A stretch of DNA of 64,000 nt from Mesorhizobium sp. (GTDB lineage: Bacteria; Pseudomonadota; Alphaproteobacteria; Rhizobiales; Rhizobiaceae), in assembly GCA_004017535.1 (NCBI GenBank), contig SAJS01000011.1:150774-214773 (forward strand), in the 5' to 3' direction. The position numbers were made by a program, and so were the translations under genes. Below are positions 1-64,000 of this stretch, piece after piece (the stretch's first letter is position 1; each line of letters begins with the position of its first letter). The notes beneath the pieces are model-generated. The model did no database searches. It saw only the letters and a program-made list of their open reading frames with translations, and was not told the origin of the DNA.

Positions 1-167
1 GTCGCCGTCGATCCGGGCAGGTCGACATTGACGTCGACGGTGGCGAGGGGTGCTGCGACCATGAAGATGATCAGAAGCACTAGGATGACATCGATGAAAG
101 GCGTGACGTTGATGTCGTGGCTTTCCTCAAGATCGTCGCCGAAGGTCTCGCGAATGCGCGCCGCCAT
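1..167 (-). CDS. exbD: ExbD, TonB-system energizer subunit (N-terminal part, cut by window edge)
   Basis: Read on the minus strand from ATG at 167, this frame gives an N-terminal segment with the ExbD/TolR hallmark INVTPFIDVILVLLIIFMVA (residues about 19-38). That is a short cytoplasmic tail leading into the single membrane helix, with the conserved Asp that carries protons. The rest of the protein lies beyond the left edge. The start codon sits 5 nt after the exbB stop, so the two genes form an operon. ExbD works with ExbB in the inner membrane to energize TonB-dependent uptake of siderophores or haem. The ORF is open to the edge, with no sign of damage. Confidence 0.9.
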   Translation of the reverse strand, partial: MAARIRETFGDDLEESHDINVTPFIDVILVLLIIFMVAAPLATVDVNVDLPGSTA

Positions 168-172
168 CGTCG

Positions 173-1138
173 CTACTCCGCAGCCATCGCCGCTGCCGGC
201 GGCACCGTGCGGAAATCGAGGTCGCGGCTGACCAGCCGCTCGACGCCGGCTGAGGCGTCGGCGAGGATCTGTTTGTAGCCGGCTATCGAGCGGGCGAAGA
301 CGTTGTAGATGACGACCGCCGGAATGGCCGCGACAAGGCCCATCGCGGTCGCAAGCAGCGCCTCGGCGATGCCCGGCGCCACCACGGCGAGGTTGGTGGT
401 CTGCGCCTGGGAGATGCCGATGAAGGCGTTCATGATGCCCCATACGGTGCCGAACAGGCCGACGAAGGGCGCTGTCGAGCCGATGGTGGCAAGCAGGCCA
501 GTGCCGCGCGACATGCGCCGCGCCGCCGCCGCCTCGATGCGCAAGAGCCTGGAGGCGACGCGTTCCTTCAGGCCGTCGCCGGAAACGTGGTCGAGCGCGC
601 CCGCCGAAAGCGCCCGTTCCTCTTCCGCCGCCCGCACCAGAAGCGCGCCCGGACTGCCGTTATGGCCGAGTTCGCGGCCGGCCTGCATCAGCGTCGCGGC
701 ATTGCCGATCGCATCTGCAGCACGGCGGGCCCTCAGCTTGCCGCCGAAGACCTCCAGCGACTTGGCAAGCCAGATCGTCCAGGTGACGAGAGAGGCGAAA
801 GCCAGCCCGACCATCACCGCCTTCACGACGATGTCGGCATTCATGAACATGCCCCAGGGCGACAGGTCATGCGGCAGAACCAGCGAGATGGAGGGCTCTT
901 CCCCAGCGGCACCATTCGGAGCCGGCTGGATGCCTGGCCCCGCCGGCAGGGCTTCAACCGGCGTTTGCGGTGGATTAGCGGCCGATGCGGCAGGCGCGGG
1001 GGCGGCCGCTGCCGGACCGGTCGCAGGCGGTGTTGCCGGCTGCTGCTGCGCCACGGCTATCCCAGCCGAAAAGATCACGGATGCGGCCAGCGCCGCGAAC
1101 AGAACGGTCCGGGACAAATCTCGTCCTCGCTTTGTCAT
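173..1138 (-). CDS. exbB: ExbB, TonB-system proton channel subunit
   Basis: MotA/TolQ/ExbB-family protein. It starts with a signal-like hydrophobic segment (about residues 10-30 from the chosen ATG), then an Ala/Pro-rich linker of some 50 residues, as in the long rhizobial ExbB type. Three membrane helices follow, including the conserved motif [19 protein letters not shown] and the final helix with [19 protein letters not shown]. It forms the proton channel with ExbD, encoded 5 nt downstream. I chose ATG at 1138 because it begins a typical Lys/Arg-rich signal sequence; an in-frame ATG at 1198 adds 20 residues and neither has a strong ribosome binding site. Expression is probably iron-controlled, given the operator-like site at 1223-1237. 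Confidence 0.9.
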
Positions 1139-1222
1139 GGCACGAACCGGCAGGTTGTCTGCTGGCTGGTGCGAACCTCGGTCACGGCTTTGCGCCATGC
1201 GCCGTCGACTGAGTATGAAACC

Positions 1223-1237
1223 TGACTTTGATAGTCA
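1223..1237 (-). promoter_or_regulatory. Iron-responsive operator (RirA-type IRO box) candidate
   Basis: The sequence TGACTTTGATAGTCA is a TGA-N9-TCA element with arms TGACT/AGTCA. This fits the IRO motif bound by the iron regulator RirA in Rhizobiales. It lies 85 nt (to ATG 1138) or 25 nt (to ATG 1198) upstream of exbB, a gene class commonly iron-repressed. The palindrome is visible; RirA binding is inferred from position and consensus. Confidence 0.55.
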
Positions 1238-1377
1238 AGATTAAGATCGGGATCTAGGCCAACAAAACTGGCGGAAGCCGCTGTTCAATCGCTTCGGCGT
1301 GCGTGCGGGCCGTCACCACAGGGGCTTCCGCCGCATGCGCGGCAGGCTATGCTCGATACCGAAGAAGGAGACCGCGG

Positions 1378-2052
1378 ATGATCAAGGCGATACCGTTCGA
1401 CTTCCCCTATGACGGCAGGCTGGAGCCGCAGCATGCGGCGCTGCTGGTCATCGACCTGCAGGAGGATTTCCTGTCGCCGACCGGCTATTTCGCCAGGAAA
1501 GGCTACGACCCGTCGCCGCTGCGAGCCATCCTGCCGGCGGTCAACCGGGTGATTGCCGCGGCCCGCGCGGCAGGCCTCACCATTATTCACACAAGGCAAG
1601 GCTACCGCGCCGACATGGCCGACATGACGCCTTACGAAAAATGGCGCCGCAAGCGGGCTGGCCTCGACGGCACCGATATCCTGCTGCGCTCCGGCCCTGG
1701 CTTTCAGATCGCCGCCGACATCGACGTGGCGCCGCAGGACGTCATCATCGACAAGACCTGCAACAGCGCCTTCACTTACACAGATCTGGAACAGGTCCTT
1801 CGCGCCCGGGGCATAACGCATCTGATGCTCACCGGCTGCACGACGGATGTGTGCGTGCACACCACATTGCGCGAAGCCTGCGACCGCAACTTCCAGTGCC
1901 TGACGATTTCGGACGCCTGCGCCAGCGGCGATCAGTATGCGCATGAAGCGGCGCTGCACATGGTGACGGTCGAGGACGGGATCTTCGGCGCGCTGGCGGA
2001 CTCGGAAGCGGTCATTGTCGCGTTGCGGCAGCTCGCGGACGCCGTGCCATGA
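1378..2052 (+). CDS. Isochorismatase-family cysteine hydrolase (RutB/biuret-hydrolase-like)
   Basis: A 224-residue alpha/beta hydrolase of the isochorismatase-like (cysteine hydrolase) superfamily. The catalytic triad is visible: Asp26 in VIDLQEDF, Lys126 in DKTCNSAF and Cys159 in GCTTDVCVHTT. Family members cleave C-N bonds in small amides (ureidoacrylate, biuret, nicotinamide, N-carbamoylsarcosine). The GCTTDVCVHTT block and the long N-terminus resemble the RutB/biuret-hydrolase branch, but the substrate cannot be fixed from sequence. The start is supported by GAAGGAG 7 nt before ATG 1378. The stop TGA is followed in the same frame by the sigma-factor remnant at 2059-2370. Confidence 0.8.
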   Translation: MIKAIPFDFPYDGRLEPQHAALLVIDLQEDFLSPTGYFARKGYDPSPLRAILPAVNRVIAAARAAGLTIIHTRQGYRADMADMTPYEKWRRKRAGLDGTDILLRSGPGFQIAADIDVAPQDVIIDKTCNSAFTYTDLEQVLRARGITHLMLTGCTTDVCVHTTLREACDRNFQCLTISDACASGDQYAHEAALHMVTVEDGIFGALADSEAVIVALRQLADAVP

Positions 2053-2058
2053 AGGTTA

Positions 2059-2370
2059 TTGGGGTCTCACCGCTGCGCGGCCTTTTGGCCGTGGAACGTC
2101 AAGCTGGAGCTGGTCAATCGCCTGCGCGCGGACGGCAAGGAATATGTCGGCAACTATTTCGGCCGCTATGTCGACGAAACGCATTGGAATTTCGCGGCCG
2201 GACTTGTCGAAGGCTCGCCCGCCATCCTAGTCACCAGCCCGGAGCGTCCGGACGAACCGCCGCGCTATTTCATCCTCATCGATTGGGAGGACGGCCGGAT
2301 CGCCGGCATCCGCGACTTCCTGTTCGCGGATTACGTGATGGACGGGCTGGAGTACTCCGGCACGCCGTGA
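2059..2370 (+). pseudogene. Remnant of the C-terminal SnoaL-like domain of an ECF-type sigma factor
   Basis: This open stretch encodes about 100 residues, including VKLELVNRLRADGKEYVG, an NYFGRYVDETHWNF block, and IRDFLFADYVMDG near the end. The pattern resembles the NTF2/SnoaL-like C-terminal domain found on some rhizobial ECF sigma factors. The sigma region 2 and region 4 domains that should precede it are absent. Instead it begins in frame right after the TGA of the cysteine hydrolase, with only a TTG start and no ribosome binding site. I read it as a truncated remnant. It could alternatively be an independent small SnoaL-like protein, or part of a read-through product. The family assignment is from memory of the sequence pattern. 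Confidence 0.5.
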
Positions 2371-2377
2371 CTTCGAC

Positions 2378-3310
2378 CTATACGGTGTTCAGCAAGGGGG
2401 ATGAGGCGAACGCACCCGGTTGCGGAACCTCCGCCTCACGCCGCGCCAGCGAATTCGCGAGCAGCGTGATCGTGTCGCGCCCTATGCGAGCGATCTCGCC
2501 CGGACGATCGATGCCGCTGATCATGAATTCCTCGATGCCGAGCGCCGCATAGGGCAAAAGCGCCAGGGCAATCCGCGCCGGCGGCCCGGCGATCTCGACC
2601 GCCTTGTGATCCGGGGTTCCGCTCCAGCCGTCCGCGTGGATGCGGGCCGGCAGCGCGAAGCGCAACCTGCCGGCGCGGCCGTGCTCGGCGGCGGCGCCGC
2701 GCGCACGCTCGATCAATTGCCTCACCTCGTCCGGCGAGCCGGCGGCCAACTCGAAGACATCGGCATGCTTGCCGGCGACCTTCAGCGCAGTGCCCGATTG
2801 GCCGCCGAGCCGGATGACGAGATCGGCGCCATGCGGGCCCTTGCGCGGCACGAAGCCGCCCCTGACGCTGTAGAAGGCGCCTTCATGGTCGAAGGGCCTG
2901 TCGTTCGACCACAGGCGCTTCAGCAGCACCAGATATTCGTCGATGCGCTGCCAAACCACGCTGTGGCCGACCGGCCGCGCCTCGGCATCGCTGTCTTCCA
3001 GCGGCTCGCTCAGCATGCGAAGCGACAGGCGGCCGCCGCCTCTGCGGTCGAGCGCGGCAAGCTGCCTTGCCGCCACCGTCGGCTCGATCACGCCGGCCCA
3101 ATGCGTCAGCACCACCTCCAGCGAACCGGTGCGGTCGAGCGTCTGCGCGGCGATGTCCATATTGGTGAGCAGGCCGGCCGGATCGTCCACCACCAGCCTG
3201 CGGAAACCGGCATCCTCGATCAGCGACAGTTTGGTCGCCGTCTCGGCGAAATCATAGAAGAAGCCTCCACTGGCAGCTTTACCGGGAACATGCGTGAACT
3301 CGATCGGCAT
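2378..3310 (-). CDS. LLM-class (luciferase-like) flavin-dependent oxidoreductase
   Basis: A 310-residue bacterial luciferase-like monooxygenase of the SsuD/NtaA type. It has the expected order of features: an N-terminal strand with FFYDFAETATKLSLIEDAGF, the central SLRMLSEPLEDSDAEARPVGHS and YLVLLKRLWSNDRPFDHEGAFY (typical of the alkanesulfonate monooxygenase branch), and the C-terminal GIEEFMISGIDRPGEIARIG. Such enzymes use reduced FMN to oxidize sulfonates or related compounds; the substrate here is unknown. The start is ATG 3310, preceded by GGAGGAG with 6-nt spacing. It stands alone on the minus strand, convergent with the remnant at 2059-2370, so there is no partner flavin reductase or transporter next to it. 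Confidence 0.8.
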   Translation of the reverse strand: MPIEFTHVPGKAASGGFFYDFAETATKLSLIEDAGFRRLVVDDPAGLLTNMDIAAQTLDRTGSLEVVLTHWAGVIEPTVAARQLAALDRRGGGRLSLRMLSEPLEDSDAEARPVGHSVVWQRIDEYLVLLKRLWSNDRPFDHEGAFYSVRGGFVPRKGPHGADLVIRLGGQSGTALKVAGKHADVFELAAGSPDEVRQLIERARGAAAEHGRAGRLRFALPARIHADGWSGTPDHKAVEIAGPPARIALALLPYAALGIEEFMISGIDRPGEIARIGRDTITLLANSLARREAEVPQPGAFASSPLLNTV

Positions 3311-3467
3311 TGCCATCTCCTCCATCACGTCGGCTTGCCCCGCTCCAAAGCCTTCTGAATCAAATCCGAGGACGCAGGCGCGCGACAGCGCCCTGGTGCT
3401 CGGCCAGCTTTCCACTCCGGTTACGCAACTCAGATTGTTTGACGGCGGGTCTCGGCCCGCCTCGAAA

Positions 3468-3623
3468 TCAGGGGATCAACCCCAGCACCACCGCGCCGGT
3501 GAACACGAATGCAAGCGCGAAGACGAGATAGGCGAAGGTACCGCCATAGGCGGGCCTCCAGCTCTGATCGGCGGTCAGCCTTTGGCCCTTGCGGGCGGTC
3601 TGAGCGTTCTGGATATAGGACAT
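3468..3623 (-). CDS. Small membrane protein, 51 residues
   Basis: An unrecognised small ORF. It runs from ATG at 3623, preceded by GGAGG with 5-nt spacing, to TGA at 3468. The protein has a polar N-terminal half (MSYIQNAQTARKGQRLTADQ at the start) followed by one clear membrane helix, FAYLVFALAFVFTGAVVLGL, near the C-terminus. The good ribosome binding site, the amphipathic-then-hydrophobic layout and codon use like the surrounding genes support a real gene. It faces away from the dehydrogenase at 3904 and points toward the LLM oxidoreductase, about 160 nt upstream of that gene's start. Function unknown. Confidence 0.65.
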   Translation of the reverse strand: MSYIQNAQTARKGQRLTADQSWRPAYGGTFAYLVFALAFVFTGAVVLGLIP

Positions 3624-3697
3624 ATCAGCCTCCGTCTCGGCGCTTAATCTATAAAGTTAGTAGACTTTGTCGATTGCTATTTTTTGCCGATTTTTGG

Positions 3698-3709
3698 GAA
3701 AACGTTCTC
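3698..3709. promoter_or_regulatory. LacI-type operator-like palindrome
   Basis: GAAAACGTTCTC is a near-perfect 12-bp palindrome (GA-R-AACGTT-Y-TC) centred on AACGTT. It lies in the AT-rich divergent region between the small membrane protein and the short-chain dehydrogenase. LacI-family operators have a central CG of this kind. No LacI-type regulator gene is nearby, so this is only a candidate. I see no other feature in the 280-nt gap. Confidence 0.2.
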
Positions 3710-3903
3710 AGGATAAGGCGAGTACTGGTATTTATTGCCCCCATGAGACGGAGTGTCTGGTCGCGGGCCGATGCAGGCAAGCTCGGCAAATGCCTGGAAC
3801 CATGAGCTTTTCGACGGCAAACCGCCTCGCTCAAGCGCTTGGCTACGCCCCGCCCGACGCGCTAGCATCAAAAAAACACCTCACGGAATCCAGGGAGAGC
3901 AAA

Positions 3904-4671
3904 ATGGGTGAAAGGCTGGCGGGCAAAGTGGCGATCGTTTCGGGCGGCGCGACGGGCATGGGCGGGGCGGCTTCGGAGCTGTTTGCCGCCGAAGGCGCCA
4001 AGGTGGCGATCATCGACCGCAACGGCGAAGCGGCCGGCAAGACCGCGGCGGCGATCCGGGCGCGGGGCCATGTGGCGGAGCATTTCGTGGCCGATGTTTC
4101 TGACGAGGCGCAGGTCGAGGCGGCGGTGAAGGCGGCGACGGATAAGCTCGGTCCGGTCACAGTGCTGTTCAACCATGCGGGCACGATCGTGATAAAGCCG
4201 TTCCTGGAGACGACTCTGCAGGAGTGGGATTGGCTGCATGCCGTCAATGTCCGCTCGATGTTCCTGATGACGCGCGCGGTGCTGCCCGGCATGATCGCCG
4301 CCGGCGGCGGCTCGATCGTCTGCACCTCATCGATCTCGGCAGTGGCGGCGACGCCGAACGAGGTGCTTTACGACACCACCAAGGGCGCCTGCCACATGTT
4401 CGCCCGGGCAATTGCCGTCGAGTTCCGCGACCGCAACATCCGCTGCAACGCCGTCTGCCCCGGCTTCATCCGCACGCCGCATGGCCTGCGCGAGGTGGCG
4501 GATCTCGGCAGGCTCGGCGTCGATGTCTCGGATGCGGCCATGGCCGCGCAGCAAGGCCGCATCGGCGAGCCGGAAGAGGTGGCGAAGGCGGCGCTGTTTT
4601 TGGCCAGCGACGAATCGAGCTTCGTCAACGGCGCGCATTTGTTCGTGGATAACGCGTTCACGGCGATCTGA
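3904..4671 (+). CDS. Short-chain dehydrogenase/reductase (SDR)
   Basis: A classical SDR of 255 residues. It has the NAD(P)-binding glycine motif GGATGMGGA (residues 14-22), the NHAG structural motif, the catalytic Ser in TSSIS, and the Tyr/Lys pair in YDTTK. An acidic residue after strand beta-2 (IIDRN) favours NAD over NADP. The C-terminal block [21 protein letters not shown] is typical of the family. The substrate is unknown. The start ATG 3904 has AGGGAG 6 nt upstream; longer in-frame starts as far as 3667 are possible but lack such a site. It is monocistronic and convergent with the ABC permease, with a hairpin between them. Confidence 0.88.
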
Positions 4672-4699
4672 GGCTTGGCGCCCCTCCTCTCCCCCATCG

Positions 4700-4720
4700 C
4701 TCTCCCCTCCGGAGGGAGAG
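4700..4720. terminator. Bidirectional hairpin between convergent genes
   Basis: CTCTCCC and GGGAGAG form 7-bp arms around a short GC-rich centre. The hairpin lies between the dehydrogenase stop (4671) and the permease stop (4727). There is no T-run, so its efficiency as an intrinsic terminator is uncertain; it may equally be a small REP-like palindrome. Confidence 0.4.
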
Positions 4721-4726
4721 GAAAGG

Positions 4727-5671
4727 CTACCGTTCTTCCCTTCTGAACGGCTTCAGCAGCGCCGAGGGCGCGACCGCGTTGCGCGACATGAAGGCCATGG
4801 CGACGATGGTGAAGATGAAGGGCAGCATCAGGAAGGCTTCGTAGGGGATATGGCCGAGGCCGCTCGCCTGCATCCTGAGCTGCAGCGCGTCGACGAAGGC
4901 GAAGAGTAGTGCCGCGCCCGCCGAGCGCCACGGGTCCCAGCGGCCGAACACGACCAGCGCGATCGCCACCCAGCCGCGGCCGGAGACGACGCCGAAGGTG
5001 AAGGCGTTGAACTGCGCCATGGTCAGGAAGGCGCCGGCAAGCCCGATCAGCGCGCCGCCGAGGATCACCGCCTGGAAGCGCGTAGCGATGACGCTCACGC
5101 CGGCCGAATCCGCCGCGCGCGGGTTCTCGCCGACCATGCGCACCGAGAGCCCCCATGGCGTGCGGTAGAGCACGAAGGCGGCGAGCGGAACGGCGATGAT
5201 GGCTAGATAAACCAGCGCGAACTGGTTGAACACGGCCGGCCCCAGGATCGGGATGTCGGAAAGCAGCGGGATCGGCGCCGTCTTGAAGCCGTCGATGCTG
5301 GGCGGCACCGATTGCTGGCCGAAGATCAACCGGTAGAGGAAATAGGCAAGGCCCGAGCAGAACAAGGTCACGCCGATGCCGCAGACATGTTGGCTGAGGC
5401 CCAGTGCGACGGTGAACAGCGCGTGCAGGGCGCCCATCAGCGCGCCGACCAGCACGGCCACCAGCACGCCAAGCCACAGGCTGCCGCTCAAGCTGGCGGC
5501 GGTGAAGCCTGCCATGGCCGAGAGCAGCATGATGCCTTCGATGCCGAGATTGAGCACGCCGGCGCGTTCGGAAAACATTTCGCCGAGCGTGGCGAAAGCA
5601 AGCGGCGTGGCGATGCGAATGATGGCGGCGAGGAAACCGACCTGGAGAATCTGCTCGAACACCGCGCTCAT
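4727..5671 (-). CDS. BMP-type ABC importer, permease 2 (NupQ/YufQ-like)
   Basis: A 314-residue inner-membrane permease of the BPD_transp_2 family (as LivHM, RbsC and NupQ). About eight hydrophobic helices are visible. Conserved motifs include GEMFSERAGVLNLGIEGIML near the N-terminus and the permease loop VRMVGENPRAADSAGVSV at about residue 190. It pairs with permease 1, whose stop codon it overlaps (ATGA, 4 nt), so the two are translationally coupled. Family members adjoining BMP-type binding proteins carry purine or pyrimidine nucleosides. This is the last gene of the four-gene minus-strand operon. Confidence 0.9.
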   Translation of the reverse strand: MSAVFEQILQVGFLAAIIRIATPLAFATLGEMFSERAGVLNLGIEGIMLLSAMAGFTAASLSGSLWLGVLVAVLVGALMGALHALFTVALGLSQHVCGIGVTLFCSGLAYFLYRLIFGQQSVPPSIDGFKTAPIPLLSDIPILGPAVFNQFALVYLAIIAVPLAAFVLYRTPWGLSVRMVGENPRAADSAGVSVIATRFQAVILGGALIGLAGAFLTMAQFNAFTFGVVSGRGWVAIALVVFGRWDPWRSAGAALLFAFVDALQLRMQASGLGHIPYEAFLMLPFIFTIVAMAFMSRNAVAPSALLKPFRREER

Positions 5672-6723
5672 GTCTGCGCTCCGACGCGTCGGATGCGATA
5701 GGCGGTGAAGAGCAGCGCCACCAGCATGGCGAGCAGCGCCGTGCCCTGGATGACGTCGCTCAGGAAAGCCGGCACGCCGGTCGCGCGCGACATCGCCTCG
5801 CCGCCGGTCATGACGGCGGCGAGGAAGATCGCCGCCGGCACCACGCCGAGCGGGTTGAGTCTGGCGAGCATGGCGACGACGATACCGGAATAGCCATAGC
5901 CCGGCGAGATGTCGCTCATCACCTGGAAGTGCACGCCGCCGACCTCGCCAACGCCGGCCAGGCCTGCCAGCGCGCCGGAGAGCAGGGCGGTCGAGAGCAG
6001 CACGCGCTGCACGTTGATGCCGCCATAGCGCGCCGCTTCCGGATTTTCGCCAGTGACGCGGATGCGAAAGCCGAGGGTGGTGCGGGCGATCAGGAACCAG
6101 CAAAGTGGCGCCGCGATCAGCGCGACGACGACGCCGAGATGCAGCCGCGTGCCTTCGATCAACACCGGGAAATTGGCCGAATCCTCGATCGGCGGCGAGA
6201 TCGGATAGCCGGAAAAGGTGTCCTTCCACGGCCCTTCGATCAGCGCCATTAGCGCGTAATAGATGACCGAGTTGAGCAGCAGCGAGCTCACCACATCGTC
6301 GACCTTGAATTTGACCCTCAGCGTCGCCGGCACCAGCGCCACGAGCGCGCCGGCCGCGGCGCCGGCCAGCGCCATCAGCACCATAGCGAGGGTGCCCGGC
6401 ATCGGGATCGCGCCGACGAAGCAGCTCGCCACCGCGCCGGCCAGCAGCTGGCCCTCTGCGCCGATGTTCCAGAATTTGGCGCGGAAGGCGATGGCCACCG
6501 CAAGGCCGGTGAAGATCATCGGCGCGGCGCGCACCAGCGTCTCGGTGATGGCGTAGCTGTCGCCGAGCGAGGCCGAGAGCATCACGCCATAGGCTTCGAT
6601 CACACCGGCGCCGGCGATGGCGATGAGCCCGCTGCACAGGATGAGCGTCGCGGCGATGGCGATCAGGGGAAGCGCCAGATTGAACCAGGCGGGTGTCGAG
6701 GTGCGGGCTTCGAGGCGAAACAT
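5668..6723 (-). CDS. BMP-type ABC importer, permease 1 (NupP/YufP-like)
   Basis: A 351-residue integral membrane protein of the BPD_transp_2 family. It carries the diagnostic segment AIAFRAKFWNIGAEGQLLAG (about residues 78-97) and the coupling loop GFRIRVTGENPEAARYGGIN. It forms the heteromeric transmembrane channel with permease 2. Its ATG overlaps the ATPase stop by one base (TGATG) and its own TGA overlaps the next start, so the three downstream genes are tightly coupled. Confidence 0.9.
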   Translation of the reverse strand: MFRLEARTSTPAWFNLALPLIAIAATLILCSGLIAIAGAGVIEAYGVMLSASLGDSYAITETLVRAAPMIFTGLAVAIAFRAKFWNIGAEGQLLAGAVASCFVGAIPMPGTLAMVLMALAGAAAGALVALVPATLRVKFKVDDVVSSLLLNSVIYYALMALIEGPWKDTFSGYPISPPIEDSANFPVLIEGTRLHLGVVVALIAAPLCWFLIARTTLGFRIRVTGENPEAARYGGINVQRVLLSTALLSGALAGLAGVGEVGGVHFQVMSDISPGYGYSGIVVAMLARLNPLGVVPAAIFLAAVMTGGEAMSRATGVPAFLSDVIQGTALLAMLVALLFTAYRIRRVGAQT

Positions 6724-8243
6724 CAGGCCGCCTCCTCGGTCTGCCCGGCGCCGGTCATCATCAGGCCGAGCCTGGCGACGGTGGCATCCGCGCTGTCGAG
6801 CGTGCCGGCGATGCGGCCCTCATACATCACCGCGATGCGGTCCGAGAGCATCAGCAATTCCTCAAGGTCTTCGCCGATGACGATGATGCCGCAGCCCTTG
6901 GCGCGCATCGCCAGGAATTTCTCATGGATGAAGCGGGCGGCGCCGATGTCGAGGCCGCGCGTCGGCTGCGAGACGATCAGCACTTTCGGGTCGAAAGCGA
7001 GCTCGCGCGCCAAAAGCGCCTTCTGCAGGTTGCCGCCGGAGAGCGCGCCGGCGCGCGCCATCGGGCCAGGGCAGCGTATGTCATAGGCCTTGATCTGCGC
7101 TTCGGCGAACGCGCGAATCGCCGCCGGGTTGAGCAGGCCTTTGCTGCTGAAGGCCTCGGTGCCGATCCGCGGCAGAACCATGGAATCGGCTAGAGGCAAG
7201 TTGGTGACCAGTCCGGTGGTCATGCGGTCTTCGGGGATGCGGCCGAGGCCAAGCGCCTGCAGCTCGCGCGGCGAGAATTGCGTCACCGTTTTGCCGGCTA
7301 TCGTCATCGTGCCGGCCCTTGGCGGCAGCATGCCGGAAATGACGTCGGCCAGCGCCCGCTGGCCGTTGCCGGAGACGCCGGCGATGCCGAGTATCTCGCC
7401 CGCCCGGACGACCAGCGAGACGTCGCGCAGCAGCATGCCGGCATGGCCGGCGGTGGAGATGCCGTCGAGCGTCAGCACGGCGGCGCCGGGCGTCGAAGCC
7501 TCCTTGACCGGCGGCACGATCTCATGGCCGCACATCAGTCTGGCCATCTCGGCCGAGGTGGTTCCTGCCGGATGGTCGACACGGCCGGCGACCTTGCCAT
7601 GGCGCAGGACGACGCAGCGATGGGTGAGCGCCCGGACCTCGTTCAGCTTGTGCGAGATGAAGATGATGCCGAGCCCCTGCGCCGCCATCGAGCGCAGGGC
7701 GGCGAACAGGCCGTCTACTTCGCTTGGCGCCAGCACTGCCGTCGGCTCGTCGAGGATCAAAAGCTTCGCGCCGCGAAACAGCGCCTTGACGATTTCCAGC
7801 CGCTGCTGCTCGCCGACCGACAGCGCCGACACGAGCAGGTTCGGATCGAGGCTCAGCCCATACTGCCGGCTGATCTCGTCCAGGCGGGCAAGCCCGCGCG
7901 CGCGGTCGATGCGGCCGGACTTGCCGGGAATGCCGATCAGCAGGTTTTCCAGCACCGTGAGGCGCGGGGCGAGGTGGAAATGCTGGTGCACCATGCCGAT
8001 GCCGGCGGCGAGCGCATCGGCCGAATTGTGGATGGCGACCGGTCGTCCTTCGACCAGGATCTCGCCGGCGTCCGGCGCATAGGCGCCGAACAGCACGTTC
8101 ATCAGCGTCGTCTTGCCGGCGCCGTTCTCGCCGAGCAGGCCGAGGATTTCGCCGGGTGCGACGCTGAGGTCGACGGCCTCGTTCGCCTTGACGGCGCCGA
8201 AGATCTTGGTGATGCCGCGCATTTCGATGAGTGGGGCGGACAA
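6723..8243 (-). CDS. BMP-type ABC importer, duplicated ATP-binding protein (NupO/YufO-like)
   Basis: A 506-residue protein with two tandem ABC domains, as in the sugar and nucleoside (CUT2/BMP) importers. Domain 1 has Walker A GENGAGKTT, signature LSVGEQQRLEI and Walker B LLILDEPTAVL. Domain 2 has a degenerate Walker A (GVSGNGQRALADV), signature LSGGNLQKALLAREL and Walker B-like LIVSQPTRGLDIGA. Degeneracy of one site is usual in this family. I chose the TTG at 8243 because AGGGAG lies 5 nt upstream and the residues just downstream (APLIEMRGITKIFG) begin a normal ABC domain; longer in-frame starts run into a repeat. It is cytoplasmic and powers uptake through the two permeases. Confidence 0.9.
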   Translation of the reverse strand: MSAPLIEMRGITKIFGAVKANEAVDLSVAPGEILGLLGENGAGKTTLMNVLFGAYAPDAGEILVEGRPVAIHNSADALAAGIGMVHQHFHLAPRLTVLENLLIGIPGKSGRIDRARGLARLDEISRQYGLSLDPNLLVSALSVGEQQRLEIVKALFRGAKLLILDEPTAVLAPSEVDGLFAALRSMAAQGLGIIFISHKLNEVRALTHRCVVLRHGKVAGRVDHPAGTTSAEMARLMCGHEIVPPVKEASTPGAAVLTLDGISTAGHAGMLLRDVSLVVRAGEILGIAGVSGNGQRALADVISGMLPPRAGTMTIAGKTVTQFSPRELQALGLGRIPEDRMTTGLVTNLPLADSMVLPRIGTEAFSSKGLLNPAAIRAFAEAQIKAYDIRCPGPMARAGALSGGNLQKALLARELAFDPKVLIVSQPTRGLDIGAARFIHEKFLAMRAKGCGIIVIGEDLEELLMLSDRIAVMYEGRIAGTLDSADATVARLGLMMTGAGQTEEAA

Positions 8244-8282
8244 GGGTGCTCCCTGGATTTGCGATCCGGCTAACCGAGGGCA

Positions 8283-8332
8283 GCGCGAGGCCCCCCTCTG
8301 GCCTGCCGGCCATCTCCCCTCAAAGGGGAGAT
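8283..8332. repeat. Palindromic intergenic repeat, family C copy 1
   Basis: A ~50-bp unit containing a CTGCCGG block and a hairpin built from ATCTCCCCT and AGGGGAGAT. A second unit in inverted orientation lies at 8401-8453. Together they sit between the binding-protein gene and the ATPase gene of one operon and could fold into one large structure in the transcript. Confidence 0.7.
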
Positions 8333-8400
8333 CAGATGTCACGCCGGCTTTCGCCAACTTTCAACGTTGAAAAGATCGAGTGCCGTCAATGAAACTGCCA

Positions 8401-8453
8401 ATCTCCCCCCTTGAGGGGGAGATGTCCGGCAGGACAGAGAGGGGCCTTCGCGC
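8401..8453. repeat. Palindromic intergenic repeat, family C copy 2 (inverted)
   Basis: The inverted partner of 8283-8332. It has the same modules in reverse order: the hairpin ATCTCCCCCC/GGGGGAGAT, then TCCGGCAGGA, then GAGAGGGGCC and a GCGCAA end. It lies just downstream of the binding-protein stop on the minus strand, where it could stabilise the upstream mRNA or partly stop transcription. Confidence 0.7.
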
Positions 8454-8470
8454 AACCCCTCAACAATGCA

Positions 8471-9496
8471 TCAATCCGAAACCGGCGTGTTCTCGTCGAC
8501 GTCGACGCGGAAATTGCCTTCGAGGATCTCGGCCTTCTTCTTCTCGACCAGGTCCTTGACTTCCGCCGGCAGCGTCTTGTCGAACTTGTGATAGGGCGCG
8601 AGATACGAGCCGCCCTTGGCCATGCGCGAGAAATCGCCATAGTCCTGCGCGGTGAAGACGCCGGCCTTAACCAGCTTGATTGCCTGCTCGACCGTCGGAT
8701 ACATGTCCCAGACCGGGCCGGTGATGACCGTATCGGGGCCAAGGCTCGACTGGTCGGACATGTTGGAGATGGCAAGAATCTTCTTCTCGACTGCCGCCTC
8801 GATGACGCCGAAGCGCTCGGCATAGATAACGTCGACGCCCGCATCGATCTGCGCGACGGCCGCTTCCTTGGCCTTCGGCGGATCAAAGAAGGAACCTATG
8901 AAGGCGACCTTCTTCTTGACGTTCGGGTTCACCTCCTTGGCGCCGGCGAAGAAGGCGTTGACCAGCCGGTTCACTTCCGGAATGCCCATCGCCGCGACAG
9001 CGCCGACCTTGCCGGACTTCGACATCTTGCCGGCGATCATGCCGGACAGATAGGCGGGCTCATGGATCCAGTTGTCGAAGACGCCGAAATTGGGCTCGGC
9101 CGGGCCGGCGCCGGAGCCGAACAGCCAGGCCGTCTTCGGGAACTGCTTGGCGGTCTTTCGCGATTCACGCTCGGCGGCGAAGGCGTCGCCCAGCACCAGC
9201 TGGTAGCCGCCTTGAGCATATTCGCGCATCACGCGGCTGAAATCGGCGGTCTGCACCTTTTCCGACCATTTGTATTCGATGCCCAGTTCCTTCTCGGCCT
9301 TCTGCAGGGCGACATGGATCTGGTTGTCCCACGGTTCCTCGATCGGGGTGGCGAAGATCGCCGCCACCTTCAGCTTCTTGTCCTTGGCGAAAGCCGCCCC
9401 GGGCAGCACGGTCGCCGCGAGGCCGAGCGCGCCAAGTTCCAGCAGGTTGCGCCGCGACAGGCCGGCGCGGTGCGTTTTGCTACGGTCGTTTTCCAT
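8471..9496 (-). CDS. BMP-family periplasmic substrate-binding protein (Tat-exported)
   Basis: A 341-residue Bmp/PnrA-family binding protein of an ABC importer, probably for nucleosides. The N-terminus shows a twin-arginine signal (SRRNLLELGALGLAATVLPG, residues 14-33) rather than a lipobox, so a folded soluble periplasmic protein is expected. Recognisable family segments include VAAIFATPIEEPWDNQIH at the mature N-terminus, YQLVLGDAFA, IAGKMSKSGKVGAVAAMGIP and GVDVIYAERFG. It is the first gene of the operon with the ATPase and two permeases, and is separated from them by an inverted repeat pair. The start ATG 9496 has only a weak ribosome binding site. Confidence 0.9.
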   Translation of the reverse strand: MENDRSKTHRAGLSRRNLLELGALGLAATVLPGAAFAKDKKLKVAAIFATPIEEPWDNQIHVALQKAEKELGIEYKWSEKVQTADFSRVMREYAQGGYQLVLGDAFAAERESRKTAKQFPKTAWLFGSGAGPAEPNFGVFDNWIHEPAYLSGMIAGKMSKSGKVGAVAAMGIPEVNRLVNAFFAGAKEVNPNVKKKVAFIGSFFDPPKAKEAAVAQIDAGVDVIYAERFGVIEAAVEKKILAISNMSDQSSLGPDTVITGPVWDMYPTVEQAIKLVKAGVFTAQDYGDFSRMAKGGSYLAPYHKFDKTLPAEVKDLVEKKKAEILEGNFRVDVDENTPVSD

Positions 9497-9619
9497 TGAA
9501 GTGCCCCTCTGTTCGACAGCCGTGTCGAGCCGGCCGTTCCAAAAATGTCAGACGCTCAGGACTATGGAACGGCGCCTGAGATTTGTCCACATGGTCAAAT
9601 TTGGCGTGTCGCCTCCGCG

Positions 9620-9814
9620 TTCGTCATCCAGGGGCGGAGCAACGAGCGTAGCGACGCAGCGCAGACCCGAGGATCCATGCCGGAATATCGGAGCGCCCCA
9701 ACAGCGCAGAACGAGCGATTCTGCGCTGCCCCTTATTCTGCGCCGCCGCGTTCGCCGTTGATGTAACGGCATGGATTCCAGGGTCTACGCTTCGCTTCGC
9801 CCTGGAATGACGAA
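9620..9814. repeat. Long inverted-repeat element, family B copy 1
   Basis: A ~195-bp element with ends TTCGTCATCCAGGG and CCCTGGAATGACGAA, and internal arms around GACCCGAGGATCCATGCC and GGCATGGATTCCAGGGTC. It fills the 319-nt gap between the binding-protein gene and the hydratase/dehydrogenase gene, and ends right at the latter's stop codon. It has no coding capacity. A related copy is at 43422-43608. MITE-like in architecture; no target duplication identified. Confidence 0.75.
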
Positions 9815-9815
9815 G

Positions 9816-11891
<2,076 letters not shown>

Positions 11892-11989
11892 GCGGAACCT
11901 CCCGAGACCGGCTGCAATCGCGCAAGGGTTTAATGGGCGACGCGGCGAATGGGAACCCAGTCCGGCGTTGGCCTAATGGTTGCCGGCCT

Positions 11990-12580
11990 CTAATTATCCA
12001 CCCGGCCGAAGGGCGGCACGTCGCCGATCACTTCGCGCTTGTCCTTGCCGCAGACGAAGGTCTTGGCTTTCTCATCCGCCAGCTTGCGCGCCTGATCGTT
12101 GGCCTGCGGATTGCCGGTCGCCAGAATCAGGCCGACGGTGCAGCCCAGATGCTCTTCCGGTTGCGCGACCTTGGCGACGACCAGCACGTCGGTCGACTTC
12201 TTTTCGTCCTCCGGGTTGCTGACCGAGCGGCGATGGATGGCGGCGAAGGGGATGGCGATGTCGCCATTGGTCTCGATGCGCCATTCCACCTTCGGGCCGG
12301 AGCCGTTGAAGGCAGTGAAGCTCTCCCAGACCGCGGTCATGTCGTCCGACGGAAAGCCGTAATAGACGGATTCGCGCGCGTCGTCGTAGCCGATCAGCAC
12401 CGGGTAGCCGCGATAGCCCGAGCAGACGAGGCTCGCCCAGTCGCCGTCGCCTTCCGCGGCCTGGGCATAGGTCACGCAGTCCTTCTCCGAATCGAGATCG
12501 GTGTAGGCGCTGGAGATGTCGCCGGCCTGGGCCGCCTGGCAGAAAGGGGCGAGGGCAAGCGGGATCAGAAGGGCACGCAT
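11990..12580 (-). CDS. Exported protein of unknown function
   Basis: I do not recognise this family. From ATG 12580 it encodes 196 residues with a short signal peptide (MRALLIPLALAPFCQAAQA). The mature part contains four cysteines (in KDCVTYA, LVCSGYRG, LGCTVGL and FVCGKDK) that could form two disulfides, which fits a periplasmic protein. A longer form could start at TTG 12589, but the ATG has a GGAG at a plausible distance. It lies between the beta-oxidation enzyme and the TetR gene on the same strand, with separate spacing on both sides, so co-transcription is possible but not shown. Confidence 0.6.
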   Translation of the reverse strand: MRALLIPLALAPFCQAAQAGDISSAYTDLDSEKDCVTYAQAAEGDGDWASLVCSGYRGYPVLIGYDDARESVYYGFPSDDMTAVWESFTAFNGSGPKVEWRIETNGDIAIPFAAIHRRSVSNPEDEKKSTDVLVVAKVAQPEEHLGCTVGLILATGNPQANDQARKLADEKAKTFVCGKDKREVIGDVPPFGRVDN

Positions 12581-12625
12581 CGATGGCAACTCCGCTTCGA
12601 GTTGCCGGAAGCGTACCGCCGTCTG

Positions 12626-13234
12626 CTATTTCTTCAAGCTGGCTTCGATCAAGAGGTCGGCGTTGCGAGCGACCGACGCCGCCGGTCCGCCACGGCCGAA
12701 AAGCTGGCCGCTGATATAGGCGCCTTCGATGAGGAGCAGCAGCCCATCGCCCAGCGTGTCGGAATCGCCGGCGCCCATCGCGGCGGCCATGGCGCGCAGG
12801 CGCCGGCGCAATTCCTGCTTGTTGTTTTCGCTGACGATGCGCGCCGGGTGGCCGCGCTCAGGATATTCCACAGCGGCGTTGGTCATGCCGCAGCCGCGAT
12901 AATCCGCCTTTTGCGTGCGTTTGCCGACACGCGTCAGGAAAGCGATGATCTGGGCGCGCGGATCGCCCGGATGCGCGTCGACGGCCTCGTCGAAGCGCTC
13001 CCAGAATTCGAGGTCGTATTTGCGCAGATAGGAGGCGGCAAGCTCGTCCTTGGAAGGGAAGCTGCGGTAGAGGCTCGGCTTGGTGACGCCGGCGCGCTTG
13101 ACGATCTCGTCAACGCCGATCGCCCTGATGCCCTCACGATAAAAAAGGTCGCGCGCCACGTCCAGGATCTTGTCCGCCGCCTTCGGGGGAGGAGCCACGC
13201 TCAACGACGCATCAAATTTATTGTCCGATGACAT
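12626..13234 (-). CDS. TetR-family transcriptional regulator
   Basis: A 202-residue TetR/AcrR-type repressor. The helix-turn-helix segment is at about residues 20-65: ADKILDVARDLFYREGI, then VDEIVKRAGVTKPSLYRSFP, then SKDELAASYLRKY. The C-terminal ligand domain is generic for the family. It is transcribed divergently from an MFS transporter with 78 nt between the start codons. That gap holds two near-identical palindromic operator candidates, so it very likely represses itself and the transporter and is released by a transported compound. The start is ATG 13234; the frame is open far upstream only as a shadow of the transporter gene. Confidence 0.88.
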   Translation of the reverse strand: MSSDNKFDASLSVAPPPKAADKILDVARDLFYREGIRAIGVDEIVKRAGVTKPSLYRSFPSKDELAASYLRKYDLEFWERFDEAVDAHPGDPRAQIIAFLTRVGKRTQKADYRGCGMTNAAVEYPERGHPARIVSENNKQELRRRLRAMAAAMGAGDSDTLGDGLLLLIEGAYISGQLFGRGGPAASVARNADLLIEASLKK

Positions 13235-13247
13235 GCAAACAACTCGC

Positions 13248-13277
13248 TTGACAATGTTACTGACCGGTACGTATGTA
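13248..13277 (+). promoter_or_regulatory. Promoter candidate for the MFS transporter
   Basis: TTGACA at 13248-13253 and TATGTA at 13272-13277 are spaced by 18 nt on the plus strand. Operator copy 1 (13258-13273) occupies the spacer, so a bound repressor would block polymerase. Confidence 0.5.
13258..13273. promoter_or_regulatory. TetR operator candidate, copy 1
   Basis: TACTGACCGGTACGTA is a palindrome of the form TAC-NN-ACCGGT-NN-GTA. It is repeated at 13295-13310 in inverted orientation with 14 of 16 bases identical. Location in the divergent TetR/MFS promoter region supports an operator role. Confidence 0.65.
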
Positions 13278-13294
13278 GGCCGACGCCCCATTGC

Positions 13295-13310
13295 AACGTA
13301 CCGGTTAGTA
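13295..13310. promoter_or_regulatory. TetR operator candidate, copy 2
   Basis: AACGTACCGGTTAGTA has the same ACCGGT core as copy 1 (its complement reads TACTAACCGGTACGTT). It ends 2 nt before the transporter ATG at 13313, so binding here would cover the translation start region. The centre-to-centre distance to copy 1 is 37 bp, about three and a half helical turns. Confidence 0.6.
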
Positions 13311-13312
13311 AC

Positions 13313-14596
13313 ATGATAGCTCAATCCCGTCCGTTTGGCCAGCGCTACGCCTTCGTCGTCGTCGCCGTCATTTTCTTCTGCCTGCTTATCGCAGCCGGGC
13401 TTCGCTCGGCGCCCTCGGTGATGATGGTGCCGCTGGAAGAAAGCTTCGGCTGGCGCCGCGACGTGACCTCCTGGGCGGCCAGCATCGGTATCCTGCTCTA
13501 TGGGCTGACCGGTCCGTTCGCGGCGGCGCTGATGGAGCGCATCGGGCTGCGCCGCACGCTGCTCGGATCGCTGGCGGTGATGTCGGGATCGACCGCGCTC
13601 AGCCTGTTGATGACGGAGCCCTGGCATCTTTTCCTGACCTGGGGTGTGCTTTCCGGCATCGGCTCCGGCGCGGTGGCGAGCGTGCTCGGCGCTACCATCG
13701 TCAACCGCTGGTTCAAGACCAATCGCGGTCTGATGATGGGCCTGATGTCGGCCTCTAGCGCCACCGGCATGCTGGTGTTCCTGCCGGTGATCGCCTCGCT
13801 GGCGCAGAGCGGCGGCTGGAAGCCGGTGGCGATTGCGGTGGCGCTTGCCACTGCCGCGCTGATCCCGTTCGTCTTCCTGCTGGTGCCCGAGCGTCCCGCC
13901 TCGATCGGCCAGGTGCGCTACGGCGCCGATGCCGATGACGTGCCGCCGGTGTCGCCCGCATCGCAAGGCAATTTCCTGGCGCATACGCTGAACACGCTGC
14001 GCCGCGCCGCCGGCACACGGGTGTTCTGGTATCTCTTCGCCACCTTCTTCGTCTGCGGCTTTACCACTAACGGCCTCGTCGGCACGCACCTCATCGCGTT
14101 TTGCGGCGACATGGGCATCGGCGAGGTGCAGGCGGCCGGGCTCTTGTCGATGATGGGGATTTTCGACCTGATCGGCACGACTTTGTCCGGCTGGCTCACC
14201 GACCGCTTCGATCCGCGCAAGCTGCTCGGCGTATATTACGCGGTGCGCGGCCTGTCGCTGATCTATTTGCCCTATTCCGGCTTCTCGGCGACCAGCCTGA
14301 TCATCTTCGCCGTGCTCTACGGGCTCGACTGGATCGCCACCGTGCCGCCGACGCTCAGGCTCGCCAACGAAGCCTTCGGCGACCGTAGCGGGCCGATCGT
14401 GTTCGGCTGGATCGTCGCCGGCCACCAGGTGGGCGCCGCGGCGGCTGCAGCCTTCGGCGGCACGATGCGCGAGTTGCAGGGCAATTACGAACTGGCCTTC
14501 CTGATCGCCGGCATGACGGGCATCGCGGCGGCTTGTATCTCGCTGCTGATCAATACCGCCAAGCCGGCGTTCGAGCCGGAGCCGCAGGCGGCCTGA
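13313..14596 (+). CDS. MFS transporter under TetR control
   Basis: A 427-residue major facilitator with about 12 hydrophobic segments. The N-terminal region FGWRRDVTSWAASIGILLYG and the loop MERIGLRRTLLG correspond to the motif-A region of OFA/monocarboxylate-type carriers. A mid-loop separates the two halves, and the second copy of the loop motif is LTDRFDPRKLLG. The pairing with a divergent TetR regulator suggests inducible export or uptake of a small molecule; the substrate is unknown. The start ATG 13313 lies directly after operator copy 2. Confidence 0.85.
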   Translation: MIAQSRPFGQRYAFVVVAVIFFCLLIAAGLRSAPSVMMVPLEESFGWRRDVTSWAASIGILLYGLTGPFAAALMERIGLRRTLLGSLAVMSGSTALSLLMTEPWHLFLTWGVLSGIGSGAVASVLGATIVNRWFKTNRGLMMGLMSASSATGMLVFLPVIASLAQSGGWKPVAIAVALATAALIPFVFLLVPERPASIGQVRYGADADDVPPVSPASQGNFLAHTLNTLRRAAGTRVFWYLFATFFVCGFTTNGLVGTHLIAFCGDMGIGEVQAAGLLSMMGIFDLIGTTLSGWLTDRFDPRKLLGVYYAVRGLSLIYLPYSGFSATSLIIFAVLYGLDWIATVPPTLRLANEAFGDRSGPIVFGWIVAGHQVGAAAAAAFGGTMRELQGNYELAFLIAGMTGIAAACISLLINTAKPAFEPEPQAA

Positions 14597-14763
14597 GGCA
14601 TGTCGATATTCGGGTGAGGCCGGCCTGCAAACGGCAATCTCCTGCGCTTCCGGTGCTCACGTACTTTGAGTACGCTCCGCTCCGGTTCTCGGAGAGGGCC
14701 TTGTTTGGTCGCTTTGCGCCCGTCTTCGACTCCGGCTCGTCCTGACCCGAATCTCGACACGCC
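14597..14763. repeat. Family A intergenic element, copy A1
   Basis: A 167-bp element with imperfect terminal inverted repeats (GGCATGTCGATATTCGGGT and, on the other strand at the far end, GGCGTGTCGAGATTCGGGT). The central hairpin reads CTCACGTAC...GTACGCTCC, flanked by CGCTTCCGG and CTCCGGTTCTC. It starts immediately after the MFS stop codon and, with about 50 nt more and a Pho-box-like site, fills the gap to phoD. It is the longest copy, with additional sequence right of the hairpin. Confidence 0.8.
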
Positions 14764-14814
14764 TCCCGGCATCGGCTCCGCCTTCTCCACAAGGGGGAGA
14801 AGGAGAAGAGTGCA

Positions 14815-14832
14815 CTGTTATCAAAACTTCAT
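14815..14832 (+). promoter_or_regulatory. Pho-box-like site upstream of phoD
   Basis: CTGTTATCAAAACTTCAT compares with the PhoB consensus of two CTGTCAT half-sites separated by 4 nt: the first half matches 6 of 7 and the second 4 of 7. It lies about 70 nt upstream of the phosphodiesterase start, where phosphate control would be expected. Confidence 0.4.
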
Positions 14833-14903
14833 GGTTCCGAGACACGCCTGAAACATTGAGGCGAGAGCTTGGCGGTCCCGTTTAAAGCCATCCGGAGACA
14901 GCC

Positions 14904-16478
14904 ATGAACAAGCTTTCCCTCACCCGCCGCGCTTTCGTCACCTCGGCCAGCGCCTTTGGCCTTGTCGGCGCCTCCGGTCTGGCGCTGCCCTATTATTCCC
15001 GCGCCAGCCAGCGCCCGTCCTTCACGCATGGCGTGCAGTCCGGCGACGTCGATGCCACGTCGGGCATGGTCTGGACCCGCACCGACCGCCCGGCGCGCGT
15101 CATGTATGAAGTGTCGACGACCGAAAGTTTTACAAACGCCACAAGGCTGGCGCCGCTCGATACCTCGCCGGCCAGCGACTACACGGTGAAGCGGCTGCTC
15201 ACCGATCTCGCCTCCGACCAGGACATCTTCTACCGCATGATCGCGGCCGACCTTTCCGACATCAACGCCATCTCCGAGCCGATCGTCGGCCGCTTCCGCA
15301 CCGCGCCGTCCTCGAAGCGCGACGTGCGCTTCGCCTGGTCGGGCGACACGGCCGGCCAGGGCTGGGGCATCGACGAGACCGGCATGAAGACCTATTCGAC
15401 CATCGCCAAGCACACGCCAGACTTCTTCCTGCATTCGGGCGACACGATCTATGCCGACGGCGCCATGAAGGACGAGGTCGACCTGCCCGGTGGCGGCAAG
15501 TGGAAGAACGTCGTCATGCTCGATGGCAAGCGCAAGGTCGCCGAGACGCTGGACGAATATCGCGACCAGTGGAAATACAACATGATGGACAAGCATGTGC
15601 TTGCCCTCTCCGCCATCTGCCCGACCTTCTACCAGTGGGACGACCACGAGGTGCTGAACAACTGGTCGGACTCGAAGGACCTCAGCAAGGACGACCGCTA
15701 CAAGGAAAAGTCGATCCATGTGCTGGCGGCGCGGGCGGCGCGCGCCTTCCATGAGATGACCACCATCCGCTACGAGCCGTCGGAGCCGGGCCGCGTCTAC
15801 CGAAAGATCTCGCATGGGCCGCTGCTGGATGTCTTCTTCCTCGACATGCGCTCCTATCGCGGCCCGAACGGCGCCAATCTGGATGAAACGCTGACGCCGA
15901 AGTCGCGCATGATCGGCGAAGAGCAGTCCAAGTGGCTGAAGCGCGAACTGGCGAACTCCAAGGCGACCTGGAAGGTCATCGCCGCCGACATGCCGCTCAG
16001 CCTCGTCGTCTGGGACGACGCGGCGAAGAAGGCCGGCTTCGAGGCCGTCAGCAACAACGACAACGGCAAGCCGAAGGGGCGCGAGCTCGAATTCGCCGAT
16101 GTGCTGCGCTTCATCAAGACTGCCGGCATCACCAACACGGTGTGGCTCACCGCCGACGTGCACTACACGGCGGCGCATTACTACAACCCCGACAAGGCGC
16201 AGTTCCAGGATTTCAATCCGTTCTGGGAATTCGTCTCCGGCCCGATCCATGCAGGCACCTTCGGCCCCAACGACCTCGACATGACCTTCGGGCCGGAGCT
16301 GAAATTCATCAAGGCTCCGACCGCCGAGCAGGGCCAGAACCTGCCGCCGTCGGCAGGCCTACAGTTCTTCGGGCTGGTCGATATTTCGGGTGCAACCGAG
16401 CAGCTCACGGTGCGGCTGATGGATCGCGACGACAACGAGCTTTACAAGGTCACGCTGGACCCCGTGCGGTCGGCTTAG
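14904..16478 (+). CDS. phoD: PhoD-type alkaline phosphatase/phosphodiesterase (Tat-exported)
   Basis: A 524-residue PhoD-family enzyme. The N-terminus has a twin-arginine signal (LTRRAFVTSASAFGLVGASG). A PhoD N-terminal beta domain follows (FTHGVQSGDVDATSGMVWTR), then the metallophosphatase domain with metal-ligand motifs SGDT, HSGDTIYAD, WDDHEVLNNW and, near the C-terminus, TADVHYTAAHYY. PhoD enzymes are periplasmic or secreted Ca/Fe phosphatases that release phosphate from organic esters. The start ATG 14904 follows CGGAGACAGCC. It is monocistronic, flanked on both sides by family A repeats, and has a Pho-box-like site upstream. Confidence 0.9.
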   Translation: MNKLSLTRRAFVTSASAFGLVGASGLALPYYSRASQRPSFTHGVQSGDVDATSGMVWTRTDRPARVMYEVSTTESFTNATRLAPLDTSPASDYTVKRLLTDLASDQDIFYRMIAADLSDINAISEPIVGRFRTAPSSKRDVRFAWSGDTAGQGWGIDETGMKTYSTIAKHTPDFFLHSGDTIYADGAMKDEVDLPGGGKWKNVVMLDGKRKVAETLDEYRDQWKYNMMDKHVLALSAICPTFYQWDDHEVLNNWSDSKDLSKDDRYKEKSIHVLAARAARAFHEMTTIRYEPSEPGRVYRKISHGPLLDVFFLDMRSYRGPNGANLDETLTPKSRMIGEEQSKWLKRELANSKATWKVIAADMPLSLVVWDDAAKKAGFEAVSNNDNGKPKGRELEFADVLRFIKTAGITNTVWLTADVHYTAAHYYNPDKAQFQDFNPFWEFVSGPIHAGTFGPNDLDMTFGPELKFIKAPTAEQGQNLPPSAGLQFFGLVDISGATEQLTVRLMDRDDNELYKVTLDPVRSA

Positions 16479-16618
16479 GCTGCATTAATATTCAGGTGAT
16501 GCCGGCCTGCGAACGCTGGTTTCCTGCGCTTCCGGTGCTCACGTACTTCAAGTACGCTCCGCTCCGGTTCTCGGCAACCAGCGTTCTCGGCTCGGCCAGA
16601 CCTGAATCTCAACGCACC
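16479..16618. repeat. Family A intergenic element, copy A2
   Basis: About 140 bp, starting directly at the phoD stop. The end repeats are AATATTCAGGTG and GACCTGAATCTC. The central hairpin is CTCACGTACTTCAAGTACGCT between CGCTTCCGG and CTCCGGTTCTC, and the arms CGCTGGTT/AACCAGCG extend it. It shares the layout of A1 and A4. Confidence 0.8.
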
Positions 16619-16702
16619 TGGGCCAGCATTCCGCGTCGATACATGCCGTCACGTTAAACGCCGTGGCCATCCAGAAGTTAATTCGGAATGCGATGAAGGG
16701 CG

Positions 16703-16990
16703 TTAGTCCGGATAACAAGCGCGCGGAATGTTCGGCCAAACCGCGGTGTCGCAGTTGGCATCCTTCTGGCGCTGCTTGAAGGCGGCGCTGACCGGGCCGG
16801 TGACGATCGGGTCGACGCCGTCAGGGGCATCGGCGAACATCTGCTGCGCCGTTTGGTCATCGGGCGGCGAGATCGGATCGGCTTGCCTGAGCGCAGCCGC
16901 CGATTGCGCGGCGCCCCCTGCAACGAGCAGACCAAACGCCGCCCACGCGAAAACCGGACGCAATCTGGACATCTGATCGGTCATGAACAT
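16703..16990 (-). CDS. Small exported protein with paired cysteines
   Basis: A short exported protein of 95 residues (93 from the alternative ATG at 16984). It has a signal peptide (RPVFAWAAFGLLVAGGAAQS), a Pro/Asp-rich middle, and the C-terminal motif NCDTAVWPNIPRACYPD, whose two cysteines could pair. I recall this type of CDxxxWPxIPxxC tail from small conserved rhizobial secreted proteins, but no function is known to me. Neither start has a convincing ribosome binding site. It is divergent from typA, and the gap between them holds a perfect 16-bp palindrome. Confidence 0.6.
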   Translation of the reverse strand: MFMTDQMSRLRPVFAWAAFGLLVAGGAAQSAAALRQADPISPPDDQTAQQMFADAPDGVDPIVTGPVSAAFKQRQKDANCDTAVWPNIPRACYPD

Positions 16991-17091
16991 CGAACTGCCC
17001 GGCCCCTCAAAGGTTCCGCCTTGGTTAACAGAATCATTTCACACCAAGACGTTTAAGAATCAGTGACCATTATTTGGGGTTGGGCCTCCCC

Positions 17092-17107
17092 TTTCGCAAT
17101 TGCGAAA
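17092..17107. promoter_or_regulatory. Perfect 16-bp palindrome upstream of typA
   Basis: TTTCGCAATTGCGAAA is a perfect palindrome in the divergent promoter region, 78 nt before the typA start. A -10-like TTGTATGAG lies just downstream (17112-17120). It is AT-richer than its surroundings and looks like an operator; the cognate regulator is unknown. Confidence 0.45.
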
Positions 17108-17185
17108 AACCTTGTATGAGCCGCGCAACCGAAAAAGGCGGCGCTTGTGAAGCCTGCTGCCTGCAACGTTCCCGAGACCAGAAAA

Positions 17186-19015
17186 ATGAACCTCCGCAAT
17201 ATCGCGATCATCGCGCACGTCGACCATGGCAAAACCACGCTGGTCGACCAGCTTCTGAAGCAGTCCGGAGCCTTCCGCGACAACCAGCGCGTCGCCGAGC
17301 GCGCCATGGATTCCAACGACCTCGAAAAAGAGCGCGGCATCACCATCCTGGCCAAGGCGACCTCGGTCGACTGGCACGGCACCCGCATCAACATCGTCGA
17401 CACGCCCGGACACGCCGATTTCGGCGGCGAGGTCGAGCGCATCCTGTCGATGGTGGATTCGGCGATCGTGCTCGTCGACGCCGCCGAAGGGCCGATGCCG
17501 CAGACCAAGTTCGTTGTCGGCAAGGCGCTCAAGGTCGGCTTGCGGCCCATCGTCGTCATCAACAAGATCGACCGTCCCGACGCCCGCCATGTCGAGGTTG
17601 TCAACGAGGTGTTCGACCTTTTCGCCGCGCTCGACGCCACCGATGAGCAGCTCGATTTCCCGATCCTCTACGGCTCGGGTCGCGACGGCTGGGTGTCGGA
17701 AAACCCCGAAGGTCCGAAGGACCAGGGCCTAGCGCCGCTGTTCGATCTCGTCGTCAAGCACGTGCCGGCGCCGACGGTCCATCCAGGCCCGTTCCGCATG
17801 ATCGGCACCATCCTGGAAGCCAATCCGTTCCTCGGCCGTATCATCACCGGCCGTATCGAGTCCGGCACGCTGAGGGCCAACCAGGCGGTCAAGGTGCTGC
17901 ACCATGACGGCACCCAGATCGAGACCGGCCGTGTCTCAAAAATCCTTGCCTTCCGCGGCCTCGAGCGCCAGCCGATCGACGAAGCCCAAGCCGGAGACAT
18001 CGTCGCCATCGCCGGCCTGTCCAAGGGCACCGTCGCCGACACATTCTGCGACCCGGCGGTGAACGAGCCGCTGCATGCGCAGCCGATCGACCCGCCGACG
18101 GTCACTATGTCCTTCCTCGTCAATGACAGCCCGCTTGCCGGCACCGAGGGCGACAAGGTGACCAGCCGCGTCATCCGCGACCGCCTGCTGCGCGAGGCCG
18201 AGGGCAATGTCGCGCTCAAGATCGAGGAATCGGCCGAAAAGGACTCCTTCTTCGTTTCCGGCCGCGGCGAATTGCAGCTTGCGGTGCTGATCGAGACGAT
18301 GCGCCGCGAAGGCTTCGAGCTCGCCGTGTCGCGTCCGCGCGTCGTCATGCAGAAGGGCGAGAACGGCGAATTGCTGGAGCCGGTCGAGGAAGTCGTCATC
18401 GACGTCGACGAGGAGCATGCCGGCGTCGTCGTGCAGAAGATGTCGGAGCGCAAGGCCGAGATGGTTGAGCTGCGTCCGTCCGGCGGCAACCGCCAGCGCC
18501 TCGTCTTCCACGCGCCGACGCGCGGCCTGATCGGCTACCAGTCGGAGCTGTTGACCGACACGCGCGGCACCGCGGTGATGAACCGGCTGTTCTTCGCCTA
18601 TGAGCCTTACAAGGGCGAATTGCCCGGCCGCACCAACGGCGTCTTGATCTCCAACGAGCAGGGCGAGTCGGTCGCCTACGCTATGTGGAACCTGGAAGAC
18701 CGCGGCCCGATGATCATCGATCCGGGCGTCAAGGTCTATCAGGGCATGATCATCGGCATCCATTCGCGCGACAACGACCTCGAAGTGAATGTGCTCAAGG
18801 GCAAGAAGCTCACCAACATCCGCGCCGCCGGCAAGGACGAGGCGGTGAAGCTGACCCCGCCGATCCGCATGACGCTGGAGCGGGCGCTGGCCTGGATCCA
18901 GGACGACGAGCTGGTCGAGGTGACGCCGAAGACCATTCGGCTACGCAAGCTTTATCTCGACCCGAACGAGCGCAAGCGTTTCGAAAAGGCCGCCAAGGTG
19001 ATGGGCGCGGCGTAA
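17186..19015 (+). CDS. typA: TypA/BipA ribosome-associated GTPase
   Basis: A 609-residue translational GTPase of the EF-G-like TypA/BipA family, full length. G motifs: G1 AHVDHGKTT (residues 10-18), G2 region with ERGITI, G3 [14 protein letters not shown], and G4 NKIDRPDAR. Domain II and the EF-G III/V-like domains follow, then the BipA-specific C-terminal domain ending [17 protein letters not shown]. It binds ribosomes and is needed for growth under cold or stress in several bacteria. I chose ATG 17186 because the protein then begins [16 protein letters not shown] as usual; an in-frame start at 17147 adds 13 unrelated residues. Confidence 0.97.
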
Positions 19016-19034
19016 GCTCTCCAGCCAAGGGTAC

Positions 19035-19075
19035 AAAAGAGGGAGCGTGTGCTCCGAGCGTGTGCTCCCTCTTTT
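19035..19075. terminator. Bidirectional rho-independent terminator
   Basis: A perfect 12-bp stem, AAAAGAGGGAGC with GCTCCCTCTTTT, around a 17-nt loop. The T-run on the plus strand ends typA and the one on the minus strand ends the DUF1062 gene. Confidence 0.9.
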
Positions 19076-19079
19076 CGTT

Positions 19080-19706
19080 TCAGCGGCACGCTGCCGACAG
19101 AATGGCGCGGCACTCCGCCTCTCCGGCCAGGTCGATGCGCACCGCCAGGCCGTCGCGAACCGGCTTGCGCAAGCCTTTCGCACCGTCCGGTTCGATGCTC
19201 AGTCGCCTTCGGTGGTCCAAGGCCTGGAGCCTTGACCGCGAGATGCCGAGCTCGCCGGCAAGCAGGCGGCCCAGCCGCAAAGGCGTCGTGCCCTTCAGCC
19301 GAAGGTCAAGCGCGAGCGCGTCCGCGCGTCCCGGCTCTCCTTCGAGCAGCTCCTTTCGGACCGTGGCATCAGGTGATTCCTCGACCCGCCCGGCTCGGCT
19401 GCGCAACGCGGCGGCATCGAAGGCAAAGCGGCGCGCAATCGCCGGATCGTTGCTTTCGAGCGCCGTCAGCAGCGCAGGCTCGATATCGTGGCGGTTTTGT
19501 CGTTCCAGGATGGTGAAATTCCAGGAGTTGTCGCAACTCACGCAGCGATAGATCAGCCAGACGTCGATGCGCTTGCCATTGGCATTGACGCGGAATTTCT
19601 CGCTGCATTTGTATGATCTGAAGCCGCCGCAGCGGTTGCAGTTGATGAAAGGTCGTGGCGCGATTGCGGGCGCGATCGTCCAGCGGACACGCAAGGTAGA
19701 AGACAT
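19080..19706 (-). CDS. DUF1062 domain protein with zinc-ribbon-like cysteines
   Basis: A 208-residue DUF1062-family protein. Its N-terminus opens with LRVRWTIAP. Two CxxC pairs, CNRCGG (about residue 23) and RCVSCDNSW (about 54), together with a further Cys in YKCSEKF, suggest a small zinc ribbon. The rest is charged and helical, with family blocks ILERQNRHDIEPALLTALE and GISRSRLQALDHRRRLSI. The family has no assigned role that I know of; the zinc ribbon plus basic C-terminal half would suit nucleic acid binding, which is inference. It is convergent with typA through a shared terminator, with no gene for 390 nt upstream. Confidence 0.85.
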   Translation of the reverse strand: MSSTLRVRWTIAPAIAPRPFINCNRCGGFRSYKCSEKFRVNANGKRIDVWLIYRCVSCDNSWNFTILERQNRHDIEPALLTALESNDPAIARRFAFDAAALRSRAGRVEESPDATVRKELLEGEPGRADALALDLRLKGTTPLRLGRLLAGELGISRSRLQALDHRRRLSIEPDGAKGLRKPVRDGLAVRIDLAGEAECRAILSAACR

Positions 19707-20096
19707 GCCGGTAGGCCCTTCCCGTCGGGAAGTCCGTCAGATCGGCAATGTCCGAGATGCCCTTCATGGGCACGGCGTGGCGAAAGACTGTGTTGTCTGG
19801 AAATCAAGCGTCGGCGCGATAGCACTCGACGGCGGCTCAGCAATGCCAAACCGGTCTCGAACCACCGCCTGAAGAACACGTGAAAATGGAGCAGGCGGTG
19901 CCAATGGCCGCGCCTGCGGTGCATTCAGAGGAGTTGGCGAGACCGGCGGTTACTGAGGCAAAGTGATGCTCGAAAATGGATAAAGGGTCGGGTCTTTTAG
20001 ACGCGTGGCGCCGATCCGGCAAGCCATCCGGCTTTCGTCATCCCGATGGTTGCGTTAGTCTCTCAGGGTTGAGTTCTCGACCGCAAGAGGTCCGCC
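19707..20096. other. 390-nt gap with no recognised gene
   Basis: The region lies between the divergently transcribed DUF1062 gene and the LysE-type exporter. I find no convincing ORF, tRNA, strong hairpin or repeat matching the window's families. Promoters for both flanking genes should be here; no clear -35/-10 pair stands out. Confidence 0.5.
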
Positions 20097-20708
20097 ATGC
20101 ATCTCGCCTCGCTGCTGATCTTCGCCGCCGCTTTGTTCGTTGCCGCCGGCTCGCCCGGTCCGTCCATCGCGGCGCTTGTGGCGCGCGTCATCTCGAAAGG
20201 GTTCCGCGATGTCTTCCCGTTCCTGCTGGCGATGTGGATCGGCGAGGCGATCTGGCTGTCGCTGGCGGTGTTCGGCCTGGCCGTCGTGGCGCAGACCTTC
20301 CACTACGCCTTCGTCGTCGTGAAGTGGATTGGCGTGGCGTATCTCGCCTGGTTGGCGTTCAAGATGTGGACGGCGCCGGTAGAGGCCAAGGAAGGCGAGA
20401 TGCCGCGCGAGGATTCGCCCATGAAACTGTTCTTTGCCGGCATGGCGGTGACATTAGGCAATCCGAAGATCATGATGTTCTATCTGGCGCTGCTGCCGAC
20501 CATCATCGATCTTGCCTCGGTCAGCGTCGTCGGCTGGGTCGAGCTGACGCTGACCATGGCCGTCGTGCTGGTCGTCATCGACCTTGCCTGGGTGCTGGCC
20601 GCTTCGCAGGCGCGCCGGCTCCTGAAGAGCAGGCGCGCCATGAAGATCGCCAACCGCGTCAGCGCCACGACCATGGCGGGTGCCGCCGCGGCAATCGCCG
20701 CGCGCTAA
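20097..20708 (+). CDS. LysE/RhtB-family amino acid exporter
   Basis: A 203-residue inner-membrane exporter with five to six hydrophobic segments. It carries the family's N-terminal signature AAGSPGPSIAALVARVISKGFR (with the conserved Pro-Gly-Pro) and the mid-protein block FFAGMAVTLGNPKIMMFYLALLP. The family exports amino acids or derivatives such as homoserine lactone, threonine or lysine; the substrate here is unknown. ATG 20097 has AGAGG 7 nt upstream. It is monocistronic and followed by a dispersed repeat. Confidence 0.85.
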   Translation: MHLASLLIFAAALFVAAGSPGPSIAALVARVISKGFRDVFPFLLAMWIGEAIWLSLAVFGLAVVAQTFHYAFVVVKWIGVAYLAWLAFKMWTAPVEAKEGEMPREDSPMKLFFAGMAVTLGNPKIMMFYLALLPTIIDLASVSVVGWVELTLTMAVVLVVIDLAWVLAASQARRLLKSRRAMKIANRVSATTMAGAAAAIAAR

Positions 20709-20800
20709 AGCAATTGCAGGAAAAGTGTGAGCGGTTTTCCGCCCGGAATTGCGTCAAAACAAAGAGATAGAGCGATTCGCCGTCTCCCTGAAACGGCGAA
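20709..20800. repeat. Rhizobial-type dispersed intergenic repeat
   Basis: GCAATTGCAGGAAAA and TTTTCCGCCCGGAATTGC form an imperfect inverted repeat around GTGTGAGCGG. They are followed by AAACAAAGAGATAGAGCG and a small hairpin, TTCGCCG/CGGCGAA. The pattern matches a repeat I know from many rhizobial intergenic regions. It sits between convergent genes and may serve as a terminator. Confidence 0.6.
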
Positions 20801-20818
20801 ATCCTTAAGCGGCCGGCC

Positions 20819-21142
20819 TCACATCATTTCGATGATCGGCGCGATCTCGACGCTGAAGGCCGGGTCCATCAGGATCGGGCACTCCTTGGCCTTGGCGACC
20901 GCATCGTCGATGTCCCTGGCTTCGACGACGGTGTAACCGGCTGTCGGATTGCTGCCGCCATTGTTCTCGACCTTGCCGCTCGGCAGCACAGTCTTCGACA
21001 TGCCGACCGGATTGCCGCCATCGACCACGGCCGAGCCGAGCTTGTCGTACCAGCCGGTCCAGGCATCCATTGCCGCTTTGCGTTCGGCTTCATCGGTCGG
21101 CATCTTGCCAGAGCCGTGATAGACATAGAGAAATTTCGCCAT
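20819..21142 (-). CDS. YCII/DGPF-domain protein
   Basis: A 107-residue protein of the YCII-related (DGPF) superfamily, beginning MAKFLYVYHGSGKMPTDEAE. The middle block LGSAVVDGGNPVGMSKTVLP and the later YTVVEARDIDDAVAKAKECP follow the ferredoxin-like YciI pattern, including the usual Asp-Gly. Function unknown; the family includes a haloacid-type chlorohydrolase and domains fused to ECF sigma factors. The start ATG 21142 has GGGAGGAG immediately upstream. Transcribed alone on the minus strand. Confidence 0.8.
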   Translation of the reverse strand: MAKFLYVYHGSGKMPTDEAERKAAMDAWTGWYDKLGSAVVDGGNPVGMSKTVLPSGKVENNGGSNPTAGYTVVEARDIDDAVAKAKECPILMDPAFSVEIAPIIEMM

Positions 21143-21354
21143 GTTCTCCTCCCTTGTCGGCGGCGTCGAACCGGCACGCGGCCACGCCGCTTGCGATATG
21201 CAGCTGCGCTGCAACCCGGTATGCGGCTACTCGTAATCGTGGATACGTGGCAATCCCGTCTGGACATGCAGCCACGCCGCAATCCTGATCATCGGACCAA
21301 ATGACGCGGCGGGCAACGAAAAATTCGGTGTTGCTAATATAAGACCTGCGGCCG

Positions 21355-21918
21355 TCATCTCGCCATGGCGTGGTATTCGGGATTGGGCCGCATGTCGACC
21401 GCGGCGGCCACGCGGTTCGACATGTTGAAGAAGGCGGCGATCGAGGCGATGTCCCAGATGTCGCGGTCGGAGAACCCGGCCTGGCGCAGAGCAGCGCGGT
21501 CGGCTTCCACGATCCTGGCCGGTTCTTCCGTCAGCTTCACGGCGAATTCGAGCATGGCGCGCTGGCGGTCCGGCAGGTCGGCGGCGCGGAAATTCATCGC
21601 CATCATCTCGCCCAGCGCCGGCTCGCCCGACAGCTGACGCACCGCCGCGCCATGCGCGGTCAGGCAGTAATAGCAATGGTTGATCGAGGAGACCGCGACC
21701 GCGATCATCTCGCGCTCCAGCTTCGACAAGCCGGAATCGCCCAGCATCAGATCGTTGTACATGTCGGTGAAGGCGCGCAGCTTCTTCTCATCGAAGGCGT
21801 AGGCGAGCAGCACGTTGGGCACGAGGCCGAGCTTCTCCTCGCATTTGGCGAAATAGGCTTTCGTCGCCTCGCTCAGCTCCGCCTGGACGAGGTCGAGCGC
21901 CGTAATCCTGTCGGTCAT
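21355..21918 (-). CDS. AhpD-like (carboxymuconolactone decarboxylase-fold) peroxidase-related protein
   Basis: A 187-residue protein of the peroxidase-related/AhpD family. The redox motif is intact: EREMIAVAVSSINHCYYCLTAH, with a CxxC pair and the downstream His. The C-terminal part, GFSDRDIWDIASIAAFFNMSNR, is also characteristic. Such proteins are thought to reduce peroxides or serve as thiol-disulfide partners. The start ATG 21918 follows AAGGAG at 8-9 nt; an in-frame TTG lies 18 nt further upstream. It is divergent from the giant glutamate dehydrogenase gene. Confidence 0.85.
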   Translation of the reverse strand: MTDRITALDLVQAELSEATKAYFAKCEEKLGLVPNVLLAYAFDEKKLRAFTDMYNDLMLGDSGLSKLEREMIAVAVSSINHCYYCLTAHGAAVRQLSGEPALGEMMAMNFRAADLPDRQRAMLEFAVKLTEEPARIVEADRAALRQAGFSDRDIWDIASIAAFFNMSNRVAAAVDMRPNPEYHAMAR

Positions 21919-22046
21919 GGGTCGTTCTCCTTGCAACGCACCGGCGTTGGTTCGAATTCTTTAATGCGTCGTCAAACCTTTGTCGCGAAACGGCGGTCAT
22001 CTGCTACGATAGCTACAAAAGCATAAGACGGGAGGGACCAAGCGTC

Positions 22047-25000
22047 ATGGCCAGCGTGAAATCCAAGCCGAAGAAGAAAGCGGCTGCCGCCGCGAAAGCG
22101 GAGGAGAAGCCCGCAAGGCTTGCCGATTATCTGCTTGCCCGGGCGCCCGCCGAGGATATCGCGGCCTATGACGCGGCCGACCTGGAACGCGCAGGCGAGC
22201 TCGCAGCCCGAGCGGTGGCCAGCCACAGGAAGGGCGAAAGCGTCGTCGCCGTCGATGCCGATTCGGACGTTGTCTGCGACGGCCGGCCGGTCACCGTCAT
22301 CACCGTCGTCAACGACAACATGCCATTCCTGTTCGATTCCATCCTGGGCGAGATCACCGAGAGCAGCGGCCAGCCGACGCTGGTCACCCATCCGATCGTC
22401 ACCGTCCGTCACGGCAAGGCCGGCGTTGTCGAGGTTCTGGGCGACGGCGGCAAGGAGGATGACGAGCACGAGCGGCTGAGCGTTGTCCACGTCCACGTTC
22501 CAAGGCTGACCGCCGAAGAGGCGAAGAGCCTTACCGAGCGGCTGCGCAAGATGCTGTCCCAGGTCCGGGCCGCGGTTGTCGACTGGAAGCGTATGCTCGC
22601 CCGCCTCGACCAAGCGATTTCCGAGTTCCGCTATTCCGCGGTGCCGCTCGACAAGAAGAGCGTCGCCGAGGCGATCGCCTTCCTCGAATGGCTGCGCGAC
22701 GACAATTTCACCTTCCTCGGCATGCGCGAGTTCAAATATGTCGGCGGCGAGGAGAGCGGCTCGCTGGAGCGCGCCGACAAGCCCGGCCTCGGCATCCTGG
22801 CGGATCCCGACGTGCTGGTGTTGCGGCGCGGCACCGAGGCGGTGACGACGACGCCGGAGATCCGCGCCTTCCTGCATGGACCGGAGCCGTTGATCGTCAC
22901 CAAGGCGAACGCCAAGTCCCTGGTGCACCGCCGCATCTATCTCGACTATGTCGGGGTCAAGACCTACACGGCGAAAGGCGCGCTGGCGGGCGAATTGCGC
23001 ATCGTCGGCCTTTTCACCTCGACCGCCTACACGCGCTCGGTGATGAAGATCCCCTATCTGCGCTCGAAGGCCGAAACGATCATCGCCAAGTCGGGATTCA
23101 ATCCCAACGACCATTCCGGCAAGGCGCTGATCAACGTGCTGGAGAGCTATCCGCGCGATGAGTTCTTCCAGGTTCCGGTGCCGGTCCTGAGAAAGCATGC
23201 CAATGCCATTCTCGGCCTGGTCGAGCGGCCGCGGATCAGAGCGCTGGTGCGCGCCGACCAGTTCGATCGCTTCGTTTCGATCCTCGTTTTCGTGCCGCGC
23301 GACCGCTATGACAGCGCCGTGCGCGAGAAGATCGGCGCGTATCTCAAGACCGTGTTCGAGGGTCGGCTGTCGGCCTATTACCCGGCCTTCCCGGAAGGCG
23401 GGCTGGCGCGCGTGCATTTCATCATCGGCCGCTCCGGCGGCAAGACGCCGAAGATCGAGCAGTCGACGATCGAGGCGGCGATCCGCGACATCGTGCGCAC
23501 CTGGCAAGACGCGCTCTCCGAGGCCGCGGAAGCGGCCGGCAGCGATCCGGCGCTGAAAGCGATCGCGGCGCGGTTCCCCGAAAGCTATCGCGATAGCTTC
23601 TCGGCCGCCGTGGCGCTGGCGGATGCCGGGCGCATCGCCAAAATCAGCGCCGACAATCCGATCGCCATCGACTATTACCGCCATGCCGACCAGAAGCCGA
23701 ACCAGGCGGCGCTGAAGATCTACCACCATGGCAGCCCGGTGGCGCTGTCGCGCCGCGTGCCGGTGCTGGAGAATATCGGCTTCCGCGTCATCAGCGAGCG
23801 CACCTTCGAGGTCGGCGGCGACCCGGCTGCAACGGTATTCATTCACGACATGGAGCTGGAGAACAGCTACGGCAACCCAATTAACCTCGCCGATGGCGGG
23901 GCGCTTTTCGAGGACGCCTTCCTCTCGGTCTGGCGCGGCGATGTCGACAATGACGGCTATAACGGCCTGGCGCAGACCGCCGGCCTGTGGTCGGGCGAGA
24001 TCACCATCCTGCGCGCCTATGGCCGCTATCTGCAGCAGGCCGGCATCCCGCAGAGCCAGGATTTCATCGCCGCGGCGCTAAACCGTTATCCGGAGGTCGC
24101 GCGCGGCCTGCATTCGCTGTTCGTCGCCCGGCTCGGGCCGACGGCGGAAGGCGACGGCGCGGTCGCGGCCAAGCACCTCAAGGTCAAGATCAAGGATGCG
24201 CTGGAGGAGGTCCCCAATATCGATGACGACACCATCATCCGCCGCTACCTCAACCTCATCGAGGCCTCGCTGCGCACCAATCATTTCGTCGCCGATACGA
24301 AAGCGAAGGGGCAGTCGCTGGCGATCAAGCTCGACTCGCAGGCGGTCGAGGGACTGCCGGCGCCGCGGCCATGGCGCGAGATCTTTGTCTACGGCTCAGA
24401 GGTCGAGGGCGTGCATCTGCGCTTCGGCCCGGTGGCGCGCGGCGGCCTGCGCTGGTCGGATCGCGCCCAGGACTATCGCACCGAGGTGCTGGGGTTGGTG
24501 AAGGCGCAGCAGGTCAAGAACGCGGTCATCGTGCCCGTCGGCGCCAAGGGCGGCTTCTATCCGAAGAAGCTGCCGATGAGCGCCCGGCGCGACGCCATCT
24601 TCGAAGCCGGCACCTCGGCCTACAAGAACTTCGTCTCCAGCCTGTTGTCGATCACCGACAATATCGGCGTCGACGGCGTCATTCCGCCAGCCGGCGTGGT
24701 GCGGCGCGATCCCGACGATCCCTATTTCGTCGTCGCCGCCGACAAGGGCACGGCGACCTTCTCCGACACCGCCAACGGCATTTCCGAAAAACACCACTTC
24801 TGGCTGGACGATGCCTTCGCCAGCGGCGGCTCGGCCGGTTACGACCACAAGAAGATGGGCATCACGGCCAAAGGGGCGTGGGAAGCGGTGAAGCGGCATT
24901 TCCGCGAGATGAACCGCGACATCCAGACTGAGCCCTTCAGCGTGGTCGGTGTCGGCGACATGTCGGGCGACGTGTTCGGCAACGGCATGCTGTTGTCGCC

Positions 25001-26825
25001 GGCAACCAGGCTGATCGCCGCTTTCGACCATCGCGATATCTTCATCGATCCCGATCCGGACATGGCCGCCTCAATGGCCGAGCGCCAGCGCATGTTCGCC
25101 CTGCCGCGCTCGTCCTGGCAAGACTATGACAAGTCGAAGCTGTCGGAAGGCGGCGTCATCGTCTCGCGCAACCAGAAATCCATCACGCTGCCGCAGGCGG
25201 CCGCCGCCGCGATCGGCCTCTCCAAGACCACGGCGACCCCGGTTGAGATCATGAGCGCCATCCTCAAGGCGCCGGTCGACCTTTTGTGGTTCGGCGGCAT
25301 CGGCACCTATGTGCGGGCTTCCGGCGAAAGCAATCAGGATGTCGGCGACCGCGCCAACGACGCCATTCGCGTCACCGCGCTCGATGTCCGGGCGAAGGTC
25401 ATCGGGGAGGGCGCCAATCTCGGCGTTACGCAGCGGGCGCGCATCGAGTTCGGCATGAATGGCGGCCGCTGCAACTCGGACGCCATCGACAATTCAGGCG
25501 GCGTCAACTGCTCCGACGTCGAGGTCAACATCAAGATCGCGCTGGCCTCGGCGATGCGCAAAGGCTCGCTGACCAGGCCGGCGCGCAACAAGCTGCTCGC
25601 CGAGATGACCGACGAGGTGAGCACGCTGGTGCTCTCCAACAACTACCAGCAGACGTTGGCGCTGTCGCTCGCGCGCAAGCGGGGGCTGGCCGACATCGCG
25701 CATCAGGCACGGTTCATGACGGCGCTGGAGTCGCGCGGCCTGCTCGACCGCGCCGTCGAGACGCTGCCGTCGCCGGCGGCGCTCGCCGAACGCGAGGCGC
25801 GCGGCGAGCCGCTGACCAGGGCCGAGCTTGGCGTGCTGCTCGCCTATGCCAAGATCGTACTGTTCTCCGACATCGTCGCCAGCGACGTGCCGGACGATCC
25901 GCATTTCGACCGCGATCTGATGGGCTATTTCCCGGAGCGCATGGCCAAGAAATTCGCCGGCGAAATCCGCGACCACAGGCTGCGGCGCGAGATCATCGCG
26001 CGGGTCGTCGCCAACGATCTCGTCAATCGCGGTGGGCCATCCTTCGTCAACCGGCTGCAGGAAGCCAACGGGCGCCCGGCCGCGGATGTCGTGCGCACCT
26101 TCGCCGTGGTCCGCGACGGCTTTGCGCTGCCCGCGCTCTATCGCGAGATCGACGCGCTCGACAACCAGATCGACGGGCAGACCCAGCTCGATCTCTACCA
26201 GTCCGTCAGCCGGCTCATCTTTGTGACCAGCGGCTGGTATCTGAAGAACGAAGCCGGCTCCGCGCCGCTCGGCCAGCGGATCGTCGAGCTGCAGGAGGCC
26301 CGCAAGGCGCTCGAGCCGAAGCTCGTATCGCTGCTGCCGGCCTTCTCGCGCGAGCGCATCGAGGAGCGGCGGCAAGGCCTGTTCAAGGGTGGCGCGCCGG
26401 AGAAGCTCGCCGGGGAGCTCGCTTTGGCCGAGGTGGCCGAGCTGATCCCCGACGTCGCGCTCACCGCGCGCACCGCCAATGCCGACATCGTCAGCGCGGC
26501 CAAGGCCTTCTTCGCCGTCAGCGACGCCTTCCGCATCCCGCGCGTCGAGGAAGCGGCGCGCTCGATCATGCCGCCCGACTATTACGACCAGCTGGCGCTG
26601 TCACGCGCGACCGACACGATCGGCGTCGCGCGGCGCGGCATCGCGGTGGCGGCTCTGACCGCGCACGGCGCGGCGGCGGATCCGGTCGCGGCGTGGCTGG
26701 AGGCCGGCGGCGAGCGCGTCGCCCGCATCCGCGAGCGGCTGCAGGCGCTGACCGAGGGCGGCGACATCACCGTATCGCGGCTGTCGGTGGCGTCCGGGCT
26801 GATGACCGACCTGACAGGGATGTGA
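22047..26825 (+). CDS. NAD-specific glutamate dehydrogenase, 180-kDa class
   Basis: A 1592-residue protein, full length for the GDH-180 class. The long N-terminal regulatory part (ACT-like modules, about 1-480) is followed by the catalytic core. Visible core motifs are VPVGAKGGFYPKKLP (about residues 829-843, including the substrate-binding Lys), TFSDTANGI, GVGDMSGDVFGNGMLL (about 968-983) and the nucleotide-binding region EGANLGVTQRARIEFG with IDNSGGVNCSDVEVNIKI (about 1120-1160). It converts glutamate and NAD to 2-oxoglutarate, ammonia and NADH, serving glutamate catabolism. ATG 22047 follows GGGAGG. It is monocistronic, ends in a repeat region, and shows no frameshift across its length. 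Confidence 0.95.
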   Translation: MASVKSKPKKKAAAAAKAEEKPARLADYLLARAPAEDIAAYDAADLERAGELAARAVASHRKGESVVAVDADSDVVCDGRPVTVITVVNDNMPFLFDSILGEITESSGQPTLVTHPIVTVRHGKAGVVEVLGDGGKEDDEHERLSVVHVHVPRLTAEEAKSLTERLRKMLSQVRAAVVDWKRMLARLDQAISEFRYSAVPLDKKSVAEAIAFLEWLRDDNFTFLGMREFKYVGGEESGSLERADKPGLGILADPDVLVLRRGTEAVTTTPEIRAFLHGPEPLIVTKANAKSLVHRRIYLDYVGVKTYTAKGALAGELRIVGLFTSTAYTRSVMKIPYLRSKAETIIAKSGFNPNDHSGKALINVLESYPRDEFFQVPVPVLRKHANAILGLVERPRIRALVRADQFDRFVSILVFVPRDRYDSAVREKIGAYLKTVFEGRLSAYYPAFPEGGLARVHFIIGRSGGKTPKIEQSTIEAAIRDIVRTWQDALSEAAEAAGSDPALKAIAARFPESYRDSFSAAVALADAGRIAKISADNPIAIDYYRHADQKPNQAALKIYHHGSPVALSRRVPVLENIGFRVISERTFEVGGDPAATVFIHDMELENSYGNPINLADGGALFEDAFLSVWRGDVDNDGYNGLAQTAGLWSGEITILRAYGRYLQQAGIPQSQDFIAAALNRYPEVARGLHSLFVARLGPTAEGDGAVAAKHLKVKIKDALEEVPNIDDDTIIRRYLNLIEASLRTNHFVADTKAKGQSLAIKLDSQAVEGLPAPRPWREIFVYGSEVEGVHLRFGPVARGGLRWSDRAQDYRTEVLGLVKAQQVKNAVIVPVGAKGGFYPKKLPMSARRDAIFEAGTSAYKNFVSSLLSITDNIGVDGVIPPAGVVRRDPDDPYFVVAADKGTATFSDTANGISEKHHFWLDDAFASGGSAGYDHKKMGITAKGAWEAVKRHFREMNRDIQTEPFSVVGVGDMSGDVFGNGMLLSPATRLIAAFDHRDIFIDPDPDMAASMAERQRMFALPRSSWQDYDKSKLSEGGVIVSRNQKSITLPQAAAAAIGLSKTTATPVEIMSAILKAPVDLLWFGGIGTYVRASGESNQDVGDRANDAIRVTALDVRAKVIGEGANLGVTQRARIEFGMNGGRCNSDAIDNSGGVNCSDVEVNIKIALASAMRKGSLTRPARNKLLAEMTDEVSTLVLSNNYQQTLALSLARKRGLADIAHQARFMTALESRGLLDRAVETLPSPAALAEREARGEPLTRAELGVLLAYAKIVLFSDIVASDVPDDPHFDRDLMGYFPERMAKKFAGEIRDHRLRREIIARVVANDLVNRGGPSFVNRLQEANGRPAADVVRTFAVVRDGFALPALYREIDALDNQIDGQTQLDLYQSVSRLIFVTSGWYLKNEAGSAPLGQRIVELQEARKALEPKLVSLLPAFSRERIEERRQGLFKGGAPEKLAGELALAEVAELIPDVALTARTANADIVSAAKAFFAVSDAFRIPRVEEAARSIMPPDYYDQLALSRATDTIGVARRGIAVAALTAHGAAADPVAAWLEAGGERVARIRERLQALTEGGDITVSRLSVASGLMTDLTGM

Positions 26826-26831
26826 GCTGCT

Positions 26832-27004
26832 GTTCCTCGCCTCCGCCAAAGGCGGGGGAGAGGTGGCCGCGTAGCGGCCGGAGAGGGGCTTCGTAGGGCG
26901 AAGACCTTTCTCGACTACCTGTCACAGCCCGCCGCGTTCCCTCACCGTCTCGGCTTCGCCGAGCCACCTCTCCCCACTTCGTTCCCGTTCACGGGGCGAG
27001 GAAC
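26832..27004. repeat. Inverted-repeat element, family D
   Basis: A 173-bp region bounded by GTTCCTCGCC and GGCGAGGAAC. It has inner arms GGGGAGAGGTGG and CCACCTCTCCCC, and small hairpins (CCGCCAAAGGCGG, GGCCGCGTAGCGGCC, CGGCTTCGCCG). It fills most of the gap between the glutamate dehydrogenase and MFS genes. REP/MITE-like, no coding content. Confidence 0.7.
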
Positions 27005-27076
27005 TGGCGCTTGTTGCGCCACCGCCCGAAAACATGCAGACATGGCGCCCGGCACGAGCGGCCCGAGGGAATCAGC

Positions 27077-28450
27077 ATGGCGGCAGTAGAGACAGTGCAG
27101 CGGGCGTCGGGGCGCGGCATCTGGGGCTGGATGTTCTTCGACTGGGCGGCGCAGCCTTTCTTCACCGTTGTTACCACCTTCATCTTCGGCCCCTATTTCG
27201 TCTCGCGCATGGCGAGCGACCCGACCGCCGGGCAGGCTGCCTGGGGTTACGGCATCGCTGCGGCGGGCCTGGTCATCGCGGTACTGTCGCCTGTGCTCGG
27301 CTCGATCGCCGACCAGACCGGGCCGCGTAAGCCCTGGATCGCTTTCTTCGCCACAATCAAGATCGTCAGCCTCAGCATGCTGTGGTTCGCCGCACCCGGC
27401 TCGAACCTGTTCCTGATCGTGCTGTTGTTTTCGCTGGCCTCGGTGGCGGCCGAATTCTCCACCGTGTTCAACGATTCCATGATGCCGCGGCTGGTGCCGA
27501 AGGAAGAGATCGGCCGCATTTCCAATGTCGCCTGGGGCCTCGGCTATCTCGGCGGCATGGTGGCGTTGATCTTCGTGGTGCTGTTCCTCGCCGGCAATCT
27601 CGAAACCGGCAAGACGCTCATCGGCCTCGACCCATTGTTCGGGCTCGACCCGAAGCTCGGCGAGGATGCGCGCTTCACCGGACCGATGTCGGCCGGCTGG
27701 TATTTCCTGTTCATCCTGCCGATGTTCTTCTTCACGCCCGACGCTATCAAGGGAATCCCGATCGGGCCGGCGGTGCGCGAAGGCCTGTCCGAACTGAAGT
27801 CTACGCTCGCCGAGGTGCGCCAGCGCAGCGGCATTCTGCGCTTCCTTTTGGCGCGGATGATCTATCAGGACGGCGTCAATGCGCTGCTGGCGCTCGGCGG
27901 CACCTTCGCGGCCGGCATGTTCCACTGGTCGATCACCGAGATCGGCCTGTTCGGCATCATCCTCAACATCGTCGCCATCTTCGGCTGCTGGATCGCGGCG
28001 CGGCTCGATACCGCGCTCGGCTCGAAGTATGTCGTGATGATTTCGCTGGTGATGCTGTCGGTCGCCACGATCGGTGTCGTCTCGACCGGCCCGGGCTTCA
28101 CGCTGCTCGGCCTGATCCCGCTGCCGGCAACCGATTCCGGCGGCCTGTTCGGCACCGCGGCCGAGAAGACCTATATCCTCTACGGGCTGCTGATCGGGCT
28201 CGCCTTCGGGCCGGTGCAAGCCTCGTCCCGCTCCTACATGGCGCGCAGCGTCACCGCCGCGGAGTCGGGCCGCTATTTCGGCATCTACGCGCTTGCCGGC
28301 CGCGCGACCAGCTTCCTGGCGCCGTTCATGGTGGCGAGCATCACCACGATGAGCGATTCGCCACGGCTCGGCATGGCGGCGATCGTCCTGTTCCTCGGCA
28401 TCGGCATGGCCATACTGGCGGGGACGCCCTATCCGGCGGACAAGCGGTAG
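27077..28450 (+). CDS. MFS transporter, UMF1/Atg22-like
   Basis: A 457-residue polytopic membrane protein with about 12 helices. The N-terminal block [25 protein letters not shown] is diagnostic of the UMF1/Atg22-like MFS branch. [20 protein letters not shown] is the loop motif, and [13 protein letters not shown] follows in helix 4-5. Eukaryotic relatives export amino acids from vacuoles; bacterial substrates are undefined. ATG 27077 is preceded by GAGGGA with 7-nt spacing. It is followed by a family A element and is convergent with purH. Confidence 0.85.
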
Positions 28451-28465
28451 GAGACGCTTCGATAA

Positions 28466-28580
28466 TTCCACTCCGCTGGCCGCTTGCCGCGGTTTTCTGC
28501 GCTTCCGGTGCTCACGGACCTGAAAGTCCGCTCCGCTCCGGTTCTCGAAAACCGCACCAATCGACTCAGCGGAGCGAATT
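28466..28580. repeat. Family A intergenic element, copy A5 (variant hairpin)
   Basis: The core order is the same as in the other copies (CGCTTCCGGTGCTCACG ... CGCTCCGCTCCGGTTCTC), but the inner stem reads CGGAC/GTCCG instead of CGTAC/GTACG, which is a paired change. The outer arms GCGGTTTTC/GAAAACCGC and ends around AATTCCACTCCGCTG and CGGAGCGAATT differ from A1, A2 and A4. It lies between the MFS gene and purH, which are convergent. Confidence 0.75.
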
Positions 28581-28604
28581 CTTGAAGCATCTCCGCGCCG
28601 AGCA

Positions 28605-30221
28605 TCAATGCCTGAAATGCCTTACACCCGTGAACACCATGGCGATGCCGTGCTCGTCGGCGGCGGCGATGACGTCGTCGTCGCGCATCGAGCCGCCGGG
28701 CTGGATGACGGCCGTGGCGCCGGCCTCGATCGCCGACAACAGCCCGTCGGCGAAGGGGAAGAAGGCGTCCGAAGCGACGACCGAACCCTTGGTCAGCGGC
28801 TCGGCGAGGCCGGCGGTGCCGGCCGCATCGAGCGCTTTGCGGGCGGCGATGCGCGAGGAATCGACGCGGCTCATCTGGCCGGCGCCGATGCCGACCGTCG
28901 CCCCGTCCCTGGCATAGACAATCGCGTTGGACTTGACGTGCTTGGCGACGCGGAAGGCGAATTTGAGGTCGGCCAGTTCCGCCGGTGTCGGCGCGCGCTT
29001 CGTCACCACTTTCAATTCGAGGTCGTCGACCACGGCATTGTCGCGGCTTTGAACAAGCAATCCGCCGGCGACCGACTTCACCGTTGTGCCGGCGGCGCGC
29101 GGGTCGGGCAGGCCGCCGGTGACCAGCAGGCGCAAATTCTTCTTCGCCGCGACGATAGCAGCGGCTTCGTCGGTGGCGTCCGGCGCGATGATGACCTCGG
29201 TGAAGGTTTTCACGATCTCTTCCGCGGCCTCGGCATCGAGGATGCGGTTCATGGCGACGATGCCGCCGAAGGCCGAGACCGGATCACAGGCCAAGGCCTT
29301 GGCATAGGCCGCCTTCAGCGTTTGACCCTCGGCAACGCCGCAGGGGTTGGCGTGCTTGATGATGGCGATCGCCGCCGAGCGGGCCGGATCGAACTCGCCG
29401 ACCAGCTCGAAGGCGGCATCGGTGTCGTTGATGTTGTTGTAGGAGAGCTGCTTGCCCTGCAACTGCTTGGCCGTCGCGACGCCCGGCCGCTTGTCGCCCG
29501 AGAGATAGAAGCCCGCATTCTGATGCGGGTTCTCGCCATAGCGCATCACCTGGTCGAGTCGACCGCCGAAAGCGCGCCATGTCGGGTGCTCGATCTGGAG
29601 CTCCTCGGCGAACCAGCCGGAAATCGCCGCGTCATAGGTGGCGGTGCGGGCAAAGGCCTTGGCCGCGAGCTTCTTGCGGAAATCGAGCGACAGCGAGCCG
29701 AGATTCATCTCCAATGCGTTGATCACTGAAGCATAGTCGGCCGGGTCGGTGACGATGGCGACATAGGCGTGGTTCTTGGCCGAGGCGCGGATCATCGCCG
29801 GCCCGCCGATGTCGATGTTCTCGACGATCGAGGCATAGCCGGCACCGGAGCGGCGGACTTCCTCGAACGGGTAGAGGTTCGAGACGACGAGGTCGATCGG
29901 CTCGATGTGATGATCGCGCATGGCCTTGGCGTGCTCGGCATCGTCGCGGATGCCAAGCAGCGCGCCATGCACCGAAGGATGCAAGGTCTTCACCCGTCCG
30001 TCCATGATCTCGGGAAAGCCGGTAAGCTCGGAAACATCGCGAACCGCAAGGCCGGCCTCGGCGATGGTCTTTGCCGTGCCGCCCGTCGAAACCAGCTCGA
30101 CGCCTGCGGCGGCGAGCGCTTTGGCAAAGTCGACCAGCCCGGTCTTGTCGAAGACGGAAAGCAGGGCGCGGCGCACCGGAACGAGATCCGGCGCCGGAAT
30201 GTTTTTTGTGGGCACGGCCAT
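28605..30221 (-). CDS. purH: Bifunctional AICAR formyltransferase / IMP cyclohydrolase
   Basis: A 538-residue PurH performing the last two steps of purine synthesis: formylation of AICAR with 10-formyl-THF, and ring closure to IMP. The N-terminal IMP cyclohydrolase (MGS-like) domain shows [28 protein letters not shown] and [19 protein letters not shown]. The transformylase domain shows [34 protein letters not shown] and the C-terminal [21 protein letters not shown] chose ATG 30221 (protein begins [12 protein letters not shown]); a frame-internal start further upstream adds 23 non-family residues. It leads the minus-strand cluster's downstream end, following the heparinase-like gene by about 110 nt. 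Confidence 0.97.
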
Positions 30222-30331
30222 GGCGGGCGGCCTTTCAGAGCTGTTGGAACGGACGTTGGCCGGCCCTAGCATATGAGCCCCGGAAATCAAGTGAATCCGG
30301 GATCAGGCGCGCAGCCGTTTGCCAGGCAGAC

Positions 30332-32077
30332 TCAGTTGTTTTCGGGATAGCCGGCGATAGCGGTGCGGGTCAGCTGCCAGTGGACCTCGGCAATCTCCGA
30401 GGCCTTGAAGGCGAGCACGATCTGCCGGCTGCGGCGCGGGCCGCTCAGGCCGGCAAAATAGATCGATTCCTCGACCTCCGGCACCGCTTCGGCGCAGGTG
30501 AAGACCCAGCTGTCGCCCTGCGCGGCGGCAAGGGTCAGCCGGTCGTGGTCGTCCTGCAGGAGGCTGATGTCGGGATGGACGTGGAAGCGCACCGTGACGA
30601 AGTCGCGGCCGTTGTTGCGGATCGCCGCATTGCCCGGGCGCAGAAAACGATCGCGCCCGGCAAGCACGTTGCCGTTCGTGCCGAGCTTCAGCTCGCGCTC
30701 ATGCAGGAAGCCGAATTGCTGGACATAGCCGTCATGGCGGGCGACGAAGCCTTGCATGCCCTTCTGGTCGAGGCGCTTGCAGGGCACGTGCTGCGGCCCG
30801 CCGATCAGCGGCGAGCCCAAGAGGTCGCTGACGCGCAGCGAGTGGCTGAAGCGCGCCGACGAGGTGTCGTTGATCGTGGCGGTCGAATGCGCGGCCGTGG
30901 CGCGCGCCAGCGGCCGGAATTCCGGGGCGCCATACGTATCGATGCCGGCATTGACGATGAAGTGCTGCCGCCCGGAGGAGAGCTCGAAGGCGAGACAGCC
31001 GGCATGCGCGGCATTGGAGACGTCGATCGGCGGCGGCAGGCCGGTGTCGGCGATCACCGTTACGCCGCCCATCGAGAGGCGCTCATAGCCGGAATGCGGC
31101 GCGTGCAGCAGCGGCGCGCCCACCGTGTCGTCATGGCGCAGGATGGTGGCGATGCGGTCATGGATGGTGGCGCCCATGCCGTTGAAGCGGGCAAGGCTGC
31201 CGTCCTGATGGCGGAAGAAGCGCAGCGCCGGCAACATGCGGTCGATGGCGCCGATCAGGGCCGCCGGCGGCGCCTCGGCCTGGTTGGCATAGGTCTGGCG
31301 CAGCGGCAGGAGATCGGCCAGCAGTTCCAGCACCGCCATCGGCTTGCGCGAGATATGGCCGCCGTCGGGCAGGATTTGATGCTCCAGCTCCTCGGCCAGG
31401 TTGCGCGTCGCGGAACGCAGCGCCGAGGCCGGCGCCGGCAGCGACAGCGCGGCGAAGGCGAGCGCGATGCGGGCGCGCAGCCTGGCCTCGCCGTCCGGCA
31501 TCTCACGCGCCACCGAGCGCAGGTAGCGAATCTGCACGGCAAGCGACTTGAGGAAGGCGCGATAGAACGGGAATTCGGCGCCTTGCAGCACCACCGAGGA
31601 ATGCTGCAGCCAGGCGATTACGCGCTTGGCCGTCGTTCCCGGCTCCCAGGCGATGCCCGAAATCTGGTTGCCGTGCATGGCAATCCAGTCGGTCACCAGG
31701 GCTCTCGCATTGGCGGCGGCGAGCTCGGTGCCGGCGGCGCGCATGTGACGCAGCCAGCGGAAGCCATGCAGCGATTTCTGCCAGCCGCGGTTGGGCACGT
31801 CGAGCTGAAAGGGCGAGGTGCCGCCGGTCTCGACCAGATGGCCGGACAGCGGATAGCGGCCGTAATAAATCTCCAGCGCGATCTGCGGATCGGCGAGCCG
31901 CAAATCCGGCGGGGCGATCAGGACGCGTTCGGGCGTGCGGCCGGAATAGCGCCAGCGATAGACCGGACCGGCGCGCAAACGCCGGCGCGTCTTGCGCCAG
32001 AACTCCTTCGCGACGAGCGTCCATAGACGCGTCGTGTTGCCGGCAACAAGTGCCAATAGCCCTCCTGGTGTCCCCAT
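30332..32077 (-). CDS. Heparinase II/III-family protein
   Basis: A 581-residue protein with the alpha-alpha toroid N-terminal region (WQKSLHGFRWLRHM, IAWEPGTTAKRVIAWLQHSS) and a C-terminal heparinase II/III beta-sandwich (VIADTGLPPPIDVSNAAHAG, then SSGRQHFIVNAGIDTYG and the HSTATINDTSSARF block with a conserved His). Relatives act on acidic polysaccharides. There is no clear signal peptide, so a cytoplasmic or membrane-associated site is likely and the true substrate is unknown. It lies between rsmB and purH on the same strand, an arrangement I recall as conserved in Rhizobiales. Confidence 0.85.
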   Translation of the reverse strand: MGTPGGLLALVAGNTTRLWTLVAKEFWRKTRRRLRAGPVYRWRYSGRTPERVLIAPPDLRLADPQIALEIYYGRYPLSGHLVETGGTSPFQLDVPNRGWQKSLHGFRWLRHMRAAGTELAAANARALVTDWIAMHGNQISGIAWEPGTTAKRVIAWLQHSSVVLQGAEFPFYRAFLKSLAVQIRYLRSVAREMPDGEARLRARIALAFAALSLPAPASALRSATRNLAEELEHQILPDGGHISRKPMAVLELLADLLPLRQTYANQAEAPPAALIGAIDRMLPALRFFRHQDGSLARFNGMGATIHDRIATILRHDDTVGAPLLHAPHSGYERLSMGGVTVIADTGLPPPIDVSNAAHAGCLAFELSSGRQHFIVNAGIDTYGAPEFRPLARATAAHSTATINDTSSARFSHSLRVSDLLGSPLIGGPQHVPCKRLDQKGMQGFVARHDGYVQQFGFLHERELKLGTNGNVLAGRDRFLRPGNAAIRNNGRDFVTVRFHVHPDISLLQDDHDRLTLAAAQGDSWVFTCAEAVPEVEESIYFAGLSGPRRSRQIVLAFKASEIAEVHWQLTRTAIAGYPENN

Positions 32078-32204
32078 TACCCAAGCGCAAGCTTATGCGA
32101 TTCAAGAACTTATGCGAAGGCGGATTTCGCCGAAGTGAACCGCTTCACGCCGCTTTGCCGGTACCGATCCCTAAAAAGTCAGCAAGTTTTTGCGAGATAA
32201 CGAC

Positions 32205-33578
32205 TCAACCAGCCCGTCTCATCCGCGCAGCAAAGAAGCCGTCCAGACCGGAAATCGCCGGCGATTCAAGCATTAGGTCGGCGGGCGTCGTGCGCAGCGT
32301 GCCCGCAGATGTAAGGAACGGGTCGACGTCGGCGAACTCGCCGGGACGGATCGGGTCGTCGATCACCCCGGGGGTTTCGGCAAGGAAGGCGCGGTAAAGC
32401 TCCTCGCCTTCGATCGGGTCGAGCGAGCAGTTGGAAAAGACGACGCGGCCGCCGGGCCTGACCAGCGTGAAGGCGTGGGCAAGCAGCTTGCGCTGGAGGG
32501 CGGCGAGCTTTTCGACATCGGCCATGGTCTTGGTCCATGGCACATCGGGGTGGCGGCGCACGGTGCCGGTCGAGGAGCAGGGCGCATCGAGCAGCACGGC
32601 GTCAAAGAGTTGCGAAGGCTTGTAGTCGAGCAGGTCGGTATGGACCAGATCGGCCGCAAGGCTGAGGCGGTCGAGATTCTGCTTCAGCCGCGCCAGCCGG
32701 TTATTCGAGGTGTCGACTGCGGTGACGCTGGCGCCGGCCAGGATAAGCTGCGCGGTCTTGCCGCCGGGCGCGGCGCACAGGTCGGCGACGCGCTGGCCAC
32801 TTATGTCGCCAAACAGGCGCGCCGGCAGGCTGGCGGCTGTGTCCTGCACCCACCAGGCGCCGTCGGCGAAGCCGGGCAGGTCGATGACATTGGCCGAGAG
32901 TTTTTCGACGCGCACCGTGCCGGTCGGCAGAACGATGCCGCCCAGGCGCTCGGCCCAAAGCGCTGGGTCGGCCTTGACGGTGAAATCGACCGGCGCCTCG
33001 TGGCGATGCGCGGCAAGGATGGCGCTCGCCTTGTCGGCTCCGTAAGCGGCGGTCAGCCGCTCGGCGAACCATTGCGGCGCCTCGCTGGTCGCGGCAAGCG
33101 CGGGGGCAAGCTCGGAGTCCTTGGCGCGGGCCAGCGAACGCAGCACGCCGTTGACGAGGCCGGAAAAGCGGGTGGTACGCGGATCGGATTTGGCGTGGGT
33201 GACGGCAAGGTCGACGGCGGCGCTGTCTGGAACGTCGAGGAACAGGATCTGCGCGGCGGCGACATTGAGGATATGCGAGAGCGCCGTGGCGTTGGCCGGC
33301 AGCGGCTTCTCTAGGCGCTTCGACAACAGCCCGGCGATGGTCATGCGATGGCGTAGCGCGGTCACCAGGATGGCGCGCACCAGCGCGCGGTCGCGCCCGT
33401 CCAGCGCCTTGTATTGCGGGTGGCCGTGCTCGTTGTCGGTCAATCCATCGAGCGGGGTATGGGCATCGATGACGGCGGCCAGCAGCCGCGCCGCCGCCTT
33501 GCGCGCGGCAAGGCCGGCTGTCTCGTCACCGGCTTTGTGTTGCGCGTTGCCTGGCTGTCCGCGCCTCGGCGGCGTCAC
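32205..33578 (-). CDS. rsmB: 16S rRNA m5C methyltransferase, RsmB/NOP2-type
   Basis: A 457-residue RsmB-like enzyme. An N-terminal NusB-like RNA-binding domain (about 20-160) precedes the Rossmann methyltransferase domain. Motifs: SAM-binding [14 protein letters not shown], motif [23 protein letters not shown] and motif [17 protein letters not shown]; the two Cys are the release and nucleophile residues. It methylates a cytosine in 16S rRNA (position 967 in E. coli). The start is GTG 33578, overlapping the htpX stop as GTGA, so the two genes are translationally coupled. Confidence 0.93.
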
Positions 33579-34603
33579 GACCAGGGACCTTTCGACCGGC
33601 GCGGTCCGGTCGGGTTACGGCCCCAGGGATTGGGTTTCGGCTGCGGTGGTTCGGCTGGCGGCGCGGGTTCCGTCCGCTTACCCCACGGACCGGCCGACGC
33701 CTCCTCGGGCTGGGCGGGCCGCGCGGAAGCCTCGCGCCGATTGGCCGGCGAAGCACGCCCCATCTCGCTTGCCATTTCCTGCAGCGCCGCGATGCGGTTC
33801 TCGGTGCTCGGGTGGGTCGAGAACAGATTGTCCATGCGCTCGCCATGCAGGGGGTTGATGATGAAAAGATGCGCCATCGCCGGGTTGCGCTCGGCATCCT
33901 CATTGGGGATTTGTTCCGCGCCGCGCGCGATCTTGTTAAGCGCCGAAGCCAGCCACAGCGGGTTGCCGCAGATCTCGGCGCCGCGCCGGTCGGCCTCGTA
34001 TTCGCGGGTGCGGCTCACCGCCATCTGCACGATCATGGCGGCGAAGGGCGCAACGATCATCGCCACAAGCACTCCGACGAAGCCGAAAGAATTGTTGTTG
34101 TCGCGGTTGCCACCGAGGAAGAAGGCGAAGTTGCCGAGCATCGAGATGGCGCCGGCGAGCGTCGCCACGATCGTCATGGTCAGCGTGTCGCGATGCTGCA
34201 CATGGGCAAGCTCATGCGCCATCACCGCCGCGACCTCCTCGTGGGAGAGGCGCTGGAGCAGGCCGGAGGACGCTGCCACCGCCGCATTCTCGGGATTGCG
34301 GCCCGTGGCGAAGGCGTTGGGCTGGGGGTTGTCGATCAGATATGTCTTCGGCATCGGCAGGCCGGCCTGCTTGGCCAGCGCCTGGACGACCGCGTAATAT
34401 TCGGGCGCGTTCTTCTCATCGACCTCCACCGCGCGGTTCATCGACAGCACCATCTTGTCGGCGTTCCAGTAGCTGAACAGGTTGGTGCCGGCGGCGATCA
34501 GAAGCGCGATGACCATGCCGCCCGAACCGCCGATCAGATAGCCGACGCCCATGAACAGCGCCGTCATCGCGGCAAGCAGCATTGCGGTGCGAAGCGTGTT
34601 CAT
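33575..34603 (-). CDS. htpX: HtpX membrane zinc protease
   Basis: A 342-residue M48B peptidase in the inner membrane, taking part in membrane protein quality control. It has two N-terminal helices ([20 protein letters not shown] and [19 protein letters not shown]), the zinc motif HELAH at residues 130-134, two further hydrophobic segments, and the third-ligand region with [11 protein letters not shown]. It carries a C-terminal proline-rich tail of about 50 residues beyond the usual end. I chose ATG 34603; an alternative ATG at 34657 adds 18 residues. It is the first gene of the htpX-rsmB pair and is divergent from the DUF1674 gene. Confidence 0.93.
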
Positions 34604-34709
34604 CGTTTCATCCGTCCGCGGCGATGGAGAATTGGAGTCGATCCTTGTTGTGGTCATGGCTATATGATGGGAAAGGCCGGGCCCCGTTTCAATCGGCAGG
34701 GAATATCGC

Positions 34710-34931
34710 ATGACCGAACTGACCAACAAGACCGAAACCGCGGGCGATGGCGAGCGGCCGCGAAAGATGCTGACGCCGGCCGCGAGCCGCGCGCTGGCGG
34801 AGGCCGAGGCCAGGCGCAGGGAATATCGCGAGGCGGAGGCAAAATTGCCGAAGGAAATCGGCGGCCGCGGCGGCAAGGAACCCGGCCGCTATGGCGACTG
34901 GGAGGTGAAGGGCCTCACCAGCGACTTCTAG
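34710..34931 (+). CDS. DUF1674 protein (SdhAF4-like)
   Basis: A 73-residue protein whose C-terminal block [20 protein letters not shown] plus TSDF is the DUF1674 signature shared with SDHAF4, a factor that helps flavinated SdhA join succinate dehydrogenase. The N-terminal half is charged and probably disordered. A role in complex II assembly is inferred from the family. It is divergent from htpX, with 106 nt between starts. Confidence 0.85.
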
Positions 34932-34934
34932 CCG

Positions 34935-34984
34935 GATGTGCTGATATTCAGGTGGGGCCGGCCTGCAAGCGGCTCGGCCTGACC
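34935..34984. repeat. Family A element, copy A3 (hairpin deleted)
   Basis: A short derivative. The left end (CTGATATTCAGGTGGGGCCG and GCCTGCAAGCGG) runs straight into the right-end module CTCGGCCTGACC. The whole central GTAC hairpin and its flanks are missing. It lies between the convergent DUF1674 and HAD genes. Confidence 0.65.
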
Positions 34985-34993
34985 TTAACATCC

Positions 34994-35659
34994 TTAGGCC
35001 GCAGCCTGGGTTGGCGCCAACACGATGAAACCATTGTCGTCCGTCGCAATGCCGATTTCGTCATAGGAACGGATCGTCGGGTGCGGCGTGACCATCGGGT
35101 GGACATGCGTGGCGCTGATCACCATCACCGAGGCTCCGGACGCCTCGCCCGCCGCGATGCCTGCCGGCGCATCCTCAAAGACCAGGCAATTGCGCGCCTC
35201 GACGCCAAGACGCTTTGCCGCCAGGAGAAAACAATCCGGCGCAGGCTTGCCACGGGTCACGTCTTCCGCCGTCACCATCATGGCGGGAACCGGGATGCCG
35301 GCCGCCTCGATGCGCAGCAGCGCCAGCTCGCGCGGCGCCGAGGTGACGATTGCCCAGCGCTCCGGCGGCAGCGATTCCAGGAACGAGACGGCGCCGGGGA
35401 TAGGGACGATGCCTTCGAGGTCGTCCGCCTCGGCCTTGAGCAGCGCATCGGCCTCCGCAACCGCGTCGACGCCCGGAAGCATCAATCCGCCGATCGTCTC
35501 GATCGCCCGCTTGCCGTGGATCGTCGGCAGGAAGGTGGCGACATCCAGCCCGTGACGCTCCGCCCACTTCGTCCACACCCGTTCGGCCGCGGCTATGGAG
35601 TTGAGCACCGTGCCGTCCATGTCGAACAGGAAGGCAGCGAACTTTGAGCCTGCAAACAT
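34994..35659 (-). CDS. HAD-family sugar-phosphatase-like hydrolase
   Basis: A 221-residue HAD hydrolase with a helical cap (subclass IA, GphA/YfbT-like). Motif I is FLFDMDGTVLNS with the nucleophile Asp, motif II is IVTSAPRE, the motif III Lys is in RGKPAPDCF, and motif IV is CLVFEDAPAGIAAG. Likely substrates are small phosphosugars or phosphoglycolate. I chose ATG 35659, with CAGGAA upstream; in-frame starts as far as 35818 would add a non-family leader of up to 53 residues. It is divergent from the transglutaminase-like gene. Confidence 0.88.
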   Translation of the reverse strand: MFAGSKFAAFLFDMDGTVLNSIAAAERVWTKWAERHGLDVATFLPTIHGKRAIETIGGLMLPGVDAVAEADALLKAEADDLEGIVPIPGAVSFLESLPPERWAIVTSAPRELALLRIEAAGIPVPAMMVTAEDVTRGKPAPDCFLLAAKRLGVEARNCLVFEDAPAGIAAGEASGASVMVISATHVHPMVTPHPTIRSYDEIGIATDDNGFIVLAPTQAAA

Positions 35660-35829
35660 CTGGTGTTCCTGGAGAATCGTTTTCGGGAGGGCGAAACGTG
35701 GAGCCCAGTTTAGACCGGCCGTCATTGGCTGAGAAGGCGCGATACCCACCATTTCGGTTTCGCGCGGGAACAACCTCCGGTCCGTTGCGTTGAAAAGGCT
35801 GTCTTCCAAAATCGCCAAAGGGGCATGCG

Positions 35830-36699
35830 ATGCTGATCCGGCTCGGCTATGAAATCGCCATCGAATGCGCGGCGGCGACGCCGATCATCTCGCTTCTCGA
35901 TATCCATCCCGAGCGCCATGCCGACATCAAGCGGCAGACGCGGGTCCTGACCTCGCCGTCGGTGCCGACCCGGACCTATCGCGACCGCCACGGCAATATC
36001 TGCCGTCGCTTCACCGCGCCCGCCGGAAATTTCCGCATCCTCTACGATGCGGAGGTTGAGGACAGCGGCGAGACGGACGAGGTCAACACGCTGGCGCGCG
36101 AAACGCCGGTCGCGGAACTTCCTGACGACGTGCTGGTCTATCTGCTCGGCAGCCGCTATTGCGAGACCGACCATCTCAGCAACACCGCCTGGCAGCTTTT
36201 CGGCCACCTGCCGCTCGGCTGGGCGCGTGTCCAGGCGATCGTCGACTATGTCAACAGCCGGCTGTCCTTCGGCTATGGCTATGCGCGCGCCACCCGTACG
36301 GCGGCCCAGGCGCATGAGGAGCGTGTCGGGGTATGCCGCGATTTCGCGCATCTGGCGATCACGCTTTGCCGGTGCATGAACATTCCGGCGCGCTACGTGA
36401 ACGGCTATCTCGGCGATATCGGCGTGCCGGCCGATCCGGCCCCGATGGATTTTTCTGCCTGGATGGAAGTCTTCCTCGACGGCAAGTGGTACACGTTCGA
36501 TCCGCGCCACAACCGGCCGCGCATCGGCCGGGTCGTCATCGCGCGCGGCCGCGACGCCACCGACGTGCCGCTGCTGCACAGTTTCGGTCCGCATCGGCTC
36601 TCTCTTTTCAAGGTGTGGACCTACGAGCAGGAAGGCAACCGCTTCAATCCCCCGCAACACGGCGTCGATCGGACGGTCAGCGCGCAGATGCTGGCATAG
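35830..36699 (+). CDS. Transglutaminase-like protein
   Basis: A 289-residue protein with an N-terminal beta-domain (about 1-90) and a transglutaminase-like core. The nucleophile Cys169 sits in ERVGVCRDFAHLAI and the acid Asp224 in WYTFDPRHNRPRIGR. At the position where the core usually has His (HAW), this protein has Ser209 (MDFSAWMEVF), so either another His, for example in DPRHN, serves or the triad is altered. Prokaryotic relatives are often proteases or amidases rather than cross-linkers. No signal peptide. Monocistronic. Confidence 0.82.
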   Translation: MLIRLGYEIAIECAAATPIISLLDIHPERHADIKRQTRVLTSPSVPTRTYRDRHGNICRRFTAPAGNFRILYDAEVEDSGETDEVNTLARETPVAELPDDVLVYLLGSRYCETDHLSNTAWQLFGHLPLGWARVQAIVDYVNSRLSFGYGYARATRTAAQAHEERVGVCRDFAHLAITLCRCMNIPARYVNGYLGDIGVPADPAPMDFSAWMEVFLDGKWYTFDPRHNRPRIGRVVIARGRDATDVPLLHSFGPHRLSLFKVWTYEQEGNRFNPPQHGVDRTVSAQMLA

Positions 36700-36995
36700 G
36701 CTCGACAGACCCCTGAGCCGCGCCATGTTTCACCGGAGCCGCTGACCCGCTTCGACACAGCCCGATTGTGCCAAACAGGGACCGGACGCGACAGCCCTCG
36801 TGATCATGGTAAGCACTTCATGAAGCTTGCTTCGCCACCGCATTTTCGTTTACTTCCCGTTCACCTTCAACTTTGCCGAAAGGCAATAAAAACAATGCAT
36901 TGACTGCCTGTTGAGCATCTTTCGGCGGTTTCTGGCCGAAATCCTGCACTGCCTTTGCCGAGCGGCGCAGCGCCGCAGAAGTGGAGGCGGAAGGG

Positions 36996-38357
36996 ATGCG
37001 GCAGTTCAGAGATGTCGTTCGTGGGGTGGACGGCTTTACCCGGAATCGCGAAGGCAATTTCGCGGTTCTGTTCGGAGCTGCCGTATCTGTCCTCGCGCTG
37101 GGGGTGGGATTCGCGGTCAATATCTCGCAGCTCTACAATGCGAGGTCGAGCTTGCAGAGCGTCGTCGACGCCGCCGTCACCTCGACGGCCCGCGATCTCA
37201 CCCTTGGCATCATCACGGAAGCCGACGCCAGCAAAACGGTGCAGGCCTTCCTCGACGCCAACAGCGCCGCCGGCATCCTGCAGGCCAACCAGATCGTGCT
37301 GGACAAGCTTACGGTCGACAGGACGGCCAACACCGTGCAGGCGGACGCGCATGCCGATGTAGGCCTCTTTTTTCCGCTGTTCAGCACCGACAGCATGCGC
37401 CGCGTGACTGCTTCGACCACCGCGCTCTACTCGGACAAGACCGTGGAGGTGGCGATGATGTTGGACGTCACCGGTTCGATGGCGGGCCAGAAGATCAAGG
37501 ATCTGCGGACGGCGGCGAGCAACGCGGTCAATTCCTTCCTCACCGGCCAGAGCGCCACCAATCCGCGCGTGCGGGTGGCGATCGTGCCTTATGCCGATTC
37601 GGTCAATGTCGGCTCCCTTGCCGCAAGCACCGTCTTTGTCGAGACCAAGCCCAGCGAGCGCAAGCAGGCGCCCGCCAATGACGATCCGAAATATGTCTCG
37701 GCGTCGACACGGCCGGACAATTGCGCGACCGAGCGCAAGGGCACCTATCAGTATTCGAATGCCGGCCCGGATGTCAGCATGGTCAACCGCGACCTCTATT
37801 TGTCGGCCTTTGCCCGGCAGACCAACACAGCGGCCTGTCCGGTTGCCACGGTTCAGCCGTTGACCGCGAATGCGTCGACCCTGAATAAGGTCATCAAGGA
37901 CCTCGTCGCTTCCGGCGGCACCGCCGGCCATATCGGCGTGCAATGGGCCTGGTATATGCTTTCGGAAAACTGGGGCGGCGTGATGGCTGCCTCGCAACGG
38001 CCGGCCAAGATGGATCCGAAGAAGGTGGCGAAATACGCGATCCTGATGACCGATGGCGAATTCAACCTGTCCTATTTCGACGCAAGCGGCCCGGATCAGG
38101 TCTATAACGATGCCGGCAAGGTGCAGACGCGAACTGCGGCGACAACGCTCTGCGCGGCCATGCGCGACCAAGGCATCGAGATATTCACCATCGGCTTTGC
38201 CCTCACCGAGAAGAACGCCAAATCGACGTTGCAGTCCTGCGCGAGCCCCGACACGGGCAATAGCAAGCATTTCTACCAGGCCGCCAACGGCAGCGAACTC
38301 GACCAGGCCTTCCAGGATATCGTGCGCAACATCGACAGGCTGACGGTGACCAGGTAG
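36996..38357 (+). CDS. TadG-like pilus-assembly/von Willebrand factor A protein
   Basis: A 453-residue protein. It starts with a TadG/TadE-like segment (REGNFAVLFGAAVSVLALGV, about residues 20-39: one membrane helix after a conserved Glu-Gly-Asn), a structure typical of secreted pseudopilin-like proteins. A von Willebrand A domain follows, with a MIDAS-type DVTGSM (Asp157) and, later, ILMTDGEFN. Several cysteines in the insert suggest an extracytoplasmic location. GGAGG precedes ATG 36996 by 8 nt. No other tad/cpa gene adjoins it, so it is an orphan member. A strong hairpin follows the stop. Confidence 0.85.
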   Translation: MRQFRDVVRGVDGFTRNREGNFAVLFGAAVSVLALGVGFAVNISQLYNARSSLQSVVDAAVTSTARDLTLGIITEADASKTVQAFLDANSAAGILQANQIVLDKLTVDRTANTVQADAHADVGLFFPLFSTDSMRRVTASTTALYSDKTVEVAMMLDVTGSMAGQKIKDLRTAASNAVNSFLTGQSATNPRVRVAIVPYADSVNVGSLAASTVFVETKPSERKQAPANDDPKYVSASTRPDNCATERKGTYQYSNAGPDVSMVNRDLYLSAFARQTNTAACPVATVQPLTANASTLNKVIKDLVASGGTAGHIGVQWAWYMLSENWGGVMAASQRPAKMDPKKVAKYAILMTDGEFNLSYFDASGPDQVYNDAGKVQTRTAATTLCAAMRDQGIEIFTIGFALTEKNAKSTLQSCASPDTGNSKHFYQAANGSELDQAFQDIVRNIDRLTVTR

Positions 38358-38391
38358 CGGTCCTCAAGCCCATTGAACGGCACCCCCAAAC

Positions 38392-38431
38392 GGAAAAGGC
38401 CGCCGCTTCTTCAAGAAGCCGGCGGCCTTCC
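38392..38431. terminator. Strong hairpin terminator between TadG-like gene and the tiny minus-strand gene
   Basis: GGCCGCCGCTTCTT and AAGAAGCCGGCGGCC form a long stem with a single bulge. AAAA precedes the hairpin on the plus strand, so the minus-strand RNA ends with a TTTT run. It can stop transcription of the minus-strand unit at 38570 and probably of the convergent gene. Confidence 0.8.
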
Positions 38432-38498
38432 GTGTTTCCGTCCATGACGCGGCTCCTGGCGGCAACCCCTTCGGGCTACCTGCCGCGCTTCTCGCGCC

Positions 38499-38570
38499 TT
38501 AACGGGAAGACTGCTTCCCGGAAGTGCAATCCGCAGAGCTCACGTTATGGAAAACGAAATCACTCGACAT
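38499..38570 (-). CDS. Tiny ORF (23 codons) with near-perfect Shine-Dalgarno
   Basis: Not recognised. On the minus strand ATG 38570 is preceded by AAAGGAGGTGATCC (38573-38586), which complements the 3' tail of 16S rRNA over 14 nt, with 7 nt between GGAGG and ATG. The peptide starts MSSDFVFHNVSSADC and ends GKQSSR; it has no membrane helix. Downstream there is a perfect 7-bp hairpin over the stop codon (38503-38520), further stem-loops to about 38460, and the terminator at 38392-38431. Upstream lies a perfect 7-bp hairpin (38600-38617). The unit looks like a stand-alone small mRNA or a dual-function RNA of about 200 nt. It is divergent from the cyclopropane synthase gene. Confidence 0.6.
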   Translation of the reverse strand: MSSDFVFHNVSSADCTSGKQSSR

Positions 38571-38572
38571 CG

Positions 38573-38586
38573 GATCACCTCCTTTC
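38573..38586 (-). promoter_or_regulatory. Extended ribosome binding site of the tiny ORF
   Basis: On the minus strand it reads AAAGGAGGTGATCC, complementary to the GGATCACCTCCTTT end of 16S rRNA. No other intergenic site in this window comes close to this length of match. Confidence 0.75.
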
Positions 38587-38781
38587 AGTTCGTTGAACAC
38601 ACCCCAATGATGGGGTGCATCGCAGCAAAAGACAAGATGACGTCACGGAATGGTCATGCCTCGAGCCGGGAAACGTGCTCTTGCGGTGCTTTTGCGCAAC
38701 AGATCGGGATTGCGGTCTACAGGCCGGTGGAAGACAGTGCGGCTTTGGGAACGGGGCGGATCGACATAGCGGGAGGTGGGA

Positions 38782-40050
38782 ATGGACGCCGCCGACAGGG
38801 CCGCGCGGATCGTACGCAAGGTCGTCGAAACGCTGAAGCCGGGTTTTGCGGTCAGGCTGTGGACCGGCGAGCGGATCGGACCCGCCAGCGGCCCGGTGCT
38901 TGCCATCAACGATCAGGACATGGTCTGGCAACTGGTTCGCCGGCCGACCTTCTCGACGCTGGTGGAGATGTGGATCTCCAAGACAGTCGATATCGAAGAT
39001 GGCACGCTGTTCGATTTCTATGCTCTGCCTTCGCAAGGCAAGCTCAAGACGAAGCTCAAATCCCTGCCTAAGCTGGCGATCCTGCGCGATCTGCCAATGG
39101 TGTTGTTGTCGCGCAAGCAGATGACGGCGCGCAGCGATCTTTCCGGCCGCAAGCCTTTCGTCAGCGGGTCGAGCAAGGAGGCGATCCAGCACCATTACGA
39201 CATTTCGAATGATTTCTACCGGCTCTTCCTCGACGAGCGCATGGTCTACAGCTGCGGCTATTTCCACGATTTCGCCAATGGCATCGACCAGGCGCAGGTC
39301 GACAAGCTCGACCATATCTGCCGCAAGCTCAGGCTGAAGCCCGGCGAAAGGCTGCTCGACATCGGCTGCGGCTGGGGTGCGATGCTCATCCATGCGGCGA
39401 AGAACTACGGCGTCGTCGGACATGGCGTCTCGCTGTCGCAAGCCCAGACGGAACTTGCCCGCGAGCGCATCCGGGCCGAGGGGCTGGAGGACCGCATCAC
39501 CATCGAGATCAAATCCTATGCCGAGCTCTCCGGCACCTTCGACAAGATCTCGTCGATCGGCATGTTCGAGCATTTGGGTCTTGCCAACCACGCGGCCTAC
39601 TTCTCGGCCGTCCATCGTTTGCTGAAGCCTGGCGGCATCTATCTGCACCACGCCATCACTAGGCGCAGCAAGGGCGACATCAGGAAGACGCTGCGCAAGG
39701 GGGCGGAATACAAGGCGCTGATCAAATACATCTTCCCCGGCGGCGAGCTCGACACGATCGGCATGACGCTCGGCAACCTCGAGGCGCACGGCTTCCTCGC
39801 CTATGACGTGGAGAACCTGCGCGAGCATTATGCGCGAACCTGCCGGCTGTGGGCGGAGCGCCTCAATGCGCGCTTCGGCGAGGCGGTCGCCGAGGTCGGC
39901 GAGCCCAAGGCGCGGCTGTGGCTGCTCTATCTGACAGGTTGCTCGATCACCTTCGAGCGCGGCTCGGCGCAGATTTTCCAGACCGTCGCCACGAGGCGCG
40001 CCCGCGGCCCGAGCGGCCTGCCGCCGACACGGGCGGATTTGTACCGGTAG
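38782..40050 (+). CDS. cfa: Cyclopropane-fatty-acyl-phospholipid synthase
   Basis: A 422-residue Cfa-family methyltransferase that transfers a methylene group from SAM to unsaturated acyl chains in membrane phospholipids. The N-terminal lipid-binding part is followed by AIQHHYDISNDFYRLFLDE (a family hallmark), the SAM motif LLDIGCGWGAMLIHAAK, and VGHGVSLSQAQTELARERI. The catalytic region includes SIGMFEHLG and the C-terminal HYARTCRLWAERL. The start ATG 38782 has GGGAGG at 5 nt. It is divergent from the tiny ORF and convergent with the MOSC gene. Confidence 0.93.
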   Translation: MDAADRAARIVRKVVETLKPGFAVRLWTGERIGPASGPVLAINDQDMVWQLVRRPTFSTLVEMWISKTVDIEDGTLFDFYALPSQGKLKTKLKSLPKLAILRDLPMVLLSRKQMTARSDLSGRKPFVSGSSKEAIQHHYDISNDFYRLFLDERMVYSCGYFHDFANGIDQAQVDKLDHICRKLRLKPGERLLDIGCGWGAMLIHAAKNYGVVGHGVSLSQAQTELARERIRAEGLEDRITIEIKSYAELSGTFDKISSIGMFEHLGLANHAAYFSAVHRLLKPGGIYLHHAITRRSKGDIRKTLRKGAEYKALIKYIFPGGELDTIGMTLGNLEAHGFLAYDVENLREHYARTCRLWAERLNARFGEAVAEVGEPKARLWLLYLTGCSITFERGSAQIFQTVATRRARGPSGLPPTRADLYR

Positions 40051-40070
40051 CGCGGGATACGCGGCCCGCT

Positions 40071-40838
40071 TCAGTCCATCAAGCGCATCGGCGCGCCGAT
40101 CTTGACCCGCGCCGGCCGGTCGACGGTGCAGTAGACGCCGAGATTGTGGGCGTTGTGACGCACCAGATTGCGCAGGATGCCGGGGTCGGTGTCGAAGCCG
40201 TCCTGGGCGATGATGGTGAAGCCGCAGCGGCGGCAGGGTTCGGAGACGGTGAGCTCGAGATCGCCGACGGCGAGCTTCCTGCCGATCCATTCCGTTTCCG
40301 GGAAGGCGCCTTCGACCGAGGCCATGTCGACGACGATGTTGGGCCGGAAGCGGCGCGGATCGGGGGTGCCCTCGGGATGCAACGCCTTCAGTCGGGCCAG
40401 CGAAGCGGTGGTGAGCAGATGGATCGGCGCCTTGGCATAGCGGGCATCGGTCAGCGGTCCGGCATAGAAGGGCGCCGCGTTCTCAGCGCCGAACGGACGG
40501 ATGGAGGCCTCGAAGCCGAGGAAGGCCGAAATCGCGCGGTCGCTTTCCGGGTCGGGCGCCGGCAGCCAGCCGCCGCCGGGCACGGCGACTTCCAGGCGCC
40601 ATTCCTTGCTCGTCGGGGCCTTGCTCAGCCGGGTGCGAATCAGCGGCACTTTGTGCCACTTTGTTTCGCGGTCTGGCCTTGCGATCTCGCCGTCGGAAGC
40701 ATCGACCAGTCCGAACAGCCGGTCACCATCGACAGTCGTCGTGCCGACGGAAATGGCATCGAGCCGCTCGCCGGCAAGCGAGCTCGCCGGGTAGCGCCAG
40801 AGCTGGCTGACGGAGCCGAGAATCGTCTCGCCGGCCAT
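40071..40838 (-). CDS. MOSC-domain protein
   Basis: A 255-residue protein. A MOSC N-terminal beta-barrel domain (GSVSQLWRYPASSLAGERLD) leads into a MOSC domain with the conserved Cys in VSEPCRRCGFTII. RFRPNIVVDM and TDPGILRNLV are also typical. MOSC proteins bind or transfer sulfur from molybdenum cofactor sulfurases, and mARC-like members reduce N-hydroxylated compounds. The start ATG 40838 overlaps the stop of acetyl-CoA synthetase by one base (TGATG), so it is translationally coupled to that gene, although no functional link is known to me. Confidence 0.88.
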   Translation of the reverse strand: MAGETILGSVSQLWRYPASSLAGERLDAISVGTTTVDGDRLFGLVDASDGEIARPDRETKWHKVPLIRTRLSKAPTSKEWRLEVAVPGGGWLPAPDPESDRAISAFLGFEASIRPFGAENAAPFYAGPLTDARYAKAPIHLLTTASLARLKALHPEGTPDPRRFRPNIVVDMASVEGAFPETEWIGRKLAVGDLELTVSEPCRRCGFTIIAQDGFDTDPGILRNLVRHNAHNLGVYCTVDRPARVKIGAPMRLMD

Positions 40839-42793
40839 CAGCCTTTCTTGTTCTGGCGGTTGACGACGAGGTCGTCGACCACGGCCGGGTCGGCGAGCGT
40901 CGAGGTGTCGCCCAGCGAACCGAAATCGTCCTCGGCGATCTTGCGCAGGATGCGGCGCATGATCTTGCCGGAACGGGTCTTGGGCAGGCCGGGAGCGAAC
41001 TGGATCTTGTCCGGCGTGGCGATGGCGCCGATCTCCTTGCGGACATGGGCGACGAGCTCCCTGCGCAGGTCCTCGCTGCCTGTCTCGCCGGCCATCAGCG
41101 TGACGTAGCAGTAGATTCCCTGCCCCTTGATGTCGTGCGGATAGCCGACGACCGCGGCCTCGGAAACCTTGTCGTGGCTGACCAGCGCCGATTCGACCTC
41201 GGCCGTGCCCATGCGGTGGCCGGAGACGTTGATGACGTCGTCGACGCGGCCGGTGATCCAGTAATAGCCGTCGGCGTCGCGGCGGCAGCCGTCGCCGGTG
41301 AAATACTTGCCCTTGTAGGTCGAGAAATAGGTCTGCACGAACCGCTCGTGGTCGCCATAGACGGTGCGCATCTGGCCCGGCCAGGAATCGGTTATGCAGA
41401 GATTGCCGTCGGTGGCGCCTTCCAGCACCTTGCCTTCGCCGTCGACCAGCTGCGGCTGAACGCCGAAGAAGGGCCGCGTGGCGGAACCGGCCTTCAGGTC
41501 TGTGGCACCGGGCAGCGGCGTGATCAGGATGCCGCCGGTCTCGGTTTGCCACCAGGTGTCGACGATCGGCACCTTGCCGTTGCCGACGACGTTGAAATAC
41601 CACTCCCAGGCTTCCGGGTTGATCGGCTCGCCGACCGACCCCAGAACGCGCAGCGACTTGCGCGAGGTCTTCTTCACATGGCCGTCGCCGGCGCCCATCA
41701 GGGCGCGCAGCGCCGTCGGCGCGGTGTAGAAGATGTTGACCTTGTGCTTGTCGATGACCTCCCAGAAGCGCGCCTGGGAGGGGTAATTCGGCACGCCCTC
41801 GAACATCAGCGTGGTGGCGCCGTTGGCCAGAGGTCCGTAGACGATATAGCTGTGGCCGGTCACCCAGCCGACATCGGCCGTGCACCAATAGACGTCGCCG
41901 TCATGGTAGTCGAAGACATATTGGTGCGTCATCGAAACATAGACGAGATAGCCGGCGGTGGTGTGCAGAACGCCCTTCGGCTTGCCGGTCGAGCCGGAGG
42001 TGTAGAGGATGAAGAGCGGATCCTCGGCCTTCATCTTCTCCGGCTTGCAGTCGGACTTCACCGAAGCGACTTCGTCATGATACCAGACGTCGCGACCGGG
42101 AGCCCAGCCGACCTTGCCGCCGGTGCGGCGCACGACGACGACCTTGTTGACCATCACGAAGTTCCTGGCGGCGATGTCGATCGCCTTGTCGGCATTGTCC
42201 TTCAGCGGAATGGTCTTGCCGCCGCGCAGACCTTCGTCGGCGGTGATGACGAAGGTCGATTCGCAGTCGACGATGCGGCCGGCGAGCGCGTCCGGCGAGA
42301 AGCCGCCGAAGACGATCGAATGGATGGCGCCGATGCGCGTGCAGGCGAGCATCGCATATGCCGCTTCCGGGATCATCGGCATGTAGATGGTGACGCGGTC
42401 GCCCTTCTTGACGCCGTGCTTCTTCATCACATTGGCGAGCCGGCACACATGTTCGTAAAGCTCGTTGTAGGTGATCTTCCTGTCGTCGTAGGGATTGTCG
42501 CCTTCCCAGATGATGGCGGTCTGGTTGCCGCGCTTCTTCAGATGCCGGTCGATGCAGTTGTAGGAGACGTTGGTCTGGCCGTCCTCGAACCACTTGATCG
42601 AGACCTTGCCGTCGAACGAGGTGTTCTTGACCTTCGTGAAAGGCTTGAACCAGTCGATGCGCTTGCCGTGCTTGCCCCAGAACTTGTCCGGGTTCTTCAC
42701 GCTGTCGGCATACCATTTGAGGTAGGTATCGTTGTCGATCAACGCGTTCTTCTTCCACGCCGGCTGGACGCGGTGGACATGCACATCGGACAT
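40838..42793 (-). CDS. acs: Acetyl-CoA synthetase (AMP-forming)
   Basis: A 651-residue adenylate-forming enzyme, full length. It activates acetate to acetyl-AMP and then acetyl-CoA. Motifs: P-loop-like [26 protein letters not shown], the core [20 protein letters not shown] and the C-terminal [13 protein letters not shown], whose Lys is the site acetylated for regulation in this family. The start is ATG 42793, preceded by GGGAGGAAAG (spacing about 9 nt). It is the first gene of a two-gene unit with the MOSC gene and is divergent from usg. Confidence 0.97.
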
Positions 42794-43096
42794 TTCTTGC
42801 TTTCCTCCCAAACCACTCCACCGGCTTGAGCCGCCAGCGGCATCGCGGCGAACCGGCCGCGAATTCGCGGGCATTATTAACAGTTCCGCCGTGACGGCAA
42901 TATTAGACGTTGGATTCGCGCGGCGGGATGACGCAGGGGCAAGTGCCCAAGGCTACTAGCACTCCCGCTGGTCGGCTGCTAACCGCCTGTTTTAATGAGA
43001 AAAATTTTTAGGGACCTCGCAAAAAACCATAGACAGTTAAGCAACCGTGCGCACAATTCGGCGTTGGGAGGAAGGAGAATCAACCAAGGAAACGCA
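42794..43096. other. Divergent promoter region acs/usg, no gene
   Basis: About 300 nt without a supported ORF. It must hold promoters for acs and usg. An AT-rich stretch near 43000 (AAAAATTTTTAG, then CGCAAAAAACC) is the least GC-rich part. A purine-rich run GGGAGGAAGGAG at about 43069 and AAGGAAACG nearer the usg ATG are candidate ribosome binding sites. No clear palindrome seen. Confidence 0.4.
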
Positions 43097-43369
43097 ATGC
43101 GCGAAAATTCCGAAATGGACCTGATGCTCAGGGGATATGGGCTGACCACGGCCAAGATCCTTTACCACTACCCGGACCACCCGCACCTGCTGCAAAGCTT
43201 CGTCTGGCAGGACTACGACATAGCGCCGCAATTCCCGGTGCTGATCCGCTTCATCGAATTCTGGAAGACCAAGCTCGATGGGCCGCTGCATTCGGTGACG
43301 TATACGCACCACAAGCTGATCGCGCCGAATGAGTGGCGGAAGGTCGATGGGGAGTTTCTGGTGCACTAG
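43097..43369 (+). CDS. Usg family protein
   Basis: A 90-residue protein of the Usg family (named for an ORF near a trp gene). The block LRGYGLTTAKILYHYPDHP, then LLQSFVWQDYDIAPQFPVL and FWKTKLDGPLHSV, is diagnostic; the family is found across Alphaproteobacteria. Function unknown. The start ATG 43097 follows AAGGAAACGCA. A shorter start at the Met a few residues further in is possible. Confidence 0.88.
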   Translation: MRENSEMDLMLRGYGLTTAKILYHYPDHPHLLQSFVWQDYDIAPQFPVLIRFIEFWKTKLDGPLHSVTYTHHKLIAPNEWRKVDGEFLVH

Positions 43370-43421
43370 GAGCTGGCGCAGAGGGTCCTGGACGTCGAGC
43401 GTTAGGCGGAAACGCTCCCCG

Positions 43422-43608
43422 CTTCGTCATCCACGGGCGGAGCAAGGAGCGAAGCGACGCGGCGCAGACCCGAGGATCCATTCCGTGACTTTGAAGCGTT
43501 GCGGCGATCCAGAATTCTGCTCCGCCGCGCCTACGATCGAGGTCACGGAATGGATCCTCGGGTCTTCGCGACGCCGCTTCGCGGCTGCTTCGCCCGTGGA
43601 TGACGAAG
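43422..43608. repeat. Long inverted-repeat element, family B copy 2
   Basis: A 187-bp element with perfect 18-bp ends (CTTCGTCATCCACGGGCG and its complement). Inside are perfect 23-bp arms at 43467-43489 and 43542-43564 (core GAGGATCCATTCC). It can fold into one near-continuous cruciform or RNA hairpin. No ORF. It fills the gap between usg and the aldo/keto reductase gene, which are convergent. Related to 9620-9814. Confidence 0.8.
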
Positions 43609-43670
43609 TTCAGAGGGCTGCGGCTAATCTCGAACGTTCACGCTCTGAGGGGCAGTTTCAACGCCGGCAC

Positions 43671-44705
43671 TCACACTGCCGGCGGGTTCAGCCGGGCGAA
43701 GCCTTCCTGGCGCCGATAGGGGAAGTAGGGATAGGGCGCCGTCACCGCGCTCGCTTCGTCCAGCGCCTTGATCTGTTCCGGCGTCAGCGTCCAGCCGACG
43801 GCGCCGAGGTTCTGGCGGAGCTGTTCCTCGTTGCGCGCGCCGATGATCACCGACGACACGGTCGGCCGCTGCAGGAGCCAGTTGATGGCGACCTGCGGCA
43901 CGGTCTTGCCGGTCTCGGCCGCGACCGCCTCGAGCGCATCGACCACCTTGAAAAGATGCTCGTCCTCGACCGGCGGGCCGAAATCGGCTGTGCCGTGCAG
44001 CCGGCTCTTTTCCGGCAAGGGCTGGCCGCGGCGGATCTTGCCGGTCAGCCGGCCCCAGCCGAGCGGACTCCACACCAGGGCGCCGACGCCCTGGTCGAGG
44101 CCGAGCGGCATCAGTTCCCACTCATAGTCGCGGCCCACCAGCGAATAATAGACCTGATGCGCGACGTAGCGCGGGTAGCCGTGTTTGTCGGCCAGGCCGA
44201 GCGATTTCATCACCTGCCAGCCCGAAAAGTTGGAGACGCCGACATAGCGCAGCCTGCCGGAGCGCACGAGATCGTCCAGCGCCGACAGCACTTCCTCGAT
44301 CGGTGTCGAGGCGTCGAAGGCATGGAGCTGCAAAAGGTCGATATAGTCGGTGCCGAGGCGCTTCAGCGCCGCGTCGACGGAGCGGATCAGGCGGGAGCGC
44401 GACGAGCCCCAGTCGGCCGGACCGTCGCCCATCGGCAGCGACGTCTTGGTCGAGATCAGCACCGCGTCGCGACGGCCCTTGATCGCCTCGCCAAGCACCT
44501 CTTCCGAGGCGCCGTTGGAATAGACATCGGCGGTGTCGAACAGATTGACGCCTGCCTCCAGGCAGATGTCGACCAGGCGGCGCGCTTCCTGAGCGTCGCT
44601 GTTGCCCCAATGGCCGAAGAGCGGGCCGGAGCCGCCAAAAGTTCCTGCGCCGAAGGAAAGCGCCGGCACTTTCAGGCCGGAGGCGCCGAGAGATCGATAG
44701 TCCAT
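43671..44705 (-). CDS. Aldo/keto reductase (first of two)
   Basis: A 344-residue AKR-family oxidoreductase with a TIM barrel. The catalytic tetrad is visible as Asp and Tyr in FDTADVYSNG, Lys in LISTKTS and His in LLQLHAFD. The NADPH-binding segment is SSVIIGARNEEQLRQNLGA. It reduces aldehydes or ketones; the substrate is unknown. ATG 44705 has AGGAG 7 nt upstream. The MFS gene lies directly upstream on the same strand (37-nt gap), and the pair is probably controlled by the divergent LysR regulator. Confidence 0.9.
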   Translation of the reverse strand: MDYRSLGASGLKVPALSFGAGTFGGSGPLFGHWGNSDAQEARRLVDICLEAGVNLFDTADVYSNGASEEVLGEAIKGRRDAVLISTKTSLPMGDGPADWGSSRSRLIRSVDAALKRLGTDYIDLLQLHAFDASTPIEEVLSALDDLVRSGRLRYVGVSNFSGWQVMKSLGLADKHGYPRYVAHQVYYSLVGRDYEWELMPLGLDQGVGALVWSPLGWGRLTGKIRRGQPLPEKSRLHGTADFGPPVEDEHLFKVVDALEAVAAETGKTVPQVAINWLLQRPTVSSVIIGARNEEQLRQNLGAVGWTLTPEQIKALDEASAVTAPYPYFPYRRQEGFARLNPPAV

Positions 44706-44742
44706 CTTTTTTCTCCTGATTGGATGTCGAAGGGATCGGCGT

Positions 44743-45930
44743 TCAGCACTGCGCCGTGACCGGCTTGCCGATCGCGCTGCCGCGTTCGAGATGCAGCGCC
44801 ATGAGCACCACGCCGAGCGCGGCGATCGGCACCAGGCCGGCGACGAGGGGGACGGCGCCGAGGCCGGGGCCGTGATCGATGACGAAGCCGCCGAGCCAGG
44901 CGCCGATGGCGTTGCCGAGATTGAAGGCGGCGATGTTGAAGGAAGAGGCCAGGCCCTGGCCGGCGCCCTTGGCCTTCTCCAGCACCCACATCTGCAGCGG
45001 CGCCACAGTGGCGAAGGCGGCGGCACCCAGCAGGCCCACGGCAATGATCGCCGTGATCGGCTGATGGATCGCCGCGGTCATGACGAACAGCACCGCCGAC
45101 AACGCGACCAGAGTGCCGACGACCGTCGGCACAAGGTGCCGGTCGGCGAGGCGTCCGCCAAGCAGGTTGCCGGCGACCAGCCCGCCGCCGAAGACGAGCA
45201 GGATCGGCGAGACGGCTCCCTCGGAAAAGCCGGTGACGCGGGTCAGGATCGGCGCCAGATAGGTGAAGGCGGCAAAGACGCCGACCCAGCTCAGCACCGT
45301 GGTCAGGAGGCCGAGCAGCACCGCCCGGCGGCCGAGCACGGCGAGCGTGCCTTCGGAGCTTTCCTCCTCGTCCGTTGCGGCCGGCTCGTCGCGCGGCACC
45401 AGCAGCGCGATCACGGCAAAGGCGATGACGCCGACCAACGTGACGGCGAGGAAGGTGGAGCGCCAGCCATAGGCCTGGCCGAGCCAGGTGCCGAAGGGCA
45501 CGCCAAGTATGTTGGCGACGGTGAGGCCGGTGAACATCAGCGCGATGGCCGAGGCCTTCCTGTTGGGCGCGACCAGGCTGGTGGCGACGACGGAGCCGAC
45601 GCCGAAGAAGGAGGCGTGGGCGAAGGCGGTGAGCACACGCGCCGCCATCAGCGTCCAGTAGTCGGGCGCCAGCGCGCAGGCCAGGTTGCCGACGGTGAAG
45701 ACCACCATCAGCGCAAGCAGCAAGGTCTTGCGCGGCAGGCGGCCGGTCAAGGCGCCAAGCAGCGGCGCGCCGACGACGACACCCAGCGCGTAGCCGGAAA
45801 TGAGCAGGCCCGCGGCCGAGATCGAGACGCCGAGGTCGGCGCTGACATCGAGCAGCAGGCCCATGATGACGAATTCGGTGACACCGATGCCGAAGGCGCC
45901 GGCGGTGAGGGCATAGAGAGCAAGGGGCAT
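44743..45930 (-). CDS. MFS transporter, DHA1/AraJ-YdhP-like
   Basis: A 395-residue major facilitator with 12 predicted helices. It starts MPLALYALTAGAFGIGVTEF, which is typical of the AraJ/YdhP sugar-efflux and purine-efflux branch. Motif A is present as GALTGRLPRKTLLL. These proteins export sugars, purines or drugs. Chosen start: ATG 45930; the frame stays open upstream through a palindromic repeat, which is not coding. It forms an operon-like pair with the aldo/keto reductase downstream and is divergent from the lysR gene. Confidence 0.88.
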   Translation of the reverse strand: MPLALYALTAGAFGIGVTEFVIMGLLLDVSADLGVSISAAGLLISGYALGVVVGAPLLGALTGRLPRKTLLLALMVVFTVGNLACALAPDYWTLMAARVLTAFAHASFFGVGSVVATSLVAPNRKASAIALMFTGLTVANILGVPFGTWLGQAYGWRSTFLAVTLVGVIAFAVIALLVPRDEPAATDEEESSEGTLAVLGRRAVLLGLLTTVLSWVGVFAAFTYLAPILTRVTGFSEGAVSPILLVFGGGLVAGNLLGGRLADRHLVPTVVGTLVALSAVLFVMTAAIHQPITAIIAVGLLGAAAFATVAPLQMWVLEKAKGAGQGLASSFNIAAFNLGNAIGAWLGGFVIDHGPGLGAVPLVAGLVPIAALGVVLMALHLERGSAIGKPVTAQC

Positions 45931-45984
45931 GGCAGGATCCGTTTGGTGCTGAAGGGCGCACAAGTCCCGCGCCCCTGTTTGTTG

Positions 45985-46033
45985 GAGCATGATCTTTTCC
46001 GAAAACCGGTTCGCACTTTTCGGGATCATGCTC
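45985..46033. repeat. Rhizobial-type 49-bp palindrome
   Basis: Ends GAGCATGATC and GATCATGCTC with inner CCGAAAA/TTTTCGG arms. This palindrome occurs widely in rhizobial intergenic DNA in my recollection. It sits in the divergent promoter region between the MFS and lysR genes. A diverged relative is at 63830-63899. Confidence 0.7.
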
Positions 46034-46089
46034 GACCGGAAGATCGTGATCCGTCGAGTTGTGAACCAGTCTTGCAATGAGCATATTTC

Positions 46090-46106
46090 TGTGAAATAGA
46101 TTCACA
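46090..46106. promoter_or_regulatory. LysR-type operator candidate
   Basis: TGTGAAATAGATTCACA is a palindrome with 6-bp arms, containing T-N11-A (TGAAATAGATTCA). It ends just before the lysR start at 46108, as expected for an autoregulatory LysR site controlling the divergent MFS/aldo-keto reductase genes. Confidence 0.6.
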
Positions 46107-46107
46107 A

Positions 46108-47013
46108 ATGGCGAGACCCGAAATCAACCGCTCCGGTGAGATCGAAGTGTTCGTCCGTGTCGCCGAGACGGGCAGTTTTTCCGCCGCGGCGCGGGCCTTG
46201 CGCATGACGCCCTCGGCGGTGAGCAAGCTGATCGCGCGGCTGGAGGCACGGCTCGGCGCGCGGCTGGTCAGCCGCTCGACACGCAAGCTGCAACTGACGC
46301 CGGAGGGAACCAGCTTTTACGACAGCGGCCTGCGTATCCTTGCCGATCTCGATGCCGCGGAACGCGAGGCGGCCGCAGGCGCCGCCCCGCGCGGAAAGCT
46401 CAGGGTCAACTCCTACGTGCCGTTCGGCCAGCACCGCCTGATGGAATTGCTGCCGCGTTTCCTGGAGCGCTATCCCGAGATTTCCGTCGAAGCGGTGCTG
46501 ACCGACAATGTCATCAATCTGTTGGAGGAGCGGGCCGATGTCGCCATACGCGCCGGACCGCTCAGCGAGTCACGCCTGGTGGCGCGCAAGCTCGGCCAGA
46601 GCCGGATGGTGCTGGTTGCATCCCCTGCCTATCTCGACGCGCGCGGCACACCCAGCGCATTGTCCGATCTTGCCCGCCACAACATGCTCGCCTTCGGCTT
46701 CGCCAGGCATATCGACGGCTGGCCTTTCATCGATGCAGCGGGCAAATCGATCATCCTGCCGATCGTCGGGAACATGTCGCTGACCGATGGCGAAGCGATG
46801 CGGCGCACGACGCTGGCGGGAGCCGGCATCGCAAGACTAGCGCGCTGGCATGTCGAACCCGACATCGCCGCCGGACTGTTGGTGCCGCTGCTGGAAGAGT
46901 TCAATCCCGGCGACGAGGAGCCGACGCATGCCGTCTATGTCGGCCAGGGCAAGCATCTGCCGGCCAGGGTGCGGGCCTTTCTCGACTTTCTCGCGGAGAC
47001 TGTCCGCCTCTGA
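46108..47013 (+). CDS. LysR-family transcriptional regulator
   Basis: A 301-residue LTTR. The helix-turn-helix is at about residues 10-65: IEVFVRVAETGSFSAAARAL, RMTPSAVSKLIARLEARLG, then STRKLQLTPEG. The periplasmic-binding-like sensor domain follows (RGKLRVNSYVPFGQHRL). The close spacing to the divergent MFS gene and the palindrome at 46090-46106 suggest it regulates that MFS/aldo-keto reductase pair. The inducer is unknown. Confidence 0.9.
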   Translation: MARPEINRSGEIEVFVRVAETGSFSAAARALRMTPSAVSKLIARLEARLGARLVSRSTRKLQLTPEGTSFYDSGLRILADLDAAEREAAAGAAPRGKLRVNSYVPFGQHRLMELLPRFLERYPEISVEAVLTDNVINLLEERADVAIRAGPLSESRLVARKLGQSRMVLVASPAYLDARGTPSALSDLARHNMLAFGFARHIDGWPFIDAAGKSIILPIVGNMSLTDGEAMRRTTLAGAGIARLARWHVEPDIAAGLLVPLLEEFNPGDEEPTHAVYVGQGKHLPARVRAFLDFLAETVRL

Positions 47014-47020
47014 AACGGAA

Positions 47021-47045
47021 GAGCCGCGCTTAGACAGCGCGGCTC
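47021..47045. terminator. Hairpin between convergent lysR and aldo/keto reductase genes
   Basis: A perfect 9-bp stem, GAGCCGCGC/GCGCGGCTC, with a 7-nt loop. There is no long T-run on either strand, so efficiency is uncertain. Confidence 0.55.
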
Positions 47046-47074
47046 CCGAAAAAGTCAGCCTATTTGAAGACGGA

Positions 47075-48124
47075 TCAGGCTTTCGGCACGAAGGGCGCCG
47101 GACGCCGGCCGGCACTCTGCCGCTCCAACATCCAGCCGGGATATTCGGCGGGCAGTGCGCTCACCTCGTCGAGCCTGGCAAGATCGTCGGCATCGAGCTT
47201 CAAGCCGGTCGCGGCCAGGTTCTGCTCGAGCTGGTCCATGCGGCTGGCGCCGATGAGGACGCTCATCACAAAAGGTTTTGCCAGCACATAGCCAAGCGCC
47301 ACCGTGGCAACGCTGACGTCATGCTTCTTCGCCACCTCGCGCATGAGGGCAACCGCCGCCCAGGCGCGATCTTCGTTGACCGGCGGGAAGTTGAAGGAGG
47401 CGCGGCGGCCCTCGCCATTGCCGGGAGCGCCGGGACCGTATTTGCCGGAGAGCAGTCCGCCGGCCATCGGCGACCAGACCATCAGGCCGAGCTTCTCTTC
47501 ATTGATCAAAGGCACGATCTCGCGCTCGAGATCGCGGCCGGCGATCGAGTAATAGGACTGAATGGTCTCGAAGCGGGCGAAGCCCTTGCGCTCGGCAATG
47601 CCCAGCGCCTTGGCGATGCGCCAGGCCTGCCAGTTGGAGACGCCGACATAGCGCACCTTGCCGCTGGCGACGAGATCGTCGAGCGCGCGCAGCGTCTCGT
47701 CGATCGGGGTCACCGTGTCGGTGCCGTGCAGCTGGTAAAGGTCGATATGGTCGAGCTGCAGCCGCTTCAGGCTGCCGCCGACCGAATCCATGATGTGGCC
47801 ACGCGAGGAGCCACGCTCGTTCGGGCCGTTGCCCATGGCGCCATGCACCTTGGTGGCGATGATCACATCCGAACGCTTGATGCCGAGGTCCTTGAGCGAC
47901 TGTCCCAGCAGTTGCTCGGACTGGCCGAAGGAATAGACGTCGGCCGTGTCGAAGAAATTGACGCCGGCGGCGATCGAGCGGCCGACGATTTCGTTGACGC
48001 CCTTCTGGTCGAGGCTGGCGATCAGCCCCCATTGGGCATTCTGGCCGGCAGCGCCGAAGGTCATGGTGCCGAGGCAGAGTTCGGAAACGAAAAGGCCGGT
48101 ATTGCCAAGCTGGTTATAGCGCAT
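47075..48124 (-). CDS. Aldo/keto reductase (second)
   Basis: A 349-residue AKR-family enzyme. Tetrad: Asp and Tyr in FDTADVYSFG, Lys in IIATKVHG, His in LYQLHGTD. The cofactor segment is SVLIGASRMDQLEQNLAATG. It shares layout with the reductase at 43671-44705 but the sequence is clearly diverged, so this is not a recent duplication. The substrate is unknown. ATG 48124. Monocistronic, convergent with lysR. Confidence 0.9.
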   Translation of the reverse strand: MRYNQLGNTGLFVSELCLGTMTFGAAGQNAQWGLIASLDQKGVNEIVGRSIAAGVNFFDTADVYSFGQSEQLLGQSLKDLGIKRSDVIIATKVHGAMGNGPNERGSSRGHIMDSVGGSLKRLQLDHIDLYQLHGTDTVTPIDETLRALDDLVASGKVRYVGVSNWQAWRIAKALGIAERKGFARFETIQSYYSIAGRDLEREIVPLINEEKLGLMVWSPMAGGLLSGKYGPGAPGNGEGRRASFNFPPVNEDRAWAAVALMREVAKKHDVSVATVALGYVLAKPFVMSVLIGASRMDQLEQNLAATGLKLDADDLARLDEVSALPAEYPGWMLERQSAGRRPAPFVPKA

Positions 48125-48258
48125 GGTGCGATTTCCCCGAGAGAAGGATTGAATGACAACAGGGATATAGGAACGGCCCGTTTCGTTTCAAGCGCCTGCG
48201 CCGGCGCTATCGTTCGATTGGCCCCGGTAACGAGATCGTTACGAGCGGATCGGGGCGC

Positions 48259-48921
48259 TCAACGGCTGCCGAAGATCGCCGAGCCGACCCGGACGCTGGT
48301 CGCGCCGAAGGCGATCGCCGTCTCATAGTCGCCTGACATGCCCATCGACAGTTTTGCAACGCCGGCCTCGCGGGCGAGCTTCTCCAGCAGTGCGAAATGC
48401 GGGCCGGGGTTCTCATCGGCCGGCGGAATGCACATCAGGCCTTCGATGGCCAAGCCATGAGCGTCGCGGCAGCGCTTGACGAAGGCGACCGCCTCGCGCG
48501 GCTCGATGCCCGCCTTTTGCGGCTCGGAGCCGATGTTGACCTGGACATAGAGCCTTGGCGTCCGGCCCTGCCTGGTCATTTCCCTTGAAAGTTCCGCGGC
48601 GATCTTCTCGCGGTCAACCGTCTCGAAGACATCGAAAAGCGCTACCGCTTCCCTCGCCTTGTTGGACTGCAACGGGCCGATCAGATGCAGCTCCAGATCG
48701 GCAAATGCCTCCCTCAGCGCCGGCCATTTGCTCTGCGCTTCCTGCACGCGGTTCTCGCCGAAGACACGCTGACCGGCCTCGATCACAGGGCGGATATCCT
48801 CGGCCGCGAAGGTCTTCGACACCGCCACCAGGGTGACCGCGCCGGGCTCGCGCCTTGCCTCGCGCTCGGCGTTCGCTATCTTCGTCCTGACCGCGTGAAG
48901 CTGCTCTACGGCGTTCGTCAT
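48259..48921 (-). CDS. YggS-family PLP homeostasis protein
   Basis: A 220-residue YggS/PROSC/YBL036C protein that binds pyridoxal phosphate without known catalysis and helps balance PLP and amino acid pools. Lys36 in LVAVSKTF binds PLP. FGENRVQEAQSK, LHLIGPLQSNKA and LSMGMSGDYETAI are family hallmarks. The start ATG 48921 has AGGAT upstream; a longer frame start adds 21 residues. It is divergent from leuS. Confidence 0.92.
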   Translation of the reverse strand: MTNAVEQLHAVRTKIANAEREARREPGAVTLVAVSKTFAAEDIRPVIEAGQRVFGENRVQEAQSKWPALREAFADLELHLIGPLQSNKAREAVALFDVFETVDREKIAAELSREMTRQGRTPRLYVQVNIGSEPQKAGIEPREAVAFVKRCRDAHGLAIEGLMCIPPADENPGPHFALLEKLAREAGVAKLSMGMSGDYETAIAFGATSVRVGSAIFGSR

Positions 48922-49069
48922 GCCGCTATCCTGCCTATAGTTTTCATGGCCGGGCCGGCTCGCCGCAGTTGACGGGTCCGGCAATCCATGGTGAACACCG
49001 CGACGACATTGTCTCGGCTGCCGGTCTTTTCCGGGCGCCGCGTATCCGCTTTTAAGTGAAAAACATCCG

Positions 49070-51697
49070 ATGGCAACCGAACGTTACAATCCGCGCACGT
49101 CAGAGCCCAAATGGCAGAAAGCCTGGGCCGAAAAGAACCTGTTCGAGGCTCGCAACGACGATCCGAAGCCGAAATACTATGTGCTCGAGATGTTCCCCTA
49201 TCCGTCGGGCAAGATCCATATCGGCCATACCCGCAATTATACGATGGGCGACGTGGTGGCGCGCTACAAGCGGGCCAAGGGCTTCAACGTGCTGCATCCG
49301 ATGGGCTGGGACGCGTTCGGGATGCCGGCCGAAAACGCCGCCATGCAGAACAAGGTCCACCCCAAGGACTGGACCTACGAAAATATCGCCGTCATGCGCG
49401 AGCAGCTCAAGATGATGGGCCTGTCGCTCGACTGGGCGCGCGAGTTCGCGACCTGCGACGTCGACTATTACCACCGCCAGCAGATGCTGTTCATCGACTT
49501 CGTCGAGAAGGGGCTGGTGACGCGCAAATCCTCCAAGGTCAACTGGGACCCGGAGGACATGACGGTGCTCGCCAACGAGCAGGTCATCGACGGCCGCGGC
49601 TGGCGCTCGGGCGCGCTGGTCGAGCAGCGCGAGCTGACGCAGTGGTTCTTCAAGATCACCGACTTCGCGCAGGATCTGCTGGATTCGCTCAACCTGCTCG
49701 AGGAGTGGCCGGAGAAGGTCAAGCTGATGCAGCACAACTGGATCGGCCGCTCCGAAGGCCTGCTGATCCGCTGGCCGCTGGCAAAGCCGGTTGGCGACGC
49801 GCATGAGCTCGAAGTCTATACGACAAGGCCCGACACCATCTTCGGCGCTTCCTTCATGGCCGTCGCCGCCGACCACCCGCTGGCGCGGAAAGCCGCCGAG
49901 GAGAATGTCGAGCTGGCGAAGTTCATCGAGGAGGTCCGCCATATGGGCACCTCAGTGGCGGCGCTGGAGACGGCCGAGAAGAAGGGCTTCGACACCGGCA
50001 TCCGCGTCGTCCACCCGTTCGACGAGACTTGGACGCTGCCGGTCTATGTCGCCAATTTCGTGCTGATGGAATACGGCACCGGCGCCATTTTCGGCTGCCC
50101 GTCGGGCGACCAGCGCGACCTCGATTTCGCCAACAAATACGGCCTGCCGGTGATCCCGGTGGTGATGCCGGAAGACGGCGACGCCAAGACCTTCCAGGTC
50201 ATCGAGGAGGCCTATGTCGACGATGGCGTGATGATCAACTCGCGCTTCCTCGACGGCATGAAGCCCGAGAAGGCCTTCAATGAAGTGGCGAAGCTGCTGG
50301 AGGCAAAGACGATCGGCGGGCGGCCGATGGCGGAGCGCAAGGTGAATTTCCGCCTGCGCGACTGGGGCATCTCGCGCCAGCGCTATTGGGGCTGCCCGAT
50401 CCCGATGATCCATTGCGAGGATTGCGGCGTGGTGCCGGTGCCGAAGGGCGACCTGCCGGTGAAGCTGCCCGACGACATCGAATTCGACCGCCCCGGCAAT
50501 CCGCTCGACCGTCATCCGACCTGGCGGCATGTGAAGTGCCCGCAATGCGGCCGCGACGCGCGGCGCGAGACCGACACGATGGACACCTTCGTTGATTCGT
50601 CGTGGTATTTCGCGCGCTTCACCGCGCCCTGGGCGAACGAGCCGACCGAGCCGAAGGCGGCCGATGAATGGCTGGCGGTCGACCAGTATATCGGCGGCAT
50701 CGAGCACGCGATCCTGCATCTGCTCTACTCGCGCTTCTTCACCCGCGCCATGCGCGAGACCGGGCACCTGAACCTTGCCGAGCCGTTCAAGGGCCTGTTC
50801 ACGCAAGGCATGGTGGTGCACGAGACCTACCGTGTCGGCGGGCCGTCGAACAACGGACGCTGGCTGTCGCCGAGCGAGGTCAGGCTCGAGGATGTCGGCG
50901 GCAAGCGCCTCGCCTTCGAGATCGCCACCGGCGAGGAGGCGACGATCGGCGCGCTCGAGAAGATGTCGAAGTCGAAGAAGAACACGGTGAGCCCGGAAGA
51001 GATCACCGACGGCTACGGCGCCGACACGGCGCGCTGGTTCATGCTGTCGGACTCGCCGCCGGAGCGCGACGTCGAGTGGACCGACGATGGCGCGGCCGGA
51101 GCGCATCGTTTCGTGCAGCGCATCTGGCGACTGGTGCAGATCGCCGCCGAATCTCTGCCCGGCGTGAAGCCGGCAGCGGCGAAGGATGGCGATGCGGGCG
51201 CCGTGTCCAAGGCCGCGCACAAGATCCTGAAGGCGGTCGGCGAGGACATCGAGAAGCTCGGCTTCAACCGCGCGATCGCCCGCATCTACGAGCTCGCCAA
51301 TGCGCTGGCGAGCCCGCTCAACGACGTCGCCGAAGGCAAGGCCGACGCCGCGCTGAAGGGCGCCTGCCGGGAGGCGGTGGAGGTCCTGGTGCACATCATC
51401 GCGCCGGTCATGCCGCATCTGGCGGAGGAATGCTGGGAGACGCTGGGCGGGACCGAGATGGTCGCCGAGCGCCCGTGGCCGGTCTACCATCCGGCACTGG
51501 TCGTCGACAACGAGATCGTGCTGCCGGTGCAGGTCAACGGCAAGAAGCGCGGGGATTTGACAATTGCCCGCGACGCGGATCAAGGTGCCGTCGAAAAAGC
51601 GGTGCTGGCTCTCGACTTCGTGCAAAAAGCACTGGAAGGTAAGGCTCCGCGCAAGGTGATCATCGTCCCGCAGAGGATCGTCAATGTCGTTGCCTGA
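49070..51697 (+). CDS. leuS: Leucyl-tRNA synthetase
   Basis: An 875-residue class Ia synthetase that charges tRNA-Leu. The HIGH motif is HIGHTRNY (from residue 49) and KMSKS is KMSKSKKN (from residue 631). The CP1 editing domain includes [20 protein letters not shown], and a zinc-type cysteine set is visible near [11 protein letters not shown] and CPQCGRDA. The last 14 nt overlap lptE, so the two genes are coupled, as in many Proteobacteria. Confidence 0.98.
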
Positions 51698-52265
51698 TCC
51701 GGTGAAGTCACAAGCGATCCACCTGCGCGGCCGCCTGGCGGTCTGCGGCATGGCCGCCGCGCTGGCGCTGGTCTCTGCCTGCACCGTGCGGCCGCTCTAT
51801 TCCAACCAGCCGCTGTCGCCCGGATCGCAGCTCAGCGCCTCCGCCGAGCTTGCCTCGATTTCGATCAAGCCGGTCAACACCCGTTATGCGCAGCAGGTGC
51901 GCAACAATCTGATCTTCGCTTTCGGGCAGGGCTCGGGCGAGCCGGCCTCGCCGGCCTACACGCTCGATCTCGGCGTCACCGAGCTGGTCGAATCGGCGGC
52001 CATCGTGCAGGTGCAGACCCAGGAAGACGAGCCGACGGCGGGCACGGTCACGCTGACCGCCAACTACGTGCTCAGGGACACCGCGACCAACACGGTGATT
52101 GCCGTCGGCAAGCGCTCGATCCCGTCGTCCTTCGACCGGCCGCGCCAGGAATTCGCGGCCTATCGCGCGCAGATCGACGCCGAGAACCGCGCGGCGCGTG
52201 AGTTGGCCGATCTGCTGCGGCTTTCCATTGCGCAGGATTTGGCCAAGCACGGCAAGAAAGCCTAG
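51684..52265 (+). CDS. lptE: LPS assembly lipoprotein LptE
   Basis: A 193-residue outer-membrane lipoprotein. The signal peptide ends in the lipobox LVSAC with Cys33, and the mature part opens [18 protein letters not shown], the LptE/RlpB pattern. It plugs and supports LptD during LPS insertion. Its ATG lies within the last codons of leuS. In E. coli holA follows lptE; here a family A repeat and a terminator follow instead. Confidence 0.88.
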
Positions 52266-52266
52266 A

Positions 52267-52405
52267 GCCGTACCGATATTCAGGTGAGGCCGGCCTGCGA
52301 ACGGCGGTTTTCTCCGCTTCCGGTGCTCACGTACTTCAGTACGCTCCGCTCCGGTTCTCGAAAACCACCGTTCTCGGCTCGGCCTGACCTGAATCTCGGC
52401 ACGCC
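52267..52405. repeat. Family A intergenic element, copy A4
   Basis: 139 bp with ends CGATATTCAGGTG and GACCTGAATCTCGGC. The hairpin is CTCACGTAC/GTACGCTCC, and the outer arms GGTTTTC/GAAAACC enclose CGCTTCCGG and CTCCGGTTC. Starts right after the lptE stop. Confidence 0.8.
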
Positions 52406-52424
52406 TTCGCGCGCCGTTTGAAAC

Positions 52425-52452
52425 AAAAAAGGCCGGTCGCCCGGCCTTTTTT
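52425..52452. terminator. Bidirectional rho-independent terminator
   Basis: A perfect 12-bp stem, AAAAAAGGCCGG with CCGGCCTTTTTT, and a 4-nt TCGC loop. It ends lptE on the plus strand and the aldolase on the minus strand. Confidence 0.93.
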
Positions 52453-52472
52453 GGTCTGACGAGATGCCGGCT

Positions 52473-53129
52473 TCAGCCGATCTTCTGGCCGGTCTTGGCC
52501 CAGTCGGCGAGGAAGGCGGCGAGGCCCTTGTCGGTCAGCGGATGATTGACCAGCGCCTTCAGGGTCGCCGGCGGCGCGGTGACGACGTCGGCGCCGATGA
52601 GCGCAGCCTGCTTGACATGGTTCACCGTGCGCACCGAGGCGGTCAGGATCTCGGTCTTGAAATCGTAATTGTCGTAGATGGTGCGGATTTCCGAGATCAA
52701 CTCCATGCCGTCCGAGCCGGTGTCATCAATGCGGCCGACGAAGGGCGAGATGAAGGAGGCGCCGGCCTTGGCGGCGAGCAGCGCCTGGTTGGCTGAGAAG
52801 CAGAGCGTGACATTGACCATGCGCTTCATCTCGGTGCGGATCGTCTTGCAGGCCTTGAGGCCATCCAGCGTCAGCGGCACCTTGATGCAGACATTCGGCG
52901 CGATCTTGGCCAGTACCTCGGCCTCCGCCATCATCTGCTTGAATTCGGTCGCCACGACCTCGGCCGAGACCGGGCCTTCGACGATGTCGCAGATCTGCTT
53001 GGTGACTTCGGCGATCTTGCCGCCCGATTTCAGGATCAGCGACGGGTTGGTGGTGACGCCGTCGAGAAGCCCCAGATCGTGCAGCTCCTTAATTTCCTTG
53101 ATGTCAGCGGTGTCGACGAAAAACTTCAT
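52473..53129 (-). CDS. Transaldolase-like / fructose-6-phosphate aldolase
   Basis: A 218-residue single-domain TIM barrel of the small transaldolase (FSA/TalC) subfamily. It begins [20 protein letters not shown]; the N-terminal barrel motif is [13 protein letters not shown], and the Schiff-base Lys83 sits in [28 protein letters not shown] and [17 protein letters not shown] are hallmarks. Whether it acts as a true transaldolase of the pentose phosphate pathway or as an aldolase on fructose 6-phosphate cannot be told from sequence. It is divergent from priA with a 90-nt gap. Confidence 0.92.
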
Positions 53130-53183
53130 GGCTGTCTCCTTGGGGATTGCCCGGCAGGCGCCAGGCAGATGAGAGGGTCCCCT

Positions 53184-53197
53184 TTGATCTAGACCAA
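53184..53197. promoter_or_regulatory. FNR/FixK-box-like palindrome
   Basis: TTGATCTAGACCAA matches the TTGAT-N4-ATCAA consensus except for one base in the second arm. It lies in the 90-nt divergent region between the aldolase and priA. Candidate only. Confidence 0.3.
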
Positions 53198-53219
53198 AGT
53201 CAGGGCAAGGTCACGCCTG

Positions 53220-55403
53220 ATGATCGAAGATTCGCCCTTTGTCACGGCCGCGCCGGTGCTGGTGCCGATGCCGGCCGAACGGCCCTACACCTATGCCGTG
53301 CCGCCCGGCATGCGCGTGGTGCCGGGCTCGATCGTGCGCGTGCCGCTCGGGCCGCGCCAAGTGGCCGGCATCGTCTGGGATGGCGCGGTCGAGGCTGTCG
53401 ATGCCAAGAAGTTGCGGCCGATCGAGGAGGTCTTCGATTGTCCGCCGATCGACCGCGCCATGCGCCGTTTCGTCGACTGGATCGCGCATTACACATTGTC
53501 GGCGCCGGGCATGGTCGCGCGGATGCTACTCCGAGCTCCCGAAGCATTCGACCCGGAGCCTTGGATCGAAGGATTGCAGCGCACGCTTGCCGAACCCGAC
53601 CGGCTGACCGATGCGCGGCGGCGGGTGCTCGAAACCGCAGAGGGCGGGCTTGCCTGGACGCGCTCGGGCCTGGCGCATGCGGCGGGCGTGTCGTCGACCG
53701 TGATCGACGGATTGCGGGCGCAGGGCGTGTTCGAGACGGTGATGATCCCACCGCGGCCGGTCGTGGCCGCGCCCGATCCCGGCCACGGCGAGCCGGAGCT
53801 GATGCCGGATCAGCGCGTCGCGGCGGATAAGCTGCGGGCGGCAATCGCTACAGACACCTTCAACGTCACCCTGCTCGACGGTGTCACCGGGTCGGGCAAG
53901 ACGGAAGTCTATTTCGAAGCCGTGGCGGCGGCCCTCGACAAGGGCAGGCAGGTGCTGATCCTCTTGCCGGAAATCGCGCTGACGCATGCCTTCCTCGAAC
54001 GCTTCCAGGACCGGTTCGGCGCCAAGCCGGCGGAGTGGCATTCCGACCTGCCGCCGCGGATGCGTGAACGCGTCTGGCGGCAGGTGGCCGAGGGCGGCGT
54101 GCGCGTCGTCGCCGGCGCGCGCTCGGCGCTGTTCCTGCCGTTCAAGCAACTCGGCCTGATCGTCGTCGACGAGGAGCACGACCCCGCCTACAAACAGGAA
54201 GACCGCGTCTTCTACAACGCGCGCGACATGGCTGTGGTGCGCGGCCATATCGGCGGCTTTCCCGTCGTGCTCGCCTCGGCCACGCCGTCGGTGGAAAGCC
54301 GGGTCAACGCCAGCCAGGGCCGCTACGATCGGGCCGTGCTGTCGTCGCGTTTCGCGGAAGCCGCGCTCCCCGACCTGAAGTCGATCGACATGCGGCGCTC
54401 GCCGCCGGCGCGCGGCGGCTTCCTGTCGCCGGTCCTGCTGGAACAGATGCAGCGCACGCTGGAGAGGAAGGAACAGTCGCTGCTCTTCCTCAACCGGCGC
54501 GGCTATGCGCCGCTGACGCTCTGCCGCGTCTGCGGCCACCGTTTCGGCTGTCCGGTCTGTTCGGCCTGGCTGGTCGAGCATCGCTTTCGCGGCCAGCTCG
54601 TCTGTCACCATTGCGGCCATAATGAGCGGCGGCCGGAGGCTTGTCCGGAATGCGGCACGCTCGACCATCTGGTGGCCTGCGGCCCCGGCGTCGAACGAAT
54701 CGCCGAGGAGGTGGTCGCCCATTTCCCGGACGCGCGTACCATCGTGCTGTCGTCTGACCTTCTGGGCGGCGTGCGCCGGTTGCGGCTCGAGCTCGAAGCC
54801 GTCGCCAATGGCGAGGCCGACATCGTCATCGGCACGCAACTCGTCGCCAAGGGTCACAATTTTCCCGGCATGACGCTTGTCGGCGTGGTCGACGCGGATC
54901 TTGGGCTCGCCAATGGCGATCCGCGCGCCGCCGAGCGCACCTTCCAGTTGCTCAGCCAGGTGACGGGACGCGCCGGCCGCACTGGCAAGAAGAGCCTCGG
55001 CCTGTTGCAGACCTATCAGCCGGATCACCCGGTGATGCGGGCGATCGTTTCGGGCGATTCGGAAGCCTTTTACGAGCGCGAGATCGCCGAGCGCGAGCGG
55101 GCAGGGCTGCCGCCGTTCGGCCGGCTCGCCGGCATCATCGTGAGCGCCGCGACACGGGGCGAGGCCGAAAGCCATGCGCGGGGATTGAGGCGCGCGGCAC
55201 CGACGGCCTCCGACCTGTTCGTGCTCGGCCCAGCCGAAGCGCCGCTGTCGCTGATCGGCGGCCGTCACCGCTTCCGATTGCTTGTCCAGGGCGAACGGCG
55301 TGCCGACATGCAAGGCTTCATACGCGCCATGCTGGCCGAGGGGCCGAAGCTGCGCGGCTCGGTGCGCGTGCAGGTCGACATCGACCCGCAGAGCTTCCTA
55401 TAA
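53220..55403 (+). CDS. priA: Primosomal protein N' (PriA helicase)
   Basis: A 727-residue 3'-5' DNA helicase for replication restart. The N-terminal DNA-binding domain is followed by Walker A GVTGSGKTEVYFEA (from residue 221) and the Walker B box VDEEHDPAYKQED. The zinc-binding insert has cysteine pairs CRVCGHRFGCPVC, CHHCG and CPECG, and helicase motifs V/VI are VIGTQLVAKGHNFPG and QVTGRAGRTGKKSLG. Slightly shorter in the N-terminal region than E. coli PriA. It lies divergent from the aldolase and is the nearest replication gene to the ATP synthase operon, as I recall from other rhizobia. Confidence 0.96.
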   Translation: MIEDSPFVTAAPVLVPMPAERPYTYAVPPGMRVVPGSIVRVPLGPRQVAGIVWDGAVEAVDAKKLRPIEEVFDCPPIDRAMRRFVDWIAHYTLSAPGMVARMLLRAPEAFDPEPWIEGLQRTLAEPDRLTDARRRVLETAEGGLAWTRSGLAHAAGVSSTVIDGLRAQGVFETVMIPPRPVVAAPDPGHGEPELMPDQRVAADKLRAAIATDTFNVTLLDGVTGSGKTEVYFEAVAAALDKGRQVLILLPEIALTHAFLERFQDRFGAKPAEWHSDLPPRMRERVWRQVAEGGVRVVAGARSALFLPFKQLGLIVVDEEHDPAYKQEDRVFYNARDMAVVRGHIGGFPVVLASATPSVESRVNASQGRYDRAVLSSRFAEAALPDLKSIDMRRSPPARGGFLSPVLLEQMQRTLERKEQSLLFLNRRGYAPLTLCRVCGHRFGCPVCSAWLVEHRFRGQLVCHHCGHNERRPEACPECGTLDHLVACGPGVERIAEEVVAHFPDARTIVLSSDLLGGVRRLRLELEAVANGEADIVIGTQLVAKGHNFPGMTLVGVVDADLGLANGDPRAAERTFQLLSQVTGRAGRTGKKSLGLLQTYQPDHPVMRAIVSGDSEAFYEREIAERERAGLPPFGRLAGIIVSAATRGEAESHARGLRRAAPTASDLFVLGPAEAPLSLIGGRHRFRLLVQGERRADMQGFIRAMLAEGPKLRGSVRVQVDIDPQSFL

Positions 55404-55430
55404 AGCCACGATCCCAACGGAGTGCCGCTT

Positions 55431-56126
55431 ATGAAAACCCTCGGCCTGATCGGCGGCATGAGCTGGGAATCGACGGCGATCTATTATCGCCTGCTCAACG
55501 GGATCGTGCGTGAGCGCCTGGGCGGGCTGCATTCGGCAAAGCTGTTGTTGTGGTCGTTCGATTTCGCCGAGATCGCCGAACGGCAGCATGCGGGCGATTG
55601 GGACGGCGCCGGCGCGCTTTTGGTGGAGGCGGCCCGAAGGTTGGAGGCGGGCGGCGCGGAAGGCCTGGTGATCTGCACCAACACCATGCACAAGCTGGCC
55701 GACGCGGTGCAGGCGGCCACCTCGATCCCGCTCATTCACATCGCCGATGCGACCGGGCATGCCGTCGTCGCCGCGAGCGTGAAGCGGCCGGCGCTGCTCG
55801 CGACGCGCTTCACCATGGAGCAGGATTTCTACAAGGGGCGGCTCACCGACAAATATGGCCTCGAGCCCGTGGTGCCGGACCAGGCCGGCCGCGAGATCGT
55901 CCACAAGGTGATCTATGACGAGCTCTGCCAGGGCATCATCAGACCCGACTCGAAATCCGCCTATCTCGATGAGGTCGGCCGGCTGCGGCGCACCGATCAG
56001 GTCGACAGCGTCATCATGGGCTGCACCGAGATCACCATGCTGATCGGGCAGGGCGATTTCGACATTCCGGTGTTCGACACCACACGCATCCATGCCGAGG
56101 CCGCGGTCGACTTCGCGCTCTCCTGA
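55431..56126 (+). CDS. Aspartate/glutamate racemase family protein
   Basis: A 231-residue Asp/Glu racemase (YgeA-like). The N-terminal block is TLGLIGGMSWESTAIYYRLL. The two catalytic Cys are visible: Cys82 in VICTNTMHK and Cys198 in MGCTEITMLI. Cofactor-independent racemases of this type interconvert D- and L-Asp, Glu or other acids; the substrate is not certain. ATG 55431 has GGAG 8 nt upstream. It follows priA by about 30 nt on the same strand and may be co-transcribed. Confidence 0.9.
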   Translation: MKTLGLIGGMSWESTAIYYRLLNGIVRERLGGLHSAKLLLWSFDFAEIAERQHAGDWDGAGALLVEAARRLEAGGAEGLVICTNTMHKLADAVQAATSIPLIHIADATGHAVVAASVKRPALLATRFTMEQDFYKGRLTDKYGLEPVVPDQAGREIVHKVIYDELCQGIIRPDSKSAYLDEVGRLRRTDQVDSVIMGCTEITMLIGQGDFDIPVFDTTRIHAEAAVDFALS

Positions 56127-56220
56127 TGCACGATTCCTAATGTGCCGGCCATGCTCTGGCGCGCTTTCATTGCCTCGCTAGAATGCCGGTGTTTCAGAGC
56201 ACGAAAACGAGGGGGACTTT

Positions 56221-56616
56221 ATGGATTTCGCGTTTCCGTGGCCCGCGAGCCAGGGCGAATGGCTGGCTTGGTCGAGCGCCGTCGTGACCCTGGCGCTCGG
56301 CCTATTCCTGTTCCTGGCGCCGGGGCTTGCCTTTCGCGTGCTGCGGCTGCAGCCCAGGCCGGAGAAAGCGGCGGCGATCGCCGAAGGGCGCGGCCGCATG
56401 TCGGGCTTCTATCTCGGGGTCAGCCTGTGCTGCATCCTGCTGGCGCAGCCGCTGCTCTATATGGCGCTGGGCTTCTCGTGGCTCTTCACCGCTTTCGGCC
56501 GGCTCTTGTCGATGATGTCGGACGGCGCCAACACGCCGTTCAACTGGGTTTCGATCGTTGTCGAGCTGGCGCTTGCGGCCCTGCCGCTCGCCTTCGCCTT
56601 CGGCTTTGTGCCATGA
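56221..56616 (+). CDS. Small integral membrane protein
   Basis: A 131-residue protein with four predicted membrane helices: WSSAVVTLALGLFLFLAPGL, then two around GFYLGVSLCCILLAQPLLYM, and a C-terminal SIVVELALAALPLAFAFGFV. The layout (short loop with GRGRMSGF, then FTAFGRLLSMMSDGANTPFN) reminds me of the DUF4345 group, but I cannot confirm it. Function unknown. ATG 56221 is preceded by GAGGGGGACTTT. It sits between the racemase and the ATP synthase operon. Confidence 0.6.
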   Translation: MDFAFPWPASQGEWLAWSSAVVTLALGLFLFLAPGLAFRVLRLQPRPEKAAAIAEGRGRMSGFYLGVSLCCILLAQPLLYMALGFSWLFTAFGRLLSMMSDGANTPFNWVSIVVELALAALPLAFAFGFVP

Positions 56617-56850
56617 ATCCAGCACTTCCGCTGGACTCTGCCGCCTGATGCGACAAAAGTGCCTGAAAACCATGCCGGACGATGCATTGCGGTCTTAAAA
56701 AGCCTGTGCTAGACGGCAATCGACTTTCGACCGGGGATAGCGGAAGCCGCGCCTCCGTGCTTGGAAAAATGCAGTAAGGTCAAAGATTTAGCCAGAGTTC
56801 CCGCTCGCGCCAACAATCTGCGGCCTGTCAGACAAGAGAAAAGACGGTCC

Positions 56851-57411
56851 GTGGCCCAATCGTCATCGCCAATCTCAGCTGTCGCAGAACGCTACGCAGG
56901 CTCGCTGTTCGAGCTTGCTCTGCAGGACAATTCAGTCGCCAAGATCGAGGCCGACCTGACGAGCTTCGAGGCGATGCTCAACGGCAGCGACGATCTCAAG
57001 CGGCTGATCGACAGCCCGGTGTTCTCCGGCGAGGACCAGGCCAGGGCAATCGCCGCCATCGCTGACAAGGCAGGCATTACCGGCCTCGTCGGCAATTTCC
57101 TGCGCGTCGTCGCCAGAAACCGCCGTCTGTTCGCGGTGCCCGGCATGATTAAGGCATTCCGTCAGATCGCCGCCGACCATCGCGGCGAGGCGTCCGCCGA
57201 GGTCACCTCGGCGCATGCGCTGACGGCCGCGCAGCAGACTGAACTGAAGGCGACGCTGAAGAGCATCGCCGGCAAGGATGTGGCCATCGCCATGACCATC
57301 GATCCGTCGCTGCTCGGCGGCCTGATCGTCAAGATGGGCTCGCGCCAGATCGATACGTCGCTCAAAACCAAACTCAATTCGCTCAAGCTTGCACTGAAAG
57401 AGGTCGGCTGA
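56851..57411 (+). CDS. atpH: F1F0-ATP synthase delta subunit
   Basis: A 186-residue delta (OSCP-like) subunit. The N-terminal six-helix domain ([19 protein letters not shown], then [19 protein letters not shown] and [17 protein letters not shown]) precedes a C-terminal domain with [20 protein letters not shown]. It links F1 to the peripheral stalk of F0. I chose GTG 56851 because the family starts there; an in-frame ATG at 56761 adds 30 residues without similarity. First gene of atpHAGDC. Confidence 0.95.
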
Positions 57412-58940
57412 TGGACATCCGCGCCGCGGAAATTTCCGCAATTCTGAAAGACCAGATCAAGAATTTTGGCAAGGAGGCCGAGGTCTCCGAAGTCGGTCAG
57501 GTTCTGTCCGTCGGTGACGGCATCGCCCGCGTCTACGGCCTCGACAATGTCCAGGCCGGCGAGATGGTCGAGTTCCCGGGCGGCATCCGCGGCATGGCGC
57601 TGAACCTCGAAGCCGACAATGTCGGCGTCGTCATCTTCGGCAACGACCGCGACATCAAGGAAGGCGACACCGTCAAGCGCACCGGCGCTATCGTCGACGT
57701 TCCGGTCGGTCCGGGCCTGCTCGGCCGCGTCGTCGACGCCCTCGGCAACCCGATCGACGGCAAGGGCCCGATCCAGGCCGCCGAGCGCAAGCGCGTCGAC
57801 GTCAAGGCGCCCGGCATCATCCCGCGCAAGTCGGTGCATGAGCCGATGTCGACCGGCCTCAAGGCCATCGACGCGCTGATTCCGGTCGGCCGCGGCCAGC
57901 GCGAGCTGGTCATCGGCGACCGCCAGACCGGCAAGACCGCCATCATCCTCGACACGATGCTGAACCAGAAGTCGGTGCACGACAACGGCCCCGAGAAGGA
58001 AAAGCTCTACTGCGTCTACGTCGCCGTCGGCCAGAAGCGCTCGACCGTCGCGCAGTTCGTCAAGGTGCTGGAGGAGCGCGGCGCGCTCGACTACTCCATC
58101 ATCATCGCCGCCACCGCGTCCGATCCGGCGCCGATGCAGTTCCTGGCGCCGTTCGCCGGCTGCACCATGGGCGAGTATTTCCGCGACAATGGCATGCATG
58201 CCCTCATCAGCTATGACGATCTGTCGAAGCAGGCCGTCGCCTATCGCCAGATGTCGCTCTTGCTGCGCCGCCCGCCGGGCCGCGAAGCCTATCCGGGCGA
58301 CGTCTTCTACCTCCATTCGCGCCTGCTCGAGCGCGCCGCCAAGCTCAACGACGACAATGGCGCCGGTTCGCTGACCGCGCTGCCCGTCATCGAGACGCAG
58401 GCCAACGACGTGTCGGCCTACATCCCGACCAACGTGATCTCGATCACCGACGGCCAGATCTTCCTCGAGACCAACCTGTTCTTCCAGGGCATCCGTCCGG
58501 CGGTGAACGTCGGTCTATCGGTGTCGCGCGTCGGCTCGTCGGCGCAGATCAAGGCGATGAAGCAGGTCGCAGGCTCGATCAAGGGCGAGCTCGCGCAGTA
58601 CCGCGAAATGGCGGCCTTCGCGCAGTTCGGCTCGGACCTCGACGCCGCCACCCAGCGTCTCTTGAACCGCGGTTCGCGGCTGACGGAGCTGCTCAAGCAG
58701 CCGCAGTTCTCGCCGCTCAAGACGGAAGAGCAGGTCGCGGTGATCTTCGCCGGCGTCAACGGCTACCTCGACAAGCTGCCGCTCAACCAGGTCGGCAAGT
58801 TCGAGCATGGCCTGCTCAGCCACATGCGCTCGGCGGGCAAGGACGTGCTCGACGGCATCCGCAAGGAGAAGGCGCTGTCGGACGATCTGCGCGCCAAGCT
58901 CAAGGCGGAAATCGACGCTTTCGCCAAGACCTTCGCTTAA
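57411..58940 (+). CDS. atpA: F1F0-ATP synthase alpha subunit
   Basis: A 509-residue alpha subunit with N-terminal beta-barrel, nucleotide-binding and C-terminal helical domains. Walker A is GDRQTGKT (residues 169-176). [40 protein letters not shown] and the signature [17 protein letters not shown] follow. It forms the F1 hexamer with beta. Its ATG overlaps the atpH stop (TGATG), giving coupled translation. Confidence 0.98.
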
Positions 58941-58973
58941 ACGAAGCCGGACGCACGGGATCAGGTTTGAAGC

Positions 58974-59858
58974 ATGGCTTCGTTAAAAGACCTTCGTAAC
59001 CGCATCGCCTCGGTCAAGGCGACGCAGAAGATCACCAAGGCGATGCAGATGGTCGCCGCGGCAAAGCTGCGTCGTGCGCAGGAGGCGGCGGAAGCAGCAC
59101 GTCCCTATTCCGAGCGCATGGGCGCGGTTCTGGCCAACATCACCCAGGCGATCGGCGGCGGCGGCGATGCCCCGGCGCTTATGACCGGCACCGGCAAGGA
59201 CGACGTGCATCTGCTCATCGTCTGCACCGCCGAGCGCGGCCTGTGCGGCGGCTTCAACTCGCAGATCGCGCGTCTCGCCCGCGATCACATCCGCAGGCTG
59301 CTGGCCGACGGCAAGCAGGTGAAGATCATCTGCGTCGGCAAGAAGGGTTTCGACATCCTGCGCCGCGACTATGCCTCGCTGATCCTCGAACGCGTCGACC
59401 TGCGCGAGGTCAAGACGCTCGGCTTCGTCAACGCCGATGCAATCGCGCGCAAGGTCATCCACCTCTTCAACGAGGGCGATTTCGACATCTGCACGCTGTT
59501 CTATTCGCAGTTCAAGTCGGTGATCAGCCAGATCCCGACGGCGCAGCAGATCATCCCGGCGGCACAGGCCTCGGCCGCCGCCGCGACGGGCAACGGCGCC
59601 ACCGCTGTCTACGAATACGAGCCGGAGCCGGGCGAGATCCTCTCCGACCTCATCCCGCGCAACATCGCGGTGCAGATCTTCCGGGCGCTGCTGGAAAACG
59701 CGGCCGGCGAGATGGGCGCCAAGATGAGCGCGATGGACAATGCGACGCGCAATGCCGGCGACATGATCAACAGGCTGTCGATCACCTACAACCGCCAGCG
59801 GCAGGCGCAGATCACCAAGGAACTGATCGAAATCATTTCGGGCGCCGAGGCGCTCTAA
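58974..59858 (+). CDS. atpG: F1F0-ATP synthase gamma subunit
   Basis: A 294-residue gamma subunit, the central rotor shaft. The N-terminal coiled-coil helix is [20 protein letters not shown], with [16 protein letters not shown] following, and the C-terminal helix is [20 protein letters not shown]. The middle Rossmann-like domain includes [16 protein letters not shown]. It follows atpA by 33 nt. Confidence 0.97.
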
Positions 59859-59903
59859 GCGCGCCGTGCCGGGTTCCCGGCGGGCAGCGTGAACAACGGA
59901 TAG

Positions 59904-61499
<1,596 letters not shown>

Positions 61500-61502
61500 C
61501 GA

Positions 61503-61589
61503 AGCGAATAGAATAGGGAGTAGCGAATAGGGATCTGTGGGCCGGCCGAGTTTTTTCACTACTCGCTACTCACTATTCCCTACTCGCTA
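61503..61589. repeat. Inverted heptanucleotide-repeat array between atpD and atpC
   Basis: The left arm (61503-61533) and right arm (61557-61589) are built from 7-nt units of consensus G-B-GA-R-TA (GCGAATA, GGGAGTA, GTGAGTA, GCGAGTA), on opposite strands around a spacer containing GGGCCGGCC and a T-run. It can fold into a large hairpin within the operon transcript. Confidence 0.75.
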
Positions 61590-61596
61590 GACAGGC

Positions 61597-62004
61597 ATGG
61601 CTGAAGCTTTCAAGTTCGAACTGGTCTCGCCGGAGCGGCTGCTCGTTTCCGAGCAGGTCGAGTCCGTCGTCATCCCGGGCGCCGAAGGCGAGATGACGGT
61701 GATGGCGCAGCACGCGCCGGTCATGACCACCATCAAGCCCGGCGTCGTCACGGTGAAAGCCGCGGGCGGCAAGGAAGACCGTTATGTCGTGTTCGGCGGT
61801 TTCGCCGACATCCTGCCGTCGGGCTGCACGCTGCTTGCCGAATCGGCCGTGCATGTGAACGACATCGACCGCGCCGACCTCGCCCGCCGCATCCAGGACG
61901 CCAGGGAAGACGCCGCCGACGCCAAGGACGACGTGGCGCGCAGCCGCGCCGAGCAGTTCCTCGCCCAGCTCACCACGCTGGAAGGCGCGCTGCTGCCAGC
62001 CTGA
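61597..62004 (+). CDS. atpC: F1F0-ATP synthase epsilon subunit
   Basis: A 135-residue epsilon subunit. The N-terminal beta-sandwich opens FKFELVSPERLLVSEQVESV and includes GAEGEMTVMAQHAPVMTTIKPG. The C-terminal two-helix part (LARRIQDAREDAADAKDDVA) can inhibit F1 hydrolysis. It ends the atpHAGDC operon; F0 genes are absent here and, as in rhizobia generally, are expected elsewhere. Confidence 0.96.
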   Translation: MAEAFKFELVSPERLLVSEQVESVVIPGAEGEMTVMAQHAPVMTTIKPGVVTVKAAGGKEDRYVVFGGFADILPSGCTLLAESAVHVNDIDRADLARRIQDAREDAADAKDDVARSRAEQFLAQLTTLEGALLPA

Positions 62005-62027
62005 CCGTTGTTGAAAATGCGAGATTG

Positions 62028-62052
62028 AAAAGCGGGCTTGCCCCGCTTTTTT
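62028..62052 (+). terminator. Rho-independent terminator of the atp operon
   Basis: AAAAGCGGG and CCCGCTTTT form a perfect 9-bp stem with a 5-nt loop, followed by extra Ts. It lies 24 nt after the atpC stop. Confidence 0.92.
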
Positions 62053-62120
62053 GTTTGCTGTTTGCAATACAGTTTCGCGCTGCTTGGGGCGCAATCCCCG
62101 GCGGGTCGGCGGGCGAGCTG

Positions 62121-63614
62121 CTACTCCGCCAACCTGGGCGGCTCGTTGCCAATGCCGAGCGCCGCAAAGGCCAGCTTCGGCCCGCCCTGCTTGAAATGGA
62201 CCAGATGCGTGGCGACAAACTCGATCAACCGCTGGCGCTCCGGGTGACCATTGGCAAAGCCGGCAAGGTCGAACACGGCTGCCGTCGTTTCCGCCGTCGG
62301 CAGATTGCGGCCGAACAGTTCATTCAAGGCGGCGTCGAGCGGATCGGTGAAATGGCCTTCTGGCAAAGCACCGCCGCGGGCGGCGCATGCCGCGATCCAG
62401 GAGGCGACAACCAGCGACAGATGCTCGGGAAGCAGTCCCGCCTCAAGCCTGGCAAGCGCTGAAGCGACGATGCGTTGCGGCAGCTTCTGGCTGCCGTCAT
62501 TGGCGATCTGCGCGGTGCGGTGGGCGAGCGCGGTGTTCGAAAAGCGTTGGGCGAGCTCGGCTGTGTAGGCGGTTGTGTCGAGCCCGGCATCCTGCGGCAG
62601 CGTCGGGATGGCCTCGGCCCAGAGCCGGTCGACGAACTGCCTGATTGCCGCATCGGCAAAGGCGCGGTCAACGGTAGCATGGCCGCTGAGCAGGCCGAGA
62701 TAGGCGATGCCGGAATGCGCGCCGTTAAGCAGCCTCAGCTTCATGTCCTCGAAGGGGCCGACATCCTCGACCATGGTGACGCCGAATCTCTCCCAGGCCG
62801 GCCGGCCAGCCGGGAAACGGTCCTCGATCACCCATTGCCGGAAGGGTTCGGTCATCACCGGCCAGGCATCCTCGACGCCGAGCTGTTGGCCGATGCGCGT
62901 CCGGTCGGCATCCGTCGTCGCCGGCACGATGCGGTCGACCATGCTTGACGGAAAGGCGACTTCGTCGGCGACATGGCGCCCGAGACCGGCATCGCGCAGC
63001 TTCGCGAATTCGACCATCAGCCGGTGCAGCGTGGCGCCGTTGGCCGGAAGGTTGTCGCAGCAGAGCACCGTGAAAGGCGGCGTGCCGGCGGCCTGGCGCC
63101 GCGCCAGCGCCTCGGCGAGAAAGCCATGTGCCGTCTTCGGCGAAGCGGGATTGGCGAGGTCGTGGGCGATGTCGGGGTGCGCGCTGTCGAGTGTGCCGTC
63201 GGCTGCCCTGAGATAGGCCTTCTCGGTGATGGTGAGCGTCACGATGCGGATGCGCGGATCGGTCAGCGCGGCGAGCACCGCGCCGGGGTCCTCCGGAGCG
63301 ACGAGCAAGGACTGGATTGAACCGATCACCTGCAGCTGTTCGCCGGCGCTGTCCCTGATCGCCAGCGTGTAGAGCCCGTCCTGCGGTTTGAGCGCGTCGC
63401 GCGTGTCGGGGCTGCGCAGCGAGACGCCGACGATGCCCCAATCGCTTTCGCCGTCTGCCAGACAGGCATCGACATAGGCGGCCTGGTGCGCGCGGTGAAA
63501 AGCGCCGACGCCAAGATGGACGATGCCGGGGGTGACAGAATTGCCGGGGTAGCGAGGAACCAGCACTTCGACCGGCAGCTTGGCGATTGTGGCGTTGGAC
63601 AGGCGACCGTTCAT
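62121..63614 (-). CDS. uxuB: Mannitol dehydrogenase family oxidoreductase, probable D-mannonate oxidoreductase (UxuB)
   Basis: A 497-residue polyol-specific long-chain dehydrogenase. The nucleotide-binding segment GIVHLGVGAFHRAHQAAYVD is near the N-terminus, and the catalytic Lys-x4-Asn-xx-His is visible in KLRLLNGAHSGIAYLG. Family members include mannitol dehydrogenase, tagaturonate reductase and fructuronate reductase. The divergent neighbour is the start of uxaC (uronate isomerase), so fructuronate reductase (UxuB) is the best reading: uxaC gives fructuronate and UxuB reduces it to mannonate. ATG 63614 chosen; a longer frame start adds 29 residues. Confidence 0.82.
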   Translation of the reverse strand: MNGRLSNATIAKLPVEVLVPRYPGNSVTPGIVHLGVGAFHRAHQAAYVDACLADGESDWGIVGVSLRSPDTRDALKPQDGLYTLAIRDSAGEQLQVIGSIQSLLVAPEDPGAVLAALTDPRIRIVTLTITEKAYLRAADGTLDSAHPDIAHDLANPASPKTAHGFLAEALARRQAAGTPPFTVLCCDNLPANGATLHRLMVEFAKLRDAGLGRHVADEVAFPSSMVDRIVPATTDADRTRIGQQLGVEDAWPVMTEPFRQWVIEDRFPAGRPAWERFGVTMVEDVGPFEDMKLRLLNGAHSGIAYLGLLSGHATVDRAFADAAIRQFVDRLWAEAIPTLPQDAGLDTTAYTAELAQRFSNTALAHRTAQIANDGSQKLPQRIVASALARLEAGLLPEHLSLVVASWIAACAARGGALPEGHFTDPLDAALNELFGRNLPTAETTAAVFDLAGFANGHPERQRLIEFVATHLVHFKQGGPKLAFAALGIGNEPPRLAE

Positions 63615-63726
63615 GGGAAGCAAAGTCTCCGATCGGGTTGCCCGCCTGATGCCGGGCGAAAACGATGGCAGCGACGTAACATCCACTGTCGGCGCGCACA
63701 ATGGCTGCGTTGCTTTCGAGAGCCGC

Positions 63727-63749
63727 CATGCAATCGATCGATTTGCATG
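63727..63749. promoter_or_regulatory. Operator-like palindrome between uxuB and uxaC
   Basis: CATGCAA and TTGCATG (7-bp arms) flank a 9-nt centre containing TCGATCGA. It lies about 113 nt upstream of uxuB and 175 nt upstream of uxaC. A shared hexuronate regulator (GntR or LacI type) is plausible; no such gene is in the window. Confidence 0.5.
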
Positions 63750-63775
63750 TTGACATTGCTTCCGACTGATTCACC

Positions 63776-63899
63776 GTTAGATCAGGATGACGTTTCGCTG
63801 AATCGCCGTTGCGATCTAACTCTTTGTCGGAGAATGATCTTTTGCAAAAGCGGGTACCCGTTTTTTGCGTTCACCGACCATCGGTTCGAGATCATGCTC
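63776..63899. repeat. Rhizobial-type palindromic repeat (composite)
   Basis: GTTAGATC and GATCTAAC bracket a 29-nt loop (63776-63820). They are followed by a diverged relative of the 45985-46033 palindrome (GAGAATGATC ... GATCATGCTC, 63830-63899). This is the usual order of these two modules in rhizobial intergenic repeats as I recall it. It occupies much of the uxuB/uxaC divergent gap (63615-63922), which holds no other gene. Confidence 0.6.
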
Positions 63900-63922
63900 C
63901 AATGCAATCCGGGAGGAGCCAA

Positions 63923-64000
63923 GTGGCCGCACTAACCGATCCCGATCTGCTGTTTGCGCCCGAGGCGAATTCGCGCGCATTGGCCCGCGCCCTTTACGCC
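63923..64000 (+). CDS. uxaC: Glucuronate isomerase UxaC (N-terminal part, cut by window edge)
   Basis: GTG 63923 is preceded by GGGAGGAG. The 26 visible codons include LTDPDLLFAPEANSRALARA, the opening of rhizobial uronate isomerases (UxaC), which convert D-glucuronate to D-fructuronate and D-galacturonate to D-tagaturonate. The gene continues beyond the right edge. It is divergent from the uxuB-like gene, consistent with a hexuronate catabolic cluster. Confidence 0.75.
   Translation, partial: MAALTDPDLLFAPEANSRALARALYA

Follow-up and report, generated by a model that had tools for sequence, protein, structure and literature searches.

In some RNA thermometers, riboswitches and attenuators, the Shine-Dalgarno (SD) motif is hidden by an anti-SD sequence of the same RNA. 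The CC2171 RNA (Rfam family RF01867) reportedly goes back to Landt et al. 2008. One covarying pair was added to CC2171 in Rfam 15, according to the available part of PMC11701678, and a 215-nt transcript of M. huakuii, MH_s33, was filed as CC2171 in the accessible text of PMC5596092. One available passage of PMC4117421 states that two earlier Caulobacter ncRNAs, which are not named there, are translated. In S. meliloti, the accessible sections of PMC10117765 describe SEP1, which has 23 amino acids and a pI of 4.18 and is conserved in Rhizobiaceae. SEP1 had the top translation efficiency of 54 high-confidence non-annotated candidates, and a tagged fusion was visible by western blot.

Here, a minus-strand locus of Mesorhizobium sp. 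was analyzed within a stretch of 64,000 nucleotides, called the window throughout. The locus is flanked by two ORFs of the plus strand, 38776-40050 and 36981-38357, which the initial annotation had described as a putative cfa and a putative TadG-like gene, respectively. It had also described a 23-codon minus-strand ORF behind a 14-nt complement of the 16S rRNA tail, two 7-bp hairpins, and a terminator. All of these were found in the sequence, the terminator as a GC-rich stem followed by a T run (Table 1). Generic scans of the locus for sigma-70 promoters and for terminators yielded no call, and therefore the two elements rest on conservation and on the stem with its T run. With up to two mismatches, AAAGGAGGTGATCCNATG (SD plus ATG) matched once in the 64-kb window and in 0 of 100 shuffles. 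The folding energy of a 211-nt model RNA (38602-38392) was -98.7 kcal/mol, which corresponds to a z score of -4.67 against 200 shuffles.

Table 1. Features of the locus and the basis of their assignment
Feature	Positions	Strand	Basis or remark
Whole proposed RNA, about 210 nt	38394..38600	minus	conserved block, RF01867 match, fold z score; end set by the terminator
Likely promoter: CTTGTC (38636-38631), 18 nt, CATCAT (38612-38607)	38607..38636	minus	deduced from conservation
Upstream hairpin of the initial annotation, judged not to be part of the RNA	38600..38617	minus	broken in relatives, overlaps CATCAT
Conserved 5' box GTGTTCAACGAACTG	38586..38600	minus	TTCAAC...G kept in many relatives
SD AAAGGAGGTGATCC, full 14-nt complement of the 16S tail	38572..38585	minus	sequence
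ORF of 23 codons plus stop, ATG to TAA, MSSDFVFHNVSSADCTSGKQSSR	38499..38570	minus	length kept in 187 deduplicated relatives
P1, 5' strand GTGATTTCGTTT	38552..38563	minus	codons 3-7
P1, 3' strand GGACGGAAACAC	38432..38443	minus	directly before the terminator
16S-tail imitation CGGATTGCACTTCC inside the ORF; in P2, bases 1-8 of it pair with GTGATCCG (38578-38571)	38520..38533	minus	
P3 hairpin, reaching the stop codon	38503..38520	minus	5 of 7 pairs with double changes, 23 sequences
3' hairpin region, GCGCGGC with GCCGCGT, inner hairpin 38480-38461	38446..38488	minus	95.7-100% of cells paired, 23 sequences
Terminator stem-loop and T run	38394..38429	minus	same kind of element in 177 of 187 relatives

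The RNA presumably starts near 38600. The CTTGTC and CATCAT-like boxes are kept in relatives. The six bases between CATCAT and GTGTTCAAC vary, and the GTGTTCAAC box is kept, which fits a stretch that separates a -10 box from a start site. The upstream hairpin, which the initial annotation had counted as a component of the transcript, was rejected. It is broken in close relatives (such as L002, L015, and L016) and lies over the likely -10 box, so that it probably overlaps the promoter.

A lack of conservation in close relatives, which the initial annotation had named as an argument against the element, was not seen: blastn detected it in 23 of 24 genomes of the same genus, and the pairs of the hairpin at the stop codon were kept via double changes. 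The motif AAAGGAGGTGATCCNATGTC was present in 62 of 151 genomes of the family and 36 of 199 genomes of the order, with one copy in each. From the 89 family genomes without AAAGGAGGTGATCCNATGTC, 65 were searched with a longer pattern and up to three mismatches, and 33 matched. At the class level, with up to one mismatch, 73 of 289 genomes matched, and one of them (G377) has two sites. Controls with patterns read backward gave 0 matches among the results listed. A scan of named genomes yielded at least 117 matching stretches; among the 80 titles listed, 75 were alphaproteobacterial by our own reading, 3 were Proteobacteria, and 2 were Gemmatimonadetes. Chance is argued against by the single match in the window, its absence from the shuffles, the roughly one copy per matching genome, and the empty controls. 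As judged from the pattern searches, the family reaches the Rhizobiales, Rhodobacterales, Sphingomonadales, and Rhodospirillales. Many genomes of the class had no match, and therefore the family is widespread, but not universal, at this sensitivity.

Several loci deviated from the common picture or stood in an unusual context. The two Gemmatimonadetes matches among the 80 listed (L127, L158) are MAGs, and the start region of L127 is family-like (TTGTCTAGTGAC); misbinning, transfer, or chance are possible sources of both. In L236 and L289, an SD box is followed by TTGTCTAAC and by a 14-codon ORF with GGGAGCTTCC or GGGGAGCTTCC and a complementary downstream segment, and this type is possibly a separate variant of the family. 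The Bradyrhizobium members L167 and L177 have an almost invariant 14-codon ORF (VSYLKRCHLAGIAR and kin) that contains CACCTC as well as GGGATCGCC, and the distance to a tRNA gene is about 150-220 bases. At an Inquilinus locus (L183:7753-7804), the whalefall-1 RNA (RF01762) passed its gathering score. A plasmid search with the RNA of the window and a phage search with L264 gave no match.

The neighborhood of the element was not uniform. Across 75 loci, the neighboring ORFs, called by a crude script, differed in length and direction, and in 14 of these loci, read by eye rather than by family search, no shared neighbor protein was recognized. Therefore, no cis target is apparent, and a cis-acting leader was rejected on the basis of these differing neighbors. 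This agrees with the proposal of the initial annotation that the locus encodes an independent small mRNA or dual-function RNA without a cis target, as do the 5' box and the terminator of its own.

Comparison with RF01867 yielded an alignment over the full model (1-159 of 159) at 38594-38397, with 29.5 bits and an E value of 9.1e-05. The gathering score of the family is 75 bits, and no match in the window reached it; the RNA is thus related to CC2171 but lies outside the curated family. At a lax threshold, 14 of 14 other loci also matched, 11 with 36.1-44.5 bits and 3 with 26.3-29.1 bits. At the class level, RF01867 matched 26 of 142 genomes, the Mesorhizobium genome itself included, and 5 of them were above the cutoff. 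Among 14 named control genomes, Caulobacter vibrioides was the only one with a match. Gathering-level matches were obtained for 3 of 18 loci (Methylobacterium, Bosea, and Brevundimonas), and none of the Rhodobacterales, Sphingomonadales, Bradyrhizobium, or Azospirillum loci among those 18 reached this level. A second match in the same Mesorhizobium genome (L118, C6:110597-110789) has no SD box and was treated as false; its beginning overlaps with the last part of an open frame that, by eye, encodes a putative L,D-transpeptidase. The strands of the genes flanking MH_s33, as given in the available part of the source, do not fit the layout of the window.

The records used for comparison were loci in which the SD was preceded by no fewer than 60-80 bases and followed by about 200-300. 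Three sets were compiled, one of 101 records thinned to 75, one of 212, and one of 269 thinned by shared 6-mers to 187. The P1 test was based on the 177 of 187 sequences in which a terminator was found, and the comparison of open and closed SD motifs on 175. Groups such as Sphingo-like and Rhodobacter-like were set by motifs of the start region, not by taxonomy; for example, L081, a locus from the order Rhizobiales, was grouped as Sphingo-like. The alignments included 15 of 15 (A1), 16 of 17 (A2, L161 left out), 23 of 25 (A3, L149 and L194 left out), and 21 of 27 sequences (A4, L276 not among the records and L100, L101, L153, L179, and L191 left out). All permutation tests treat the sequences without control for relatedness.

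A start and a stop codon of the ORF were found in all 187 deduplicated sequences. The mean length was 23.6 codons (standard deviation 5.4, 5-95% 18-31, range 14-59; 171 of 187 at 14-26), a count in which probable non-members with long ORFs, e.g., L198 and L270 with 58-59 codons, were kept. The standard deviations in the other frames were 21.4 and 19.4. Third positions accounted for a fraction of 0.26 of the substitutions over 451 pairs of 23-codon ORFs. Among the other classes, those with 15 or more differing pairs gave 0.20-0.31, two small ones with 6 and 4 pairs gave 0.28 and 0.40, and one class of 20 pairs had no differences. In different genomes, the conserved 3' nucleotides GGAGCAGCC encode EQP, RSS, or GAA. 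Peptides of different orders had almost nothing in common past the first residues; within clades, the motifs MSS or MSN, QPS, and MSHGS recurred. In one clade of 15 members, 4 peptides had 23 amino acids, and the pI values ranged from 4.05 to 8.5; the peptide of the window has a pI of 6.5. The initial annotation had not recognized this peptide, which is explained by the near-absence of conservation at the protein level. Translation seems to be kept, and the peptide mostly not.

The members of the family share a common anatomy, which consists of the 5' box, the SD, one spacer base, RTGTC, the helices P1, P2, and P3, and the terminator. P1 joins the bases after ATGTC to the segment before the terminator, and its letters differ by clade (ATTGTC/GACAAT, ATGAG/CTCAT, GTGAG/CTCAC, CATGGTT/GACCATG). 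With its own partner, the P1 score was 13.03, compared with 10.28 for swapped partners (standard deviation 0.19, maximum 10.79, 300 permutations with kinship ignored; 177 of 187 sequences), and 147 of the 177 sequences could form at least 5 bp. For the P1 version of the window, 86.8% of the cells in relatives were paired, and some were unpaired.

In P2, the latter half of the SD, together with the spacer base, is paired with a segment of the ORF that resembles the 16S tail. Examples are GTGATCCG/CGGATTGC in the window, GGTGATCCG/CGGATCGCC in L022, GATCCCG/CGGGATC in L100, and GATCCTG/CAGGATC in L101. The P2 score over 75 sequences was 16.18, compared with 15.11 (standard deviation 0.16) for swapped partners, and 0 of 500 swaps reached it, kinship being ignored. 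The spacer base is the position that is not fixed by the 16S rRNA. It formed a Watson-Crick pair with its partner in 61 of 138 sequences, versus 37 after permutation (standard deviation 4.5, maximum 56, 5000 permutations, kinship again ignored); in the remaining 49 of 187 sequences, the motif needed for this count was absent. As P2 crosses P1, the two would have to form a pseudoknot or alternative folds.

A matched change was found in one Rhizobiaceae clade, in which the SD reads AAGGAAGG. The stop codon is followed by CCTTCC in 10 of 11 members and by TCTTCC in L258. After thinning, CCTTCC was present in 8 of 8 sequences, and in 8 of 8 it paired better with their own SD than with the other version. 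L263 and L240, which are related and have an unchanged SD, carry CCTCC at the same place. CCTTCC also occurred in 12 of the 179 other thinned sequences.

Double changes within clades were also quantified. The 23 Mesorhizobium-type sequences contained 19 double-change cells versus 5.9 after shuffling, distributed over P3 (13), the 3' hairpin (3), P1 (2), and P2 (1). The 21 Caulobacter-type sequences contained 18 versus 4.1, located in the terminator (15), P2 (2), and P1 (1). RNAalifold, applied to the Caulobacter-type alignment A4, predicted the terminator and a 3-bp local hairpin, and neither P1 nor P2. With so few double changes in P1 and P2 within clades, the case for these two helices rests on the comparison between clades, in which relatedness is uncontrolled.

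Next to the complementarity of selected segments, the pairing of the SD with its own downstream RNA was scored for 187 sequences. The SD bound this RNA better than shuffled RNA, with a mean z score of -1.34, compared with -0.08 for the reversed SD. The signal was greatest in the Rhodobacter-like group (z -2.05, 12 sequences), and it was absent from the ATGTCTCATG class, a Sphingo-like motif group of mostly Sphingomonadales (z -0.15, 22 sequences). In Rhodobacter-like loci (L120, L131, L150, and others), a further SD-like stretch, GGAGAGAGGTG, lies within the ORF and could rival the true SD for the 3' CAYCTCC segment.

Model RNAs of the window were folded with tools that ignore pseudoknots. At lengths of 85-150 nt, the SD was paired to the imitation of the 16S tail with a probability of 0.75-0.78, which fell to 0.02 or less from 160 nt onward; in the model, this unmasking at about 160 nt precedes synthesis of the 3' strand of P1. 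In the full-length RNA, the pair probability of P2 was near 0, and that of P1 varied with the assumed start, with means of 0.11 (38602), 0.21-0.23 (38600-38601), and about 0.7 (38599 or later). P1 was absent from the full-length fold for the likeliest starts. These shifts show that the start site matters and that P1 is not secured by energy. Among 175 sequences, 51 had an SD that was more open (by 0.2) in the full RNA than in its truncated form, and 13 showed the opposite; 10 of these 13 were among the 12 Rhodobacter-like sequences. The fold models are hints of mutually exclusive folds, not proof of a switch.

Taken together, we propose, with a probability of about one half, that the locus encodes a widespread, probably translated, self-masking small RNA, in which the fold and the act of translation, more than the peptide, would be under selection. 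The parts of the RNA, their distribution, the conservation of ORF length without that of its sequence, and the complementarity with its matched changes between clades can be read directly from the genomes. An independent RNA of about 210 nt, both structured and translated, would be made from the locus. The strongest possible SD would stand at its start, and an imitation of the 16S tail in the same RNA would mask it by forming P2. The long-range helix P1 would connect the beginning of the ORF with the segment that precedes the terminator. The ORF would be held open within narrow lengths because the ribosome has to load and travel over the folds, and the peptide would largely be a by-product. 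We infer that these folds exist in vivo, that they are switched by ribosomes, and that the output acts on other RNAs or on the stability of the RNA itself. A real switch of this kind would amount to a conserved readout of ribosome availability. Rather doubtful is the further idea of a ribosome-gated riboregulator that contains both the SD and the anti-SD half, so that free 30S subunits decide whether the imitation is held in cis or freed for the SD motifs of other mRNAs. If it were true, the RNA would report the ribosome supply of the cell.

The same observations bear on the unlikely alternative that the locus is a plain small-protein gene, in which the function resides in the peptide, as may be the case for SEP1, and the structures only tune its expression. 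The ORF that is open from start to stop in 187 of 187 deduplicated sequences is in agreement with it, and so are the recurrence of peptide ends within clades and the translation of the likely homologue SEP1, known from the tagged fusion in the available text of PMC10117765. However, third positions show no excess of substitutions, the reading frame of the conserved 3' nucleotides differs between genomes, little is common between orders beyond the first residues, and within one clade of 15 the pI runs from 4.05 to 8.5. The findings are also a caution that what is conserved in some 'small proteins' may be an RNA with a passenger peptide.

Two further alternatives place the function in the purine tract. 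The RNA could be an SD-like sponge that captures the anti-SD loops (CCUCC type) of other sRNAs. Small RNAs with CCUCCUCCC loops occur in Rhizobiales (PMC3927594), and RNA sponges are known in Caulobacter, where CrfA was reported to sponge SisA-D (PMC12559287), both according to the parts of these sources that were available. Yet a sponge would leave unexplained the conserved RTGTC start, the narrow ORF length, and the 14-nt register identical to the 16S tail, which makes it quite improbable. The RNA could also be an untranslated or incidentally translated decoy that acts through a 15-nt complement by titrating 30S subunits or the 3' end of the 16S rRNA. The perfect 14-nt complementarity to the 16S tail and the retention of AAAGGAGG in 166 of 187 deduplicated sequences would be expected of a decoy, but not the one copy per genome, the kept ORF length, or the clade in which the changed SD weakens the 16S pairing yet keeps the internal pairing; we regard it as very improbable. 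The initial annotation had offered titration of 30S subunits or an antisense role in place of translation as its own alternative, and this was only partly right: the tract is suited to pairing elsewhere, but it can also pair within its own RNA. A chance resemblance without function has a negligible probability, given the 0 of 100 shuffles, the recurrence over many genera, and the zero matches of the controls.

A literature search with the letters of the element gave no match, and no description of this architecture was found in the literature searched, in which most subscription papers were beyond reach. SmelC671, SmelC289, and SmelC023 were considered as candidate S. meliloti sRNA names. The S. 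meliloti Ak57 copy (L297:2501-2679) is unannotated, lies at 1061115-1061293 of CP090106.1, and encodes MSNEISDLVMDMGEVKESRQPSA, with 23 amino acids and a pI of 4.18. CP090106.1 is a 3.7-Mb record labelled pSymB, and its size fits the chromosome (3.66 Mb in the available text of PMC10117765).

Both values of this copy, its length and its pI, equal the published figures for SEP1. Given the spread of pI values within the clade and the 4 of 15 members with 23 amino acids, the double match is telling, but no proof. Through this match, the S. meliloti copy is likely to be translated, and the ORF of the family may be the best-translated unannotated sORF of S. meliloti. In the available text, SEP1 was described as a small protein and not as a member of this RNA family. 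Also from S. meliloti, rnTrpL/peTrpL is similar in that a short ORF lies on a small RNA and both RNA and peptide have roles; the difference is that rnTrpL, a trp attenuator, is leaderless and lies upstream of trpE (PMC10117765, accessible sections), whereas the family RNA has a maximal SD and lacks a conserved gene downstream.

With CC2171, the RNA shares the SD box and RTGTC, a P1 that lies within the Rfam consensus structure, the terminator, and the full-length alignment. Rfam labels CC2171 an sRNA, whereas those parts of its description that were consulted mention neither the ORF nor an internal imitation of the 16S tail. Judged by sequence, an RNA that carries the label of a Caulobacter sRNA appears to be a class-wide, translated RNA whose start site is self-masking. 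As in such thermometers, riboswitches, and attenuators, the SD is predicted to be masked by an anti-SD of the same RNA. In contrast to them, mask and SD are located on a stand-alone RNA, and the mask copies the 16S tail, spacer included.
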